Positions 1-64,000 of a stretch of 64,000 nt of DNA are shown one piece after another; the first letter of the stretch is position 1; each line of letters starts with the position of its first letter. Both the position numbers and the translations under genes were made by a program. The notes beneath the pieces were generated by a model. The model saw only the letters and a program-made list of their open reading frames with translations, was not told the origin of the DNA and did no database searches. The stretch comes from Chloroflexota bacterium (GTDB taxonomy: Bacteria; Chloroflexota; Dormibacteria; Dormibacterales; Dormibacteraceae), in the NCBI GenBank assembly GCA_005881275.1, contig VBEF01000042.1, positions 1 through 64,000 on the forward strand, read 5' to 3'.

Positions 1-18
1 GGCGACCTCGAGACTCCC

Positions 19-84
19 GGATAGTCCGGACGAAGCGACCCGATGTCGCAGCGATTCCCCGGATAGTCCGGACTATCCGGATAG
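19..84. repeat. Paired palindromic repeat, locus 1: GGATAGTCCGGAC (19-31) and GGATAGTCCGGACTATCC (61-78) plus trailing GGATAG
   Basis: Direct reading; same 18-bp palindrome occurs at 22005 and 30155; start-to-start spacing 42 bp. Confidence 0.9.
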
Positions 85-98
85 GGGTCGCATAGGAG

Positions 99-2492
99 GT
101 GCGCATCTCGTACGAGTGGCTCGGAGAGTTCGTCGACCTCGATGGCGTCACGCCGAAGGACGCCGCCGACGTCCTGACGCGGCTCGGGGTCGAGGTCGAG
201 TCGCTGGTCCTCGTTGATCTCTCGCAGATCGTCATCGGCAAGGTCCTTGAGCAGATCAAGCACCCGACATCGCGCGACGACCTGTGGGTGCACCAAGTAG
301 ACATCGGTGGGAAGACGCTGCAGGTCATCGCCGGCGCGCCGAACGCGGTTCCCGGGTCGCTGGTCCCCGTCGCGCTGCCCGGGACCACGGTGCCCAACGG
401 CACGCCGGTCAAGGACACGAAGATCGCCGGCTACGACGCGAAAGGAATGCTGTGCTCCTCGGACGAGCTGCTCCTCGGTGGCGATCACTCGGAAAGAAAG
501 ATCCTCATTCTGGACACCGGCACGCCCGGCGCTCCGCTGACGTCCGTGATCCCGAGCCAGGCGATCATGGAGGCCGAGATCACATCCAACCGCCCGGACG
601 AGATGGGCCATCTCGGCGTGGCGCGCGAGCTCGGGGCGGGACTCGACCGGCCGGTGCAGCGCGACTTCATGCCCGCGTTCACGGGCACCGCGGACCCGCC
701 CGGCCGGGATCTGGTCAAGGTCGCGATCGACGACCCGGACCTGTGCAGCCGGTACATCGGTGGCGTGATCAAGGGCGTCAAGGTAGGGCCGAGCCCCGAA
801 TGGATGCAGCGGAGACTGCGGGCGTGCGGTGTGCGGCCCATCAACAACATCGTCGACACAACCAACTACGTGTTGCTGGAGTACGCGCAGCCGCTGCACG
901 CGTTCGACCTGAATAAGCTGACCGGCCCCGAGATCCACGTCAGGCGAGCCCGCGCGCAAGAAAAGCTGCTCTGCCTCGATGGTGTGGAGCGAGAGCTCAC
1001 GCCTGAAATGCTCGTCATCGCGGACTCGAAGCGCCCTGTCGCCATCGCCGGCGTGATCGGAGGCGAGGAGTCTGCCGTCACCGGGGAGACGACCGACATC
1101 TTGCTCGAGTCGGCGAACTTCAACGGACCGAGCGTCCGCCAGACGTCGCGATCGCTGGGCCTGCGCACCGAGGCCTCCGCTCGCTTCGAGCGCGCCCTGC
1201 CGCCCGAGCTGGCGCTGGCCGGCGCGAGGCGTGCCGCGTCGCTGATAGCCGAGCTGGCCGGCGGCAACGTGCATCGGGAGTGGGCTGACATCTACCCCCG
1301 GCCACAGGAGCCGGTTCGGGTCAACCTGAAGCCTGCTCTCATCGATGATCTTCTCGGCACGCATGTGCCGCTCGAGGAGGCGGAGTCGATTCTCAAACGC
1401 CTGAACTTTCACGTGAAGGTGCAGGGCGATGGGGAGTGGGATGTGTTGCCGCCGGTGTTCAGGCTCGACGTCACCATCCCCGAAGACCTGGTCGAGGAGG
1501 TTGGTCGGGTATACGGCTACGACCGCGTTCCGCCCACGCTGCCCGGCCGCAGGCACGAGAAGTGGACGCCTTCGTCACCGAGCATCGACCGCCGGCTCGA
1601 CACGGCCCGCGAGGTGCTGGCCGGAGCCGGCTTCACGGAGACGTGGAATCCGGCCCTTGTGTCGGGCAAGAAGCTCGAGGACCTGCGCATCGCCGCCCAC
1701 GCGATGCGAGTGATGAACGCGCTGAGCGACGACATGGACACGCTGCGCACATCGCTCCTCCCGTCGCTCATCGACGCCGCGGCGTTGAACCGCGATCGCG
1801 GCCGTCTCGACATCCGCGTCTACGAGATCGCGGCGGCCTACCTCGCGCCTGTTGGGGAACACAAGGCAGGACAGCCTGAAGAGCCCCTCCGTCTGGCGGC
1901 CGCGGCATCAGCGGGCGCGTCGGCGGACGACGGGCGGATCGCGTTCTACCGCCTCAAGGCCGTCCTCGACGAGTGCGTGGGCTCCCTTTCCGCATCTTCG
2001 GTCGCCTATCAGCGCGCGGCCGCCCAGCTGTTTCACCCGGGACGCTGCGCAGCGGTGGTCATGGACGGCCGCCAGCTCGGCTACATCGGTGAGGTGCACC
2101 CCTCAGTCAGCGCGGGCGCAAAGCTCGACGGCAGGTACGTGGCATTCGAGATCGATGTCGAGCCGCTGCTCGCCGCGGCCCGCATCCCTCGCGCCCAGCC
2201 CCTTCCACGCTTTCCGGCCGTGGAGCGCGACCTTGCCGTCGTGGTCGAGGAAACCGTCGCAGCGGCGGCCATCCTGGCCGCGATCAAGGAGTCCGCGGGT
2301 GACTTGCTCGAGCATGTTCGCGCGTTCGACGAATACCGAGGAGCGCAAGTTCAGGACGGCCACAAGAGCATCGCGTTTACCTTGACTTTCCGAAGCCCGG
2401 GGCGCACCCTGACGGACGCCGAAGTGGACAGGGTCATGTCAGAGATCAAGCTGGGGCTGGAAAAAAGACACCGCGCCAGGTTCAGAGAGTGA
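99..2492 (+). CDS. pheT: Phenylalanine--tRNA ligase beta subunit
   Basis: 797 aa, MRISYEWLGEFVDL start, B3/B4, B5 and C-terminal anticodon-binding-like domains. Confidence 0.95.
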   Translation: MRISYEWLGEFVDLDGVTPKDAADVLTRLGVEVESLVLVDLSQIVIGKVLEQIKHPTSRDDLWVHQVDIGGKTLQVIAGAPNAVPGSLVPVALPGTTVPNGTPVKDTKIAGYDAKGMLCSSDELLLGGDHSERKILILDTGTPGAPLTSVIPSQAIMEAEITSNRPDEMGHLGVARELGAGLDRPVQRDFMPAFTGTADPPGRDLVKVAIDDPDLCSRYIGGVIKGVKVGPSPEWMQRRLRACGVRPINNIVDTTNYVLLEYAQPLHAFDLNKLTGPEIHVRRARAQEKLLCLDGVERELTPEMLVIADSKRPVAIAGVIGGEESAVTGETTDILLESANFNGPSVRQTSRSLGLRTEASARFERALPPELALAGARRAASLIAELAGGNVHREWADIYPRPQEPVRVNLKPALIDDLLGTHVPLEEAESILKRLNFHVKVQGDGEWDVLPPVFRLDVTIPEDLVEEVGRVYGYDRVPPTLPGRRHEKWTPSSPSIDRRLDTAREVLAGAGFTETWNPALVSGKKLEDLRIAAHAMRVMNALSDDMDTLRTSLLPSLIDAAALNRDRGRLDIRVYEIAAAYLAPVGEHKAGQPEEPLRLAAAASAGASADDGRIAFYRLKAVLDECVGSLSASSVAYQRAAAQLFHPGRCAAVVMDGRQLGYIGEVHPSVSAGAKLDGRYVAFEIDVEPLLAAARIPRAQPLPRFPAVERDLAVVVEETVAAAAILAAIKESAGDLLEHVRAFDEYRGAQVQDGHKSIAFTLTFRSPGRTLTDAEVDRVMSEIKLGLEKRHRARFRE

Positions 2493-2600
2493 GATCCGGC
2501 GCGAATTTCGCACGCATTCGCGTGCCGTTTTGTAGGGATCCCCGCGAAATCACGGGCTTGCGCTCTGAATTCGTGGGGATATTTCGGGGGAAGCAGTAAT

Positions 2601-3155
2601 TTGACCTGGATCGATATCTTTCCGATCGTGCTCATCGCCGCGTACGGCGTGGGCGGGTTCTTCAGCGGGTTGATCCGGCGGTTCATAGGTCTGATCGCGC
2701 TGTTCATCGGCCTCTGGGCGGGGACGAACTTGGGCATTCAGGCGGGCGCCATCCTGCAGCAAACGTCGAGCTTCGCAACGCCGGATTCGCGCATCTATGG
2801 GTTCTTCGGGCTCATCGCCTCGGTGCTCATAATCGTCGAGGTCGCGACGCAGCTGGCGCACTCGCAGATCCAGATCCAAGCGGTCGTCTTGAACCGGACC
2901 CTTGGCACGTTGCTTGGTGTTGCGACCGCGTTCCTGCTGTCCGTTGTGGTGGTCTACGAACTCGGGGCTGCCGCGAATCCGATCGGTGGGGCGGAGCTTG
3001 ATCCAATGCAGCTGGGCCTCCGTGATGCGGTTCACCGCTCCCTGTTCATGGTCAAGCTGGTCAACGCAATCGACAGGCCGATCATCGCGCTGTTCCAGCC
3101 GCTTCTGCCTGGAGAACCGCAGATCTACTTCGGTCCAGGGCAGATCACTCCCTAG
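2601..3155 (+). CDS. CvpA family membrane protein
   Basis: Four hydrophobic segments, CvpA-like N-terminus. Confidence 0.6.
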   Translation: MTWIDIFPIVLIAAYGVGGFFSGLIRRFIGLIALFIGLWAGTNLGIQAGAILQQTSSFATPDSRIYGFFGLIASVLIIVEVATQLAHSQIQIQAVVLNRTLGTLLGVATAFLLSVVVVYELGAAANPIGGAELDPMQLGLRDAVHRSLFMVKLVNAIDRPIIALFQPLLPGEPQIYFGPGQITP

Positions 3156-3169
3156 CGCGTAATGGTGAT

Positions 3170-4330
3170 GTGAGTCGCGAGCTCTTCCAGCGCCTCCGCC
3201 AGCGGGCGGTGCAGATCCATGTCGAGGATCACCTTCGCGCACGTCTCGAGCGCGGCGACCGGGTGCGTGTGAAGCTGGGACTGGACCCAACCGCCCCGGA
3301 CCTCCACGTCGGGCATCTCGTGGTCCTCGACGTGCTGCGCGACTTTCAGGACGACGGACACACGGTCGTGCTGATCATCGGCGACTACACAGCGCTGATC
3401 GGCGACCCGAGCGGTCGCTCGGAAACGCGGCCGATGCTGACGCAGGATCAGGTCGCGGCGAACGCGGAAACGTACTTCCAACAGGTGTCACTCGTCCTCG
3501 ACCGAAGCAAGATCGAGGTGAGGCACAACTCGGAGTGGCTTGCCACGATGACCGCGGCGGACATCCTCCGCCTCATGGCCAAGGCGACCCTGCAGCAGGT
3601 GCTGCAGCGCGAGGACTTCGCGGACCGCATGAAAGCCGGCACCGCCATCGGCGCGCACGAGATCCTCTACCCGTTCAGCCAGGCCTACGACTCCGTCGCG
3701 ATCAAGGCGGACCTCGAGGTTGGTGGCACGGACCAGCTGTTCAACCTGCTGTTCGGCCGCGAGATCCAGAAGGCTTACGACCAGGACCCGCAGGACATCG
3801 CCGTGTTCCCACTGCTCGAGGGCACCGACGGCGAACAGAAGATGTCGAAGTCGCTCGGCAACTACATCGGCCTGGCCGAGCCCCCGCAAGAGATCTACGG
3901 CAAGACGATGTCCATCCCCGACAGGCTGATCGAGAAGTACGTGAAGCTCGTCTCAGGCCTGGACCCTGCGGGGCAGGGTGCGGTGCTGGCGATGAAGCCG
4001 CGCGACGCCAAGGCCGCGCTGGCAGGTCAGCTGGTGAAGCGGCTGCATGGCGAGGAGGCGGCTCGTCGGGCGGAGGAAGACTTCGACCTGAAGTTTCGCA
4101 GGCACGAGATCCCGGGCGAGATCGAGGAGCGCGCTGTTTCCAACCCGAAGGACCTCGTCGCCGTGCTGGTGGAGAGCGGGCTTCGCGAGAGTCGGGGCGA
4201 CGCGCGCCGCCTCATCGAGCAGGGCGGGGTTCGGATCAACGGAGAGAAAGCGGCTCCTGACGCCGTGTTGAAGGATGGCGATGTGCTGCAGGCCGGTAAA
4301 CGAAGTTTCGTTCGAATCCGCGTGGGCTAA
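3170..4330 (+). CDS. tyrS: Tyrosine--tRNA ligase
   Basis: HVGH-type signature, KMSKS motif, C-terminal S4 domain. Confidence 0.95.
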   Translation: MSRELFQRLRQRAVQIHVEDHLRARLERGDRVRVKLGLDPTAPDLHVGHLVVLDVLRDFQDDGHTVVLIIGDYTALIGDPSGRSETRPMLTQDQVAANAETYFQQVSLVLDRSKIEVRHNSEWLATMTAADILRLMAKATLQQVLQREDFADRMKAGTAIGAHEILYPFSQAYDSVAIKADLEVGGTDQLFNLLFGREIQKAYDQDPQDIAVFPLLEGTDGEQKMSKSLGNYIGLAEPPQEIYGKTMSIPDRLIEKYVKLVSGLDPAGQGAVLAMKPRDAKAALAGQLVKRLHGEEAARRAEEDFDLKFRRHEIPGEIEERAVSNPKDLVAVLVESGLRESRGDARRLIEQGGVRINGEKAAPDAVLKDGDVLQAGKRSFVRIRVG

Positions 4331-4363
4331 AATTATCGAAACTATGTTCGGAGGCTCCAGCTG

Positions 4364-5119
4364 ATGTCGGGTCATTCCAAATGGGCCGGGATCAAGCACA
4401 AGAAGGCCATCGTCGACGCCAAGCGCGGCCAGGCGTTCACGCGCGCCAGCCGCGAGATCACGATCGCCGCGAAAGAGGGCGGCGGCAACCTGGAGGGCAA
4501 CTTCCGGCTGCGGCTGGCGATGCAGAAGGCGCGCGAGATCAACATGCCCACCGACAAGATCCAGAACGCGATCAAGCGGGGAACGGGGGAGCTGGCCGGG
4601 GAAAGGCTGGAAGAGGTCCGCTACGAGGGGTACGGCCCCGCCGGCGTTGCGGTCATGGTCGACGCGCTCACCGACAACCGCAACCGCACCTCGGCGTCGA
4701 TCCGCCACCGCTTTTCCAAGCTGGGCGGAAACCTCGCCGAGAGCAACGCGGTGGGGTGGATGTTCGAGCGGAAAGGCGTCATCGCGGCCAACGCGGGCAA
4801 GAACGACCCGGAGGAGGTCGGTCTCGCCGCGATCGAGGCCGGCGCCGATGACGTGCAGGTCGAGGGCAAATCGGTCGAGATCACGGTGCCGCCCAACGCT
4901 TTCGAGAAGGTGAAGTCGGCGGTCGAGTCGCTTGGCGTCAACGTCGAGAACGCCGAGATCACGATGCAGCCAAAGCAGACCGTGGCCGTGGGCGAGGACA
5001 AGGCCGCGGCGGTGTTGAGGCTGATGGAGTCACTGGAGGAGGACGACGACGTCCAGCAGGTCTACGCCAACTTCGATATCCCATCCGACGTCCTGGAACG
5101 CGTCTCAGCACAGGTATAG
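4364..5119 (+). CDS. YebC/PmpR family protein
   Basis: MSGHSKWAGIKHKKAIVDAKRGQ signature. Confidence 0.95.
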   Translation: MSGHSKWAGIKHKKAIVDAKRGQAFTRASREITIAAKEGGGNLEGNFRLRLAMQKAREINMPTDKIQNAIKRGTGELAGERLEEVRYEGYGPAGVAVMVDALTDNRNRTSASIRHRFSKLGGNLAESNAVGWMFERKGVIAANAGKNDPEEVGLAAIEAGADDVQVEGKSVEITVPPNAFEKVKSAVESLGVNVENAEITMQPKQTVAVGEDKAAAVLRLMESLEEDDDVQQVYANFDIPSDVLERVSAQV

Positions 5120-5134
5120 AACGATGTTGGACCG

Positions 5135-5632
5135 ATGCCTGGCAAGCGCGACGGACTGATCCTCGGCATCGACCCAGGCCTGGCCGGCACCGGCTTCGCG
5201 CTGTTCGCCGAGCCGAACCTCGTCCTTTCTTGTAGCACCGTCGTCACCATCCCTGGTCGTGACGGCGCGCGCCTCCTCACGATCACCAACCACCTTCGGG
5301 CGCTGCTCGCGCAGCACCCACCGGCGGAGGCTTCGATCGAGGAGCTCTTCATGGGCCGCAATGCCACGAGCGCGGTCGGCGTCGCGCAGGCGCGCGGCGC
5401 GATCCTCATGGTGCTCGAGGAATGCGGAGTGCCGGTGTTCGAGTACAAGCCAAGCCAGGTGAAGGTGATCCTCACCGGCTACGGCAACGCCGACAAGTCG
5501 CAGATCTCGCGCATGCTCTCCGCGCAGGTCAAGCTGCCAGAGGGCCGGCTGGACGATCACGCGCGCGACGCGGTGGCGATCGCGCTTTGCCACGCACGCA
5601 GCCGGCGCTTCACCCAGGCCGCCTACAGGTGA
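5135..5632 (+). CDS. ruvC: Crossover junction endodeoxyribonuclease RuvC
   Basis: GIDPGLAGTGFA..., DHARDAVAIALCH. Confidence 0.93.
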   Translation: MPGKRDGLILGIDPGLAGTGFALFAEPNLVLSCSTVVTIPGRDGARLLTITNHLRALLAQHPPAEASIEELFMGRNATSAVGVAQARGAILMVLEECGVPVFEYKPSQVKVILTGYGNADKSQISRMLSAQVKLPEGRLDDHARDAVAIALCHARSRRFTQAAYR

Positions 5633-6246
5633 TCGCTCACCTCAGTGGGGTCGTGCGGAGGGCAGGTCCGGATTTCGTGGTTGTCGATGTAGGCGGCGTC
5701 GGCTACCTGGTTGCGGTGGCGACTCAAACTCGGCAGCAGCTGCCGCCGCCGGGCGGCGATGTCGAGCTGCACATCCACACGCAGGTCCGCGAGGATCAGC
5801 TCGCGCTCTACGGTTTCGCGTCCGTCGAGGAGCTCGACATGTTCGAGATGCTCATCCAGGTCGACGGTGTTGGACCGAAGGTGGGCCTCAACATCCTGAG
5901 CGCGTCCAGCCTCGAGGTCTTGAAGCGCGCCATCATGAGCGAGGATGCGGCTCCCATCAGGCGCGCGAGCGGCGTTGGGGCGCGAACGGCCGCGAAGGTG
6001 ATCATCGAGCTCAAGCCGCGACTCGACGCGGTCGCCACGCTCGATGCGGTGCCGCGCGCGGCCGCGATCGCGGGTGACGGGGCCGTGCCGAAGGCGGTGG
6101 AGTCGGCACTGCGAAATCTTGGGTTCTCGTCCCAGGAGGCTCGCACCGGCATCGAGTCGGTCGACTGGAAGACCTCGCCCTCGACCCAGGAGGCGCTGGC
6201 GGTGGCGCTGAAAGCGCTGGGTCAGGGAGGTCGACCCCGCCCGTGA
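5629..6246 (+). CDS. ruvA: Holliday junction branch migration protein RuvA
   Basis: MIAHLSGVVRR...VDVGGVGYLV; GTGA overlap with ruvC stop. Confidence 0.93.
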   Translation: MIAHLSGVVRRAGPDFVVVDVGGVGYLVAVATQTRQQLPPPGGDVELHIHTQVREDQLALYGFASVEELDMFEMLIQVDGVGPKVGLNILSASSLEVLKRAIMSEDAAPIRRASGVGARTAAKVIIELKPRLDAVATLDAVPRAAAIAGDGAVPKAVESALRNLGFSSQEARTGIESVDWKTSPSTQEALAVALKALGQGGRPRP

Positions 6247-6402
6247 CCGCGGATCTTCGGCGCCCATGCGGCCCATCTCCGTCGTTGCGCCCTGTGCTGC
6301 TCGCTTACGCATACGGATGCCCGCGCTGCGCTGCTCGGGCGCGCCTAGGATCTGAACCACCTGTGCACCGAATCTCTCGCCGCCCCGGCGGGGTCGACCT
6401 CC
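6226..6402. repeat. Segment bounded by a perfect 16-bp inverted repeat GGAGGTCGACCCCGCC / GGCGGGGTCGACCTCC
   Basis: Arms at 6226-6241 and 6387-6402. Confidence 0.85.
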
Positions 6403-6403
6403 G

Positions 6404-7426
6404 GTGACAGAAGAGAAGGTCCTCGACACGAAGTCTGACGACGAGCAGTACGACCTCACGCTGCGACCGAGGCTTCTTTCCGAGTACGTCGGTCAGGAGC
6501 AGGTCCGCGGAAACCTGAGCATCCTTCTCGAGGCGGCGCGCCGGCGCGACGAGCCGGTGGAGCACGTGCTCCTTTGCGGGCCTCCGGGCCTCGGCAAGAC
6601 CACCCTGGCGCACATCATCGCGAACGAGCTAGGCGTGGCGATCAAGGTCAGCTCGGGACCGGCGATCGACCACCAGGGCGCCCTCGGCTCGATCCTCCTC
6701 AACCTCACCACGCGGGACGTGTTCTTCATCGACGAGATCCACCGCCTCAACACGGTGGTGGAGGAGTCCCTCTACCCGGCCCTCGAGGACTTCCGCTTCG
6801 ACGCCGTGCTCGGCAAAGGTGTAGGGGCGAGCGCCGCCACTCTGCCGCTACCGCACTTCACGTGCGTAGGAGCTACGACGCGACAGGGCCTGCTGAGCGG
6901 GCCTTTGCGCGACAGATTCGGCGCGGTCTACCGCCTCGACTTCTACACGAAGCCGGAGCTGGAGAAAATCGTCGCTCGCTCGGCGCGGATCCTGGACATC
7001 GAGATCCACGCCGACGCGGTGTCCGAGATCGCACGCCGTGCCAGGGGCACGCCCCGCATAGCCAACCGCCTGCTCCGCCGGGTACGCGACTACGCGCAGG
7101 TGCGCAGCGACGGGCGCGCGACCGTCGACGTCACGCGGCACGCACTCAACATGCTGGAGGTCGACGAGATCGGCCTGGAGCCCCTCGACCGCCAGCTCCT
7201 CGAAACCGTGATCCTGAAGTTCAAGGGAGGGCCCGTCGGGCTCGACACCCTGGCTACATCCCTGTCCGAGGAGACCGAGACGATCGAGGACGTGCACGAG
7301 CCCTTTTTGATCCAGATCGGCTTCCTCGCCAGGACGGCCAGGGGACGGGTCGCCACCGAGCTCGCCTACCGGCATCTGGGCATCACCCCGCCGGCGTCCT
7401 CTTCCGAACAAACCCGCCTACTGTAG
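6404..7426 (+). CDS. ruvB: Holliday junction branch migration ATPase RuvB
   Basis: LLCGPPGLGKTTLA, DEIHRL, GATTRQGLLSGPLRDRFG. Confidence 0.96.
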   Translation: MTEEKVLDTKSDDEQYDLTLRPRLLSEYVGQEQVRGNLSILLEAARRRDEPVEHVLLCGPPGLGKTTLAHIIANELGVAIKVSSGPAIDHQGALGSILLNLTTRDVFFIDEIHRLNTVVEESLYPALEDFRFDAVLGKGVGASAATLPLPHFTCVGATTRQGLLSGPLRDRFGAVYRLDFYTKPELEKIVARSARILDIEIHADAVSEIARRARGTPRIANRLLRRVRDYAQVRSDGRATVDVTRHALNMLEVDEIGLEPLDRQLLETVILKFKGGPVGLDTLATSLSEETETIEDVHEPFLIQIGFLARTARGRVATELAYRHLGITPPASSSEQTRLL

Positions 7427-7432
7427 GCAGCA

Positions 7433-7639
7433 ATGGCTGACGTCGGGAAGCTTCTCCTGGTGTTCGGCGTGCTCCTCGTCGTCATCGGCGGGGCGCTGAT
7501 GCTTTTCGGCCGCTTTCACCTACCAGGCGATTTCACCTTTCGGAGCGGCAGCGTGACGGTGTACATACCGCTCGCCACGAGCATCATCCTGTCGATCGTC
7601 GCGACGATCGTGCTGAACCTGGTGTTCCGGCAGCGGTGA
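7433..7639 (+). CDS. DUF2905-like small membrane protein
   Basis: 68 aa, two TM segments, GRFHLPGDF motif. Confidence 0.7.
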   Translation: MADVGKLLLVFGVLLVVIGGALMLFGRFHLPGDFTFRSGSVTVYIPLATSIILSIVATIVLNLVFRQR

Positions 7640-7668
7640 TGCGTCCGACCGTACACTGATCGGCTGCC

Positions 7669-9174
7669 GTGCAGTTAGTCCTCAGCTGGCCAATCCGACT
7701 GTTCGTCGTCGGTGTTTTGGTGTTCTCGCTGTTCGTCGATGGCGCCGGCTACGTCTACCGCATCGCCAATCACTACCCGCTGACCGGCAACGTGGCCGGG
7801 CTGCCGCCGAACTTCGGCGGCTGGCAGCTCTACTTCCATCGCGGCCTCGACCTGGCTGGTGGAACGCACATCGACTACCAGCTCACAAACTTCCCGGCGG
7901 GCCAGAACCGGGCGGACGTGCAGCAGCGGACGATCGCGGTGATCAACAAGCGCGTCAACTCGTTGGGCGTCAGCGAACCCGAGATCCGCGGCGCGGGCTC
8001 CAGCAACGACCGGATCACGGTCGACCTGGCCGGGGTCAACGCCGCGCAGGCCCAGAAGACGATCGGCGCGGTGTCGAAGCTGGTCTATACGAAGTGGGTG
8101 CCTGACAGCAAGGTCACGAACGGCCCCGAGGCGGGGTACAAACCCGCGCTTACCGGGTTGACGGGCGACGACATCTCGAGCGCGACGGCGACCATCGACT
8201 CCACCGGCACATCGTGGGTGGTCAACATCCAGTTCACCTCCGCCGGCGCGACGAAGTTCGACAACCTGACCCGCGAGAACGTCAATGCGTGCCCGGGCGA
8301 CACAACCACCAGCCTCACGGCGAACTGCGCGCAGCGCCACCTCGCGATATGGCTGGACATGACGCAGGCTGACATCGACCACTGGGATGACGCGTCATAT
8401 GTGGCCAAGGTCTCGTCGCCCTACGACGCCGCCTGCCTCGCGTCGCAGACGCCGGACAAGGTCTGCGGCAAGCTCCTGACCGACCCCATCACACGCGAGG
8501 AGATCGCGGGGGGCCAGGCGCAGATAAGCGGCTCGTTCACTCAGCAGAGCGCCAACGACCTCGCGACCGGCATCAACTCCGGCTCGCTCCCGGTGGACCT
8601 CGTGGCCCTGGACGTCACCCAGGTCAGCGCCACGCTCGGCGCCGAGTCGGTAAAGCTCAGCCTCGCAGCAGGGCTGCTTGGTCTGGCGATCGTGGTGTTG
8701 TTCATGATCATCTACTACCGCGTGCCGGGCCTCCTGGCGAGCCTCGCCCTGCTTTTCTACGCGGGCGCGGTGCTCGCGGTGTTCAAGGTGTTGCCCGTCA
8801 CGCTCACCCTCGCCGGCATCACGGGCTTCATCCTTTCGGTCGGCATGGCGGTCGACGCCAACGTCCTGATCTTCGAACGCTTCAAAGAAGAGGTGAGGGC
8901 GGGCCGCACCATAACCGCCGCGGTCGACGCGGCGGTGCGCCGCGCCTGGCCCGCGATCCGCGACTCCAACACGTCGACATTCATCACCTGCGTCATCCTC
9001 GGCTTCATCGGCCCGTCGGCGGTGAAGGGGTTCGCCATCACACTGGGCATCGGAGTCGCGGCGAGCCTGATCTCTTCGATCATCGTCACGCACAACCTGC
9101 TTGCGATCGTGCTGACCGCCGGCGGTTTCCGCCGCCCAGCGCTACTCGGAGTAGACCGTGTCAGAAGTGTCTGA
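7669..9174 (+). CDS. secD: Protein translocase subunit SecD
   Basis: GLDLAGGTHIDYQL; C-terminal SecD/SecF TM domain (GMAVDANVLIFERFKEE). Confidence 0.93.
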   Translation: MQLVLSWPIRLFVVGVLVFSLFVDGAGYVYRIANHYPLTGNVAGLPPNFGGWQLYFHRGLDLAGGTHIDYQLTNFPAGQNRADVQQRTIAVINKRVNSLGVSEPEIRGAGSSNDRITVDLAGVNAAQAQKTIGAVSKLVYTKWVPDSKVTNGPEAGYKPALTGLTGDDISSATATIDSTGTSWVVNIQFTSAGATKFDNLTRENVNACPGDTTTSLTANCAQRHLAIWLDMTQADIDHWDDASYVAKVSSPYDAACLASQTPDKVCGKLLTDPITREEIAGGQAQISGSFTQQSANDLATGINSGSLPVDLVALDVTQVSATLGAESVKLSLAAGLLGLAIVVLFMIIYYRVPGLLASLALLFYAGAVLAVFKVLPVTLTLAGITGFILSVGMAVDANVLIFERFKEEVRAGRTITAAVDAAVRRAWPAIRDSNTSTFITCVILGFIGPSAVKGFAITLGIGVAASLISSIIVTHNLLAIVLTAGGFRRPALLGVDRVRSV

Positions 9175-10180
9175 CGTCAGGGCTGAAGAGCAGGGGGCGG
9201 ACATCGCCCCCGATGGTGGCGCTGCGGCGCAGCCAGACGCCGGGGCAGCTGCGCAGCCGGTCCCCGAGCCACGCGTCCGCCGGCTCAACATCATCGGCCG
9301 GCGCAACCTCTTCTTCGCGCTTTCCTTGATCATCATCATCCCCGGCATCGTCTCGATGGCCACACGACATTTCGCTCTGGGCATCGATTTTGCCGGCGGC
9401 ACAGAGATCACCGCGAGCTTCGCCAGCCACCCATCACTCGCCGAGGTGCAGCGGGCCGTAGACGCGGAGAACCTCAACGGAACTGTCATCGAGACCAGCG
9501 GAGGCAGCTACATCGTTCGCTACCCGCCCCTCAACGCTGCGCAGGTCACCGGCGTCCAGAACGACCTGCAAAGCAGACTTGGGTCGACCAACGTCCAGCA
9601 GATCCTGGTTGTAGGGGCCACGATCGCAGGCGAAACGATTCTGCTCTCGCTGCTCGCCGTGGTGGCCGCGGCGGTCGCCATCCTGGCACTCCTCGCCTGG
9701 CGGTTTCACAACGTGCCCGGTGGATGGCGCGCAGGCTTTCAGTTCGGCGGTTCGGCCCTCCTCGCACTGCTGCACGACGTCTTCATCCTGACCGGGGTCT
9801 TTTCGATCCTGGGCAAGGTGTTCGACCTCCGGATCGGAGAGATCGATGCCTTCTTCGTGACCGCCGTGCTCACGGTGGTTGGCTTCTCGGTCCATGACAC
9901 GATCGTCGTCTTCGACCGAATCCGCGAAAACCTCCGGGTCAGCCAGCGGCTTTCTTTCGAACAAATCGTGAACCTGAGCATCATGCAGACGGCCGCGCGG
10001 TCGATCATCACCAGCTTCACCGTCGTTCTGGTCCTGGCCGCCATCTTCATCTCGGGCGGTGAGACGCTCAGAGGCCTCTCCCTGGCGCTGCTGATCGGAA
10101 TCATCTCAGGCACCTACAGCTCGATCTTCAACGCGGCTCCGCTGCTGGTGGTGTGGCGGAGGCTTCAACCGCTGCGGTAG
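9158..10180 (+). CDS. secF: Protein translocase subunit SecF
   Basis: GIDFAGGTEI, VGFSVHDTIVVFDRIRENLR. Confidence 0.93.
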   Translation: MSEVSDVRAEEQGADIAPDGGAAAQPDAGAAAQPVPEPRVRRLNIIGRRNLFFALSLIIIIPGIVSMATRHFALGIDFAGGTEITASFASHPSLAEVQRAVDAENLNGTVIETSGGSYIVRYPPLNAAQVTGVQNDLQSRLGSTNVQQILVVGATIAGETILLSLLAVVAAAVAILALLAWRFHNVPGGWRAGFQFGGSALLALLHDVFILTGVFSILGKVFDLRIGEIDAFFVTAVLTVVGFSVHDTIVVFDRIRENLRVSQRLSFEQIVNLSIMQTAARSIITSFTVVLVLAAIFISGGETLRGLSLALLIGIISGTYSSIFNAAPLLVVWRRLQPLR

Positions 10181-10200
10181 GGTTTGGTTAAGTACCGGAC

Positions 10201-10671
10201 ATGCCGACCTGGCCAATATCGTCAATCAAAGAGCTGCTCGAACCAACGCTCAACCATATGGGCTACGAGCTATATGCCCTCGACCAGTCAGGCCAGTCCG
10301 GACGCACGCTGCGGATTTCCATCGACCACAGCGCACCGATCACGATCGAGGACTGCGAGCGAGTGAGCAGGGTCGCGGGTCCGCTGCTCGACCGATCCAA
10401 CCTCATTGCTGGTCCATATGACCTCGAGGTCTCCTCGCCCGGTGCGGAGCGACCGCTGCGAACGCCTGAGGAATACGATCGGTTCAACGGCAACCGCGTC
10501 AACGTCCGTTACCGGAGCGGAGACTCGGAGACCGTGGTGGAGGGACAATTGGTCGCTGTGGATACGGCGGGCATCGCCGTGCAGGCGCCCGGTGCGCGTC
10601 GACGCGCGCCGGTGATCATTCACATCGCATGGGAAGACGTTGTCGCGGGCAGGCTCGCGGTCGCAATCTGA
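10201..10671 (+). CDS. rimP: Ribosome maturation factor RimP
   Basis: DCERVSRVAGPLLD, EVSSPGAERPLR. Confidence 0.88.
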   Translation: MPTWPISSIKELLEPTLNHMGYELYALDQSGQSGRTLRISIDHSAPITIEDCERVSRVAGPLLDRSNLIAGPYDLEVSSPGAERPLRTPEEYDRFNGNRVNVRYRSGDSETVVEGQLVAVDTAGIAVQAPGARRRAPVIIHIAWEDVVAGRLAVAI

Positions 10672-11662
10672 GCCGTCCACGGAGAGCCTGGCCGAAGCGC
10701 TGACCGCGCTTTGCGCCGAGCTGGGCATTCCTTTCGAGGAGATGCTGCACACGGTCGAAATCGCGCTCGCGGCCGCGTACAAGCGCGCGTTCACCCCTGA
10801 GGGCGAAGTCGTGGTCGAGCTCGACACAAAGACCGGCGCGCTCGACGTGCGGAGCCGGATCGTGAGGCACGACGGCACCATGGAAGTCCGCGAGCTGCCC
10901 GCCGAAGAGTTCAAGCGGATGGCGGCCCAGACCGCGAAGCACGCCGTCCTTCGCCATATCCACGACCTCGAGCGCGACAAGGTGTTGCGCGACGTGGCCG
11001 AGCATAAAGGCGAGCTGGCCAGCGGAGTTGTCGACCGCATCGAGTCGGGCACCGTCTACGTCGATCTTGGGCGGGCCGAGGGCGTGATGCCTCCCGAGGA
11101 GCAGATCCCGGGAGAGCAGTTGCACCCGGGCCGCCCGGTGTTGGTGGTCATCCTCGAACCCCAGCACAACCGCAAGCAGGCGCAGGTCAGGGTCTCGCGC
11201 GCTTCCCGCGCTTTCGTTCACCGGCTGCTGGAAGCTGAGGTGCCGGAGATCAAGGCGGGCACGGTCCAGATTCGCGCGATCGCGCGCGAGCCCGGCCTGC
11301 GGACGAAGATCGCGGTGTCTTCGAGCGAGCGTGGTCTCGACCCTGTCGGCGCTTGCGTGGGTCCGAAGGGCGTGCGGCACCGCGCGATCCTGAGCGAGCT
11401 CGCCAGCGAGCACGTCGACATCGTCCCCTGGTCGGAGGACGCTGAAGCGTTCGTCGCGGCCGCCCTGGGGCCGGCCAAAGCCGACAGGGTGACGATCGAT
11501 CGCATGACCCGAACCGCGACCGTGCTCGTCCCCCGCAACCAGCTCTCGCTCGCGATCGGCCGCGATGGGCAAAACGCGCGCCTGGCCGCGAAGCTCACCG
11601 GCTTCCGGATCGACATCAAGCCCAGCGACAGCGATGGCCAGGCGATTGGCGAAGGTACATGA
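10640..11662 (+). CDS. nusA: Transcription termination/antitermination protein NusA (exact start uncertain)
   Basis: N-terminal NusA domain, S1 and KH domains, GPKGVRHRAILSEL. Confidence 0.92.
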   Translation: MSRAGSRSQSEPSTESLAEALTALCAELGIPFEEMLHTVEIALAAAYKRAFTPEGEVVVELDTKTGALDVRSRIVRHDGTMEVRELPAEEFKRMAAQTAKHAVLRHIHDLERDKVLRDVAEHKGELASGVVDRIESGTVYVDLGRAEGVMPPEEQIPGEQLHPGRPVLVVILEPQHNRKQAQVRVSRASRAFVHRLLEAEVPEIKAGTVQIRAIAREPGLRTKIAVSSSERGLDPVGACVGPKGVRHRAILSELASEHVDIVPWSEDAEAFVAAALGPAKADRVTIDRMTRTATVLVPRNQLSLAIGRDGQNARLAAKLTGFRIDIKPSDSDGQAIGEGT

Positions 11663-11954
11663 TCCCTCCCGATTCAGGGGGAAGTCCCGGCCCAAGGCCG
11701 GGGATGGGGCCGGCCCGGTCAGGACGTGCGTCGCGTGCCGGCAGGAGGCGGGCAAGCGCGAGCTGATCCGGGTCGTTCGCCGTCCGGAGGGCGGGGTCGC
11801 GCTCGACCCGACGGGCCGAGCGTCTGGTCGCGGCGCGTACTTGCACGCCACCGCGGAATGCATCGAGCTGGCCCGCAAACGGAGGGCCCTGGACCGCGCC
11901 CTGGGCACCGCCGTAGAGCCTGCGGTCTGGTCTGAGCTGACCCGCCGCCCGTAG
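11634..11954 (+). CDS. YlxR family protein
   Basis: RTCVACRQEAGKRELIRVVRR, GRGAYLH. Confidence 0.85.
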   Translation: MARRLAKVHDPSRFRGKSRPKAGDGAGPVRTCVACRQEAGKRELIRVVRRPEGGVALDPTGRASGRGAYLHATAECIELARKRRALDRALGTAVEPAVWSELTRRP

Positions 11955-12002
11955 GGGCCCAGGTTTCGAATTCGCCCCGAACGGCATAATCAATAGCTCT
12001 AG

Positions 12003-13867
12003 ATGAAGGCACACGAACTCGCGCGCGAACTTGGCATCAGCCAAAAGGAGCTGGTCAACTTCCTCCAGCAGAGGCGGCTGACCCGCAACGCCGCCGCGCC
12101 CCTGGCGCCCGGCGCGATCGAGGCCGCTCGCTCCGCCTTCAAGCCAACCTCGGTTGCGGTCAAGATCGAAACCAACGGCGACCGGCGTGCCGTCCTCCCC
12201 CCGACGCTGTCCGTCAAAGACCTGGCGGAAAAGCTGGGGGTCAGCCCGGTCGAGGTGATCAAGAAGCTCATGGCCTCGAAGATCCTGGCCACGATCAACC
12301 AGGTCATCGACTTCGCCACCGCCGAGATCGTGGCCGACGAGTTCGGCTTCACGGTCGAGCCGGTCGCAAGCGAGGACGTGGTGGCGGTCGAGTCGGCCGA
12401 AGGCCAGGGCGACGTGGTGACGACCTCCCGCGAGGAGCTGTTCAGCCTCGCCAACGAGGACCCCGCCAAGCTCAAGGCACGGCCGCCCATCGTGACCGTG
12501 CTCGGCCACGTCGACCACGGCAAGACGTCGATCCTCGACGCGATCCGCAAGACGCGCGTCGCCGCCGGCGAGGCGGGTGGCATCACGCAGCGGATTGGCG
12601 CCTACAAGATCGAGACCGCCGACGGGCACCCGGTCGTGTTCATCGACACGCCAGGCCACGAAGCGTTCACCGCCATGCGGGCTCGCGGCGCGCAGGTCAC
12701 TGACCTGGTGGTGCTGGTCGTCGCCGCGGACGACGGCGTGATGCCCCAGACTGTCGAGGCGATCCACCACGCGCGGGCCGCGAGGGTGCCGATCGGAGCG
12801 CGAGAACCGGCAAGGGCATCGACGACCTGCTGACGACCATCGTCCTGTCGTCCGATATCCTCGAGCTGAAGGCGAACCCCGACCGCAACGCGATCGGAAC
12901 GATTGTGGATGCCCACCTCGAGCGCGGCCGTGGCCCGGTCGCGACGGTGCTCGTGCAGGCCGGGACGCTGAAGGTCGGCGACGACTTCGTCTGCGGACAC
13001 ATCTATGGCCGCGTGCGCGCACTGGCTGACGACCGCGGACAGAGCGTGAACGAGGCGGCGCCCGCGACCCCTGTCGTGGTCTCCGGTATGAGCGAGGTCC
13101 CCCAGGCGGGTGACATCTTCCAGGTCGTCGGGTCGGAAAAGGCCGCGCGCCAGATCGCCCTGACCAAGCTCATCGAGAGGCGCGCACAGGAAGCCGCGCG
13201 CGACGTCACCCCGCGCATCACGCTCGAGGATTTGGCTCGGCGCGCCAAGGAAGGAGAGGTCAAAGAGCTCAGCCTGGTCGTCAAGGCCGACGCGCAGGGC
13301 ACGCTCGAAGCCCTGCTCGCGGCGCTGCAGAAGATCGAGGATCCCGTGGTAGCGATCAAGATCGTGGGCCAGGGGGTGGGCGCCGTAAGCGACTCGGACC
13401 TGCTGCTCGCGAGCGTCTCGAGCGCGATCATCGTCTGCTTCAACCTCAAGCCGACGCCGGCCAGCACGGCCGCCGCCGAGCGGGCGAAGGTCGAGGTCCG
13501 CTACTACGACGTCATCTACAAGCTGACCGAGGACGTCGAGCGCGCCGCCAAGGGCTTGCGCGAGCCGACGTATCGTCAGATCCGGGAGGGTCGAGTCGAG
13601 GTCATCACCCCGATCAAGATTCCGCGCCTTGGCATCATCGCCGGATCCCGCGTCGTGGAGGGCAAGGTCAGCCGTGGAGGCTGGGTCAAGCTTTTCCGTG
13701 CCAGAGAGCAGGTCTTCGAGGGCCGGGTCACCTCCCTCAAGCACTTCAAAGAGGACGTGCGGGAGATGCCGGCCGGGCAGGAGTGCGGTATCGGGCTCGA
13801 GGGCTGGGAAGACTTTCTGGCCGGCGACACCATGGAGACGTATCGACTCGAGCGGGAAGAAATATAG
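12003..13867 (+). pseudogene. infB: Translation initiation factor IF-2; frame broken near 12792-12798 with loss of the NKxD (G4) region
   Basis: ORF 12003-12833 (IF2 N-terminus, [17 protein letters not shown]) and ORF 12905-13867 (domains II-IV) in different frames; VPI joins directly to [12 protein letters not shown]. Confidence 0.9.
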
Positions 13868-13899
13868 GCAAGCCTGTGCTTGCTGATGCGGAGGTCATC

Positions 13900-14289
13900 A
13901 TGACCAGCTACCGCGCGGACCAGGTCGGGGAGCAGGTGCGCGAAGAGATCATGTCCATCATCCGGCGGGATCTCAAGGACCCGCGCATCGGGTTTGTCAG
14001 CATCACCGCTGTGCGCATGTCGCCTGACCTGCGCCAGGCGCGTGTACGTGTGAGTGTGCTCGGCAACCCTGAGGAGAAGAAGGCGTCGATCAAAGGTCTT
14101 GTCTCAGCCAAGGGCTTGATCAGGCATGAGCTCGGCCGGCGGCTGCAGAACTTGAAGTTCTCGCCCGAGCTTCGCTTCGAGCTCGACCCTTCGATCGAGT
14201 ACAGCGTGCACATCGCGGAGCTGTTGAAAGAGGTTCTGCCGCAGGGCAACGGATCCGACGGCGGCTCGGACCAGGAGCGAACGTCATAG
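13900..14289 (+). CDS. rbfA: 30S ribosome-binding factor RbfA
   Basis: RADQVGEQVREEIMSIIRRDLKDPRIG. Confidence 0.9.
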   Translation: MTSYRADQVGEQVREEIMSIIRRDLKDPRIGFVSITAVRMSPDLRQARVRVSVLGNPEEKKASIKGLVSAKGLIRHELGRRLQNLKFSPELRFELDPSIEYSVHIAELLKEVLPQGNGSDGGSDQERTS

Positions 14290-14321
14290 CAACCGCACAG
14301 CGCGACAAGCCGCTTCTCTAT

Positions 14322-15290
14322 GTGGAGATCAAGGACCTGATCGACGCGAACCAGGAGATCCTGATCTTCGGACACAAGGACGCCGACGGCGACACCCTCG
14401 GCTGCAGCCTGGCTTTCGCTGAAGCGCTCCGCTCGGAGGGCAAGGACGTGTGGGTCCTGGTGCCGCCGCCCCTGCCCCCGATGTACGGGTTCCTGCCCGG
14501 CTTCGACGACATCCTGGCCGAACCTCCGCACGGCGTCGATCCGCATCTGGTGTTCTTCTTCGACTCGGGCAACCTCGAGCGTTCCGGGAATGCGGTGCGG
14601 CGAATCGCAACGCACGCGACGATCGTCAATGTCGATCACCATCCGTCGAACAGTCGCTTCGGCGACATCAACGTGATCGACCCCAATGCTTCGGCGGTGG
14701 GCCAGATGGTCATGGAGATGGTCGACCACTTCGGCTACCCGATCACGCCGACGATGGCCGTGAATCTCTACGTTGCGCTGCTCACCGACACCGGAGGGTT
14801 CCGACACGAAAACACGACGCCGCGAGCCCTCGAGGATGCCGCCCGGCTCGCGCATCTGGGCGCGGACCCAGGACATATCGCCACACAGGTTTACAAGATG
14901 AGGCCGGAAACGACGTTGAAGCTCAGCGGCCTCGCGCTCGCCACGATGCGGGTGGAGATGGACGGACGTCTCGCGTGGGCGAAGGTCACTCGGCGAATGC
15001 TCAAGGAGGCAAACGCAGCGATGGCCGAGTCGGAGGGCATCATCGATACGTTGAACAGCATCGCGGGGCTGGAGCTGGCGATTCTGTTCAAGGAGGTTTC
15101 GGGCGACCTGACCAAAATCAGCGTGCGCAGCCGTGGCGCGGTCGACGCCGCCGCCATGTGCGCATCGTTCGGAGGTGGGGGACACATCCGTGCCGCCGGC
15201 GCCGAGATCGAACGTCCGATGGACGAGACAGTGAAGATGGTGCTGGCGACCGCCAAGGAGGCGATCCTTGCCGCCTCAGCGCAGCAGTGA
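14322..15290 (+). CDS. nrnA: DHH family phosphoesterase, oligoribonuclease/pAp phosphatase NrnA-like
   Basis: GHKDADGDTLGCSLA, NVDHHPSN, GGGGHIRAAG. Confidence 0.88.
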   Translation: MEIKDLIDANQEILIFGHKDADGDTLGCSLAFAEALRSEGKDVWVLVPPPLPPMYGFLPGFDDILAEPPHGVDPHLVFFFDSGNLERSGNAVRRIATHATIVNVDHHPSNSRFGDINVIDPNASAVGQMVMEMVDHFGYPITPTMAVNLYVALLTDTGGFRHENTTPRALEDAARLAHLGADPGHIATQVYKMRPETTLKLSGLALATMRVEMDGRLAWAKVTRRMLKEANAAMAESEGIIDTLNSIAGLELAILFKEVSGDLTKISVRSRGAVDAAAMCASFGGGGHIRAAGAEIERPMDETVKMVLATAKEAILAASAQQ

Positions 15291-16182
15291 CGCCTCGCGC
15301 TTTGCCACCGGGGTACTAAATGTCGACAAGAGCGCAGGCGAGACATCGTTCTCGGTCGTCAACCGACTTCGGCGACTGACCGGCGCGCACCGCGTCGGGC
15401 ACGCCGGAACCCTCGATCCCCTGGCCACAGGTGTCCTTCCAGTCCTTTTCGAGTCGGCGACCCGGCTCGCCGAGTTCGCGTTGAAGCTCTCGAAGACATA
15501 CGTCGCTGACATCCACCTTGGCTTCGTCACCGCGACCGACGATGCGGAAGCCGAGCCCGAGCCCGTCGCCGACCCGAGCGATCTTGTCGCTCGCGACGTC
15601 GTGGCCGGCCTGGCCGGCTTCTCGGGGCGGATCCTCCAGCAGCCTCCCGCTTTCTCGGCGGTCAAGGTCGACGGCAAGAGGGCATACGCGCTGGCGCGAG
15701 GAGGTGACCTGTCGCGGCCGGCACCTCGCGAGGTGGAGGTTTACTCCGCCAGCCTCCTTGACTTTCATCCCGGGACCCACGCCGTGGCGCGGGTTGAGGT
15801 GCGATGCGGCAGCGGCACATACCTGCGCTCGATCGCCCGGGATCTGGGCGATCACCTGGGAGTCGGCGGGTATCTTGGGCGCCTCGTGCGGACCGCCTAC
15901 GGACCGCTGGCGATCGAAAAGGCGGTGCGCCTGGACGGGCTGACCACGCCCGAATCAGTTCGGGATCGGCTGCTTCCGGCGGAAGTCATACTGCCGGAGA
16001 TGGAACGGGTAAGGCTCAATGTCGAGCAAGAGGCGCAGGTGCGCCAGGGTCGCGCGGTTCGCGTCCTGCCCGAGCCAGGACCTGGGCTGGTCCGCGCGCA
16101 TGACGCTGACGGACGGCTCATCGCGCTCGGCCACACCGATCCCCTACGGCGGACCTTCGTGCCGGAGAAGGTGCTGAGCTGA
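15268..16182 (+). CDS. truB: tRNA pseudouridine(55) synthase TruB
   Basis: VDKSAGETSFSVVNRLRR, VGHAGTLDPLATGVLPV. Confidence 0.93.
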   Translation: MPPQRSSDASRFATGVLNVDKSAGETSFSVVNRLRRLTGAHRVGHAGTLDPLATGVLPVLFESATRLAEFALKLSKTYVADIHLGFVTATDDAEAEPEPVADPSDLVARDVVAGLAGFSGRILQQPPAFSAVKVDGKRAYALARGGDLSRPAPREVEVYSASLLDFHPGTHAVARVEVRCGSGTYLRSIARDLGDHLGVGGYLGRLVRTAYGPLAIEKAVRLDGLTTPESVRDRLLPAEVILPEMERVRLNVEQEAQVRQGRAVRVLPEPGPGLVRAHDADGRLIALGHTDPLRRTFVPEKVLS

Positions 16183-17084
16183 AGGTCCATTTTGGACTGC
16201 CAACAGGTCCGATCGGCCGGGTGGCGTTGACGGTTGGCAGCTTCGACGGAGTGCATCTCGGCCACCTCGACGTGATCGAACACGCGGTGCGGGCCGCGGC
16301 GGAGCTGAAGGCTGCTCCGGCGCTCATCACCTTCGAACCGCATCCGCGCTGCGTTCTCGACCCTGCCAACTGCCCGCAGTCGATCACGACGCTGCAGGAA
16401 AAGCTCGCGCTGATCGAGAAAGCCGGCATCGAGCACGCGATCGTGCTTCGCTTCGATCGCGAGCTCGCGGCGCTGTCGCCGCATGAGTTCATCGAGCGTC
16501 TGGCCGCGGCGATGGACATCCGGCGCTGGGTGATCGGCTTTGATTTTGCATTCGGCCGCGGACGCACAGGCAACGCCGACTGGCTGCGCAGCCACGGACA
16601 CGCCGTCGATGTCATTCCTCCATTCAAGATCGACGGCCGCGAGCTGCACAGCTCGGAGGTCCGGCGTCTCATCACGACCGGCGAGATGGAGGACGCGAAT
16701 CGCCTGCTGGGCCGCGAATACTCCATGTCAGGACCGGTGGAGGCGGGCGACCGCGTCGGGAGGCGGCTCGGGTTTCCGACTGCGAACATCGGCATCGAGC
16801 CCAACAAGCTGGTCCCCGCGCTTGGCGCTTACGCTGGACGTGCTCGCGCGCCCGAGGGAGATTTTGTAGCGGCGCTCTCCGTCGGCTACCGCCCGACCTT
16901 TGGAGGCACGCAGCTTCGCGTGGAGGCTTTCCTGCTCGACTTCGAAGGCGACCTCTATCAAAAGAGACTCGAGCTCCGCTTCGTTCGCTACCTGCACCCC
17001 GACATCAAGTTCGCGACGCCGGACGACCTGGTCCGCCAGCTGAAGCAGGATGTCGTGGACACGCGTCGCATCATCTCCCGGTGA
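16179..17084 (+). CDS. ribF: Bifunctional riboflavin kinase/FAD synthetase; probable CTG start overlapping truB stop (alternative GTG 16221)
   Basis: (M)KVHFGLPTGPIGRVALTVGSFDGVHLGH; C-terminal flavokinase domain GRRLGFPTANI. Confidence 0.9.
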   Translation: MKVHFGLPTGPIGRVALTVGSFDGVHLGHLDVIEHAVRAAAELKAAPALITFEPHPRCVLDPANCPQSITTLQEKLALIEKAGIEHAIVLRFDRELAALSPHEFIERLAAAMDIRRWVIGFDFAFGRGRTGNADWLRSHGHAVDVIPPFKIDGRELHSSEVRRLITTGEMEDANRLLGREYSMSGPVEAGDRVGRRLGFPTANIGIEPNKLVPALGAYAGRARAPEGDFVAALSVGYRPTFGGTQLRVEAFLLDFEGDLYQKRLELRFVRYLHPDIKFATPDDLVRQLKQDVVDTRRIISR

Positions 17085-18238
17085 CCAGGGTCCTGGTGCT
17101 CGGCGGCGGGATCGCGGGTTACTGCGCCGCGCTCGCGGCTCGCCGCGACGGAGCAGACGTGACCGTGGTTGCGCGTGCGCCGGGTGCGACGGCCCTTTAC
17201 GCGGGCGGGATGGAGATCGTGGACGACATCGCGGCGGTTCTTCGCTTGCCGCATCACCCGCTGGCGCGTCTCGGGATGGACGCGGTGGGGCTGGCCACCG
17301 AGCTGGACGCCGCGATCTCGACGCTGCAGCTCGCATTGGGCAAGGAAGGTCTCAGGTTCCAGGGTGGCTGGCGGAGTCGGGGGCTGTACGCGGACATCCA
17401 CGGCCTCGCTCACGCGGCGAACGTGGTGCCGGAGTCCGTCGCGCCGGGCGAGCTCGGCGCGCTCAGCGGCAAACGTGTTGCCGTCATCGGAGTTCCTGAA
17501 GTGGGCGATTACGACGCGGCATCCACCGCGCAAGCGCTCAAAGAGCTGCACGGTGTGGAAGCGTTCGCCGAGGACGTGTCGATCCCCGACCTGCCGGAGG
17601 GCGCCGCGCTCACCGACCTGTACGGCCGGCGCGCACCATCTCCGCGGGCACGCGGCGCGGCCATCGCCTATCCGCCGGGCTTCGTCAACCTTCCGCCCGA
17701 TGGATTCGAGCTGCTCGCGTCGCCGCCGTCGCCGCACGGCTGGCGGCTCCAGCAGGCGATCTCGCTCGGCGCGGTCGCGACGGAGATCAAGGCGTTGGAG
17801 ACGACTCGCGACCGTGTCATCGCGGCGCGCGCGGCGTCTAGAACCTTCCGCGCGGACGCGTTCGTGCTGGCCACGGGACGGCACATCGGGGGCGGTCTCC
17901 GCGCCGGTCGAGTCACGAGCGAGCCGCTCCTCGGACTCGGCGTGTTCTACGAGGGTGTTCCTGTCGCGAGCCTGGGAACTCGCCTGCATCACCTCGAATA
18001 CCTCGACGCCGGTGAAGAGATGCGCCTGGGCGCGATGACGGACAAGCGTTTGCACCCGCTGAATGAGGACGGCACGGTGCCCTACATGAACCTTTACGCC
18101 GCCGGCGCGATGCTGGGCGGCTACGAGTACGGCGGGGATTCCGGTTTCGGCGTTCCGATCCTCACCGGGTGGCTTGCGGGCCGGTTCGCGGCCAAACAGG
18201 ACGGCGCCCCTCAGGCGCCTCGCGCCGGCTCCCCATAG
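17081..18238 (+). CDS. GlpB-like flavoprotein (anaerobic glycerol-3-phosphate dehydrogenase subunit B family)
   Basis: N-terminal Rossmann GGGIAGYCAALAA, C-terminal GGYEYGGDSGFGVPILTGWLAG. Confidence 0.75.
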   Translation: MTRVLVLGGGIAGYCAALAARRDGADVTVVARAPGATALYAGGMEIVDDIAAVLRLPHHPLARLGMDAVGLATELDAAISTLQLALGKEGLRFQGGWRSRGLYADIHGLAHAANVVPESVAPGELGALSGKRVAVIGVPEVGDYDAASTAQALKELHGVEAFAEDVSIPDLPEGAALTDLYGRRAPSPRARGAAIAYPPGFVNLPPDGFELLASPPSPHGWRLQQAISLGAVATEIKALETTRDRVIAARAASRTFRADAFVLATGRHIGGGLRAGRVTSEPLLGLGVFYEGVPVASLGTRLHHLEYLDAGEEMRLGAMTDKRLHPLNEDGTVPYMNLYAAGAMLGGYEYGGDSGFGVPILTGWLAGRFAAKQDGAPQAPRAGSP

Positions 18239-18247
18239 ATGGGGAGC
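18228..18247. repeat. Perfect palindrome GCTCCCCATAGATGGGGAGC spanning glpB stop and next gene's ATG
   Basis: 9-bp arms, 2-nt centre; direct reading. Confidence 0.9.
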
Positions 18248-19606
18248 AGAGAAGAGCTGGAGAAGATCGTCGGTCCGACCGCGGTCGACGAGCGCCCGGT
18301 CCGCGACCTGTGGCCGCTGGCGATCATGCAGGAACGCGCCGGCAACGTCCCGCCGCAGGTTCTGGTCGTCCGCCCTGCGGGGCGCGAACAGGTCGCCGCC
18401 CTGCTGCGGTGGGCGACCTCGAACAGGGTCGCTGTCACACCGATGGGCGGTGGGAGCGGCGTTTGCGGTGCGCTTGCGCCGGCCGCCGGCGAGCTAGTGA
18501 TGGACATGGGCGCGTTCGACCGCGTATTCGAGATCGACGAGACCAACCTCACATGCAAATGCGAAGCCGGGGTGAACGGCTACGCCCTCGAGCAGCAGCT
18601 CAACTCACGGGGCGTGACCCTCGGCCATTACCCGAGCTCGCTGCCGGGGACGACAGTCGGCGGGCTGATCGCGACGCGCTCGTCGGGCCAGGAATCGAGC
18701 CGTTACGGGAGCATCGAAGACATGGTCCTTGGACTCGCCGTGGTTCTGGCCGACGGTACGTTCGCGGCGCCGCGGCCCGGTCCGCGGTCTGCAGCAGGCC
18801 CCGCGCTGCACCAGCTCTTCCTCGGCGCGGAAGGGGGGCTTGGGGTGGTGGTCGGCGCCGTCCTTCGACTCCACCGCCTGCCCGAAACGACTTTTGGCCG
18901 CGGCTACGCGTTTCGCGAGCTTCGGGCAGGACTCGAATGCATGCGATCGGTGATGCAGGCGGGCATCAGGCCGCTCGTGATGCGCCTCTATGACGCAGAG
19001 GACACCTTGTTCAGCGGCTATGACGTCCACGACGGGGAATGCGCGCTGGTGATTGCGACAGCCGGCCTGCACGACGTCGCGGAGGCCGAGTCGAGGGCGG
19101 TTGAACGATTCGCGGGCGACGCGCGCCAACTTGGCGAAGAACCATGGCAGCGCTGGCAGAAGCACCGTTTCGACCTCTCCGCGGAACGCCTCAAAGCCTT
19201 TCTTGCACCGCCCGGCTCCTATCTCGACACGATCGAGCTGGCGGGCTCGTGGACGGTGCTGGCCGACCTTCACGCGAGAGTGAAGCCCGCAATAGCGGTG
19301 GGCGGCCTCGCGTTATGCCATTTCAGTCATGCCTATCAGCAGGGCTGCTGCGCCTATTTCACGTTCGGCGGCTCTGGCGGCGATGAAGCGGAAGCGAGGG
19401 CCGCGTACGGTCGCGCCTGGGAAGGAGCGATGAGCGCGGCCCTCGAGCTCGGTGCGACGATCAGCCACCACCATGGCGTCGGCCAGGCGCGGGCCAGATG
19501 GGTCGCCGATGAGCTGGGAGGATGGATGAACGTCTGGCGAGCGGTGAAGAATGGAATCGACCCTGAGCGGATCATGAACCCGCGCGCGGTGGGAGGCTCC
19601 CAATAG
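18239..19606 (+). CDS. FAD-binding oxidase of the alkyldihydroxyacetonephosphate synthase (AGPS)-like family
   Basis: GHYPSSLPGTTVGGLIATRSSGQESSRYGSIEDMV and ISHHHGVGQARARW, both AGPS-family signatures. Confidence 0.8.
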   Translation: MGSREELEKIVGPTAVDERPVRDLWPLAIMQERAGNVPPQVLVVRPAGREQVAALLRWATSNRVAVTPMGGGSGVCGALAPAAGELVMDMGAFDRVFEIDETNLTCKCEAGVNGYALEQQLNSRGVTLGHYPSSLPGTTVGGLIATRSSGQESSRYGSIEDMVLGLAVVLADGTFAAPRPGPRSAAGPALHQLFLGAEGGLGVVVGAVLRLHRLPETTFGRGYAFRELRAGLECMRSVMQAGIRPLVMRLYDAEDTLFSGYDVHDGECALVIATAGLHDVAEAESRAVERFAGDARQLGEEPWQRWQKHRFDLSAERLKAFLAPPGSYLDTIELAGSWTVLADLHARVKPAIAVGGLALCHFSHAYQQGCCAYFTFGGSGGDEAEARAAYGRAWEGAMSAALELGATISHHHGVGQARARWVADELGGWMNVWRAVKNGIDPERIMNPRAVGGSQ

Positions 19607-20547
19607 GCGCCCGCCCCGGCGCCGCGATCCTGTTCATCGTCAATCCCTCGTCGGGCGGGGGCAAGGCGGGACGCGAGTGGGCCGGGGTTGAGTCGTGGCT
19701 GCCCTCGAGCGGTCTGCCGTACGAGGTGGCGTTCACGACGCGGCCCTTCGAGGCGACGGAGATGGCTCAGAAGGCGGTGCTCGAATCGCGGCCGGTCATC
19801 GTCGCAGTCGGCGGTGACGGCACCCTCAACGAGGTGGTCAACGGCTTCTTCCGCAACGGTGCGCCTATCCCGACGACCAGCAAGCTAGCGATGGTTCCGC
19901 TTGGCACCGGGGGCGACTTCCGGCGCACCTTGCGCATACCGATCGATCCGAAGCAGGCGATCGAGGTCTTGCGCAGCGGAATGGTCAGGCGGCTCGACGC
20001 CGGCTGCGTCACGTACCAGACGTCAGACGGAGCCACGGCCGTGCGCCACTTCATCAACATCGCCGACGCGGGACTCGGAGGCGATGTCGTCTACAAGGTG
20101 AATCGAGGCAGCAAGCGTCTGGGCGCGCTGACGTACAAGGTCGGCAGCGGGCTGGCTTTGCTGACATACAAGAACAAGCCGATGACGATGGTCATCGACG
20201 GCTCGACGCACGAGCTGGCCAAGGCGCAGCAGGTCGTCGTCGCGAACTGTCAGTTCTTCGGCGGCGGGATGCAGATGGCACCGTCGGCATCGCCGACCGA
20301 CGGCGTGTTCGATGTGATCGTGATCAAGGATGCGGGCAAGATCGAAACCATGCGCGGAATCAACGACTTCTTGAACGGCAAGCATCTGGACAACGGCAAC
20401 CCGAAAATTGAGCTCATGTATGGCAAGCGGATCACAGTCACGTCGCCGGAGCCGGTGCGCATCGACCTGGACGGCGAAGACGTCGGCTTCCTGCCGGCGC
20501 TCTTCGAGATCCAGCCCGGCGCGATCGAGTTCATAACCCCTCGATGA
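19603..20547 (+). CDS. Diacylglycerol kinase/YegS-type lipid kinase; apparent ATA start overlapping upstream TAG
   Basis: ILFIVNPSSGGGKAGREW, VGGDGTLNEVVNG, PLGTGGDF. Confidence 0.88.
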   Translation: MGARPGAAILFIVNPSSGGGKAGREWAGVESWLPSSGLPYEVAFTTRPFEATEMAQKAVLESRPVIVAVGGDGTLNEVVNGFFRNGAPIPTTSKLAMVPLGTGGDFRRTLRIPIDPKQAIEVLRSGMVRRLDAGCVTYQTSDGATAVRHFINIADAGLGGDVVYKVNRGSKRLGALTYKVGSGLALLTYKNKPMTMVIDGSTHELAKAQQVVVANCQFFGGGMQMAPSASPTDGVFDVIVIKDAGKIETMRGINDFLNGKHLDNGNPKIELMYGKRITVTSPEPVRIDLDGEDVGFLPALFEIQPGAIEFITPR

Positions 20548-22010
20548 CGAGGGGGGTCATAGCGACCCCACATCACCTCGCTTCGGAGGTTGGGGCTCAG
20601 GTCCTGCGGGACGGCGGAAACGCGATCGACGCGGTGGTCGCCGCCGACGCGGTCCTGTGCGTCGTATACCCGCACATGACGTCGGTTGCCGGCGACCTGA
20701 TGGCGATCGTGTGGCCGGCCGGCGCGACCTCTCCCGTGGGACTCATCGGGGCCGGCCGTTCGGGCGAGCTCGCGAGCGTAGAAGCCGTCCGCGCCCGCGG
20801 ACACGAAACGATGCCCGCCCGAGGACCGCTGACCGTGACGGTCCCAGGCACGGTCGAGGCGTGGGGGAGGCTGCTCGAGCGCTTTGGCAGCTTCGGATTC
20901 GGGGCCGTGCTCGAAGCCGCCGCCGGATTGGCCCAGGACGGCTACATCATCACGCCTCAGCTGTCGCGCGCCCTGCAGTCGGCCGCCGGGTGGCTCGGCC
21001 GCGAGCCGGGCACTTTCGCGCTGTATCCGCCCATGGAAGCCGGAATGGTGCTTCGCAATCCCGACCTCGCGTCGGTCCTGCATGAGATCGGGCACAGCGG
21101 ACTCAACGGCTTCTACCGGGGAGAGGTCGCGGCCTCGCTTGCGTCAGCGATCGAGCGTCGCGACGGTTTCGTGACGAGACAAGATCTCGCGACCCACCGC
21201 TCGCATTGGGTCGATCCGATCAGCTTTGCCTATCGCGACCTGATCCTGTACGAGCTGCCACCTCCCACCCAGGGGCTTGCGGCCGCCGCGATGATGGTCC
21301 GGCTCGCGGCGGGAATGGAGTTCCGAACGGCTCGCGACGCGGCCTACGCGCTGCGCGAGCGGTACATCACCGACCCGGATTTCTCGGTTGCTCCGGTCGA
21401 GCCTTTCCTGAACCCTGACCACGTCCCCGCCGGACATGCGCGAGCCCACGATTTCGGCGACACGGTCTACCTCTGCACAGCCGACGAGCATGGAAACGTC
21501 GTCTCCCTGATCCAGAGCGTCGCCTACGACTTCGGATCGGGGATCGTCGCCGAAGGCACGGGAATGCTCCTCCAGAACCGCGGCGCCTACTTCAGCCTCG
21601 ACGAAAAGCACGTCAACAAGCTGGAGGCGAGGAAGCGCACCATGCACACGCTCATCCCCGCGATGGCGGCGCGCGACGGGCGGCCGTGGGCGGCCTTCGG
21701 GTCGATGGGCGCGGATCTCCAGCCGCAGCTGCAGGCACAGCTCCTGAGCTTTCTCGCCGACGAGGGCCTCGATCCGGCCGAGGCCACGGCGCGGCCGCGG
21801 ATGGCGATCCTGCCGGACGGTGTCACGCTCGCGATGGAAGCCGACTACCCGAACGCGGCCCAACTCTCGCGATCCGACCGCAATGTGCGCCTGATGCCCG
21901 CTCAGCACCCCTCGTTCGGCCACGGGCACGCGATCGTGATCGACGGGCCCGACGCCTGGCGCGCGGGCGCCGACCCGCGCTCCGACGGCTCCGTAGAACA
22001 CGTCGGATAG
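20544..22010 (+). CDS. ggt: Gamma-glutamyltranspeptidase family protein
   Basis: ASEVGAQVLRDGGNAIDAVVA, PGTVEAW, GDTVYLCTADEHGNVVSLIQS. Confidence 0.85.
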   Translation: MTRGVIATPHHLASEVGAQVLRDGGNAIDAVVAADAVLCVVYPHMTSVAGDLMAIVWPAGATSPVGLIGAGRSGELASVEAVRARGHETMPARGPLTVTVPGTVEAWGRLLERFGSFGFGAVLEAAAGLAQDGYIITPQLSRALQSAAGWLGREPGTFALYPPMEAGMVLRNPDLASVLHEIGHSGLNGFYRGEVAASLASAIERRDGFVTRQDLATHRSHWVDPISFAYRDLILYELPPPTQGLAAAAMMVRLAAGMEFRTARDAAYALRERYITDPDFSVAPVEPFLNPDHVPAGHARAHDFGDTVYLCTADEHGNVVSLIQSVAYDFGSGIVAEGTGMLLQNRGAYFSLDEKHVNKLEARKRTMHTLIPAMAARDGRPWAAFGSMGADLQPQLQAQLLSFLADEGLDPAEATARPRMAILPDGVTLAMEADYPNAAQLSRSDRNVRLMPAQHPSFGHGHAIVIDGPDAWRAGADPRSDGSVEHVG

Positions 22011-22061
22011 TCCGGACTATCCGGGCTTCTCGTCGAGGCCAACCCAGGATAGTCCGGACTA
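22005..22061. repeat. Paired palindromic repeat, locus 2: 22005-22022 and 22047-22061
   Basis: GGATAGTCCGGACTATCC and GGATAGTCCGGACTA; spacing 42 bp. Confidence 0.9.
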
Positions 22062-22103
22062 ACAGGCATGTTGGCGTCGAAAACGCCCCGGGCAGGCGCC
22101 CCC

Positions 22104-22109
22104 GTATAC
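22104..22109 (+). promoter_or_regulatory. Candidate -10 element TATACT for rpsO
   Basis: 12 nt between motif start region and TTG start 22121; implies short leader. Confidence 0.4.
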
Positions 22110-22120
22110 TGGCCAGCGAG

Positions 22121-22391
22121 TTTGGCAGTCGAGAACGAAGTCAAAGGCAAGCTGATCGCGGACCACAGGCGCGCAGACAAGGACACGGGATCGCCCGAGG
22201 TCCAGATCGCGCTTCACACCGCAAGGATCCGGGAGCTCACCGAGCACCTGAAGACGCACGCCAAGGACCACCACTCGCGCCGCGGCCTTCTTCTCCTGGT
22301 CGGCAAGCAAAGGCGTCTGCTGAACTACCTGAGGGACACCGACATCGAGCGCTATCGCGCGCTCGTCGCCAAGCTCGGCATCAGGAGATAG
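22121..22391 (+). CDS. rpsO: 30S ribosomal protein S15 (TTG start)
   Basis: [50 protein letters not shown]. Confidence 0.95.
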
Positions 22392-22409
22392 TTCGGCCAA
22401 TTTAATTTC

Positions 22410-22520
22410 GGGAGGACCCTAGCCGGTAGCGCGGGTCAGCTCTTAGAAGCCCCCACTCAGCGTCAGTTAAGTGGCAGCTGCTAGGAATCTGACCCACAGT
22501 CGCACCGCCGGGTTCCTCCC
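22410..22520 (+). ncRNA. Long imperfect hairpin in the rpsO-pnp intergenic region (candidate pnp leader/RNase III-type site)
   Basis: GGGAGGACCC/GGGTTCCTCCC, CGGTAGCG/CGCACCG, GGGTCAG/CTGACCC, CTTAG/CTAGG, CCACT/AGTGG nested pairings. Confidence 0.7.
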
Positions 22521-22541
22521 ACATTCATGGAGGTATTTGGC

Positions 22542-24782
22542 GTGGCAGTAGTCACGAAAAACGTAGAAATCGCCGGCCGGCGCATCTCGCTGGAGACGGG
22601 TCGGGTGGCGGAGCAGGCGAACGGGGCGGTGATCATCCGCCAGGGCGACACGGTGGTCCTGAGCACCGCGGTGATGGCCAAGGAGCCGCGCGAGGGGATC
22701 GACTGGTTTCCGCTCACGTGCGATTACGAAGAGAAGTTGTACGCCGCGGGCAAGATCCCTGGCGCGTTCATGCGGCGTGAGGGCAGGCCCAGCGAGACGG
22801 CGATCCTCGCGTCCCGGCTGACCGACCGGCCCCTGCGGCCTCTGTTCCCGGAGGGATTCCGGCTCGACGTCCAGGTCATCTCGACCGTACTGTCAGTCGA
22901 CCAGGAGAGCGACCCGACGATCCTCAGCATCAACGGCGCCTCGACGGCGCTGGTGATCTCCGACATCCCGTTCCAGGGACCGGTCGGCGCCGTGCGCATG
23001 GGCTACATCGACGGCAAGGTCGTCGTGAACCCGCCGATGTCGCAGATGGGCGACTCAGGGCTCGACCTCGTGGTCGCCGGCACGGCCGACGCGATCCTGA
23101 TGGTCGAGGCCGGCGCCAAGGGCGTCAGCGAGCAGGTCGTGCTCGACGCACTGGCCGCGGCGCATGAGGAGATCAAGCGGATCTGCGCCGCGCAGCTCGA
23201 GCTGCAGGAGCAGGTCGGGCTGGAGAAGCGGGAATGGATCCCCAACACGTACCCGGAGCAGATGCTCGAGATCGTGGGCGAGTACCTTGCCCTGCGCCTG
23301 GACCAGGTTCTCTACAGCCCGGACAAGGCATCTCGGGAGAACGCCCTCGACGACCTTCGCACCAAGACGATCGTTGAGCTCGGCGAGCGTTTCCCCGAGC
23401 ACATCGACATCCTCGGCAAGCTGTACGACAAGGCAGTCAAGGACCGCGTCCGCCAGCGCATCGTCGACGAGGGCATCCGCGTCGACGGTCGCGGCCTGAA
23501 TGACGTCCGCCAGATCACCGTCGAAGTAGGCGTGCTGCCCCGCACGCACGGCTCGGGCCTGTTCACCCGCGGCCAGACGCAGGCTTTGACGATCGCGACC
23601 CTCGGCTCGATGTCCGACCAGCAGAAGCTCGACGGGCTGACGGCTGAGGAATTCAAGCGGTTCATGCACCATTACAACTTCCCGCCGTACTCCGTGGGCG
23701 AGGCGCGACCCCAGCGCGGCCCGGGCCGGCGCGAGATCGGGCATGGCGCGCTCGCCGAGCGGGCGCTGCTGGCGGTCGTCCCACCGGTCGAGGACTGGCC
23801 TTACACGATCCGGCTCGTGTCCGAGATCCTGAGCTCGAACGGATCGACGTCGATGGCGTCCGTGTGTGGCTCGACGCTTGCGTTGATGGACGCGGGCGTC
23901 CCGATCAAGTCCCCGGTCGCCGGCATCGCGATGGGTCTGGTGACGCGCGAAGGCAAGTTCGCGGTGCTGACCGACATCCAGGGAGTCGAAGACGCGCTCG
24001 GCGACATGGACTTCAAGGTGGCGGGCACGCGCGACGGAATCACCGCGCTGCAGATGGACATCAAGATCAAAGGCCTGACCCACGAGATCCTGGCCCAGGC
24101 ACTGGAGCAGGCGCGCGAAGCGCGACTCTTCGTGCTCGACAAGATGCTCGCGGTGCTGCCTCGTCCGCGCACTGAGATGAGCCACTACGCGCCGCGCATC
24201 ACCACGATCCTGATCAACCCCGACAAGATCCGCGACATCATCGGCCCAGGAGGCAAGATGATCCGCAAGATCACCGAGGAGACCGGGGCGCAGATCGACG
24301 TCGAGGACGACGGTCGCGTCTTCATCGCGGCGGTCGACCAGGAAGCCGGCCGCAAGGCGATCGACTGGATCAAGAGCCTGACCGACGAGGTCGAGGTCGG
24401 CAGGATCTACCAGGGCAAGGTCGTGCGCATCATGCCCTTTGGCGCGTTCGTCGAGGTCCTGCCGAACCAGGACGGGCTCGTGCACATCTCAAAGCTCACC
24501 GACCATCGCGTCGAGCGGGTCGAAGAGGTGTGCAACATCGGCGACGAGATCGTGGTCAAGGCGGTCGAGATCGACAGCCAGGGCCGCCTGAACCTGAGCC
24601 GCCAGGCCGCGATCGAAGAGCTGACTGCGAAGGGCCTGCCCATCGAGGAGAAGATCAGCCAGGAGGCCATGGCTCTGGCCCTGGCATCACCTCCGCCCGC
24701 ACCGCGCGAGGGTGGTTTCGGTGGTCGGGATCGGGGTGGGCGAAACGGCGGCGGGCGGGGCCGGGGGCCCCGACGGGACTGA
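22542..24782 (+). CDS. pnp: Polyribonucleotide nucleotidyltransferase (GTG start after GGAGG)
   Basis: RNase PH domains, KH (IIGPGGKMIRKITEETGAQIDVEDDG) and S1 domains. Confidence 0.96.
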   Translation: MAVVTKNVEIAGRRISLETGRVAEQANGAVIIRQGDTVVLSTAVMAKEPREGIDWFPLTCDYEEKLYAAGKIPGAFMRREGRPSETAILASRLTDRPLRPLFPEGFRLDVQVISTVLSVDQESDPTILSINGASTALVISDIPFQGPVGAVRMGYIDGKVVVNPPMSQMGDSGLDLVVAGTADAILMVEAGAKGVSEQVVLDALAAAHEEIKRICAAQLELQEQVGLEKREWIPNTYPEQMLEIVGEYLALRLDQVLYSPDKASRENALDDLRTKTIVELGERFPEHIDILGKLYDKAVKDRVRQRIVDEGIRVDGRGLNDVRQITVEVGVLPRTHGSGLFTRGQTQALTIATLGSMSDQQKLDGLTAEEFKRFMHHYNFPPYSVGEARPQRGPGRREIGHGALAERALLAVVPPVEDWPYTIRLVSEILSSNGSTSMASVCGSTLALMDAGVPIKSPVAGIAMGLVTREGKFAVLTDIQGVEDALGDMDFKVAGTRDGITALQMDIKIKGLTHEILAQALEQAREARLFVLDKMLAVLPRPRTEMSHYAPRITTILINPDKIRDIIGPGGKMIRKITEETGAQIDVEDDGRVFIAAVDQEAGRKAIDWIKSLTDEVEVGRIYQGKVVRIMPFGAFVEVLPNQDGLVHISKLTDHRVERVEEVCNIGDEIVVKAVEIDSQGRLNLSRQAAIEELTAKGLPIEEKISQEAMALALASPPPAPREGGFGGRDRGGRNGGGRGRGPRRD

Positions 24783-24794
24783 CACCCGACTGAG

Positions 24795-25553
24795 ATGACC
24801 GAGCGGATTAAGGTCGCGGTGGCGGGACATCGCGGCAGGGTCGGCTCGGTCCTCGTTGCGGCCTTCCAGTCCGAGCCGAACATCGATTTCGTCGGCGGTA
24901 TTGGGCGCGGTGACGACCTGGCCGCGTTCCTGCATGAGAAGCGACCGCAGGCGCTGGTCGACTTCACACGCCCATCGGAAGCGGTGCACAACGCGCTGGC
25001 GGGGGTCGCCGCGGGGGCTTCTCCCGTGATCGGCACCACGGGGCTGTCGGCGTCGGACATCGACAAGCTGGAAACCGCGTGCCAGGCTAAGAGGCTCGGC
25101 GGCATCGTCGCGCCGAATTTTGCGGTCGGCGCCGTGCTGATGATGCACCTGGCGGACATCGCGGCACCGCATTTCGACGCGGTCGAGATCATCGAGATGC
25201 ATCACGCCGCGAAGCTCGACGCGCCATCGGGGACGGCGTTGTCGACGGCGCGCCGCGTGGCGGCGCGGCGTAAGGGCAAGAGCTTCGAGTACAGGAAGTC
25301 GGAAAAGGAAACGCTGCCTGGCACCCGAGGTGGGGAGGAGGGTGGCGTCGCCGTGCACAGCGTGCGCCTGCCCGGCTTCGTCGCGGACCAGGAGGTCATC
25401 TTCGGCCTGCCCGGCCAGACCTTGACGATCGCGCACCGGACCACGAGCCGCGAGGCTTACGTCCCGGGCGTCCTACTCGCGATCCGCAAGGTCACGAGCG
25501 AGCCCCGGTTCTATCGCGGACTCGACCAGCTGCTCGGCCTCAGTGTTGATTAG
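24795..25553 (+). CDS. dapB: 4-hydroxy-tetrahydrodipicolinate reductase
   Basis: EIIEMHHAAKLDAPSGTAL. Confidence 0.92.
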   Translation: MTERIKVAVAGHRGRVGSVLVAAFQSEPNIDFVGGIGRGDDLAAFLHEKRPQALVDFTRPSEAVHNALAGVAAGASPVIGTTGLSASDIDKLETACQAKRLGGIVAPNFAVGAVLMMHLADIAAPHFDAVEIIEMHHAAKLDAPSGTALSTARRVAARRKGKSFEYRKSEKETLPGTRGGEEGGVAVHSVRLPGFVADQEVIFGLPGQTLTIAHRTTSREAYVPGVLLAIRKVTSEPRFYRGLDQLLGLSVD

Positions 25554-25580
25554 TCCGCCCGACAAAAGTAAACTGGCCCC

Positions 25581-26609
25581 GTGCCCACCTCCAAGCGATT
25601 AAACGTTGCTGTCGTCGGCGCGACCGGCATGGTCGGCAACGAAATGCTGCGCGTACTGTCGCAGCGCGAATTCCCGAGCGAGCGCGTCATCGCGCTTGCG
25701 TCCGAGCGATCGAAGGGCATGACGGTGCCGTACAACGGAAGCTCGATTCAGGTCGAGGAGCTCAACGAGTCCGCGTTCAAAGGCATCGACGTCGCGCTGT
25801 TCGCGGCAAGCGGTGACATCGCATTGATGTACGGTCCGCAGGCGGCGGAATCGGGGGCCCTGGTCATCGACAACAGCTCGGCGTGGCGGATGAAGCAAAA
25901 CGTGCCGCTCGTCGTCCCCGAGGTGAACAGCGACGACATACGCGACAACGAAGGCATCATCGCCAACCCGAACTGCTGCGCCATTCCGCTGACGGTGATC
26001 CTGAACCCGCTGAAAAAGAAGGCGGGGCTGGAGAGGGTGCTGGTCGCCACGTACCAGTCAGCGTCGGGTGCGGGGCGGGCCCTGGTCGATGAGCTCGAGG
26101 AGCAGACGAAGGCCATCGCGGCCGGCGAGGAACCATCCGCATCGGTGTACCCGTACCAGCTTGCCTACAACGTCGTCCCGGGTGGATGGCGTCCGGAGGC
26201 TGACGGCTACAACGAAGAGGAGGTCAAGATCGTCAACGAGACGCGCAAGATCCTTCACGAGCCGGAGCTTCGCATCACAGCGGCCTGCGTACGTGTGCCC
26301 GTGCCGGTTGGACACGGCGAGTCAGTGTTCATCGAGACGACCGAGAAGATCACCGCCGACGAGGTGCGCGAGCTGCTCTCGACCTCGCCCGGAATTGCGG
26401 TCCAGGACGACCCGCACGCAAGGCTGTATCCGACACCGCACGGGGTTGCCGGGAAGGACGAGGTCTACGTCGGCCGGATCCGCGACGACGCCTCGTCACG
26501 ACACGGTCTCGTCTTGTGGATCGTGTCCGACAACCTGCGCAAGGGTGCCGCGCTGAACGCCGTGCAGATCGCGGAAAAAGCCATCGAGATGGGAGTCATA
26601 GGAAAGTGA
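25581..26609 (+). CDS. asd: Aspartate-semialdehyde dehydrogenase
   Basis: GATGMVGNEMLRVL, NPNCCAIPL, SASGAGR. Confidence 0.93.
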   Translation: MPTSKRLNVAVVGATGMVGNEMLRVLSQREFPSERVIALASERSKGMTVPYNGSSIQVEELNESAFKGIDVALFAASGDIALMYGPQAAESGALVIDNSSAWRMKQNVPLVVPEVNSDDIRDNEGIIANPNCCAIPLTVILNPLKKKAGLERVLVATYQSASGAGRALVDELEEQTKAIAAGEEPSASVYPYQLAYNVVPGGWRPEADGYNEEEVKIVNETRKILHEPELRITAACVRVPVPVGHGESVFIETTEKITADEVRELLSTSPGIAVQDDPHARLYPTPHGVAGKDEVYVGRIRDDASSRHGLVLWIVSDNLRKGAALNAVQIAEKAIEMGVIGK

Positions 26610-27517
26610 GTAAAGAGATAGGACGCCTTCTGACCGCGATGATCACTCCGTTCAAGGCCGATGGGGCGGTCGACTATGCGGCGGCGGAAAAGCTCGCCGT
26701 GCTGCTGGTCAACGACGGGTCCGACGGTGTCGTCGTCTCGGGCACGACCGGTGAGTCGCCGAGCCTGAGCGACGCGGAGAAGATCGAGCTGTTGCGAGCG
26801 GTCAAGGGCGCGATTCCCGGCAAGAACATCGTCGCCGGCACCGGAAGCAACAACACCCATCACTCAGTCGAGCTTTCGGAGCTCGCCATGAAGGCCGGCG
26901 CGGACGCCCTGCTCGCGGTCGTCCCTTACTACAACAAGCCGCCTCAGGACGGCATGTACCAGCACTTCAAGGCGATCTCCGAGGTCGGCCCGACGATCAT
27001 GTACAACATCCAGGGCCGCACGGCCGTGAACATGACTGCCGCGACGACGCTGCGCTGCGCCGAGCTGCCCGGAATCATCGGAGTCAAAGAGGCAAGCGGC
27101 GACCTGGACCAGATCGGCCTCGTGTGCGCGAGCAAGCCTGACGGATTCAAGGTGTGGAGCGGCGACGACAGCTGGACCCTTCCGATCATGGCGGTGGGCG
27201 GCCACGGCGTTATCTGTGTCGTGTCGCACATTGCGGGACGATCGATGGCTCGCCTGATCGAGGCTTACCGCAAGGGCGAGAACGATGTGGCGCGCGACAT
27301 CCACCACGGGCTGCTTCCCGTGATCAAGACCCTGATGACCACGGCCGCCAACCCGGTTCCGATCAAGTCGGCGCTGAACGCGATGGGTTTCAACGCGGGA
27401 CCGTTCCGCCTTCCGCTCGTTCCCCTCACCGATGATCAGCTCAAGTCGGTGTTGAAGACGATTTCTGAAGCGGGCGAGTACATCACCTTTGCCAAGCCCG
27501 GGGTGAAAGTCGCTTAG
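26606..27517 (+). CDS. dapA: 4-hydroxy-tetrahydrodipicolinate synthase
   Basis: SGTTGESPSLSDAEK, YYNKPPQDGMYQHF; GTGA overlap with asd. Confidence 0.94.
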   Translation: MSKEIGRLLTAMITPFKADGAVDYAAAEKLAVLLVNDGSDGVVVSGTTGESPSLSDAEKIELLRAVKGAIPGKNIVAGTGSNNTHHSVELSELAMKAGADALLAVVPYYNKPPQDGMYQHFKAISEVGPTIMYNIQGRTAVNMTAATTLRCAELPGIIGVKEASGDLDQIGLVCASKPDGFKVWSGDDSWTLPIMAVGGHGVICVVSHIAGRSMARLIEAYRKGENDVARDIHHGLLPVIKTLMTTAANPVPIKSALNAMGFNAGPFRLPLVPLTDDQLKSVLKTISEAGEYITFAKPGVKVA

Positions 27518-27530
27518 CGCCCCCACGGAG

Positions 27531-28142
27531 CTGATCCGGCTCCACGAAGTCATCCGGTCGTGCAAGAACTGCGGGCTCCATGCCACTCGCACTCAGGCGG
27601 TGCCAGGCGCCGGCCCATGTCCCAGCAACATCCTGATCGTCGGCGAAGCTCCAGGCTTCAACGAGGACCGTCAGGGCGAACCGTTCGTCGGCGCGGCGGG
27701 AAAGCTGCTCGACACCCTGCTCAACCGCATCGGCCTGAGCCGAGCCGACGTCTACATCACCAATGTGCTCAAATGCCGGCCGCCGATGAACCGCGACCCG
27801 ATGCCGAATGAGGCTGAGGCGTGCTCGCCATACCTGAAGCAGCAGCTCGACCTCGTCAGACCGAAGGTGGTGCTGATTTTGGGCCGGCACGCGCTCGAGC
27901 GCCTGATGCCGGGCCAGGGCTCGATCTCGCGCATCCACGGCAGCCTGATCCGGCGTGGCGACGTCGCGTACGTGCCGCTGTACCACCCGGCCGCCGCGCT
28001 GCACAACGGCTCGCTCGTCGCGGACCTGGAGCATGACTTCGACCAGGTGAAGCGGTACCTCGACCAGGTGCTGGCGCCGCCGCCGCCTCCGGTCGCGGTC
28101 GCTTCGCCGAAACAGGAATCAGAGCAACTGCGACTCTTGTGA
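27531..28142 (+). CDS. Uracil-DNA glycosylase, type 4/5-like Fe-S family (start uncertain, no ATG/GTG/TTG before the Cys motif)
   Basis: CKNCGLHATRTQAVPGAGP, GEAPGFNEDRQGEPFVGAAGKLLD, YHPAAAL. Confidence 0.88.
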   Translation: MIRLHEVIRSCKNCGLHATRTQAVPGAGPCPSNILIVGEAPGFNEDRQGEPFVGAAGKLLDTLLNRIGLSRADVYITNVLKCRPPMNRDPMPNEAEACSPYLKQQLDLVRPKVVLILGRHALERLMPGQGSISRIHGSLIRRGDVAYVPLYHPAAALHNGSLVADLEHDFDQVKRYLDQVLAPPPPPVAVASPKQESEQLRLL

Positions 28143-29794
28143 AATCTCGGCTGCGGTATATCCCGCTTGGCGGCCTCGGCGAGGTCGGCATCAACATGTG
28201 GGCGCTGGAGTGGGAGGGCAAGGTCGTCGTCGTCGACGCGGGCCTCATGTTTCCGCAGGAGGACATGCTCGGCATCGACCTCGTCCTTCCGGACATCTCC
28301 TACCTGCTGCACGGCGGCCGCGAAGTGCTGGGCATCTTCCTCACCCACGGCCACGAAGATCACATCGGCGGCCTGCCGTTTGCGCTGAAGAAGCTGAACG
28401 TCCCAGTCTTCGGCACGCGGCTGACCCTGGGCCTGCTCAAGCCGAAGCTGAAAGAGCACCGCATCCTGCGCGAATCAGACTTGCGCGAGGTGAGGGTGGG
28501 CGACTCGGTGCAGCTCGGCCCGTTTCGCCTCGAGACGGTCTCGGTCTGCCACTCGATACCCGACGCGGTGGCCCTCGCGATCGACACGCCCGTTGGACGT
28601 GTCGTCTACACGAGCGATTTCAAGCTCGACTCCGCTCCACCGGACGGCCTTCCGACCGACATGGCGCGCTTTCGCCGTCTGGGCGACGCCGGCGTGCTGC
28701 TCCTGCTCAGCGACTCCACGAACGCGGAGCGCGAGGGCCACTCGGGCTCCGAGCGCGACCTTCATGCCGCATTCGAGCGGATCTTCACCAATGCGCCATC
28801 ACGCATCGTCGTCGCCAACTTCGCGTCGAACATCCACCGCATCCAGCACCTCGTGCGCATGGCGACGCAGTTCGAACGTCGCGTGGCTGTCGTCGGACGC
28901 AGTCTCCGCGAGAACTTCCGGACCGCGCGAGAGCTCGGTTTCCTCAGCGTTCCTGACGGTGTTGTCGTCCCACTTGCGGACGTCGACAGGATTCCGCCCT
29001 CGAAGCTCTTGCTGCTCACGGCGGGCAGCCAGGGCGAGCCGATGTCAGCGCTTACCCGCTTTGCCGCGCAGCGCCACCCGTTCCTCAACGTGCGCAAGGA
29101 CGACTGGGTGGTGATCTCAGCGCGGCCAATCCCCGGCAACGAGCGAATGGTCCTGCAGACTGTGAACAACCTCTATCGACATGGCGCTCGCGTCTTTTAC
29201 TCAGAGGTCGGCAACGTGCACGTCACGGGCCACGCCCAGCGCGATGAGCTCCGGGAGATGCTGGATGCGGTCCGGCCTCGTTTCTTCATCCCGGTCCACG
29301 GCGAGTATCGCCAGCTTCTTCTTCACTCCGAGCTCGCGAAAGAGGCGGGAGTGGCCGCGGATCACATGGTGGTGGTGGAGGATGGCGAAACGGTCGAGCT
29401 CGACGCGGATTCGATGACGCGCGGAGAGAAGATCGGAACGGGGCTGGTCTATGTCGACGGCCTCGGCGTGGGTGACGTAGAGCAGGTGGTGCTGCGCGAC
29501 CGGCGGCATCTGGCCGAGGACGGGATCCTGGTCGTCACCCTGACGCTTGACCGGGATACTGGAGCTCTGCGCGCGGGTCCTGAGCTCGTGTCCCGCGGCG
29601 TGATCGAGCCGGAGCTGTCCACCACGCTGATGGCGGATGCGCGGGCGGCTGTGCTGGAAAGCATCGCGCGCTTCAGCGACTCGCACGCCGAGGTCAGCCT
29701 GCTCCAGGAAGTGGTCCACGACGCCGTGTCGAAGACGATCTACAAGCAGACGCGCCGGCGTCCTATGGTCATTCCCGTCGTGACGGAGATATGA
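28139..29794 (+). CDS. rnj: Ribonuclease J
   Basis: LTHGHEDHIGGLPF, SDSTNAEREGHSGSE, FIPVHGEYRQLLLH. Confidence 0.94.
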   Translation: MKSRLRYIPLGGLGEVGINMWALEWEGKVVVVDAGLMFPQEDMLGIDLVLPDISYLLHGGREVLGIFLTHGHEDHIGGLPFALKKLNVPVFGTRLTLGLLKPKLKEHRILRESDLREVRVGDSVQLGPFRLETVSVCHSIPDAVALAIDTPVGRVVYTSDFKLDSAPPDGLPTDMARFRRLGDAGVLLLLSDSTNAEREGHSGSERDLHAAFERIFTNAPSRIVVANFASNIHRIQHLVRMATQFERRVAVVGRSLRENFRTARELGFLSVPDGVVVPLADVDRIPPSKLLLLTAGSQGEPMSALTRFAAQRHPFLNVRKDDWVVISARPIPGNERMVLQTVNNLYRHGARVFYSEVGNVHVTGHAQRDELREMLDAVRPRFFIPVHGEYRQLLLHSELAKEAGVAADHMVVVEDGETVELDADSMTRGEKIGTGLVYVDGLGVGDVEQVVLRDRRHLAEDGILVVTLTLDRDTGALRAGPELVSRGVIEPELSTTLMADARAAVLESIARFSDSHAEVSLLQEVVHDAVSKTIYKQTRRRPMVIPVVTEI

Positions 29795-30090
29795 AGCTTC
29801 CGCCGCTTGCGCTGGTTGCGCCGAGCCTGTGTCCGCGTTGCGATCAGCCCGCGATGATGCTCGACCATTCAGAGGAGGCGCGCTGCGCCCATTGCGGGTT
29901 GCAGATTCATCAATGCGCGAACTGTCGCGGCATCGCAGGTCCGTTCGACCGCTACTGCGGGTTTTGTGGCTTTGAGATGGTGCAGGGGGAGAAGAGGCCG
30001 CTGTGGTGGCGGCTGTGGTTCCTGGCCGCGCTGCTGCCGGTCGCGCTGGGACTTGCGTACGGGATCGCGCAAGCGCAGGTGCACCGCTAG
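29791..30090 (+). CDS. Zinc-ribbon membrane protein
   Basis: Three CxxC motifs, one C-terminal TM; ATGA overlap with rnj. Confidence 0.6.
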   Translation: MKLPPLALVAPSLCPRCDQPAMMLDHSEEARCAHCGLQIHQCANCRGIAGPFDRYCGFCGFEMVQGEKRPLWWRLWFLAALLPVALGLAYGIAQAQVHR

Positions 30091-30112
30091 CGCACCGTAA
30101 CGCGTCAGGCCC

Positions 30113-30172
30113 GGATAGTCCGGACTAACCAGGCATCTGGCTTCGGACAACGCCGGATAGTCCGGACTATCC
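30113..30172. repeat. Paired palindromic repeat, locus 3: 30113-30127 and 30155-30172
   Basis: GGATAGTCCGGACTA and GGATAGTCCGGACTATCC; spacing 42 bp. Confidence 0.9.
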
Positions 30173-30183
30173 GAAAGTGTCGC

Positions 30184-30615
30184 CTAGCGGTCCAGCCGCT
30201 GACCACACTCCACGCAGAAGCTGTGCCGCCCGAGGTTGTGGTGCCCGCACGACGAACAGACCAGCCGCCGCGGCGGATCCGCCTGCAGCCACCGCTCGTT
30301 CTCCCGCCGGTACCAGATGCCGTCCTCTGGCCCCAGCATCCAGCGCCTGCCCTCGTTGTCGAGCACAGCCAGATCTCGTACCGCGACGCGAAAGGCACGC
30401 GGCGGCAGGGTTCCGGTCCGACGCTCATCGACCAGATACCTGTATCGGATCTCGGCTTCAGCGAATGGATCGACCGCCACGCACGAGAGTATGCGGCCCG
30501 CGAAAGGGTAGAATCCAATCGGCTCAAGGGCCCGCAGCATGCGTCGCACCACATCCCGAAGCTCATCTCGATCTGGCGCCCGTCGCGCATCCGCCTCGCG
30601 TTCCAAAAGGAGCAA
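30184..30615 (-). CDS. Zinc-ribbon hypothetical protein
   Basis: C-terminal CSSCGHHN...CVECGQRL; 5' end overlaps ftsK 5' end divergently. Confidence 0.5.
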   Translation of the reverse strand: MLLLEREADARRAPDRDELRDVVRRMLRALEPIGFYPFAGRILSCVAVDPFAEAEIRYRYLVDERRTGTLPPRAFRVAVRDLAVLDNEGRRWMLGPEDGIWYRRENERWLQADPPRRLVCSSCGHHNLGRHSFCVECGQRLDR

Positions 30616-32836
30616 GCGCGTCGCGCGGCCGCGCCTGACATCCCGTCAGGTTCGGGAGATCCTCGGCGTCCTGCTCATGCTCGCCGCCCTCCTCGGTTTG
30701 CTGGCGATCGCAAGCCGCGCGCCCTCGATCCTGCAGGGCGTTCGCGACGGCATGGTCTTCGAGTTCGGCGTCGCATGGTTCGTTCCCGTGGCGGCTGCTC
30801 TCGCCCTCGGCGGCTATCTCCTCTGGCCCAAAGCGCCCCGGCCGCGCACGGTCGACCTGGTCGCGGGCCTCGTCGCCGTGCTCTCCCTCGTCGGACTGTT
30901 CGGCCTCGCGGGTGGCGGGGGAGGTTCGCTCGGTCGCGGGATCGACAGTTCGCTGGACGGACTGGTCGGTTCGGTTGGGTCATGGGCGCTGCTCATCGCG
31001 GGCCTGGTCATAGGGCTCATCGTGACCATCCATTTCAGTCCCGGCGCCTTGCTCGCGACCGCGGTCGGCGCGGCTCGCGCCGCCTACGCCGAACGGGCGA
31101 GGATTCGCGGCCTCGTCGCCGTGCCCGCATCGGAGAAGGCCAAACCGGGCAGGACCGCGCCCGCGTCGTCTGATCTCCTGACCCGCTCGGCTGCGAGCTT
31201 CGCCACCGCGCCGGCCTCGCCGGATCAGCCGAGATTGTGGGATGTCGACGAGCCGGAGGAGCGGGCCGAGAGAAAACACCAGCCCGAGCCGGTGGCGGTC
31301 CGCGGGGATGAACCGCTCGCCGCACCCGCACACCCGACCGCGCCTGCGCCGGTGCTGCACGTCATCGCCGAGCCCGAGGACGACGTGCCCCAGATCGACT
31401 GGAAGCTGCCCTCGATTGCGCTCCTCGACACCGTGACCGCCCGGCGCGAGCGGATGGCGGATGAGATCAAGCGCAACGTCAGGGTCATCGAGAGCACCCT
31501 TCAGACGTTCGGCGTCGAGTGCAAGATCGTTGGTGTCAACCCGGGCCCGGCTGTCACGCAGTACGAGGTGCAGCCTGGGCCGGGCGTGCAGGTCAAGCGC
31601 ATAACGGCGCTGCAGAACGACCTGTCGCTGGCCCTCGCAGCGGCGCCCCTTCGAATCGAAGCGCCGATACCTGGCAAGTCAGCGGTCGGCATCGAGGTGC
31701 CGAACAAGTCGGCAAGCCTCGTCACGATCCGCGAGGTGATCGAGACCGCGGCCTTCCGCGAGGGCACCAACAAGCTGGCGCTCGGGCTGGGCAACGATGT
31801 GTCGGGTCAGTCGATCGTGGCTGACCTGACGCGCATGCCGCATCTGCTCATCGCCGGGGCGACCGGGCAGGGCAAGAGCGTGTGCATCAATGCGCTCATC
31901 ACAAGCCTGCTGTTCCAGGTCACACCCGACCACCTGCGCTTGCTTCTCATCGACCCCAAGCGGGTGGAGCTGACCGGCTACAACGGCCTGCCACACCTCG
32001 CGTTGCCGGTGCTCGTCGAGTCGCACCAGGCGGCGGCAGCATTGCGCTGGGCGGTCGCCGAGATGGACCGACGCTACAAGCTGTTCTCGGCCGAAGGCGT
32101 CCGCAACATCGCGGCGTACAACGAGAGGGCCACGCAGAAGCTCGCACGCACGCTCCCGTACATCGTGATCGTGATCGACGAGCTGGCGGACCTGATGATG
32201 GTCGCCGCGGGCGAGATCGAAGAGCTCATCTGCCGCATCGCGCAGCTCGCACGCGCGGTCGGCATCCACCTGATCATCGCCACACAGCGACCGTCTACCG
32301 ACATCATCACGGGCCTCATCAAGGCCAACATCCCGTCGCGTATCGCGTTTGCAGTCGGCTCGCAGGTCGACAGCCGCGTCATTCTCGACACGGGTGGCGC
32401 CGAGAAGCTGCTGGGTCGCGGCGACATGCTGTACCAGCCGGTGGACGCGGGCAAGCCGACCCGCATCCAGGGCGCTTTCGTCAGCGACCCGGAGGTCGAA
32501 GGCGTGGTCAACTACTGGAAGTCGCAGGGCCCGCCGCGATACATGGAAGAGATCCTGGAAGAGGGCGCAACCTCCGAGTGGGAGGGGGAGAAGAGGGAGG
32601 AGCGCAAGCTCGACCCGCTTTTTGCGCGTTCGGCGCGCGCGGTCGCCGCCGAGGGTGCTGCTTCCGTCTCGCTCGTGCAGCGCAAGTTCAACGTCGGATA
32701 CTCGCGCGCTGGCCGGATCGTCGACCAGCTCGCCGAGCACCGGGTGGTCGGCGGCTATCAGGGCTCGAAGTCGCGTGAGGTCTTGATGACCCTTCCCGAC
32801 GTCGACGAGCTGTTGGAGCGCCTCGGTATCGAATGA
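30539..32836 (+). CDS. ftsK: DNA translocase FtsK/SpoIIIE (start uncertain)
   Basis: N-terminal TMs, GATGQGKSVCINALI, C-terminal gamma winged helix. Confidence 0.95.
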   Translation: MRRTTSRSSSRSGARRASASRSKRSKRVARPRLTSRQVREILGVLLMLAALLGLLAIASRAPSILQGVRDGMVFEFGVAWFVPVAAALALGGYLLWPKAPRPRTVDLVAGLVAVLSLVGLFGLAGGGGGSLGRGIDSSLDGLVGSVGSWALLIAGLVIGLIVTIHFSPGALLATAVGAARAAYAERARIRGLVAVPASEKAKPGRTAPASSDLLTRSAASFATAPASPDQPRLWDVDEPEERAERKHQPEPVAVRGDEPLAAPAHPTAPAPVLHVIAEPEDDVPQIDWKLPSIALLDTVTARRERMADEIKRNVRVIESTLQTFGVECKIVGVNPGPAVTQYEVQPGPGVQVKRITALQNDLSLALAAAPLRIEAPIPGKSAVGIEVPNKSASLVTIREVIETAAFREGTNKLALGLGNDVSGQSIVADLTRMPHLLIAGATGQGKSVCINALITSLLFQVTPDHLRLLLIDPKRVELTGYNGLPHLALPVLVESHQAAAALRWAVAEMDRRYKLFSAEGVRNIAAYNERATQKLARTLPYIVIVIDELADLMMVAAGEIEELICRIAQLARAVGIHLIIATQRPSTDIITGLIKANIPSRIAFAVGSQVDSRVILDTGGAEKLLGRGDMLYQPVDAGKPTRIQGAFVSDPEVEGVVNYWKSQGPPRYMEEILEEGATSEWEGEKREERKLDPLFARSARAVAAEGAASVSLVQRKFNVGYSRAGRIVDQLAEHRVVGGYQGSKSREVLMTLPDVDELLERLGIE

Positions 32837-32900
32837 CGCAGGGTCCCGGTCGCGGATCCTCGCCCGCGAACCGTCGACGGCCGCAGTCTCGGGCCGATGG

Positions 32901-33950
32901 GTGCGCGCCAACGCGGGAATTCTCGGCATCCCGGTGCTCATGGCGCTCCTGCTCGTTCGTTTTCCCGGGCACGATCAGGTCGCGGCCGCGCTTTTCATCG
33001 CCTTCTCGCTGACCGACACGGTCGACGGTCAGCTGGCCCGCCGCAGCGGGACCGTCAGCGACCTCGGAAAGTTCCTCGATCCGCTCGCTGACAAGCTTTT
33101 CGTGCTCGCCGTGCTGATCGTCCTGGTCCAGGAAGGCCTGGTTGCCGCGTGGGTCGTCGTCGTGATCTTTTCCCGCGAGCTCATCATCACGATTCTTCGT
33201 TCCGTCGGCGCCAGCCAGGGGCGCGTCATCTCGGCCGCGCCGCTGGGCAAGACGAAAACGGTGATGCAGATGGCTGCGGTCACGCTGCTCATCCTCCAGC
33301 GGCCTTACCCGGTGCTGGTTCCGCTCGCGGACGTGGCGGTTGCGGTGGCCGTCGTGTTCACCTTGGGGAGCGGTCTGGACTACCTCTGGCGGTTCCGCTA
33401 CCTGCTCGGCCCATTCGATACATCGCGCCTGCGCCCAGGACCGGCCGGCGGGGCGCCTGAAGCATCGCCGGCCGCCGAGCTGGGTCAAGTCTTGCGTGCC
33501 AACGGTCTAACCGTCTCCGTGGCCGAGTCATCGACCGGGGGCATGGTCGGCGCGTTGATCACCGACGAGGCCGGAAGCTCGATTTATTTCCTGGGCGGGG
33601 TGATCGCCTACTCGAACCAGGCCAAGGAGCGTGAGCTGGGCGTTTCACGCGAGCTTCTGGACAGCGTCGGGGCGGTGAGCCGTGAGGTCGCCGAGGCGAT
33701 GGCGACCGGGGTGCGCCAGCGTTTCGGCACGAACCTGGCCGTGTCGGTGACGGGCATCGCCGGACCGGCGGCAGACGCGTCGAGCAAGCCGGTCGGTCTG
33801 ACCTATATCGCTGTGGCGACCGAGACGCGCTGCTCGTCACGCCAGTTCAACTTCACGGGCGACCGCGCGTCCAACCGCCGTCAGGCGGCGAACGAGGCTT
33901 TGCGGATGCTGAGCGCCGAGGTCCGCAGCATCCGCCAGGCGAGCCCTTGA
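32901..33950 (+). CDS. PgsA-like CDP-alcohol phosphatidyltransferase fused to CinA C-terminal (PncC-type amidase) domain
   Basis: DTVDGQLARRSGTVSDLGKFLDPLAD motif then AESSTGGMVGALIT...VSVTGIAGPAADASSKPVG in one frame. Confidence 0.88.
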   Translation: MRANAGILGIPVLMALLLVRFPGHDQVAAALFIAFSLTDTVDGQLARRSGTVSDLGKFLDPLADKLFVLAVLIVLVQEGLVAAWVVVVIFSRELIITILRSVGASQGRVISAAPLGKTKTVMQMAAVTLLILQRPYPVLVPLADVAVAVAVVFTLGSGLDYLWRFRYLLGPFDTSRLRPGPAGGAPEASPAAELGQVLRANGLTVSVAESSTGGMVGALITDEAGSSIYFLGGVIAYSNQAKERELGVSRELLDSVGAVSREVAEAMATGVRQRFGTNLAVSVTGIAGPAADASSKPVGLTYIAVATETRCSSRQFNFTGDRASNRRQAANEALRMLSAEVRSIRQASP

Positions 33951-33975
33951 CCGCCAAACACATGTTCGCTAGACT
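33947..33975 (+). promoter_or_regulatory. recA promoter TTGACC-17-TAGACT with LexA-type box CAAACACATGTTCG (33955-33968) in the spacer
   Basis: Direct reading; matches CGAACRNRYGTTCG with one mismatch. Confidence 0.8.
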
Positions 33976-34060
33976 CTCCCAAACCGGCCTGTAAAGAACG
34001 TTGCTTCCCAACCTTCGACGTAGAACACTCGCCGCAACGACCTAGGAGGATTGACTGCAA

Positions 34061-35161
34061 GTGGACAAAGACAAAGACAAGGACAAGGACAAGGAACGGG
34101 ATAAGGCCCTTGAGGAGAAAGGCAGAGCCCTCGATTCGGCCATGTCCCAGATCACGAAGAGCTATGGCAAAGGCGCGATCATGAAGTTGGGGGAGCACTT
34201 TGCGCAGCGCAGCGAGGTAACCGCCATCTCCACAGGTGCGCTGCCTCTGGACCTGGCGCTCGGAGTGGGGGGTATCCCGCGCGGCCGGGTGACCGAGATC
34301 TACGGTCCGGAGTCGGCCGGCAAGACCACCCTTGCCCTGCATGTCATCGCGGAGGCGCAGAAGGCTGGCGGCGTCGCGGCGTTCGTCGACGCGGAGCATG
34401 CCCTCGACCCGCTCTACGCGTCGCGGATCGGCGTCAAGATCGACGACCTCTTGATCAGCCAGCCGGACACCGGCGAGCAGGCGTTGGAGATCGTCGAGGT
34501 GCTGGTCCGCTCGAACGCCGTCGACGTGATCGTCATCGACTCGGTGGCGGCTCTGGTGCCGAAGGCTGAGATCGAGGGGGAGATGGGCGACTCGCACATG
34601 GGCCTCCAGGCGCGCCTCATGTCCCAGGCGCTGCGCAAGCTCACCGCGGCGATCTCCAAGTCGAACTGCGCCGTGATCTTCCTCAACCAGCTGCGCGAGA
34701 AGGTCGGGATCATGTTCGGCAACCCGGAGACACAACCCGGGGGCCGGGCGCTGAAGTTCTACTCCTCCGTTCGCCTCGACATCCGCAAGGTCGAGGTCAT
34801 CAAGAACGGCCTCGACTCGGTCGGCAACAGGGTGAAAGTCAAAGTCGTCAAGAACAAGGTGGCGCCGCCGTTTCGCTCCGCCGAGTTCGACATCCTGTTC
34901 AACGAAGGAATCTCGCACGAGGGAGCGTTGATCGACGCGTCGATCGAGTACGGGATCCTCGAAAAGAGCGGCACCTGGATGTCCTACGGCGACCAGCGGC
35001 TCGGCCAGGGTCGGGACAACGTCCGCAACTATCTGCGCGAGAACCCGACGCTGTGCGCTGAGATCGAGTCGAAGGTGCGCGAGAAGGCGGCTCTGGCGGC
35101 CGCGCCGCTGCGGACCGCTGCACCCCTCAGGTCGCCGGCAGGTGCATCTGAGGAGTTCTAA
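34061..35161 (+). CDS. recA: Recombinase RecA
   Basis: [13 protein letters not shown], full RecA core. Confidence 0.98.
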
Positions 35162-35636
35162 GAAACCAGTGGCCGGGGCCCTCGATGCAGGGCTCCGGCT
35201 CGTCGCTCAGCGAAGCCACTCTCGGTTCGAGTTGCGCCGCAAGCTGGGACGCCGCGGGTATGCCGAGGCGGAAGTCGACGCCGCCGTCGCCCGGCTGGTC
35301 GAGCTCCGGTACCTGGACGACCGGCTGTTTGCCGAGGGGCACGTGAGGCGGCGCTCCGCAACCCGTGGCCCACTGGCGCTGTCCGCCGAGCTGGCGGCAC
35401 GCGGTATCGACCGCTCCCTGGCCGACGGAGCAGTCCAGGGTTTCGACCCCGAGGCCCAGCTGGCCGCCGCGACCCGCCTGGTGGAGAGGCTGGCAGGCCG
35501 GAAGTCGTTCGCAGGCTACAGAGAGTTGCTTGATTCGGCCGGCGCGAAGGTGCTCCGCCGCGGATTCTCACCCGGGACCGTTCGGACCGCCTGCCGGGCG
35601 GTCTGGGAGAGGACGACCACCACCCGAGAAGCCTAG
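35142..35636 (+). CDS. recX: Regulatory protein RecX
   Basis: Position after rec[38 protein letters not shown]. Confidence 0.85.
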
Positions 35637-35648
35637 AATTTGCTGCAC

Positions 35649-35715
35649 GCGGGCCCACTCTGAGGCCCGCAAGTCATAGAGCCAACCCCAGGCGGGACCC
35701 CCTCTGAGTCCTGCC
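35649..35715 (+). ncRNA. Tandem hairpins with shared CTCTGA loop in rny leader
   Basis: GCGGGCC-CACTCTGA-GGCCCGC (35649-35670) and GGCGGGAC-CCCCTCTGA-GTCCTGCC (35691-35715). Confidence 0.65.
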
Positions 35716-35757
35716 GTGGTCACGCACTTTGACAATCGAATTAACGAGGTGCATGTC

Positions 35758-37290
35758 ATGTACGTCTACGTATTGCTAGTGGTGGTGGCAGCGGCGGCCC
35801 TCGCAGCCGGTTTCGGAGTGGCTTATCTGCTCCTCAAGCGCCGGCAGAGCGACGGGAGTCACGTCATGGAGCTCAAGGCTCAGCAAACGTTGTCCGAGGC
35901 CGAAACTCAGGCCAAGGAAAGGCTGCTGGAGGCCAAAGAGGAAGCCGTCAAAATCCGCACCGCCGCCGAACAGGAAGCCCGTGAGTATCGGGCACAGTCG
36001 CAACAGATCGAAAAGCGTCTTCTTCAGAAGGAGGAGAACCTCGACCGCAAGGGCGAGGACCTCAATCACCGCGAACGCGACATCTCCAACCAGCAGAAGG
36101 CGCTGGACGAGGTCAAGGCTCAGCTGGAAGACAGCTACCGCCAGCAGGAGAAGGAGCTCCAGCGCGTCGCCAACATGACGCGTCAGGAGGCCCAGGGCAT
36201 CTTGATGGCCCAGGTGGAGCAGGACCTGCGCAACGAAGTCGCGCGCAAGGTCCGCGAATCCGAGCTTGCAGCCCGTGACGAAAGCGAGCGTCGGGCTCGG
36301 GAAATCGTGACCGAGTCGATTCAGCGCGTCGCCGCCGACCAGACCGCCGAGATCTCAGTCTCGGTGCTTCCGTTACCGACCGATGAGCTGAAGGGCCGGA
36401 TCATCGGCAAGGAAGGGCGCAACATCCGCGCACTCCAGCAGGCCACGGGGATCGACCTCATCGTGGACGACACCCCCGAGGCGGTGATCATCAGCGGCTT
36501 CGACCCGGTCCGCCGCGAGGTGGCCAGGGTCGCGCTCAACAAGCTCATAGTGGATGGACGCATCCATCCGGCGCGCATCGAAGAGATCGTCGCCAAGTCC
36601 CGCCAGGAGGTCCTGCAAAGGGTCAAGGAGGAGGGTGAGGCGGCGGTCCTGGAGCTAGGCCTCCAGGGTCTGCACCCCGAGGTGGTTCGCCACCTCGGAA
36701 TCCTGCGTTTCCGCACCAGCTACGGACAGCAGGTGCTGAACCACTCCAAAGAAGTGGCGCATCTCGCCGCCATGATGGCGTCCGAGATCGGCGCCGACGT
36801 TCGCATCGCGAAGCTGTCGGGCCTCCTCCACGACATCGGCAAGGCCATCGACCACGAGGTCGAAGGGTCACACGCCGTGATCGGGGCGGACCTGCTCCAG
36901 CGACACGGGGTTCCCGCCCAGGTCGTTCACGCAGTGCGCGCGCACCACTACGACGAGGAACCGCACAGCATCGAGGCGCTTCTTCTCATCGCCGCCGACG
37001 CGATTTCAGCGGCGCGCCCCGGGGCGCGCAGGGAGTCGCTCGAGGCTTACGTCAAGCGGCTCGAAAAGCTGGAGGAGATCGCCAACTCGTTCCAGGGCGT
37101 CCAGCAGTCCTACGCCATCCAGGCCGGCCGCGAGGTTCGGATCCTGGTCAAGCCGGAGCAGATCGACGATACGGCTGCCCAGCTGATGGCAAGGGACATC
37201 GCCAAGCGCATCGAATCGGAGCTCAGCTTCCCGGGCCAGATCCGCGTCACTGTGGTGCGCGAGACGAGGGCCGTGGAATACGCGAAATAG
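35758..37290 (+). CDS. rny: Ribonuclease Y
   Basis: N-terminal TM and coiled coil, KH ([19 protein letters not shown]), HD domain. Confidence 0.95.
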
Positions 37291-37294
37291 TGAC

Positions 37295-37329
37295 AAAGGG
37301 AGTCCCGCTGCGGGCTCCCTTTTTCTTTT
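37295..37329 (+). terminator. Rho-independent terminator
   Basis: AAAGGGAGTCCCGCTGCGGGCTCCCTTTTTCTTTT. Confidence 0.85.
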
Positions 37330-37342
37330 GCCTGAAAATCAG

Positions 37343-38137
37343 GTGGTGAGCGACGTCGACTTCAAGATCCTGTTCGTCGCGGATGTCGTCGGTCACCCCG
37401 GCCGGGACGCGGTCAAAGCCCTGCTTCCAGGCCTCAAGAACGAGCTGCGGCCCAACCTCACCATCGTCAACGGCGAGAACGCTGCAGGGGGCTTCGGGCT
37501 CACCGCCAAGATCGCGGCGGAGCTGAAGGGCGCCGGCGCTGACGTGATCACCAGCGGAAACCATGTCTTCGCCCAGAAGGATTTTGTCGGAGAGCTGCCT
37601 GGTCTGGATCGTGTGCTGCGACCGGCCAACTACCCGCCGGCCGCGCCGGGCCAGGGCTGGTGCGTCGTCGACGCCGGCGGGCACAAGGTCCTGGTGATGA
37701 ACTTGATCGGGCGCATCTTCCTCGAGCCCACGGACGACCCTTTTCGGGCGGCCGACGGGATTCTTGCCGAGCATGCGGAGGCGCACATCGTGTTCTGTGA
37801 CATGCACGCCGAGGCCACCTCGGAGAAGACGGCCATGGGGTGGTACCTGGACGGCCGGGCCAGCGCCGTGGTCGGCACGCACACCCACATCCCGACCGCC
37901 GACGCGAGGATATTGCCTGGAGGGACCGCCTACGTGACCGACGTTGGGATGGTCGGGCCCAGGGACAGCTGCATCGGGATGGACAAGGCCGTGGTCATCC
38001 AGCGCTTCTTGACCGGGGTTCCCAACCGCTTCGTGGTGGCTTCTGGACCAGTGACATTCAATTCGGTACTGGTTACCATTAACCCTTCTACCGGACGAGC
38101 AACGACGATCCAGCGAGTCGATCGAGAACATGTTTGA
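37343..38137 (+). CDS. ymdB: YmdB family metallophosphoesterase
   Basis: VGHPGRDAVKALLP, NGENAAGGFGLT, GTHTHIPTADARILPGGTAYVTDVGM. Confidence 0.92.
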   Translation: MVSDVDFKILFVADVVGHPGRDAVKALLPGLKNELRPNLTIVNGENAAGGFGLTAKIAAELKGAGADVITSGNHVFAQKDFVGELPGLDRVLRPANYPPAAPGQGWCVVDAGGHKVLVMNLIGRIFLEPTDDPFRAADGILAEHAEAHIVFCDMHAEATSEKTAMGWYLDGRASAVVGTHTHIPTADARILPGGTAYVTDVGMVGPRDSCIGMDKAVVIQRFLTGVPNRFVVASGPVTFNSVLVTINPSTGRATTIQRVDREHV

Positions 38138-38150
38138 AGGGGTTCCAGCA

Positions 38151-38432
38151 ATGTCAGCGGAGCGCGCTCCAGTTGAGGTGCTCAAGGTTTCGGCTACCTC
38201 GAAACCGGTTGCGGTGGCGGGCGCCATCGCGGGCGTGATCCGGAGCAAAGGGCGCGTCGAGGTCCAGGCTATCGGCGCCGGGGCGATCAACCAGGCGGTC
38301 AAGGCCATCGCCATCTCCCGAGGCTACGTGGCGCCCGGCGGGCTCGACCTCGTCTGCATCCCGGCCTTCATCGACATCTCGATCGACGGCGAGGAAAGGA
38401 CAGGAATCCGGTTGCTCGTGGAGAGCCGATAA
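38151..38432 (+). CDS. spoVS: Stage V sporulation protein S family
   Basis: EVLKVSATSKPVAVAGAIAGVIRSKGRVEVQAIGAGAINQAVKAIAISRGYVAP. Confidence 0.93.
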   Translation: MSAERAPVEVLKVSATSKPVAVAGAIAGVIRSKGRVEVQAIGAGAINQAVKAIAISRGYVAPGGLDLVCIPAFIDISIDGEERTGIRLLVESR

Positions 38433-39709
38433 CGGTAGTCCAGACCAGGTCGTTCCACATCTGGACGATCGGATGCCAGATGAACTCGGCGGATTCCGAG
38501 AGCCTCGCGAGAAGGCTCCTCGCTGCGGGTTACGTCGAAGACTCGCTCGAGCGAGCTGACGTCGCGATTCTCAACACCTGCGTCGTGCGCCAGGCGTCGG
38601 AGGATCGCGTGTACTCCAAGCTCCACGAGCTGAAGCAGTGGAAGACGCCAGAGCGCACGATCGCCGTGACCGGCTGCATCGTCGCGAAAGAAGGCGGAGA
38701 GCTGACGCGCCGCTTTCCGCACCTCGATGCGGTCGTGCCTATCGGAGAGTACGAAGACTTCGTCGCCGGCCTCGAGGCCCGATACGACTACTCCAACGGC
38801 GAAGCGCTCCCGCTTGCGGGTCGAACTGGCATCAGCCACTACGTCAGGGTCATCCAGGGCTGCGACCACAACTGCACGTTCTGCATAGTCCCGAGGGTCC
38901 GAGGCCGCGAGAAGCACGTGCCGCTTCAAGCCGTCGTCGCCGAGTGCCGGACGGCGGTGGCGGAGGGTGCGAGAGAGGTCGTGCTGCTAGGCCAGAACGT
39001 GGACGACTACCACGACCCCGACGGCCGCGGCGGCCTGGCCGCTCTGGTCCGTGAGGTCGAGCAGATCCCGGGCCTCAAGCGATTGCGCTTCATGACCTCA
39101 CATCCTCAGGACCTCGAGGGTGAGCTGCTGGAGGTCATGGCGCGCAGCGAGGTGGTGTGTCGCGAGCTGCAGCTGCCGGTGCAGTCGGGGGATGACACGG
39201 TTCTCAAGCGCATGGCGCGTGGCTATCAGACCCGTCATTACCGCACGATCGTGGAGAACGCGCGGCGTTTGATGCCGGATCTGGGGCTCGTCACGGACGT
39301 CATCGTGGGATTTCCAGGCGAGTCGGAAGCCGCATACCTCAACACGCGCGCGCTGGTCGAAGAGATCGAATTCGATGTCGTCCACATCGCGATGTACTCG
39401 CCGCGTCCGGGAACTTTCGCGGCGACGAAGATGGACGATGATGTGCCGCAGGAAGAGAAGCTGCGCCGTCTGAATGACCTGCTGGCGCTCCAGCGCGGCA
39501 TCGCCGCCCGCAAGACGGCGCGCTGGATCGGCCGCAACGCCGAGGTCCTGATCGAGGGCCATGACGAGTTGAACCGTCCGTACGGCCGCATCCGGCAAGG
39601 CAAGCGCGCGATCGTGCTGCGAGGCGGCGACATACAGGCGGGCACGGTGGTCAACGTTCGAGTCCTGCAGGCGACCGCAGGACAGCTCCTGGGATTGCCG
39701 GCCGCGTGA
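38429..39709 (+). CDS. miaB: tRNA-2-methylthio-N6-dimethylallyladenosine synthase MiaB; apparent ATA start overlapping spoVS TAA
   Basis: FHIWTIGCQMNSADSE upstream of ORF-caller ATG; radical SAM CDHNCTFCIVP. Confidence 0.92.
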   Translation: MTVVQTRSFHIWTIGCQMNSADSESLARRLLAAGYVEDSLERADVAILNTCVVRQASEDRVYSKLHELKQWKTPERTIAVTGCIVAKEGGELTRRFPHLDAVVPIGEYEDFVAGLEARYDYSNGEALPLAGRTGISHYVRVIQGCDHNCTFCIVPRVRGREKHVPLQAVVAECRTAVAEGAREVVLLGQNVDDYHDPDGRGGLAALVREVEQIPGLKRLRFMTSHPQDLEGELLEVMARSEVVCRELQLPVQSGDDTVLKRMARGYQTRHYRTIVENARRLMPDLGLVTDVIVGFPGESEAAYLNTRALVEEIEFDVVHIAMYSPRPGTFAATKMDDDVPQEEKLRRLNDLLALQRGIAARKTARWIGRNAEVLIEGHDELNRPYGRIRQGKRAIVLRGGDIQAGTVVNVRVLQATAGQLLGLPAA

Positions 39710-42186
39710 ATCCCCCAGCCACACCGGTCATGAGGCAGTACCGGGAGGCGAAAGAGAAGCACCCCGGCGGAATTCTTCTCTTCAGGCTCGGCGACTTCTA
39801 CGAGATCTTCTTCGACGACGCCAAGATCGCAGCTCCGATCATGGGCGTGCTTCTGACGTCGCGCCCTCTGGGCAAGACAGGACGTGCACCGATGTGCGGG
39901 GTCCCGCACCACGCGTGGCAGGCGTACGTCGGCAAATTGCTTCGCGCGGGTCACAAGGTCGTCATCTGCGACCAGGTTGAGGCCGCAAGCAAGAACAAGC
40001 TCGTCCGCCGCGACGTGACGCGAGTGCTCACGCCCGGGACCGTCGTCGAGGATGCGTACCTCGAACCATCGCGACCGAACTACCTCGTCGCGGCGTGGAG
40101 CAAGGGCCTCGAAGCGGGGATTGCCGCGTGCGAGGTCTCCACAGGTGAGCTCTTGCTGTGCCAGCTGCCCAAGGACCGGCTGATGAACGAGCTCGAACGC
40201 CTTGCGCCGGCAGAGCTCCTGACCCCGCCGGATATCGAGGAGTATCGGTTCGACCCCGTGCGCGGCCAGCAGAGGCTGAAGGACATGCTCGGGATCGCCT
40301 ATCCGGCCTCGATCGGCGCTGTGGACGCGCCTCTGGCGGTCGGCGCGGCGGGCGTCGTACTCGACTACCTCAAGCAGAACCAGACGAGAGTGCTTCCCGG
40401 CTCGTTCACGGTGACGACTTACTCACCCGACGCGACCATGCCCCTCGACGCGGCGACCGTCCGCAACCTGGAGCTCCCGGCGCTGGTCCAGCTCATCGAC
40501 CGGACCTCGACGCCCGTCGGCGCCCGACAGCTCCGCTCCTGGCTTGGCGCGCCGCTGCGTGACGCCGAGTCGATCGAGCTTCGTCTGGCAGCGGTCGACG
40601 AGCTGGTCAACGACCCCGGTTTGCGGGATCGCCTGCATGGGGTGCTCAAGCCGGTCGGGGATCTCGAGCGCCTTCTCTCGCGGGCCGCCTCGGGCCACGC
40701 GACGCCCCGCGAGCTGGTTGGTCTGCGACGCTCCCTGGAAGCCATCCCGGCCGTGGTCGAGGCGCTTGGTTCGTGCTCAGCGCTGGTCACGCGGGAGCTC
40801 GCCGGCCGGATCACCGCGGCGCCTGAGCTTGCGAACACGCTGGCTCGGGCGCTGGTCGAGGATCCCCCGGCGACCATCCGGGAAGGCGGCGCCGTCCGTC
40901 CGGGCTTTGACGCGGATCTGGATGCGATCTCCGACGGATCGCGCAGCGCGCGTGACTGGATCGGCAAGCTGGAGACGGCCGAGAGAAGGCGCAGCGGCAT
41001 CCGATCGCTGAAGGTCGGGTTCAACAGGGTCTTCGGCTACTACATCGAGGTCAGCCACGCCAACACCGCAAGCCTCCCTGACGACTATGTCCGCAAGCAG
41101 ACGCTCACCGGAGGCGAGCGCTACATCACGCCAGAGCTAAAGGAAAAGGAGGCGGTGGTGCTCAGCGCGCAGGAGCGAATCGCAGCACGAGAGCTCGAGA
41201 TCCTTCGGGATCTGGGTCTTGCGGTCGCCGCAGCTGGTCCACCGCTGAGGGAGACCGCCCAGGCGACGGGCACGGTCGACGCGCTCCTGAGCTTTGCCGT
41301 CGCGGCCTCAGAGCATGCCTGGCATCGCCCCGAGGTGAACGCGGGGACGCAGCTGAGCATCAAGGGAGGCCGGCATCCGCTGGTCGAGACGAGCCTGCCG
41401 GCGGGCGTGTTCGTCGCCAATGACCTCGAGCTCGATCCGGACCGGGCGCAGATCGTGATCCTCACGGGGCCGAACATGGCCGGTAAGTCAACGTATCTGC
41501 GGCAAGCGGCAATGATCGTCCTGCTCGCGCAATGCGGCAGCTTCGTGCCGGCGGACCGCGCGGTGATCGGGCTGGCGGATCGAGTCTTCACACGCGTTGG
41601 CGCGCACGACGACATCAGCGCGGGAATGTCGACGTTCATGGTCGAGATGACCGAAACCGCCTACATCCTCAATCACGCGACGCGATCTTCCTTGGTGATC
41701 TTCGACGAGGTGGGAAGGGGGACGTCGACCTACGACGGCGTTTCGATCGCGCAGGCCGTGGTCGAGCACCTGCACGACGCGCCGAAGCTTGGCTGCCGCA
41801 CGCTTTTCGCCACTCACTACCACGAGCTCACCGCGCTCGCCGAAAGGTTGCCGCGCGTCCGAAACCAACGCGTCGAGGTTCTGGAGGAAGGCGACACGGT
41901 TCGGTTTCTGCATCGCGTCGTACCCGGAGGTGCAGACCGCTCGTACGGAATCCATGTCGCCGCCGTGGCGGGTCTGCCATCAGGCGTGATCGCTCGTGCC
42001 CGCGACGTGCTCGGCGAGCTCGAGCGCCAGCGGCCGCTTGAACCGCCGGAGCTGCAGCTCGGCCTGCCGATCGAGGTCGCGCCCGACGCGGTGCGCCAGG
42101 AGCTCGAGGCGATCGACCCGGCGTCACTGAGCCCGCTGGAGGCGTTGCAGAAGCTGTATCAGCTGCGGGCCAAGCTGACCCAATGA
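39706..42186 (+). CDS. mutS: DNA mismatch repair protein MutS
   Basis: TPVMRQYREAKEKHPGGILLFRLGDFYE, GPNMAGKSTYLRQ. Confidence 0.97.
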   Translation: MNPPATPVMRQYREAKEKHPGGILLFRLGDFYEIFFDDAKIAAPIMGVLLTSRPLGKTGRAPMCGVPHHAWQAYVGKLLRAGHKVVICDQVEAASKNKLVRRDVTRVLTPGTVVEDAYLEPSRPNYLVAAWSKGLEAGIAACEVSTGELLLCQLPKDRLMNELERLAPAELLTPPDIEEYRFDPVRGQQRLKDMLGIAYPASIGAVDAPLAVGAAGVVLDYLKQNQTRVLPGSFTVTTYSPDATMPLDAATVRNLELPALVQLIDRTSTPVGARQLRSWLGAPLRDAESIELRLAAVDELVNDPGLRDRLHGVLKPVGDLERLLSRAASGHATPRELVGLRRSLEAIPAVVEALGSCSALVTRELAGRITAAPELANTLARALVEDPPATIREGGAVRPGFDADLDAISDGSRSARDWIGKLETAERRRSGIRSLKVGFNRVFGYYIEVSHANTASLPDDYVRKQTLTGGERYITPELKEKEAVVLSAQERIAARELEILRDLGLAVAAAGPPLRETAQATGTVDALLSFAVAASEHAWHRPEVNAGTQLSIKGGRHPLVETSLPAGVFVANDLELDPDRAQIVILTGPNMAGKSTYLRQAAMIVLLAQCGSFVPADRAVIGLADRVFTRVGAHDDISAGMSTFMVEMTETAYILNHATRSSLVIFDEVGRGTSTYDGVSIAQAVVEHLHDAPKLGCRTLFATHYHELTALAERLPRVRNQRVEVLEEGDTVRFLHRVVPGGADRSYGIHVAAVAGLPSGVIARARDVLGELERQRPLEPPELQLGLPIEVAPDAVRQELEAIDPASLSPLEALQKLYQLRAKLTQ

Positions 42187-43832
42187 TCCAGATGCTGCCC
42201 CCAGAGGTCGCGGACGCGATAGCCGCGGGCGAGGTGATCGAGCGCCCGGCCTCGGTCGTCAAAGAGCTCGTCGAGAACGCGATCGACGCGGGTGCACGGC
42301 GGATCAGCATCGACGTCCGGGGAGCGGGGAAGACGTCGATCCGCGTCAGCGACGATGGCGCAGGCATACCCGCCGACGAGCTCCCGCTGGCGTTCGTGCG
42401 CCATACCACAAGCAAGCTGACCAGGCTGGCCGACCTCATCGCGATCCAGTCGTTCGGCTTTCGCGGTGAGGCTCTCGCCAGCATCGCCGCGGTCGCAGAC
42501 GTCGAGTGCTCCAGCGCTGGCGCCACCCTGCGCATCCGCGCAGGCGAGCTCATCGAGCAGGGAGCGGGACCGCTCCTACCGGGCGTCGTGGTGGAGGTGC
42601 GCGACCTCTTCGCGAACGTGCCGGCGCGTTTGAAGTTTCTCAAGAGCGACGCGACCGAGGTGGCGGTCATCAAAGACGTGGTCAGCGCGTTCGCCCTGCT
42701 GCATCCTCACATCCGCTTCCACCTCACCGTCGACAGCCGCGCCGCGGTCAGCAGCAGCGGAGATGGCGACCGCCGGCGCGCGGTGGCAGCCGTTTTCGGG
42801 CCTCCCGTCGCGTCGGAGATGCTCGAGATGGTCGGGATGCCCCTGGTCACCGGCCTGGTCAGCCAACCCCGCCTCAGCCGAGGCAACCGCGACGGAATGG
42901 TGCTGGCGGTCAATGGCCGCCCCATCAGCGCGCGATCGCTGGTCTACGCGCTCGAGGAGTGCTACCAGGGGAGGCTCGAGCGGGGCCGCCACCCGGTCGC
43001 GGTGGTCGACATCGGGATCGACCCCGAGCTCGTCGACGTCAACGTGCATCCGGCGAAGAAGGAAGTTCGCTTTCGCGATGAGGGCGCGGTGTTTGCCGCG
43101 CTGCAGCGCGCGGTCCGATCAGCCCTCGATGGAAGTGATCCGTTCCGCTATCGACCCGTAGAAACCGGAGCGGCCTCGTCCACGTTCGTGGCGGGACCTC
43201 AGCTCACCTTGCACGAGGCCCCGGCTGCGGTCGCGGACGCGGAGACCAACGGTCACGCGACGAATGCTGTCCTGCGTCCCATCGGCCAGGCGGGACCGGG
43301 CTACCTTGTTGCCGAAGGCCCGCACGGGCTGGTCCTCGTCGACCAGCACGCCGCGCATGAGCGCGTTCTGTACAACCGCCTGCTCGAGCGCCTGCGCTCG
43401 GGCCGCGGCGCCAGCCAGCCTTTGCTCATCCCACAAGCGGTGGACGTCGAGCCCGCGCTGATCGCCGCCGCGGCCGACCATCGGGCGGAGCTGGCCAACA
43501 TGGGCCTCGAGTACGAAGAGTTCGGGCCGCGGAGCTTGCGCATCACGGCGGTGCCAACCGAGCTGCCGTCGGGCCGGGCCACCGCGGCGATCCAGGAAAC
43601 GCTTGCGGCGCTGACAGAAAACCGCGGCGACGGCGCTATCCAGAAAGCGGCCGCCGCGCTTGCCTGCCATTCAGCGGTGCGGTTCGGCGACACGCTCGAT
43701 GTGGCGGAGCAGCGCCGCCTGCTGGCCGACCTCGAGGCCGCCGAAGAATCGATCACCTGCCCACACGGACGTCCCACGCGGCTCCTGGTGGAGTGGCAGG
43801 AGCTGACCCGGCACTTCCGCCGAAACTACTGA
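42183..43832 (+). CDS. mutL: DNA mismatch repair protein MutL
   Basis: IAAGEVIERPASVVKELVENAIDAGA, FGFRGEALASIAAV. Confidence 0.96.
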   Translation: MIQMLPPEVADAIAAGEVIERPASVVKELVENAIDAGARRISIDVRGAGKTSIRVSDDGAGIPADELPLAFVRHTTSKLTRLADLIAIQSFGFRGEALASIAAVADVECSSAGATLRIRAGELIEQGAGPLLPGVVVEVRDLFANVPARLKFLKSDATEVAVIKDVVSAFALLHPHIRFHLTVDSRAAVSSSGDGDRRRAVAAVFGPPVASEMLEMVGMPLVTGLVSQPRLSRGNRDGMVLAVNGRPISARSLVYALEECYQGRLERGRHPVAVVDIGIDPELVDVNVHPAKKEVRFRDEGAVFAALQRAVRSALDGSDPFRYRPVETGAASSTFVAGPQLTLHEAPAAVADAETNGHATNAVLRPIGQAGPGYLVAEGPHGLVLVDQHAAHERVLYNRLLERLRSGRGASQPLLIPQAVDVEPALIAAAADHRAELANMGLEYEEFGPRSLRITAVPTELPSGRATAAIQETLAALTENRGDGAIQKAAAALACHSAVRFGDTLDVAEQRRLLADLEAAEESITCPHGRPTRLLVEWQELTRHFRRNY

Positions 43833-44722
43833 AGTCCATACCCGTCATCGTCGGTCCGACCGGCATCGGGAAATCGCAACTCGCTTTCGACCTCGCGCTG
43901 CGGCTCGACGGCGAGATCGTGGTCGCCGACTCGCGCCAGGTATATCAGCGACTGGACATAGCGACCAACAAGCCCAGTCACGAGCACCGAGAGCGGGTTC
44001 GCTATCACATGATCGACTTCGTCGACCCTGCCCAGAGCTTCAACGTGGCGGAGTACGTCCAGGGCGCGCGGGCGGCGATCGACGACATTTCATCGAGAGG
44101 GCGACAACCGATCGTTGAGGGCGGGACGATGCTTTACGTCGACGCGCTCTGCGACGGCTTCAGCCTCACAGGCATCCCGCCCAACGCCGAGCTGCGCGCG
44201 GAGCTTGAGGCGAACACCGTCGAAGCCTTGCGCGAAAGGCTCCTCGCCCTGGATCCAGACCCCGGGGTCGACCTCAACAATCCGGTGCGCATGATCCGCG
44301 CGGTTGAGATCCTCGAGGCCGCGGGACCTCCGCTGCGCGCGCTGCGCACGAGGACGCCGCCCGACTGGCAGGCGATTCGTATCGGCCTTGCAGCAAGCCT
44401 CGACGTGATCGACGACCGGCTCGCAGAGCGCAGCCGGCGTCAGGTCGAGCGCGGCCTGGTCGAGGAAACGCGCGCGGCGCTCGAAGCGGGCGTGCCGTCC
44501 ACAGCTCCGGTGTTGACCGGCATCGGCTATGCGGAAGCCCTCGCGCATCTGCGCGGCGGGCTCACGCGGGACGAGCTTCCGATCGCCATGGCCCGGTCCA
44601 ACCGTCGCTACGCACGCCGGCAATTGCGCTGGTGGCGCCAAGACGACCGCGTCCGCTGGTTCTCGATCGAGCCGGATCCGCTGCCGGGTATCCTCACCTA
44701 CGTGAGCGAGCATCTTGAATAA
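43829..44722 (+). CDS. miaA: tRNA dimethylallyltransferase; probable CTG start overlapping mutL TGA (ORF caller used GTG 43793)
   Basis: KSIPVIVGPTGIGKSQLAFDLA, DSRQVYQRLDIATNKP. Confidence 0.93.
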   Translation: MKSIPVIVGPTGIGKSQLAFDLALRLDGEIVVADSRQVYQRLDIATNKPSHEHRERVRYHMIDFVDPAQSFNVAEYVQGARAAIDDISSRGRQPIVEGGTMLYVDALCDGFSLTGIPPNAELRAELEANTVEALRERLLALDPDPGVDLNNPVRMIRAVEILEAAGPPLRALRTRTPPDWQAIRIGLAASLDVIDDRLAERSRRQVERGLVEETRAALEAGVPSTAPVLTGIGYAEALAHLRGGLTRDELPIAMARSNRRYARRQLRWWRQDDRVRWFSIEPDPLPGILTYVSEHLE

Positions 44723-45887
44723 GACCGTGGCCGGGGCGAAGCGACTCGGGCGCATCCCGCCCTATCTCTTTGCCGAGATCGATCGTAAGGTGCAGGAAAA
44801 GAAGAGGGCCGGCGTCGACGTCATCTCGCTCGGCATCGGTGATCCGGATCTGCCCACTCCAGGGCGCATCGTCAGCGTGCTGCAGGAAACGGCCGCGGAT
44901 CCTTCCAACCATCGCTATCCGTCCTACTTCGGCCTCGCCGACCTCAGAGAATCCATCGCCCGCTGGTACAGCGACCGCTCCGGCGTGGAGCTGGATCCAA
45001 GCACCGAGATCCTGCCGACCCTCGGCTCGAAGGACGGAATCAGTCACGCGCCTCTTGCGCTGGTCGATCCCGGCGACATCGTGCTCGCGCCAGACCCCGG
45101 CTACACGGTCTACATGACCGGGGCGATCATGGCCGGCGCCGACCCATTCGTGATGCCGCTGACGGAAGCGAACCACTGGCTGCCTGACCTTGACGCGATC
45201 CCGGCCGATGTCGCGCAGCGCGCAAGGCTCATGTGGCTCAACTACCCCAACAATCCGACGGCGGCGACGGCCGATCGCCAGTTTCTCGAGCGCGCGGTGG
45301 AGTTCTGCGCGCGCCACGACATCGTGCTCTGCCACGACGCGCCGTACTCTGAGATCGCGTTCGACGGTTACCGGCCGCTGACTCTGTTCGAAATCCCAGG
45401 GGCGAAAGAGATCGGCCTCGAGTTCCACTCTCTGTCCAAGACGTACAACATGACCGGCTGGCGGATCGGATGGGTTTGCGGCCGCGCCGACCTGGTCAAG
45501 GTGATCGGTCAGTTGAAAACGAACATCGACTCAGGCATCTTCCAGGCCGTGCAGTGGGCGGCGATCGAGGCGCTGAATGGGGGGGAGGAGGAGACGCGCG
45601 CGGCCAACGCCGTCTACCTTCGACGGCACCGCCTGGTCGCCGACACGCTGAACAAGATCGGCTGGAATGTCAAACCCCCGCGTGCGACGTTTTATGTGTG
45701 GGCGCCGGTGCCCGAAGGGTATGACTCGATCCGGTTTGCCGGTCACGTGCTCGATGAGGTCGGCGTGAACATCACGCCGGGTGTTGGCTTCGGTCCTCAT
45801 GGCGAGGGTTACTTTCGGCTGTCGGTGACCGCGCCCGACGCCCGCCTGCAAGAAGCCATGACGCGGATGGGGACGCTCAAGCTCTGA
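44715..45887 (+). CDS. dapL: LL-diaminopimelate aminotransferase-type PLP enzyme
   Basis: RIPPYLFAEIDRKVQEKK, SLSKTYNMTGWRIGW. Confidence 0.85.
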   Translation: MNKTVAGAKRLGRIPPYLFAEIDRKVQEKKRAGVDVISLGIGDPDLPTPGRIVSVLQETAADPSNHRYPSYFGLADLRESIARWYSDRSGVELDPSTEILPTLGSKDGISHAPLALVDPGDIVLAPDPGYTVYMTGAIMAGADPFVMPLTEANHWLPDLDAIPADVAQRARLMWLNYPNNPTAATADRQFLERAVEFCARHDIVLCHDAPYSEIAFDGYRPLTLFEIPGAKEIGLEFHSLSKTYNMTGWRIGWVCGRADLVKVIGQLKTNIDSGIFQAVQWAAIEALNGGEEETRAANAVYLRRHRLVADTLNKIGWNVKPPRATFYVWAPVPEGYDSIRFAGHVLDEVGVNITPGVGFGPHGEGYFRLSVTAPDARLQEAMTRMGTLKL

Positions 45888-47179
45888 TCACGACCAAGAG
45901 TCCGCGCGAGCGGGCGTTTCTCGTCGGGATCCTGCTGCCCGGCACGCCTCCCGAGACGGTTCGCGACCAGATGACCGAGCTGGCCGACCTTGCTCGCACC
46001 GCCGGCGCCGAGGTCGTCGGGTCGGACGTGCAGCGCCGCTCCGAGGTCGACCCCGCGCACTTCATCGGCATGGGCAAGGTCGAGTCCATGCGCGACATGA
46101 AGCTCGAGGGCGGCTTCGACCTGATCATATGCAACGACGATCTCAGCCCGCGCCAGCAGCGAAATCTGGAGCTGCAGGTCAAGGCGCGGGTGCTCGACCG
46201 GACGGAGATCATCCTCGAGATCTTTGCCCAGCACGCGCGCACCCATGAAGGCCGGCTCCAGGTCGAGGCTGCTCGCCTGCACCACCTGCTGCCGCGCCTG
46301 ATCGGCGCATACGCGTACGACCGGCAGGTCGGTGGCCGGCGGGGGGGAGTGGGGGCCCGCGGCGGTTTCGGCGAGCAGCAGATCGAGGTCGAACGGCGCC
46401 GGATTCGCAAACGCATCCGCGACCTCGACCGCGAGATCGAGCAGGTGCGCACCCAGCGCCACCAGCAGCGCACCGGTCGCAGGCGCGCCGAGCTGGACAC
46501 TGCGGCGATCGTCGGCTACACGAACGCGGGTAAGTCGACGCTGCTCAACGCCTTGACGGGGGCGGGCGTGCGCGCTGAGCAGAAATTGTTTGCGACGCTC
46601 GACCCGACAACGCGAAAGCTGGAGCTGCCGGCAGGTCGCGAGTTCCTTCTGACCGACACAGTTGGTTTCATCCAGAAGCTGCCGACCGATCTGGTCGCAG
46701 CGTTCCGCGCCACGCTCGAGGAGGTCACGGAGGCAGATCTGATCCTCCAGGTCCTCGACCTCAGCTCTCCGGCGGTGGAGGAGCAGGCTCAGACCGTGGA
46801 GGAGGTGTTGACGGACCTGGGCGCCGCAGACAAGCCGCGCGTCGTCGTGCTGAACAAGGTCGACCTGCTCGGCCCGGCAAGCCGGCGTCGAGCCATCGCC
46901 GCGCTGTCCGATCGCTATCCCGGCGCGGTCGCCATCTCGGCCACCAACCGGGCCGGGCTCAAGGAGCTGCTGGGTGCGCTTGACCAGGCCAGCCGGGGCG
47001 ACTCAGTGCCGCTCGAGATTCTGGTTCCGTACGGGCGGGAGGGCGTGCTGGCCGAGCTACGCAAGGTGGGCGGGGTGGAGCGGACCGAATATGTCGAGGG
47101 CGGCACCAAGGCCTGGGGTTGGGCGCCCCGCCATGCCGCCCGAAGATTCGAGAACTTCGCGGCTAACGGAAGAGCCTGA
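45884..47179 (+). CDS. hflX: GTPase HflX; apparent CTG start overlapping upstream TGA
   Basis: ERAFLVGILLPG..., VGYTNAGKSTLLNALTG. Confidence 0.92.
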   Translation: MITTKSPRERAFLVGILLPGTPPETVRDQMTELADLARTAGAEVVGSDVQRRSEVDPAHFIGMGKVESMRDMKLEGGFDLIICNDDLSPRQQRNLELQVKARVLDRTEIILEIFAQHARTHEGRLQVEAARLHHLLPRLIGAYAYDRQVGGRRGGVGARGGFGEQQIEVERRRIRKRIRDLDREIEQVRTQRHQQRTGRRRAELDTAAIVGYTNAGKSTLLNALTGAGVRAEQKLFATLDPTTRKLELPAGREFLLTDTVGFIQKLPTDLVAAFRATLEEVTEADLILQVLDLSSPAVEEQAQTVEEVLTDLGAADKPRVVVLNKVDLLGPASRRRAIAALSDRYPGAVAISATNRAGLKELLGALDQASRGDSVPLEILVPYGREGVLAELRKVGGVERTEYVEGGTKAWGWAPRHAARRFENFAANGRA

Positions 47180-47789
47180 TCACACCTCGGACCACGCCGA
47201 CAAGGCTCACGTTGTTGCTCACGATCGGCTGGTAGGCCGGATTCTCGGCGATCAGCTTGACGCGGCCGTCGCTGCGCTCGAACCGCTTCACCGTGGCCTC
47301 GCCTTCGACCAGCGCCACCACGATCGAGCCGTTGCTCGCCTCCTGCTGCGGCCGGATGAGGACCAGGTCGCCCTCGAGGATGCCCGCGTTGATCATGCTG
47401 TCGCCGCGCACGCGGAGCATGAAGTACCCGTCCTTGGCCAGATCGGAAGAGAGCAGGACGTGGTCTTCGATGTTCTGTTCGGCCAGGATCGGCGAGCCGG
47501 CCGCCACGTGGCCCACGATGGGCACCGAGACGGCGTTCCGGCGCTGCTGGTCGACCTCCGCGTCCTGGACCAGCTGCACGGTCCGGGATTTGCTCGGGTC
47601 GCGCTTGATCAGGCCGCGGCGCTCCAGCTGGTTGAGGTGGTTGTGGACGGTCGAGCTGGAGCTCAGGCCAACCGCCTCCCCGATCTCCCGGACGCTGGGC
47701 GGGTAGTTGCGGACCTTGGTCACGTACCTGATGTAGTCGAGGATCTTGTTCTGGCGTTCAGTCAGTTGGTCGGTCAATTTTGTATTCAT
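47163..47789 (-). CDS. lexA: LexA repressor
   Basis: N-terminal wHTH, GHVAAGSPILAEQN, MLRVRGDSMINAGILEGD. Confidence 0.97.
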   Translation of the reverse strand: MNTKLTDQLTERQNKILDYIRYVTKVRNYPPSVREIGEAVGLSSSSTVHNHLNQLERRGLIKRDPSKSRTVQLVQDAEVDQQRRNAVSVPIVGHVAAGSPILAEQNIEDHVLLSSDLAKDGYFMLRVRGDSMINAGILEGDLVLIRPQQEASNGSIVVALVEGEATVKRFERSDGRVKLIAENPAYQPIVSNNVSLVGVVRGVIRLFR

Positions 47790-47819
47790 CTCCAGTTCGT
47801 GATGAGGGACGCTGAGGCC

Positions 47820-47859
47820 ATGCTAGCACTTCGAGCCGCCGGCCGCAAACCTTTGTTCG
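47820..47859 (-). promoter_or_regulatory. Candidate lexA promoter (TTGCGG-17-TAGCAT on minus strand) with LexA-like box CGAACAAAGGTTTG (47846-47859)
   Basis: Direct reading of the minus strand; box overlaps the -35. Confidence 0.55.
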
Positions 47860-47864
47860 TCATC

Positions 47865-47893
47865 TTGACAGGCAAACGCGCGTTCGCTATCCT
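47865..47893 (+). promoter_or_regulatory. Promoter TTGACA-17-TATCCT with LexA box CAAACGCGCGTTCG (47873-47886); a further near-match CAAACGTATGTACG at 47896-47909
   Basis: Direct reading; same geometry as recA. Confidence 0.8.
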
Positions 47894-47902
47894 GCCAAAC
47901 GT

Positions 47903-48214
47903 ATGTACGCCGCTAGGCCCGGAATCAAACCTTGGCGGGCAAACCGTGCCGGCGGCAACGGCTCATGGCGGCGGCTGCTGGCGGCAGTCGCCGCTGTGGC
48001 TGCGCTCAGCATCGCGTTCTCCCTGGGCGCCCGGGGCGGCGGGGACACGCACTACACGACGGTCGAGGTGGAGCCAGGCGACACGCTGTGGTCGATCGCC
48101 TCGGCGCACTATCCGGCGGATGATGTGCGGGTCCGTGTCGATGACATCGAGCAGGCCAACGGGCTGTCGGGGCCGGCGATCCAGGTGGGGCAGAGCCTGC
48201 GCCTGCCGGCTTAG
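47903..48214 (+). CDS. TM + LysM domain protein, YneA/Rv2719c-like candidate SOS division inhibitor
   Basis: One TM then TTVEVEPGDTLWSIASAHYP...IQVGQSLRLPA; divergent from lexA. Confidence 0.8.
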   Translation: MYAARPGIKPWRANRAGGNGSWRRLLAAVAAVAALSIAFSLGARGGGDTHYTTVEVEPGDTLWSIASAHYPADDVRVRVDDIEQANGLSGPAIQVGQSLRLPA

Positions 48215-48340
48215 CCGGCCACCCTCCCCGGGCTTGACAGCCCTTGCTGGGGGTGCTGGAGCCGAGGACTGCTGCAAAAAGGACCTATCCCACCTGTTCG
48301 AAAGGCCCCAAACCGCACAGTCGTCGACCGCGGTGGACGC

Positions 48341-48568
48341 GTGAGGCTGGTCCTGGTCACCCGGCTGGGCTGCCACCTCTGCGACCAGGCGCTGAGCCTC
48401 CTCCGGTCCCTCGGTCATGAGCCCGAGCTGGTCGATGTCGACGCCGACGACCGCCTGCACGACCTCTATGACTGGCGCGTGCCGGTGGTGCTTGTCGATG
48501 ACCGCGTCGTCGCCGAGGGCCGGATCACCCTCGAACAGCTGTCTAGAGCGGTGGGCAAGGGAGTCTGA
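48341..48568 (+). CDS. Glutaredoxin family protein
   Basis: LVTRLGCHLCDQALSLLR, WRVPVVLVDD. Confidence 0.8.
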   Translation: MRLVLVTRLGCHLCDQALSLLRSLGHEPELVDVDADDRLHDLYDWRVPVVLVDDRVVAEGRITLEQLSRAVGKGV

Positions 48569-48621
48569 GCGAGGGCCAGCTACCCGTGAGTATGCTTGCG
48601 GTAATAGTCCTTTAAAATAGC

Positions 48622-49143
48622 CTAAGCTCCGGATAACCTGAGCCTATGGATCTTTCGGGACGAGTGCATCGCCTTCCGAACGAAGTCATCTGAACCGCGG
48701 TGATTCAGTTCTCGCTGTTTCCAGTAGAGGGCTTCCTGTACGTCAAGCCAGGCCTTCGGGAGCGTCTGCCGACCTAACGTCCGGCGGCTCCTTCGCGAAA
48801 GCTCGATCATCGCAAGAGCGTTATCGCACTGAGGGATCTTGAGTCGCAGATACGGGCGGATCCCGGTCAAGAATGGTCGGGCACTTTGGCCTGTTTGAGT
48901 CCGCCAGTTCCAAGCCTGGCGAGCTTTCAGTCCGCGAAGCGGCGAAGATGCTGAGACGATCCATCCGCCCCAATTGATCTGCATCCAGTCCAGAACACCG
49001 CGATCACGATTGCTCACGACGATATGGACGCTGTAATAGAACCGACCGCGTCTGGGCTTGAATGAGCGAGCAATCGCGATGCAGCCTTCGCCGTCGACAA
49101 AGCCGGCCGCGTAGGCCCAGTCCGTGTCTTTGATCTCGGTCAT
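48622..49143 (-). CDS. LAGLIDADG family protein (single-motif, homing-endonuclease-like)
   Basis: WAYAAGFVDGEGCIAIAR motif; 173 aa; starts 2 nt after upstream stop. Confidence 0.75.
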   Translation of the reverse strand: MTEIKDTDWAYAAGFVDGEGCIAIARSFKPRRGRFYYSVHIVVSNRDRGVLDWMQINWGGWIVSASSPLRGLKARQAWNWRTQTGQSARPFLTGIRPYLRLKIPQCDNALAMIELSRRSRRTLGRQTLPKAWLDVQEALYWKQRELNHRGSDDFVRKAMHSSRKIHRLRLSGA

Positions 49144-49145
49144 GG

Positions 49146-49511
49146 CTAGGCGGAGCGCTGCAGGGCCGGCTCGGCGTCCAGGCCGCGCAGGAAGACTTCC
49201 AGCGGGAGCGCTGCCGCCTCGAAGTCACCGTGCAGCAGCTCCAGGTCGGCCCCCGCCTGGCCAAGCCCGGCGATGGCCAGGTCGACCCAGCGCAGAGACT
49301 CCTTGACGTAACGGTCCAGGGCCGGGTCCAGCGGTCGCGCCAGGCTTTCCCGGCGCCAGGACTCGCGCAGGTCGTCGGCGAGCTCCTGGAGCCTGTCCAC
49401 GCGCGATCCGGCCTCGCCGCGCTCGAGCGGCTCCGACGCAAGCCGGATCCGGGCCTCCGCGAAGGCGCGGATGAGCCGCCGAAGCTTGACCTGGATTGCC
49501 AGCGTACGCAT
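49146..49511 (-). CDS. 121-aa helical hypothetical protein under LexA-type promoter
   Basis: ORF directly downstream of SOS-type promoter; coupled to LAGLIDADG gene. Confidence 0.65.
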   Translation of the reverse strand: MRTLAIQVKLRRLIRAFAEARIRLASEPLERGEAGSRVDRLQELADDLRESWRRESLARPLDPALDRYVKESLRWVDLAIAGLGQAGADLELLHGDFEAAALPLEVFLRGLDAEPALQRSA

Positions 49512-49523
49512 GTTCGTGATCGC

Positions 49524-49552
49524 ATTGTACCGAACGAGCGTTCGGGCCGCAA
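49524..49552 (-). promoter_or_regulatory. Minus-strand promoter TTGCGG-17-TACAAT with perfect LexA consensus box CGAACGCTCGTTCG (49531-49544)
   Basis: Reverse complement of TTGTACCGAACGAGCGTTCGGGCCGCAA region. Confidence 0.8.
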
Positions 49553-49576
49553 CCCGCGGTTGTTAAGCTCTCGTCG

Positions 49577-50146
49577 GTGCGCCAGCTGCTCCTGACCGCC
49601 GGCCTCCTCCTCCCCCTCGCCCTCGACACCTTCGCGCTCGCCGCCGCCCTGGGCGTGGCCGGCCTCGAGAAGCAAGACCGGCTGCGCGTCGCCCTCGTGT
49701 TCACGGTCTTTGAAGCGGGCATGCCAATCGCCGGCATCCTCGTCGGGCGGATTGCCGGCAACCTGATCGGCGCCTGGGCCGGCTACGGCGGGATCGTGTT
49801 CCTCTTCATCGCAGGGTTCCTCCTCCTTCGGCCGGGCCAGGACGACGCGAAGGAGCAGAAGCGCCTCCGCCTGCTGGCCCATGCCCGCGGCCTGGCCATC
49901 CTCGACCTGGGTCTGAGCATCAGCGTCGACGAGCTGACCGTCGGCTTGAGCGCCGGGCTGCTCGGCCTGCCCATCGCCCTGACCGTGGTCTGGATCGCGA
50001 TCCAGGCGTTCGCCGCGGCCCAGGTCGGGCTCAGGTTTGGCGCCAGGTTGGGCGAGAAGATACGAGAGCGGTCGGAGCAGGTTGCCGGCGTGGCTCTGAT
50101 CGCTGTAGCGCTAGTTCTCCTCGGACTGAAACTCCTGAACATCTAG
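49577..50146 (+). CDS. mntP: Manganese efflux pump MntP family protein
   Basis: LALDTFALAAALG, DLGLSISVDELTVGLSAG; six TMs. Confidence 0.8.
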   Translation: MRQLLLTAGLLLPLALDTFALAAALGVAGLEKQDRLRVALVFTVFEAGMPIAGILVGRIAGNLIGAWAGYGGIVFLFIAGFLLLRPGQDDAKEQKRLRLLAHARGLAILDLGLSISVDELTVGLSAGLLGLPIALTVVWIAIQAFAAAQVGLRFGARLGEKIRERSEQVAGVALIAVALVLLGLKLLNI

Positions 50147-50165
50147 GGAGCAAGATGGCAGATCG

Positions 50166-50744
50166 ATGCCCGTGCTGACGGTCCGATTCCTCGCCATCGC
50201 CGGCGGAGCGGCGTTTGTGTTGGCCGCGCTACAGGTCGCGTGTGGCGCGCCGCCCGAGCACGACATTCACCTGCCGGGGGGCGCTCCCGTGGCGGCTGTG
50301 AGCCTTCCAGTCGGCAGCGGTTTCAACGGAGCGATCACGCCCACTGTCTCGGTAGCGGATGTCCGGTGCCAGATCTATCGCCGGACCGTGTCGCCAACCT
50401 GCCCTGATGACGCGAGCCTTGCAAGGGCCTACTGGCCAGAGCTGCAGCGGACCCGAGATGTCGTGTTTGTGGGCCTACGGACGAGGCCCTCGTGCTTCCA
50501 CATGAATGTCGAATACCTGGCCGAAGAGCACAAGGTGCTCTTTCACTGCCACCACGCGGGTGCTTGGCTTGGCATCAACCCGGTGGTCGGCGCAGCTCAG
50601 CCGGCGGATGTGACGGATGTCGTGATGGCATCGACTCGAGGCATCGCCGCCGGCCGGCTATCGCTCGCGCGAGAGGATCGCATCGAGCACTGGATTATCG
50701 ATCTGACGAGCGAGTCGGGGCTCGGGACCGTGACGATCCCCTGA
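50166..50744 (+). CDS. Hypothetical secreted protein
   Basis: N-terminal signal-like hydrophobic stretch; no recognised domain. Confidence 0.5.
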   Translation: MPVLTVRFLAIAGGAAFVLAALQVACGAPPEHDIHLPGGAPVAAVSLPVGSGFNGAITPTVSVADVRCQIYRRTVSPTCPDDASLARAYWPELQRTRDVVFVGLRTRPSCFHMNVEYLAEEHKVLFHCHHAGAWLGINPVVGAAQPADVTDVVMASTRGIAAGRLSLAREDRIEHWIIDLTSESGLGTVTIP

Positions 50745-50751
50745 ATGCGCT

Positions 50752-51348
50752 TCAGGGCGCGAAGATGACGCACAGGCTCTCGGCCAGAGAGTCTGCGTCG
50801 ACCCCCGGATGGGTCAGGAAGTAGCCCACCGCGTCGCTCACCGCCCCCACCACCGCCCGGCCGAACACCGCCGGGTCCTTGTCGGCGTAGAAAACGTCAT
50901 GGCCCATGGCGTGGCGGACCTCCTCCGCGACCGCGTCGGCGAACTTGGCCTGCAGCTCGTGGCGCAGCGCCTCGACCCCGGCGCTCAAACCGACCGACTC
51001 GACGATCAACAACCGCGCCACGTCGGAGCGCTCGAAGCACGACACCACGAACCGCGTGATGCCCCGGCGCAGCCGCTCGTGATGGTTGTGCCCGGTCGCC
51101 GCGGCGGCCAGGACGTCGTGGATGAGCGCCCCGCCCTCCTCGGCCAACAGCTCTCGGAAGCAATGCTCCTTCGACTCGAAGAACTCATAGAAAGCAGACT
51201 TGGAGACGCGGGCCCGCGTCACCACATCGTCGACTGAAGTCACCGTGTAACCGCGACTCGCGAAAAGGGGCAGCGCGGCGTCCACGATCCGCTTGCGGCG
51301 CCGTTCGACCCTCGCGTCCCGCCGCAGCTGGGTCGACGGGACCGCCAT
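50752..51348 (-). CDS. TetR family transcriptional regulator
   Basis: RRKRIVDAALPLFASRGYTVTSVDDVVTRARVSKSAFYEFFESKEHCF. Confidence 0.9.
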   Translation of the reverse strand: MAVPSTQLRRDARVERRRKRIVDAALPLFASRGYTVTSVDDVVTRARVSKSAFYEFFESKEHCFRELLAEEGGALIHDVLAAAATGHNHHERLRRGITRFVVSCFERSDVARLLIVESVGLSAGVEALRHELQAKFADAVAEEVRHAMGHDVFYADKDPAVFGRAVVGAVSDAVGYFLTHPGVDADSLAESLCVIFAP

Positions 51349-51352
51349 CGAT

Positions 51353-52546
51353 CTAGCCGGCCGCGAGCGCCCGCGAGATGACCAGGCGCTGGATCTCGCT
51401 GGTGCCTTCGAAGAGGGTGTAGATCTTGGCGTCGCGATGCCACTTCTCGACCGGGAAGTCGCGGATGTAGCCGTAGCCGCCGCAGATCTGGATCGCTTGA
51501 TCGGTGACCTTGACCGCGACCTCGCCCGCCTTGAGCTTCGCCATCGAGCCTTCGGCCTTGGTGAACTCGCCACCGTTGCGGCCTTCCCAGAGAGCCCGCC
51601 AGATCAGAGCCCGTGTGGCTTCGATCTCGGTCGCCATGTCGGCGAGCATGAAGGCGATCGCCTCGTTCTCGATCAGCGTGCGCCCGAACTGCTTGCGCTC
51701 CTTGGCGTACTGGAGGGCGAATTCGAATGCGGCGCGGGCGATACCCAGCGCCATGGCGCCGACGATGGGCCGGGAGAGCTCGAAGGTCTTCAGCGCGACC
51801 GAGGACCGCGAGTGCTTCCCCTCACGTGCCCGGGCAAGTCTCGCCTCCAGCTTCTCCATGCCACCGAGCACGTTTTCGACCGGAATCGTGCAGTCTTCCA
51901 GCAGCACCTCCGCGGTGTGCGAGGCGCGGATGCCCATCTTCTTTTCCTTCTTGCCCATGCGGATGCCCTTGGTGCCCGGCGGCACCACAAAGCTCGCCTG
52001 GCCGCGGGTCCCCAGCTCGGGCTCGACCGCCGCCACCACGACGTGGACGTCGGCGATGCCGCCGTTCGTGATGAAGACTTTCTGCCCGTTGATGACCCAG
52101 TCGCCGTTCTGGCGGATCGCTCGTGTCTTCATGGAGGAGACGTCAGAGCCGGCGTCGGGCTCGGTGACCGCGAAGGCGCCCAGGGCCGGCTTGTCGGGGG
52201 TGCCGAAACAGACCGGGATCCAGGTCGCGATCTGCTCGGGAGTGCCCTGGGAGAAGATCGCCGCGACCGGCAGGCCGGTGCCCTGGATGGCCAGCGCGAT
52301 GCCGGCGCAGCCCCAGGTCAGCTCCTCGGCGACGAGCGCCGGCATGATCCCGGTGCCGTCGCCGTACGTCTGCTGCAGAAACTCGGTGCCGTAGAGGCCT
52401 ACCTCGGCCGCCTTCTTGACGATCGGCCAGGGAAACTCCTCAGATTCGTCGTACTGGTGGGCCACCGGGCGGATTTCCTTCTCCGCGAAGCTGTGGACCC
52501 AGTCCCGGATCTCCTTCTGCTCGTCGCTGAGTTCGAACGAAATCAT
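51353..52546 (-). CDS. Acyl-CoA dehydrogenase
   Basis: FAVTEPDAGSD, QICGGYGYIRDFPVEKWHRDAKIYTLFEGTSEIQ. Confidence 0.93.
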   Translation of the reverse strand: MISFELSDEQKEIRDWVHSFAEKEIRPVAHQYDESEEFPWPIVKKAAEVGLYGTEFLQQTYGDGTGIMPALVAEELTWGCAGIALAIQGTGLPVAAIFSQGTPEQIATWIPVCFGTPDKPALGAFAVTEPDAGSDVSSMKTRAIRQNGDWVINGQKVFITNGGIADVHVVVAAVEPELGTRGQASFVVPPGTKGIRMGKKEKKMGIRASHTAEVLLEDCTIPVENVLGGMEKLEARLARAREGKHSRSSVALKTFELSRPIVGAMALGIARAAFEFALQYAKERKQFGRTLIENEAIAFMLADMATEIEATRALIWRALWEGRNGGEFTKAEGSMAKLKAGEVAVKVTDQAIQICGGYGYIRDFPVEKWHRDAKIYTLFEGTSEIQRLVISRALAAG

Positions 52547-52592
52547 GTATTTGCTAGCGCTCCTAAGGTGAATAACGCATCAGTACTCGTAC

Positions 52593-52617
52593 GTACCGTT
52601 TCTACATGAAACGCTAC
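52593..52617. promoter_or_regulatory. Candidate TetR-type operator GTACCGTTTCTACATGAAACGCTAC
   Basis: 25-bp imperfect palindrome, 9 of 10 arm positions paired; upstream of acd-tetR. Confidence 0.55.
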
Positions 52618-52644
52618 CGGCGCCGAGTCCTGGTGTCAATCGCC

Positions 52645-53034
52645 TTAAGCGGCTTTGCTGGGGACGGCCCGGATCGCCTGGAGGCCGAGCCGGTAGGCGC
52701 TGATGACAAGGAACGCGCCCCAGATCCGGGCCAGGATCGGGCCTGGAACCTCCACCGCCACCAGGGCGCCGAGCACCGCTCCGCCCACTCCCCCACCTCC
52801 CATCCACATCGCCGGCCCGAGCAGCACGTTGCCCTCGCGCATATGCGTGATGCCGCCGACGATGGCGGTCGGCACGATGGCGACCAGCGAGGTCCCCTGG
52901 GCCACAGCCTGGGAGATGCGGAACCCGACGGTCATGGTGGGCACGAAGAGCAGCCCGCCGCCGATCCCGATCGTTCCGCTGAGAAAGCCGGCGCCCAGGC
53001 CACCCGCGATCAGCAGCGCGTCGCCCCAGGTCAC
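52645..53034 (-). CDS. Half-size TauE/SafE family permease (second half)
   Basis: GAGFLSGTIGIGGGLLFVPTMTVGF...AQGTSLVAIVPTA; 129 aa. Confidence 0.75.
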   Translation of the reverse strand: MTWGDALLIAGGLGAGFLSGTIGIGGGLLFVPTMTVGFRISQAVAQGTSLVAIVPTAIVGGITHMREGNVLLGPAMWMGGGGVGGAVLGALVAVEVPGPILARIWGAFLVISAYRLGLQAIRAVPSKAA

Positions 53035-53399
53035 GGGATCACCAGCTCCTTCAGACCGACGACGCCGAGGATCAACGCCACGCCGATCTTCAGCTCCCGG
53101 TCCGGAATCCGGCGCAGCACCCTCGCGCCGACGTACGCGCCGACCACGCTGCCGATGATCAGGAAGAGCGCCGCGTGCAGGTCGACCTGCGGCGACCCCT
53201 TGCGGAAGTAATAGATAGGTAGTGCGGCGACGGCGATCGGGATGATCGCAACCAGCGAGTTCGCGTTGGCGAAGCGCTGCGGGACACCCGCCCACAGGGC
53301 CTGAAGGGGGACGAGGACAAACCCGCCGCCGACGCCCAGCAACCCGCCGAGCAAGCCGCCCAGAAAGCCGATCCCGGCGAAAACGGCGCGGCGGTCTAC
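53031..53399 (-). CDS. Half-size TauE/SafE family permease (first half); apparent GTA start overlapping upstream TAG
   Basis: GFLGGLLGGLLGVGGGFVLVPLQAL...ANANSLVAIIPIAVAALPIYYF. Confidence 0.7.
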   Translation of the reverse strand, partial: VDRRAVFAGIGFLGGLLGGLLGVGGGFVLVPLQALWAGVPQRFANANSLVAIIPIAVAALPIYYFRKGSPQVDLHAALFLIIGSVVGAYVGARVLRRIPDRELKIGVALILGVVGLKELVIP

Positions 53400-53545
53400 T
53401 CGGTTGTCTGGCGTGGGGTCTCGGGCTGGCTCGTGACCACGGAGTGGTGCCGGAACTGGACGTTCGACGGCACCGCGGCCCCGGGTTGCTTCGCCTTTTT
53501 CTTCTTCTTCGCCTCGCGGCCCTGCTTGTCGCGTCCTTTACCCAT
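53396..53545 (-). CDS. Small Lys-rich protein, 49 aa
   Basis: MGKGRDKQGREAKKKKKAKQPG...; overlaps both neighbours in the same strand. Confidence 0.45.
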   Translation of the reverse strand: MGKGRDKQGREAKKKKKAKQPGAAVPSNVQFRHHSVVTSQPETPRQTTE

Positions 53546-54776
53546 GGCGCCCAGTTTCCATGACCAGGGCCAGTTCGCGCAAGAAGGATTCCACGTCGGT
53601 GACCAGGCCGACCGACTGCCAGCTGCCCCGGTCCGCCAGCTTGGTCACGACCGCCGGGTTGATATCCACGCACACGGTGCGCACCCCCGCCGGCAGCATG
53701 TTGCCCGTGGCGATCGAATGCAGCATGGTCGACAGCATCAGCGCGATGCGCACGTCCGTCAGGGCGGCGCGCATGCGTCGCTGCGCCTCGACCATCTCCG
53801 TGATGACGTCCGGCAGCGGACCGTCGTCGCGGACGGAGCCGGCGAGCACGATCTCCACGCCATGTTCGATCGCGGACTTCATCACGCCCGATTTCAGCTG
53901 GCCGCTCTGAACCATCTGGCGCAGACCGCCCGCCCCGCGCACGCGGTTGATGGCGCGCATGTGGTGCTCATGGCCGTGCTCGATCGCAAGACCGCTTTCG
54001 ATGTTGACCCCAAGCGCGGTGCCGAAGAGTGCCGATTCGACGTCGTGCACGGCCAGCGCGTTGCCGGCGAACAGCACCTGGACGAAACCGAGCTCGATCA
54101 GCCGTGAGAGGTAGACCCCCGCACCGGTGTGGACCACCGCCGGACCCGCGACGACGAGGATCCGACCACCGGCCTCTCGTACCTGGCGCATCTCGTCGGC
54201 GATGCCGGCGATGAGAACCTTCTTTGGTTTCTCGGCGGAAACCTCGCTGCCCATGAAGCTGAAGATCTCGGTGTGCCGGGAGCGCTCCAGCGGCGTGACG
54301 CGAACACCGCCGTGCCCGACGACGACGTCCATTCCTGGTTCGGCGTCCTGGAACACGATGCACCACGCGCGGCCTGCCTGACGGTCGACAGCGATCGCCG
54401 CGTCCATCTCGATTTTTTCGACGCGGACCCACCGGCCGTTGAGGAGGACCTCCGTCGGCAGGTTGCTCGTGGAGTAGAACCCCTCGGGGAATACGCCTTC
54501 CTTCGCCACCTTGTCGAGGCGCGCCGGCTGTTCGTGCTCGGCCGTGGCGCCAAGAGCCCGAGCCCGCTGCACGATCCGGTCGAGCACCTCCGCGGTGTCG
54601 GCGTAGACCTCCATGCGGCAGATCGACGGGTCCGTCTTGTGCTGACCGACCTTCAGCTCCTCGATCGTGAAGTTGCCGCCCAGGTCCATGACCAGGTCCA
54701 TCACCTGCGGCAGCATCATCGAGTCGATGATGTGGCCCTGCAGGACCAGGCGGGCGCTGTGCCTACCCTCGGTCAC
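53538..54776 (-). CDS. LOR/SDH-domain (TIGR00300-like) protein, candidate archaeal-type ornithine cyclodeaminase
   Basis: GHIIDSMMLPQVMDLVMDLGGNFTIEELKVGQHKTDPS, GPAVVHTGAGVYLSRLIELGFVQVLFAGNALAVHDVE. Confidence 0.75.
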   Translation of the reverse strand: MTEGRHSARLVLQGHIIDSMMLPQVMDLVMDLGGNFTIEELKVGQHKTDPSICRMEVYADTAEVLDRIVQRARALGATAEHEQPARLDKVAKEGVFPEGFYSTSNLPTEVLLNGRWVRVEKIEMDAAIAVDRQAGRAWCIVFQDAEPGMDVVVGHGGVRVTPLERSRHTEIFSFMGSEVSAEKPKKVLIAGIADEMRQVREAGGRILVVAGPAVVHTGAGVYLSRLIELGFVQVLFAGNALAVHDVESALFGTALGVNIESGLAIEHGHEHHMRAINRVRGAGGLRQMVQSGQLKSGVMKSAIEHGVEIVLAGSVRDDGPLPDVITEMVEAQRRMRAALTDVRIALMLSTMLHSIATGNMLPAGVRTVCVDINPAVVTKLADRGSWQSVGLVTDVESFLRELALVMETGRHG

Positions 54777-55591
54777 GCGCGGACACCGGTCGCCAGGTTG
54801 ATCTGCGCCTTCAGCGCCTCCGCCTCGCGGGCGGGCTTGCTCGCGTAGATGACGCTGCGGCTCGCCGCCACCAGGCACGAGGCGGGATCGCCGTTCCAGG
54901 CCGCGCGCACGGCTGACTCGACGTCGCCGCCCTGAGCCCCGACCCCGGGCAGCAGAAAAGGAAGCGCGGTGAGGTGCCGGATCGCGGCGACCTCGGCCGG
55001 CGCGGTCGCTCCCACCACCAATCCGACGTTGCCCGCGCCGTTCAAGCCTTCCGCCAGGACGGCCACGTGCTCGAAGACCGGCTTGCCGCCCGACTCGAGA
55101 TGCTGCACGTCCCTGGCCCCGGGATTCGAGGTGCGGCACAAGACGTACACGCCGCGCTCTTCGTAACGCGTGAACTCGCGCAGCGAATCCGAGCCGAGAT
55201 AAGGGCTCACGGTCGCCGCGTCCATCGCCAGGGTGCCGAAGACCGCGCGTGCGTAAGCCCGCATCGTGTTGTCCATATCGCCGCGCTTGGCGTCGAGCAG
55301 GAACGGCGTATCGGGCGCTTCGTCCCGCAGCTCGAGGAGCGCCGCCCACCCGTCCGGTCCGTACTGCTCCCAGAACGCGCTGTTGGGCTTGAAGCAGCAG
55401 ACGTGCTCCTCGGTCTGCCGAACCACGTCGCGGCAGTGACGCAGGGCGCCGGCGGCGCCGCCCTCGATGCGGTCCGGATCAGGATCGAGACCAACGCAGA
55501 GCAGCGTGTGGCGCTCGCGCGAGAGCGTGCGCAAACGATCGAAGTAGGCCACTGGCACGACCAATCCTAGCGGTGGGCTTGGTGCGGTCAA
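54773..55591 (-). CDS. pyrF: Orotidine 5'-phosphate decarboxylase (type 2)
   Basis: CVGLDPDPDRI, FKPNSAFWEQYG, LLDAKRGDM. Confidence 0.92.
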   Translation of the reverse strand: MTAPSPPLGLVVPVAYFDRLRTLSRERHTLLCVGLDPDPDRIEGGAAGALRHCRDVVRQTEEHVCCFKPNSAFWEQYGPDGWAALLELRDEAPDTPFLLDAKRGDMDNTMRAYARAVFGTLAMDAATVSPYLGSDSLREFTRYEERGVYVLCRTSNPGARDVQHLESGGKPVFEHVAVLAEGLNGAGNVGLVVGATAPAEVAAIRHLTALPFLLPGVGAQGGDVESAVRAAWNGDPASCLVAASRSVIYASKPAREAEALKAQINLATGVRA

Positions 55592-55600
55592 AATTGAGTT

Positions 55601-57253
55601 GTGAGGATTGCTCTCGCCCAGATCAACCCAACCGTCGGTGACCTGGCCGGAAATTCACGGCTGATCATCAGCTGGATGGACAAGGCGCGCGCCGCGGGCG
55701 CCGACATCGTCTGCTTTCCGGAGCTGGCGATCACCGGCTATCCGCCCGAGGACCTCGTCCTCAAGCCGGCATTCGTCCGCGACAACCTCGCGCAGCTCAG
55801 CGTGATCGCAAGGTCCGCCACGGACATCGCCGCCGTGGTCGGCTTTGTCGACGAGGACGGTGATCTCTTCAACGCCGCCGCGTTCCTTCACCACAGCGAG
55901 ATCACGGCCATCTATCACTAGGTCTTCCTGCCGAACTACGGCGTCTTCGACGAGAAGCGCTACTTCGAGCCCGGCCACACCAGCCCGATCATCGAGCTGG
56001 ACGGGGTTCGGGTCGGGCTGTCCGTATGCGAAGACTGCTGGTTCCCCGCGGGCCCGATGGCGTGGGAAGCCCATCACGGTGCGCAGGTGCTCATCAACAT
56101 CAACGGTTCGCCGTACCACTACGGAAAGCGCGCGCCGCGAGAGGCGATGATCGGCGGACGGGCGGCCGACTATGGAGCATTCGTGGCCTGGGTCAACACG
56201 GTCGGCGGGCAGGACGAGCTCGTGTTCGACGGCAACAGCGTGGTCTTCGACCCGCACGGTCGCCTTCTCGCTCGAGCCGCCTCCTTCGAGCAAGAGCTGC
56301 TCATCTGCGATATCGACGCGGCCACGCCGGTCCACCGGCCGCTGGAGAAGATCCGGCATGAAGCTGAGGGCGCTGAGCGACTCGAGCTCATCGTGTCGGA
56401 GATCAGCACGGACGGCGCAGCCGCGCCGGCAGCCAGGACACCAATCGCTCCGCGCGTCGCGCAGCCGCTGATGTCCGGCGGAGTCGACTCGGCGCTCACG
56501 GCCGCAATCGCTTGCGATGCGCTCGGCGCGCAAAACGTCATAGGTGTGCGCATGCCGTCGCGCCACACCTCGACCGAAAGCCTCGATGACGCGGGAGCGA
56601 CAGCCGAGAACCTCGGCATGCAGCTCATGGACTTCTCCATCGAGCCGCCTCACAAGGGCTTTGAAGAGATCCTCAGCCCGGTGTTCAAAGGCACCGAGCC
56701 GGGTGTCGCGGAGGAGAACCTGCAGCCGCGGATACGCTCGACGATCCTCCACGCCCTGTCGAACAAGTTCGGCTACATCGTGCTCAGCACCGGCAACAAG
56801 TCAGAGCTCGCGACCGGCTACGGGACACTGTATGGAGACATCGCCGGCGGCTACGCGGTGCTGAAGGACATCACCAAGACGACCGTCTACGAGCTCTGCC
56901 GGTATCGCAACTCGCTTGGGGCGGCGATTCCCGAGCGCGTGATGACAAAGCCTCCGTCCGCCGAGCTCAAGCCAGACCAGAAGGATACCGACAGCCTGCC
57001 CCCTTACGAAGAGCTCGACCCGATCCTGCGCGGCTACATCGAGGATGACCTCAGCCCGGAGGAGCTGGTCGCCGCCGGGCACAAGCCGGAGACCGTGGCC
57101 CGGGTGATCCAGCTCGTCGACCGGAGCGAGTACAAGCGCCGCCAGGCGCCGCCCGGCGTGAAGATCACGCCGCGTGCCTTTGGACGGGACCGCCGGATGC
57201 CGATCGTCAACCGCTACAGCCCAAACGGCCTTGGGGGGCCCGGCCCGAACTAG
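55601..57253 (+). pseudogene. nadE: Glutamine-dependent NAD(+) synthetase, interrupted by in-frame TAG (55919-55921) and lacking the segment before the PP-loop
   Basis: Nitrilase domain N-terminus, then YH[TAG]VFLPNYGVFDEKRYFEPG in the same frame, VCEDCWFP, SGGVDSAL, STGNKSELATGYGTLYGD. Confidence 0.88.
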
Positions 57254-57297
57254 GCTCGCGGCATAATTTCTATTGATGGGAGATATAGACAGGAGCT

Positions 57298-59808
57298 ATG
57301 GGCGCTGGGTTTGATGTCGTAGTGATCGGGGGCGGGCCGGGTGGCTACGTCGCCGCTCTGCGCGCCGCCCAGCTCGGCGCCCGGACCGCGATCGTCGAGA
57401 AGGACCGGATGGGCGGCACCTGCCTGGTGCGCGGCTGCATCCCGACGAAGGCGCTCCTTCAGTCGTCCGAGCTCTACACGCTGGCCAAGGACGGTGCGTC
57501 GTTCGGCGTGGTCGCCGACAAGATCGGCTTCGACTGGTCCAAGGCCCAGACCCGAAAGGGCGCGGTGGTCGACCAGCTGGTCAAGGGCGTCGAGGGCCTG
57601 CTCAAGGCAGGGGGCGTCAGCTCCTACAAGAGCAGCGCCCGCCTCACCGGCAAGGGCGGGGTGGCCGTCTCGGGCGACCAGCTGCAGGCGAAGAACATCA
57701 TCATCGCGACCGGTTCTGCGGTGGCCCGCATCCCGCTGCCGGGCGCGGAGCTGACGATCGACTCGGACCAGATCCTCGAGCTGAAAGAGGCGCCGCGCCG
57801 CCTGGCGGTGATCGGCGGTGGCGTGGTCGGGATGGAGTTCGCCGCCATGTTCGCCGCGTTGGGCAGCAAGGTCACCGTGCTGGAGATGCTGCCCCAGGTT
57901 CTCTCGATGGTCGACGCCGACCTCGTCACGGTCTACGCCAAGCACCTGGCCAAGCTCGGCGGCGAGATCCACACCAACAGCAAGGTCTCTGAGGTCGTCA
58001 AGCGAAACGGCGGCGTGCAGGTGCACTTCTCCACCGGCGGCGAGGGGGGCTCGGTGGACGCAGACCAGGTCCTGCTTGCCGTCGGACGGGTCCCTTACAC
58101 GCAGGGTCTTGAAGCCGAGAAGGCAGGCGTCGAGCTCGAGCGCGGGCGCGTTGTGGTAGACGACCACCTGCGCACCACGGCGGACGGCGTGTGGGCGATC
58201 GGCGACGTGATCGGCGGCATCATGCTCGCCCACGTCGCGTCATATGAGGGCGTGTGCGCGGTGGAGAACATCGCCGGCCACGCCGACCGCGTCCCCGACT
58301 ATCACGCGGCGCCCAACTGCATCTACACCGATCCCGAGATCGCGCACGTCGGACTCGGCGAAAACGAGGCGAAGGAAAAGGGAATCGCGGTCAAGATCGG
58401 GCGCTTCCCGTTCGCCGCCGCGGGTCGGGCGCTGACGCTCGGCCAGACCGAGGGTTTCGTCAAGGTCGTCGCCGACGCCGGGTCGGGGAAGCTGCTGGGG
58501 GCGCACATCATCGGACCTCGCGCCACCGACCTCATCGCCGAGGCGACGCTCGCGATCCAGAACGGCCTGACTCTGGAGCAGATCGATTTGACGATCCACG
58601 CGCACCCGACCCTGCCCGAGTCGTTCATGGAGGCGGCTCTGGCCGCGCAGGGTCGAGCGATCCACATCCCCAACAAGAGAAGTAGTCCCGCTCCACAGCC
58701 GGAGCAGTCCAACAATCAAAATCAGGAGAAGCAGATGGTCGCCCCGGTCAAGTCCTCCTCCCCACCCCCCACGCCGAGCGCGATCAACCCCAGATCCCTC
58801 GAGCTGACCAAGCAAAACCGCGACTTCCTGCTCGGCCTGCACCGCCAGATGCAGCTGATCCGAAGGTTCGAAGAGCGCGCGCAGGAGCAGTACACGAAGG
58901 CGAAGATCGGCGGCTACTGTCACCTCAACATCGGCGAGGAGGCGACGGTTGTCGGTGGCATCCTCGCCCTCAAGGCGAACGATTGGATCTTCACGAGCTA
59001 CCGGGAGCACGGCCACGCCATCGCGCGTGGAGTTGACCCGAAGGCGGTGATGGCGGAGCTGTTCGGCAAGGAAACCGGCACATCGCACGGCCGCGGCGGC
59101 TCGATGCACCTCGTCGACTACAGCCGGCGGTTCATGGGCGGCTACGGGATCGTCGGTGGGCATCTGCCACTTGCGGTTGGGGGCGCATGGGCCGTCAAGT
59201 ACCGCAAGCAGCCGGACGTCATCTTCTGCATGTTCGGCGACGGCGCCACGAACATCGGCGCATTTCACGAGTCGCTGAACATGGCGAAGGTTTTCGATCT
59301 TCCCGTGGTCTGGTTCTGCGTCAACAACCGCTACGGCATGGGCACGCCGGTCGAGAAGGCGTCGGCGGTGGCCGACATCTACAAGAGGGCGTGCGCGTAC
59401 GACATGGAGTCGATCCAGATCGACGGCATGAATCTGCGCGAGGTCATGCTGCGCACGAGCGAGATCGTCGAGAAGACCCGCAAAGACTCGGTGCCTCGCT
59501 TCATCGAGGCCCTGTGCTACCGCTTCAGGGGCCACTCGGTGGTCGACCCGGACAAGTACCGCTCGGCCGAGGACAAGGAGAAGTACCGCAAGGCGGACCC
59601 GATCGTCGCCTTCGAGCACGAGCTGGAAAAGGCCGGACTTGCCGACGAGGGCTACTTCAGGAACGTCCGGCAGGAGATCGACGCTGAGGTCCGCGACATC
59701 ATCGAGTACGCCGACCAGAGCCCGGATCCCAACCCGGAAGACCTGTACAAGTACACGTACGCGGGCCAGTGGGACAACCGGCCCGAGCTGCGGACGGAGA
59801 GGGTTTGA
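57298..59808 (+). CDS. Dihydrolipoyl dehydrogenase fused in frame to pyruvate dehydrogenase E1 alpha
   Basis: GGTCLVRGCIPTKALL; continuous frame into IRRFEERAQEQYTKAKIGGYCHLNIGEEA, GDGATNIGAFHESLN; internal ATG at 58735 preceded by AGGAGA. Confidence 0.9.
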   Translation: MGAGFDVVVIGGGPGGYVAALRAAQLGARTAIVEKDRMGGTCLVRGCIPTKALLQSSELYTLAKDGASFGVVADKIGFDWSKAQTRKGAVVDQLVKGVEGLLKAGGVSSYKSSARLTGKGGVAVSGDQLQAKNIIIATGSAVARIPLPGAELTIDSDQILELKEAPRRLAVIGGGVVGMEFAAMFAALGSKVTVLEMLPQVLSMVDADLVTVYAKHLAKLGGEIHTNSKVSEVVKRNGGVQVHFSTGGEGGSVDADQVLLAVGRVPYTQGLEAEKAGVELERGRVVVDDHLRTTADGVWAIGDVIGGIMLAHVASYEGVCAVENIAGHADRVPDYHAAPNCIYTDPEIAHVGLGENEAKEKGIAVKIGRFPFAAAGRALTLGQTEGFVKVVADAGSGKLLGAHIIGPRATDLIAEATLAIQNGLTLEQIDLTIHAHPTLPESFMEAALAAQGRAIHIPNKRSSPAPQPEQSNNQNQEKQMVAPVKSSSPPPTPSAINPRSLELTKQNRDFLLGLHRQMQLIRRFEERAQEQYTKAKIGGYCHLNIGEEATVVGGILALKANDWIFTSYREHGHAIARGVDPKAVMAELFGKETGTSHGRGGSMHLVDYSRRFMGGYGIVGGHLPLAVGGAWAVKYRKQPDVIFCMFGDGATNIGAFHESLNMAKVFDLPVVWFCVNNRYGMGTPVEKASAVADIYKRACAYDMESIQIDGMNLREVMLRTSEIVEKTRKDSVPRFIEALCYRFRGHSVVDPDKYRSAEDKEKYRKADPIVAFEHELEKAGLADEGYFRNVRQEIDAEVRDIIEYADQSPDPNPEDLYKYTYAGQWDNRPELRTERV

Positions 59809-60833
59809 TGGCGACCGCAACGCCCGCCAAGGCGCCGGCAGCAGTCGAGGACAAGCTCTACCGCGTCGCGTTGCGCGAGGCGCTCAACGAAGAGATGGAG
59901 CGCGACGACTCGATCTTCTTGATCGGCGAGGACATCGGCAAGTTCGGCGGCGCCTACCGCGTCACCGAGGGTCTGCTCGACAAGTACGGTCCGCAGCGCG
60001 TGGTCGACGCGCCGATCGCGGAAGAGGTGATCGTGGGCACGGCCATCGGCGCAGCGATGCTTGGGCTCCGACCGGTGGTCGAGATGATGACCATCAACTT
60101 CTCACTCATCGCCTACGACCAGATCGTCAACAACGCGGCGAAGATCCGTTACATGTTCGGCGGCGAGGTCAAGGTGCCGATGGTGATCCGCATGCCCGGC
60201 GGCGCGGGACACCAGCTTTCGGCCCAACACTCGCACAGCTTCGAGGTCCTCTACGGCCTGATCCCAGGTCTGCTCGTGGTCGCGCCCACGACGCCGGCGG
60301 ATGCGAAGGGCATGCTGAAATCAGCGATCCGCTCCGACAACCCGGTGATGTTCCTCGAGTCGATGAGCCTCTACAATGTGAAGGGCGAGGTTCCCCCCGG
60401 CGATTACACGACGCCCCTCGGCACGGCTGCCCTGCGACGCAGTGGCTCTGACGTGACGATCGTCGGCGTCTCCAGGATGGCCGTCCTCGCCAACGAAGCG
60501 GCGAAGCAGCTCGAGGAAGAGGACATCGACGCCGAGGTTGTCGACCTGCGCTCGATCCGTCCCATCGACTGGCAGCCCATCGTGGACTCGGTGCGCAAGA
60601 CGAGCCGCTGCGTGGTCGTCGAGGAGGGTTGGTCGACGTACGGCGTGACCGCCGAGCTCACCGCCGGCGTGCAGGAGCGGTGCTTCGACTACCTCGATGC
60701 GCCGATTCGCAGGCTGGGCGGCGCGCAGGTGCCGATGCCGTACAGCCTCGGCCTGGAGAAGGCTTCGATCCCGACAAGCGAGGACATCAAGCGCCTGGTC
60801 CGCGTAAGCCTCGGCAGGAAGCCCGATGCCTGA
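59808..60833 (+). CDS. pdhB: Pyruvate dehydrogenase E1 beta
   Basis: LREALNEEMERDDSIFLIGEDIGKFGGAYRVTEGL. Confidence 0.94.
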   Translation: MATATPAKAPAAVEDKLYRVALREALNEEMERDDSIFLIGEDIGKFGGAYRVTEGLLDKYGPQRVVDAPIAEEVIVGTAIGAAMLGLRPVVEMMTINFSLIAYDQIVNNAAKIRYMFGGEVKVPMVIRMPGGAGHQLSAQHSHSFEVLYGLIPGLLVVAPTTPADAKGMLKSAIRSDNPVMFLESMSLYNVKGEVPPGDYTTPLGTAALRRSGSDVTIVGVSRMAVLANEAAKQLEEEDIDAEVVDLRSIRPIDWQPIVDSVRKTSRCVVVEEGWSTYGVTAELTAGVQERCFDYLDAPIRRLGGAQVPMPYSLGLEKASIPTSEDIKRLVRVSLGRKPDA

Positions 60834-60843
60834 CCTCAAGAAT

Positions 60844-60938
60844 ATGAGAGGAAATCCAGATGGTTTCCTCTCATCGCGGCGTCGGCAAAGCCGACCCGGC
60901 CTGCGGCCGGGCAAGCGCCGCTGCTCTCCTTCCGGAGA
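60844..60938 (+). ncRNA. Array of four hairpins between pdhB and E2 gene, last one covering the GGAGA ribosome-binding site
   Basis: ATGAGAGGAAA/TTTCCTCTCAT, GTCGGC/GCCGAC, CCGGCC/GGCCGG, TCTCC/GGAGA. Confidence 0.7.
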
Positions 60939-60945
60939 AAGGTAA

Positions 60946-62244
60946 ATGCCAGACATAAATATGCCGAAGCTCTCCGACACGATGGAGGAGGGCACCATCG
61001 TCGAGTGGAAGAAGAAGAGCGGCGATGAGGTGAAGACCGGCGAGGTCCTGGCCGAGGTCGAGTCCGACAAGGCCACGTTCGACCTCGAGGCGGACGCGGA
61101 CGGCGTTCTGCAGATCCTCGTCGACCAGGGAGTGCCGGCCAAGATCGGCGCCCCCATCGCGCGCATCGGCGAGGCCGGGGCTGAGCCGGTGCCTCAACCG
61201 AAGGCGAAGCCCAAAGAGCCCGAAACCCCGCCCGCGGTCGCCGAGGAGCCCGCGCCGGCGCCCCCCAGCCCCTCGGGCGCGGCCCCTCCGTCCGCCTCCG
61301 CCGGACATCTCCCCACAGGTGGAGAGGAGTTGGCTACCGCGGATGGGCGGCAGGACGGTCGCGAGCTCAAGGCCTCCCCTCTGGCGCGACGCCTGGCCGA
61401 AGAGATGGGCGTCGATCTCGCCTCACTGAAGGGCAGCGGGCCGGAAGGCCGCATCGTCAAAGAGGACGTGATCGCGGCCGGCGGCTCGCGGCCGAAATCA
61501 GAGCGGCGGCGCCCTCAGCCCGCCACCGAAAGGCCCGCCGGACCTGACGTCGAGGTCATCGAGCCGTCGCGCATGCAGGCGACCATCGCGCGCCGCATGG
61601 CCGAGTCCAAGTCGACCATTCCCGAGTTCCAGGTCACAGTCGAAGCGCGCGTCGACCTGGCGGTCAGCCTGCGCCAGCAGCTCAAAGATTCCGTACCCGG
61701 CGCGGAGAAGGTGACCATGACCGACTTCCTGGTCCGGGCCTGTGCTCTCGCGCTGCGCAAGTTTCCTGAGGTCAACAGCTCGTGGGTCGACGGCAAGTTC
61801 CAGCGCAAGCGCGGAATCAACATCGGCCTGGCCGTGGCACCGAGTCAGGGCATGGGCCTGCTCGTCCCTGTCGTGCACGACGCTGACATCAAGGACCTGA
61901 TCCAGATCTCCATCGAATCGCGACAGGTGATCGAGCGCGCCCGGTCAGGCCGCCCCAACGAAGGGGACTTGAGCGGGGCGACGTTCTCGATCTCCAACCT
62001 CGGCATGTTCGGGGTCGACGAGTTCACAGCCATCATCAACCCGCCCGAGGCAGCCATCCTCGCGGTCGGCGCGATCAAAGACGTGCCTGTCGTGCAAGAC
62101 GGGAGAATCGTCCCGGGCAAGGTGATGCGCATGACGCTCTCTGTCGACCACCGCGTCTTCTACGGCGCGACCGCGGCGCAGTTCATGGCCCAGGTCAAGC
62201 GTCTGATCGAAAACCCGGTGACCCTGCTGGTCACGGTGCCGTGA
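60946..62244 (+). CDS. pdhC: Dihydrolipoamide acetyltransferase (E2)
   Basis: Lipoyl domain VESDKATFDLEADADG, peripheral subunit-binding domain, catalytic domain LSVDHRVFYGA. Confidence 0.94.
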   Translation: MPDINMPKLSDTMEEGTIVEWKKKSGDEVKTGEVLAEVESDKATFDLEADADGVLQILVDQGVPAKIGAPIARIGEAGAEPVPQPKAKPKEPETPPAVAEEPAPAPPSPSGAAPPSASAGHLPTGGEELATADGRQDGRELKASPLARRLAEEMGVDLASLKGSGPEGRIVKEDVIAAGGSRPKSERRRPQPATERPAGPDVEVIEPSRMQATIARRMAESKSTIPEFQVTVEARVDLAVSLRQQLKDSVPGAEKVTMTDFLVRACALALRKFPEVNSSWVDGKFQRKRGINIGLAVAPSQGMGLLVPVVHDADIKDLIQISIESRQVIERARSGRPNEGDLSGATFSISNLGMFGVDEFTAIINPPEAAILAVGAIKDVPVVQDGRIVPGKVMRMTLSVDHRVFYGATAAQFMAQVKRLIENPVTLLVTVP

Positions 62245-62747
62245 CCCCCGGCGAGGTCGCCGACGTCCTCGAGACGTCAGGTCAGGCTTTCGCCGGCTTG
62301 CTACGCGGTGTGACGCCAGAGGTCGCTTCGTGGCGGCCTGCGCCGGAGGAGTGGTGCATCAACGAATGCGTGGGGCACATCGTCGAGTCGGAGAACAGAG
62401 GTTTCGCAGGACGGATTCGGATCATCCTCAGCGCCGACGAGCCACAACTGGAAATCTGGGACCAGCCACATGTCGCGAAGGCGAGGGGTGACTGCGAAAA
62501 GACTCCCCAGCAGATGCTCGAAGAATTCGAACCTCTTCGCCGCGCAAGCCTCGCGTTGGTCCGTGCCTTGAAATCCGACCAGCTGCAGCGCGGTGGCGCC
62601 CATCCAAAGGTTGCTCGCCTCACCGTCGAGGACGTGCTCCACGAGTGGATTCACCACGACGCCAACCACTTGAAGCAGGCCTACGCAAACGTCCAGGCTT
62701 ACGTCTGGCCGCAAATGGGCAACGCCCAGAGGTTCAGCAGGCCCTAG
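62241..62747 (+). CDS. DinB superfamily protein
   Basis: WRPAPEEWCINECVGHIVESE...VLHEWIHHDANHLKQ. Confidence 0.8.
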   Translation: MTPGEVADVLETSGQAFAGLLRGVTPEVASWRPAPEEWCINECVGHIVESENRGFAGRIRIILSADEPQLEIWDQPHVAKARGDCEKTPQQMLEEFEPLRRASLALVRALKSDQLQRGGAHPKVARLTVEDVLHEWIHHDANHLKQAYANVQAYVWPQMGNAQRFSRP

Positions 62748-64000
62748 GCGACAGCCGCCGCCCCGGAGTCGGGCTCAACTTTGACGTCGCGGGACGCCGG
62801 CAGCATGAGGTGCATCCGAAGGTTGCCAGAGTCGTCGAAATCCGCCCACAGGCGTCCCTTCATCGCCGCCGCGAGCTCGCGTGAGATGGAGAGGCCGAGA
62901 CCGACACCCCCCGCGGCGGCGGAGCGCGAAGGATCAGCCCGGTAGAAGCGGTCAAACATGCGGTCGGGGTCGGGCCGGTGCTGGCCGGCGGAATTGGACA
63001 CGATCGTTTCGACCGCGCCTCCGCTCAGGCGGGCGGCGACGTTGACGGTCGATCCTGCAGGCGCGTACTTCACGGCGTTGTCCAGCAGGTTGTCGAGGAT
63101 CTGATGCAATCGCTCCGGGTCGGCCGCAACCGGCGGGATATCGTCCGGCACGCTGAGGTTGAACGACAGCCTGCGTGAGCCGGCGCGCGGTCGGACGATC
63201 TCGAGCTCTTGCTGCAGATGGCCGCCCAGGTCGACCGCGGTGATGTGCATCGAGATCGAGCCCGCTTCGACGCGTGCCAGGTCGAGCAGCTCCTGCGCCA
63301 TGCGCAGCACGCGCTCGGATTCCTCGTGCACGATCGTCGCCGCGCGGGTTCGCTCCACATCGCTCAGCAGGCTTCCATCGACCAGCGCTTGACTGAATCC
63401 GATCAGGCTCGTCAGCGGTGTCTTCAGCTCGTGCGAGACGTTGGCCAGAAAATCTCGCTGCGCCTTGCGCGCCCGCTCCACGGCTTCGCCCATGCGATTG
63501 AACGCGGCCCCGACCATCCCGATCTCGCCAGGGCCCTTGATGCTGACGCGGCGCGAGTAGTTGCCCGCGGCAATGTCTTCAGCCGCGGCACCGAGCTGCG
63601 TCAGCGGCCCGGTCATCGACTGGCTGATCAACAGCGTGAGCAGCATCGCCACCACGAGCGCCGCGCCTCCCGCCTCGAGCAGCCTGCTCGCCAGCTCGCC
63701 GGCGGCCGCCGACGCCGCGAACGTCTGCGGTTGGGCGAGCACCACGAAGCTCGCGTGGAGCGGATCTTGGCCCGGTGGTATCTGCTGCGCGGCGGTGAAA
63801 TATGGGTGACCGTCGAGCGAGTATCGACCCGGCGCGCCGGCTCCGACCGAGACCTGCCGGCCCAGCAAGGAATCCTGGCTGTCGAAGACGACCGAATGGT
63901 CGGAGCGCAGCAGCAGCAGCCGGTTCCCGCTCAACGTAGGTACGACGAGGCCGGTCAGGCGATCGACAAAATCGCTCGGCGTGTCCAGGCCAGGTCGCGG
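62744..64000 (-). CDS. Sensor histidine kinase (5' end beyond window)
   Basis: HAMP, NVSHELKTPLTSLIGFSQALVDG, DNLLDNAVKYAPAGS, GGVGLGLSISRELAAAM; frame open to window end. Confidence 0.92.
   Translation of the reverse strand, partial: PRPGLDTPSDFVDRLTGLVVPTLSGNRLLLLRSDHSVVFDSQDSLLGRQVSVGAGAPGRYSLDGHPYFTAAQQIPPGQDPLHASFVVLAQPQTFAASAAAGELASRLLEAGGAALVVAMLLTLLISQSMTGPLTQLGAAAEDIAAGNYSRRVSIKGPGEIGMVGAAFNRMGEAVERARKAQRDFLANVSHELKTPLTSLIGFSQALVDGSLLSDVERTRAATIVHEESERVLRMAQELLDLARVEAGSISMHITAVDLGGHLQQELEIVRPRAGSRRLSFNLSVPDDIPPVAADPERLHQILDNLLDNAVKYAPAGSTVNVAARLSGGAVETIVSNSAGQHRPDPDRMFDRFYRADPSRSAAAGGVGLGLSISRELAAAMKGRLWADFDDSGNLRMHLMLPASRDVKVEPDSGAAAVA

What the first reader, a model, noticed from the sequence alone, without database searches (positions are those of the whole stretch)
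48622..49552. SOS-controlled operon: 121-aa unknown protein plus free-standing LAGLIDADG protein
Seen: on the minus strand TTGCGG-CC-CGAACGCTCGTTCG-G-TACAAT lies upstream of ORF 49511-49146. The 14-bp box is a perfect match to CGAACRNRYGTTCG, and the box-to-promoter geometry (2 nt after -35, 1 nt before -10, 17-bp spacer) is identical to recA and the LysM gene in this window. The -10 lies 12 nt from the ATG, implying a very short leader. The LAGLIDADG ORF (AAGFVDGEGCIAIA) starts 2 nt after the stop of the first ORF, so the two look translationally coupled. No intron or intein context is visible, and the region looks less GC-rich than its neighbours by eye. Inference: a DNA-damage-induced two-gene unit pairing an unknown helical protein with a putative DNA-binding or nuclease protein.
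Basis: partly seen in the sequence, partly recalled or inferred. Interest (0 to 1): 0.8.

Follow-up and report, generated by a model that had tools for sequence, protein, structure and literature searches.

The report
DNA-damage operon carrying a homing endonuclease
In a family of uncultured soil bacteria a small helical protein of unknown function is kept under DNA-damage (LexA) control in every relative checked, and a probably selfish DNA-cutting gene has settled behind it in some of them, so that it would be switched on exactly when the cell's break-repair machinery is; this arrangement appears undescribed.

Summary
Every sequence detail of the finding is correct. The first ORF ("p121", 121 aa) is a conserved family with a LexA box between its -35 and -10 in 28 of 28 homologues with readable upstream DNA (chance about 2e-5 per locus). 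It occurs in 36 of 42 genomes of its GTDB family and in none of 68 in three sister families, beside the lexA-lysM-grx block. It is predicted to be a four-helix bundle and resembles nothing known.

The LAGLIDADG ORF is different. It is a free-standing homing endonuclease of the I-CreI/I-MsoI type. It is patchy at one site (8 intact, 3 decayed, 17 empty), AT-richer than its neighbours, and present or absent between near-identical genomes. In sister genomes G011/G013, LAGLIDADG is 64% identical with saturated synonymous sites, while flanking genes are 89-100% identical (Fisher p=3e-11). That points to repeated horizontal replacement in place: homing, not a stable two-gene partnership.

Close relatives lie in LexA-regulated surroundings: behind p121; with its own LexA box in G034, inside a 956-bp insertion; or after lysM-NUDIX behind 2-3 boxes in another family. 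Best reading: a core SOS gene of unknown role plus an SOS-riding homing endonuclease. Expression, cleavage and homing are untested.

The parts
49547..49552 (-). -35 hexamer TTGCGG of the p121 promoter
   Evidence: sequence; TTGC/TTGA-type -35 next to the box in nearly all of 28 homologues
49531..49544 (-). LexA (SOS) box CGAACGCTCGTTCG
   Evidence: conserved in 28/28 homologues
49524..49529 (-). -10 hexamer TACAAT
   Evidence: TATA/TACAAT-like in nearly all homologues
49503..49516 (-). degenerate second LexA-like site CGAACATGCGTACG overlapping the p121 start codon; CGAAC half-site kept in most homologues
   Evidence: one-mismatch match; alignment of leaders; function inferred only
49146..49511 (-). 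p121: conserved SOS-regulated four-helix protein of unknown function with conserved C-terminal tail ALQRSA
48622..49143 (-). free-standing I-CreI/I-MsoI-type LAGLIDADG homing endonuclease gene
48588..48608 (-). degenerate copy (around CTATTACCGCAAGCAT) of a conserved element (~ GTCATTATCGNNANCAT) that lies just 3' of the endonuclease gene, or 3' of p121 where the site is empty; coordinates approximate
   Evidence: role unknown
47163..47789 (-). lexA, the presumed repressor; syntenic neighbour in nearly all relatives
47873..47886 (+). LexA box (1 mismatch) of the lysM gene (47903-48214)

Best explanation
Two things share one LexA-repressed transcript. (1) p121 is a core SOS gene of this bacterial family. 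LexA sits between -35 and -10 and blocks transcription; after damage RecA-driven LexA cleavage releases it, and a very short-leader mRNA gives a small cytoplasmic four-helix protein, most likely a short-lived damage-checkpoint effector that binds a partner protein (its role is inference). (2) The LAGLIDADG gene is a free-standing homing endonuclease that invades the p121-grx intergenic region by double-strand-break repair, is replaced, decays and is lost. By sitting last in the SOS unit, or in G034 behind its own LexA box, it would be made only when RecA and recombination repair are induced, which both favours homing and limits damage to the host. Shown by sequence: conservation of box and p121; presence, absence and decay; allele divergence; fold and conserved residues. 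Inferred: induction, cleavage, target site, homing, benefit of SOS timing.
For: p121: box between -35 and -10 in 28/28 homologues, chance about 1.8e-5 per locus; present in 36/42 family genomes; synteny with lexA. The box is kept in relatives without the divergent mntP gene, so it belongs to p121. Endonuclease: profile matches I-CreI/I-MsoI chains, natural-length I-CreI E about 1e-8; AF2 model pLDDT 82 matches I-MsoI/I-CreI, Foldseek E about 1e-8; GxxDGEG acid and the lysine aligned with I-CreI K98 are conserved. Mobility: G011/G013 identity falls from about 0.92 to 0.53-0.72 over most of the ORF and recovers after it; synonymous codon changes 49/98 versus 255/1353 in seven flanking genes, p=3e-11; pS 0.66-0.80 for all f1 pairs; GC3 0.63-0.78 in the f1 copies versus 0.82-0.93 in neighbours; G001 occupied versus G009 empty with flanks 86-97% identical; decay in G010, G004, G026; at least 6 changes of the intact state on the tree. 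SOS association: G034 own box about 15 nt before the ATG inside a 956-bp insertion absent from sister G025; family f3 has lysM-NUDIX-LAGLIDADG behind 2-3 boxes in 4 of 11 genomes; none of 14 distant relatives has a box.
Against: Purifying selection on intact copies (dN/dS about 0.06-0.26, from saturated dS) also fits a host-useful gene. The LAGLIDADG tree rejects a G011+G013 clade only marginally (AU p=0.062). In family f3 the copies diverge only slightly more than their flanks, which fits vertical descent with loss. All contexts lie within about 2 kb of lexA, so SOS control could follow from location. No target site was identified and all genomes are MAGs.
Confidence: 0.74

Rival explanations
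1. The LAGLIDADG protein is a domesticated SOS effector (nuclease or DNA-binding regulator) that works with p121, and is lost where not needed.
For: LexA context in close relatives, including an own box in G034; low dN/dS; conserved gene order behind p121.
Against: 17 empty and 3 decayed loci with p121 kept; alleles far older than flanks in sister genomes; foreign composition; nuclease residues retained rather than lost.
Confidence: 0.15
2. It is a homing endonuclease gene whose link with SOS is only positional: its cut site lies in a conserved gene near lexA, as free-standing phage endonucleases cut hundreds of bases away, and LexA control is a by-product. (This is a variant of the best explanation; it overlaps with it in probability.)
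For: All contexts lie within about 2 kb of lexA; distant cut sites are typical of intronless homing (PMC2988022).
Against: G034 carries a perfect box about 15 nt before its own start codon, within the inserted segment, in a genome with only 8 such boxes (1 in the control pattern).
Confidence: 0.3
3. Rapid local evolution or mis-assembly of MAGs, not horizontal replacement, explains the divergent LAGLIDADG alleles.
For: All genomes are metagenome-assembled; G018 holds two variants of the locus.
Against: Synonymous as well as amino-acid sites are saturated while immediate flanks on the same contigs are about 92% identical on both sides; the same site is used in many independent assemblies.
Confidence: 0.05

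Closest known systems
I-CreI / I-MsoI / I-CvuI homodimeric LAGLIDADG homing endonucleases
   Same: Single-motif LAGLIDADG fold, size 150-175 aa, conserved acid and lysine; sequence and fold matches.
   Different: Those are encoded in organellar rRNA group I introns (own knowledge); this one is free-standing between two bacterial genes with no intron RNA found.
Free-standing seg/mob endonucleases of phage T4 (intronless homing)
   Same: Intergenic, often promoter-less endonuclease genes that use a neighbour's promoter; expression timed to repair and recombination was argued for them (PMC2988022).
   Different: GIY-YIG/HNH rather than LAGLIDADG, phage rather than chromosome, phage promoters rather than LexA.
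SOS-controlled mobile elements (integron integrases, ISCR transposase)
   Same: Mobility enzyme placed under LexA control (papers listed, e.g. PMC13393415; titles/abstracts only).
   Different: Integrase/transposase rather than a homing endonuclease riding in a host SOS operon.
Small SOS effectors (YneA LysM protein beside lexA, SulA, SidA; own knowledge)
   Same: p121 is small, LexA-regulated and next to lexA-lysM.
   Different: p121 has no sequence or significant fold relation to anything found.

Membership tests
LexA (SOS) regulon | Specific LexA box overlapping the promoter | tested here: met
   Perfect box between -35 and -10; 28/28 homologues
LexA (SOS) regulon | LexA binding and induction by DNA damage | not testable with these tools
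   Needs EMSA and RNA measurement
LAGLIDADG homing endonuclease (I-CreI type) | LAGLIDADG fold and sequence motif | tested here: met
   Profile search against PDB chains, AF2 plus Foldseek; Pfam PF00961 hit is below its cut-off (17.3 versus 23.1 bits)
LAGLIDADG homing endonuclease (I-CreI type) | Catalytic acidic residue and lysine retained | tested here: met
   E19 nearly invariant, K102 invariant and aligned with I-CreI K98
LAGLIDADG homing endonuclease (I-CreI type) | Site-specific double-strand cleavage | not testable with these tools
   No target site determined
Mobile homing endonuclease gene | Patchy presence at one site with empty and decayed alleles | tested here: met
   8 intact, 3 remnant, 17 empty; at least 6 changes of the intact state
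Mobile homing endonuclease gene | Gene history differs from that of flanking genes | tested here: met
   G011/G013 divergence contrast; tree test marginal, p=0.062; not clear in family f3
Group I/II intron or intein HEG | Located inside a self-splicing intron or intein | tested here: not met
   No intron RNA in Rfam scan; ORF lies between two complete genes

The most novel reading that the evidence does not exclude
A lineage of homing endonucleases that has adopted the host SOS circuit, by riding in LexA-repressed operons or carrying its own LexA box, so that it cuts and homes only while recombination repair is induced, together with a new family of SOS effector (p121).
Probability: 0.45. Interest if true: 0.78.

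Novelty: new variant of a known kind. Interest (0 to 1): 0.6.

Why it matters
It would show how a selfish nuclease gene outside introns and inteins can persist in a bacterial chromosome by timing itself to the repair pathway it needs, an idea argued for phage T4 endonucleases but, in the papers searched, not reported for LexA control. Separately, p121 is a family-wide SOS gene with no known relative, so it is a good entry into the damage response of an uncultured bacterial lineage.

Tried and rejected
Intron context: Rfam scan of 47700-50200 gave nothing real. p121 in known families: Pfam, PHROGs, NCBIfam, PADLOC, PDB sequence and fold searches gave no convincing match. p121 outside the family: none in f2-f4; weak phylum hits (E about 2e-4, inside 509-538-aa open frames) were not pursued. 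Plasmid donors: none. Phage and viral-contig relatives exist (up to about 37% identity over longer matches) but are too distant to be recent donors. The conserved element 3' of the gene was considered as a split homing site and rejected as such, because it is intact in occupied loci.

Full report
What is there. The box CGAACGCTCGTTCG (49544-49531) lies 2 nt after TTGCGG and 1 nt before TACAAT; recA and lysM in the window have the same layout. The palindromic box occurs at three places in the whole 2.94-Mb genome; one of the other two precedes a RecA-like gene, probably imuA, which independently supports its reading as the LexA operator.

Where it comes from. Contigs whose lengths match those of the related genomes carry the titles 'Chloroflexi bacterium' CF_xx and 'Candidatus Dormiibacterota' palsa_842, so the window is from a soil-type Chloroflexota/Dormibacterota-like MAG (inference from names of relatives).

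The 121-aa gene. It is found in 36 of 42 genomes of the same GTDB family and in none of the 68 from three other families of the class. It sits in the block miaA-dapL-hflX-lexA-lysM-grx / p121 / (mntP)-tetR-acyl-CoA dehydrogenase in nearly all relatives where contigs reach; in genus g5 grx lies several kb away. Of 31 copies in the first set of loci, 28 have readable upstream DNA and all 28 have the box between -35 and -10; shuffled upstream DNA gives such a box in 1.8e-5 of cases per locus. The box stays in relatives that lack the divergent mntP gene, so it belongs to p121. AlphaFold2 gives a four-helix bundle (pLDDT 88) with no significant solved relative and no family match. The C-terminal ALQRSA is invariant in the near group and ends in R/K-S/T/P-A in most of the far ones; I suggest, without test, that it is a degradation tag and that p121 is a short-lived checkpoint effector.

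The LAGLIDADG gene. Profile and fold place it with the homodimeric I-CreI/I-MsoI endonucleases. In the near family it occurs between p121 and grx: eight intact (G000, G001, G011, G013, G018, G022, G033 cut by a contig end, G034), three remnants (G010 broken, G004 with an internal deletion, G026) and 17 empty sites. Near-identical genomes differ: G001 is occupied, G009 empty, with flanks 86-97% identical. In the sisters G011 and G013 nucleotide identity is about 0.92 on both sides, but 0.53-0.72 across most of the ORF. Codons that keep the amino acid differ in 49 of 98 positions, against 255 of 1353 in seven flanking genes. pS is 0.66-0.80 for all LAGLIDADG pairs, so these alleles are old and have been brought to one site repeatedly. 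Their GC3 (0.63-0.78 in this family) is below that of neighbours. This matches the gain, decay and loss cycle known for homing endonuclease genes (e.g. PMC4059233, found, of which I saw only the abstract).

The SOS link of the endonuclease. In family f3 a relative (about 37% identical) ends a unit lysM-NUDIX-LAGLIDADG behind two or three LexA boxes about 29 nt apart, in 4 of 11 genomes, with the other 7 lacking it. In G034 the gene is not next to p121: a 956-bp segment absent from sister G025 (flanks 90-91% identical) carries a short ORF, a perfect LexA box, a -10 and the endonuclease ATG about 15 nt after the box. G034 has eight such boxes genome-wide, one in the control pattern. Fourteen distant relatives have no box upstream. 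Thus three different arrangements all place the gene under LexA, but all are near lexA, so they are not fully independent. In G033 and G001 the upstream DNA ends with the contig, so their box was not seen.

Mechanism. Free-standing T4 endonucleases often lack promoters and use upstream ones, and their timing has been argued to match repair and recombination functions (PMC2988022). SOS-controlled mobility enzymes are known for integrons and ISCR elements. The same logic would explain the present case: cut only when RecA is available. No paper in the library combined LAGLIDADG, SOS and DNA-damage-inducible, and none of the 11 with homing endonuclease, SOS response and LexA looked, by title and start of abstract, to be about such a system.

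Limits. All data are sequence; genomes are MAGs; the tree test for G011+G013 is marginal (p=0.062); f3 copies show little excess divergence; the cut site is unknown.

Noticed in passing
window about 48588-48608 (-) and p121-grx intergenic regions of relatives: A conserved short element (about TCTTAAAC.GTCATTATCGNNANCATAA) lies between the convergent p121/LAGLIDADG unit and grx in most family genomes; terminator, recombination site or part of an endonuclease target are open.
   Followed up: partly
window 49503-49516 (-): A second, degenerate LexA-like site overlaps the p121 start codon 28 nt from the main box; the CGAAC half is kept in most homologues. Family f3 has tandem perfect boxes about 29 nt apart between lexA and lysM.
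   Followed up: partly
L158 (G042) downstream of the NUDIX gene: The position used by LAGLIDADG in family f3 holds instead an unrelated gene for a probably secreted protein, so the spot may be an insertion hotspot.
   Followed up: no
L074 1501-1514: Perfect LexA box upstream of a RecA-like (ImuA-type) gene in the same genome.
   Followed up: partly
G018 contigs C222 and C66 (L050, L063): One MAG carries two variants of the locus, one with and one without the endonuclease gene: strain mixture or true polymorphism.
   Followed up: no
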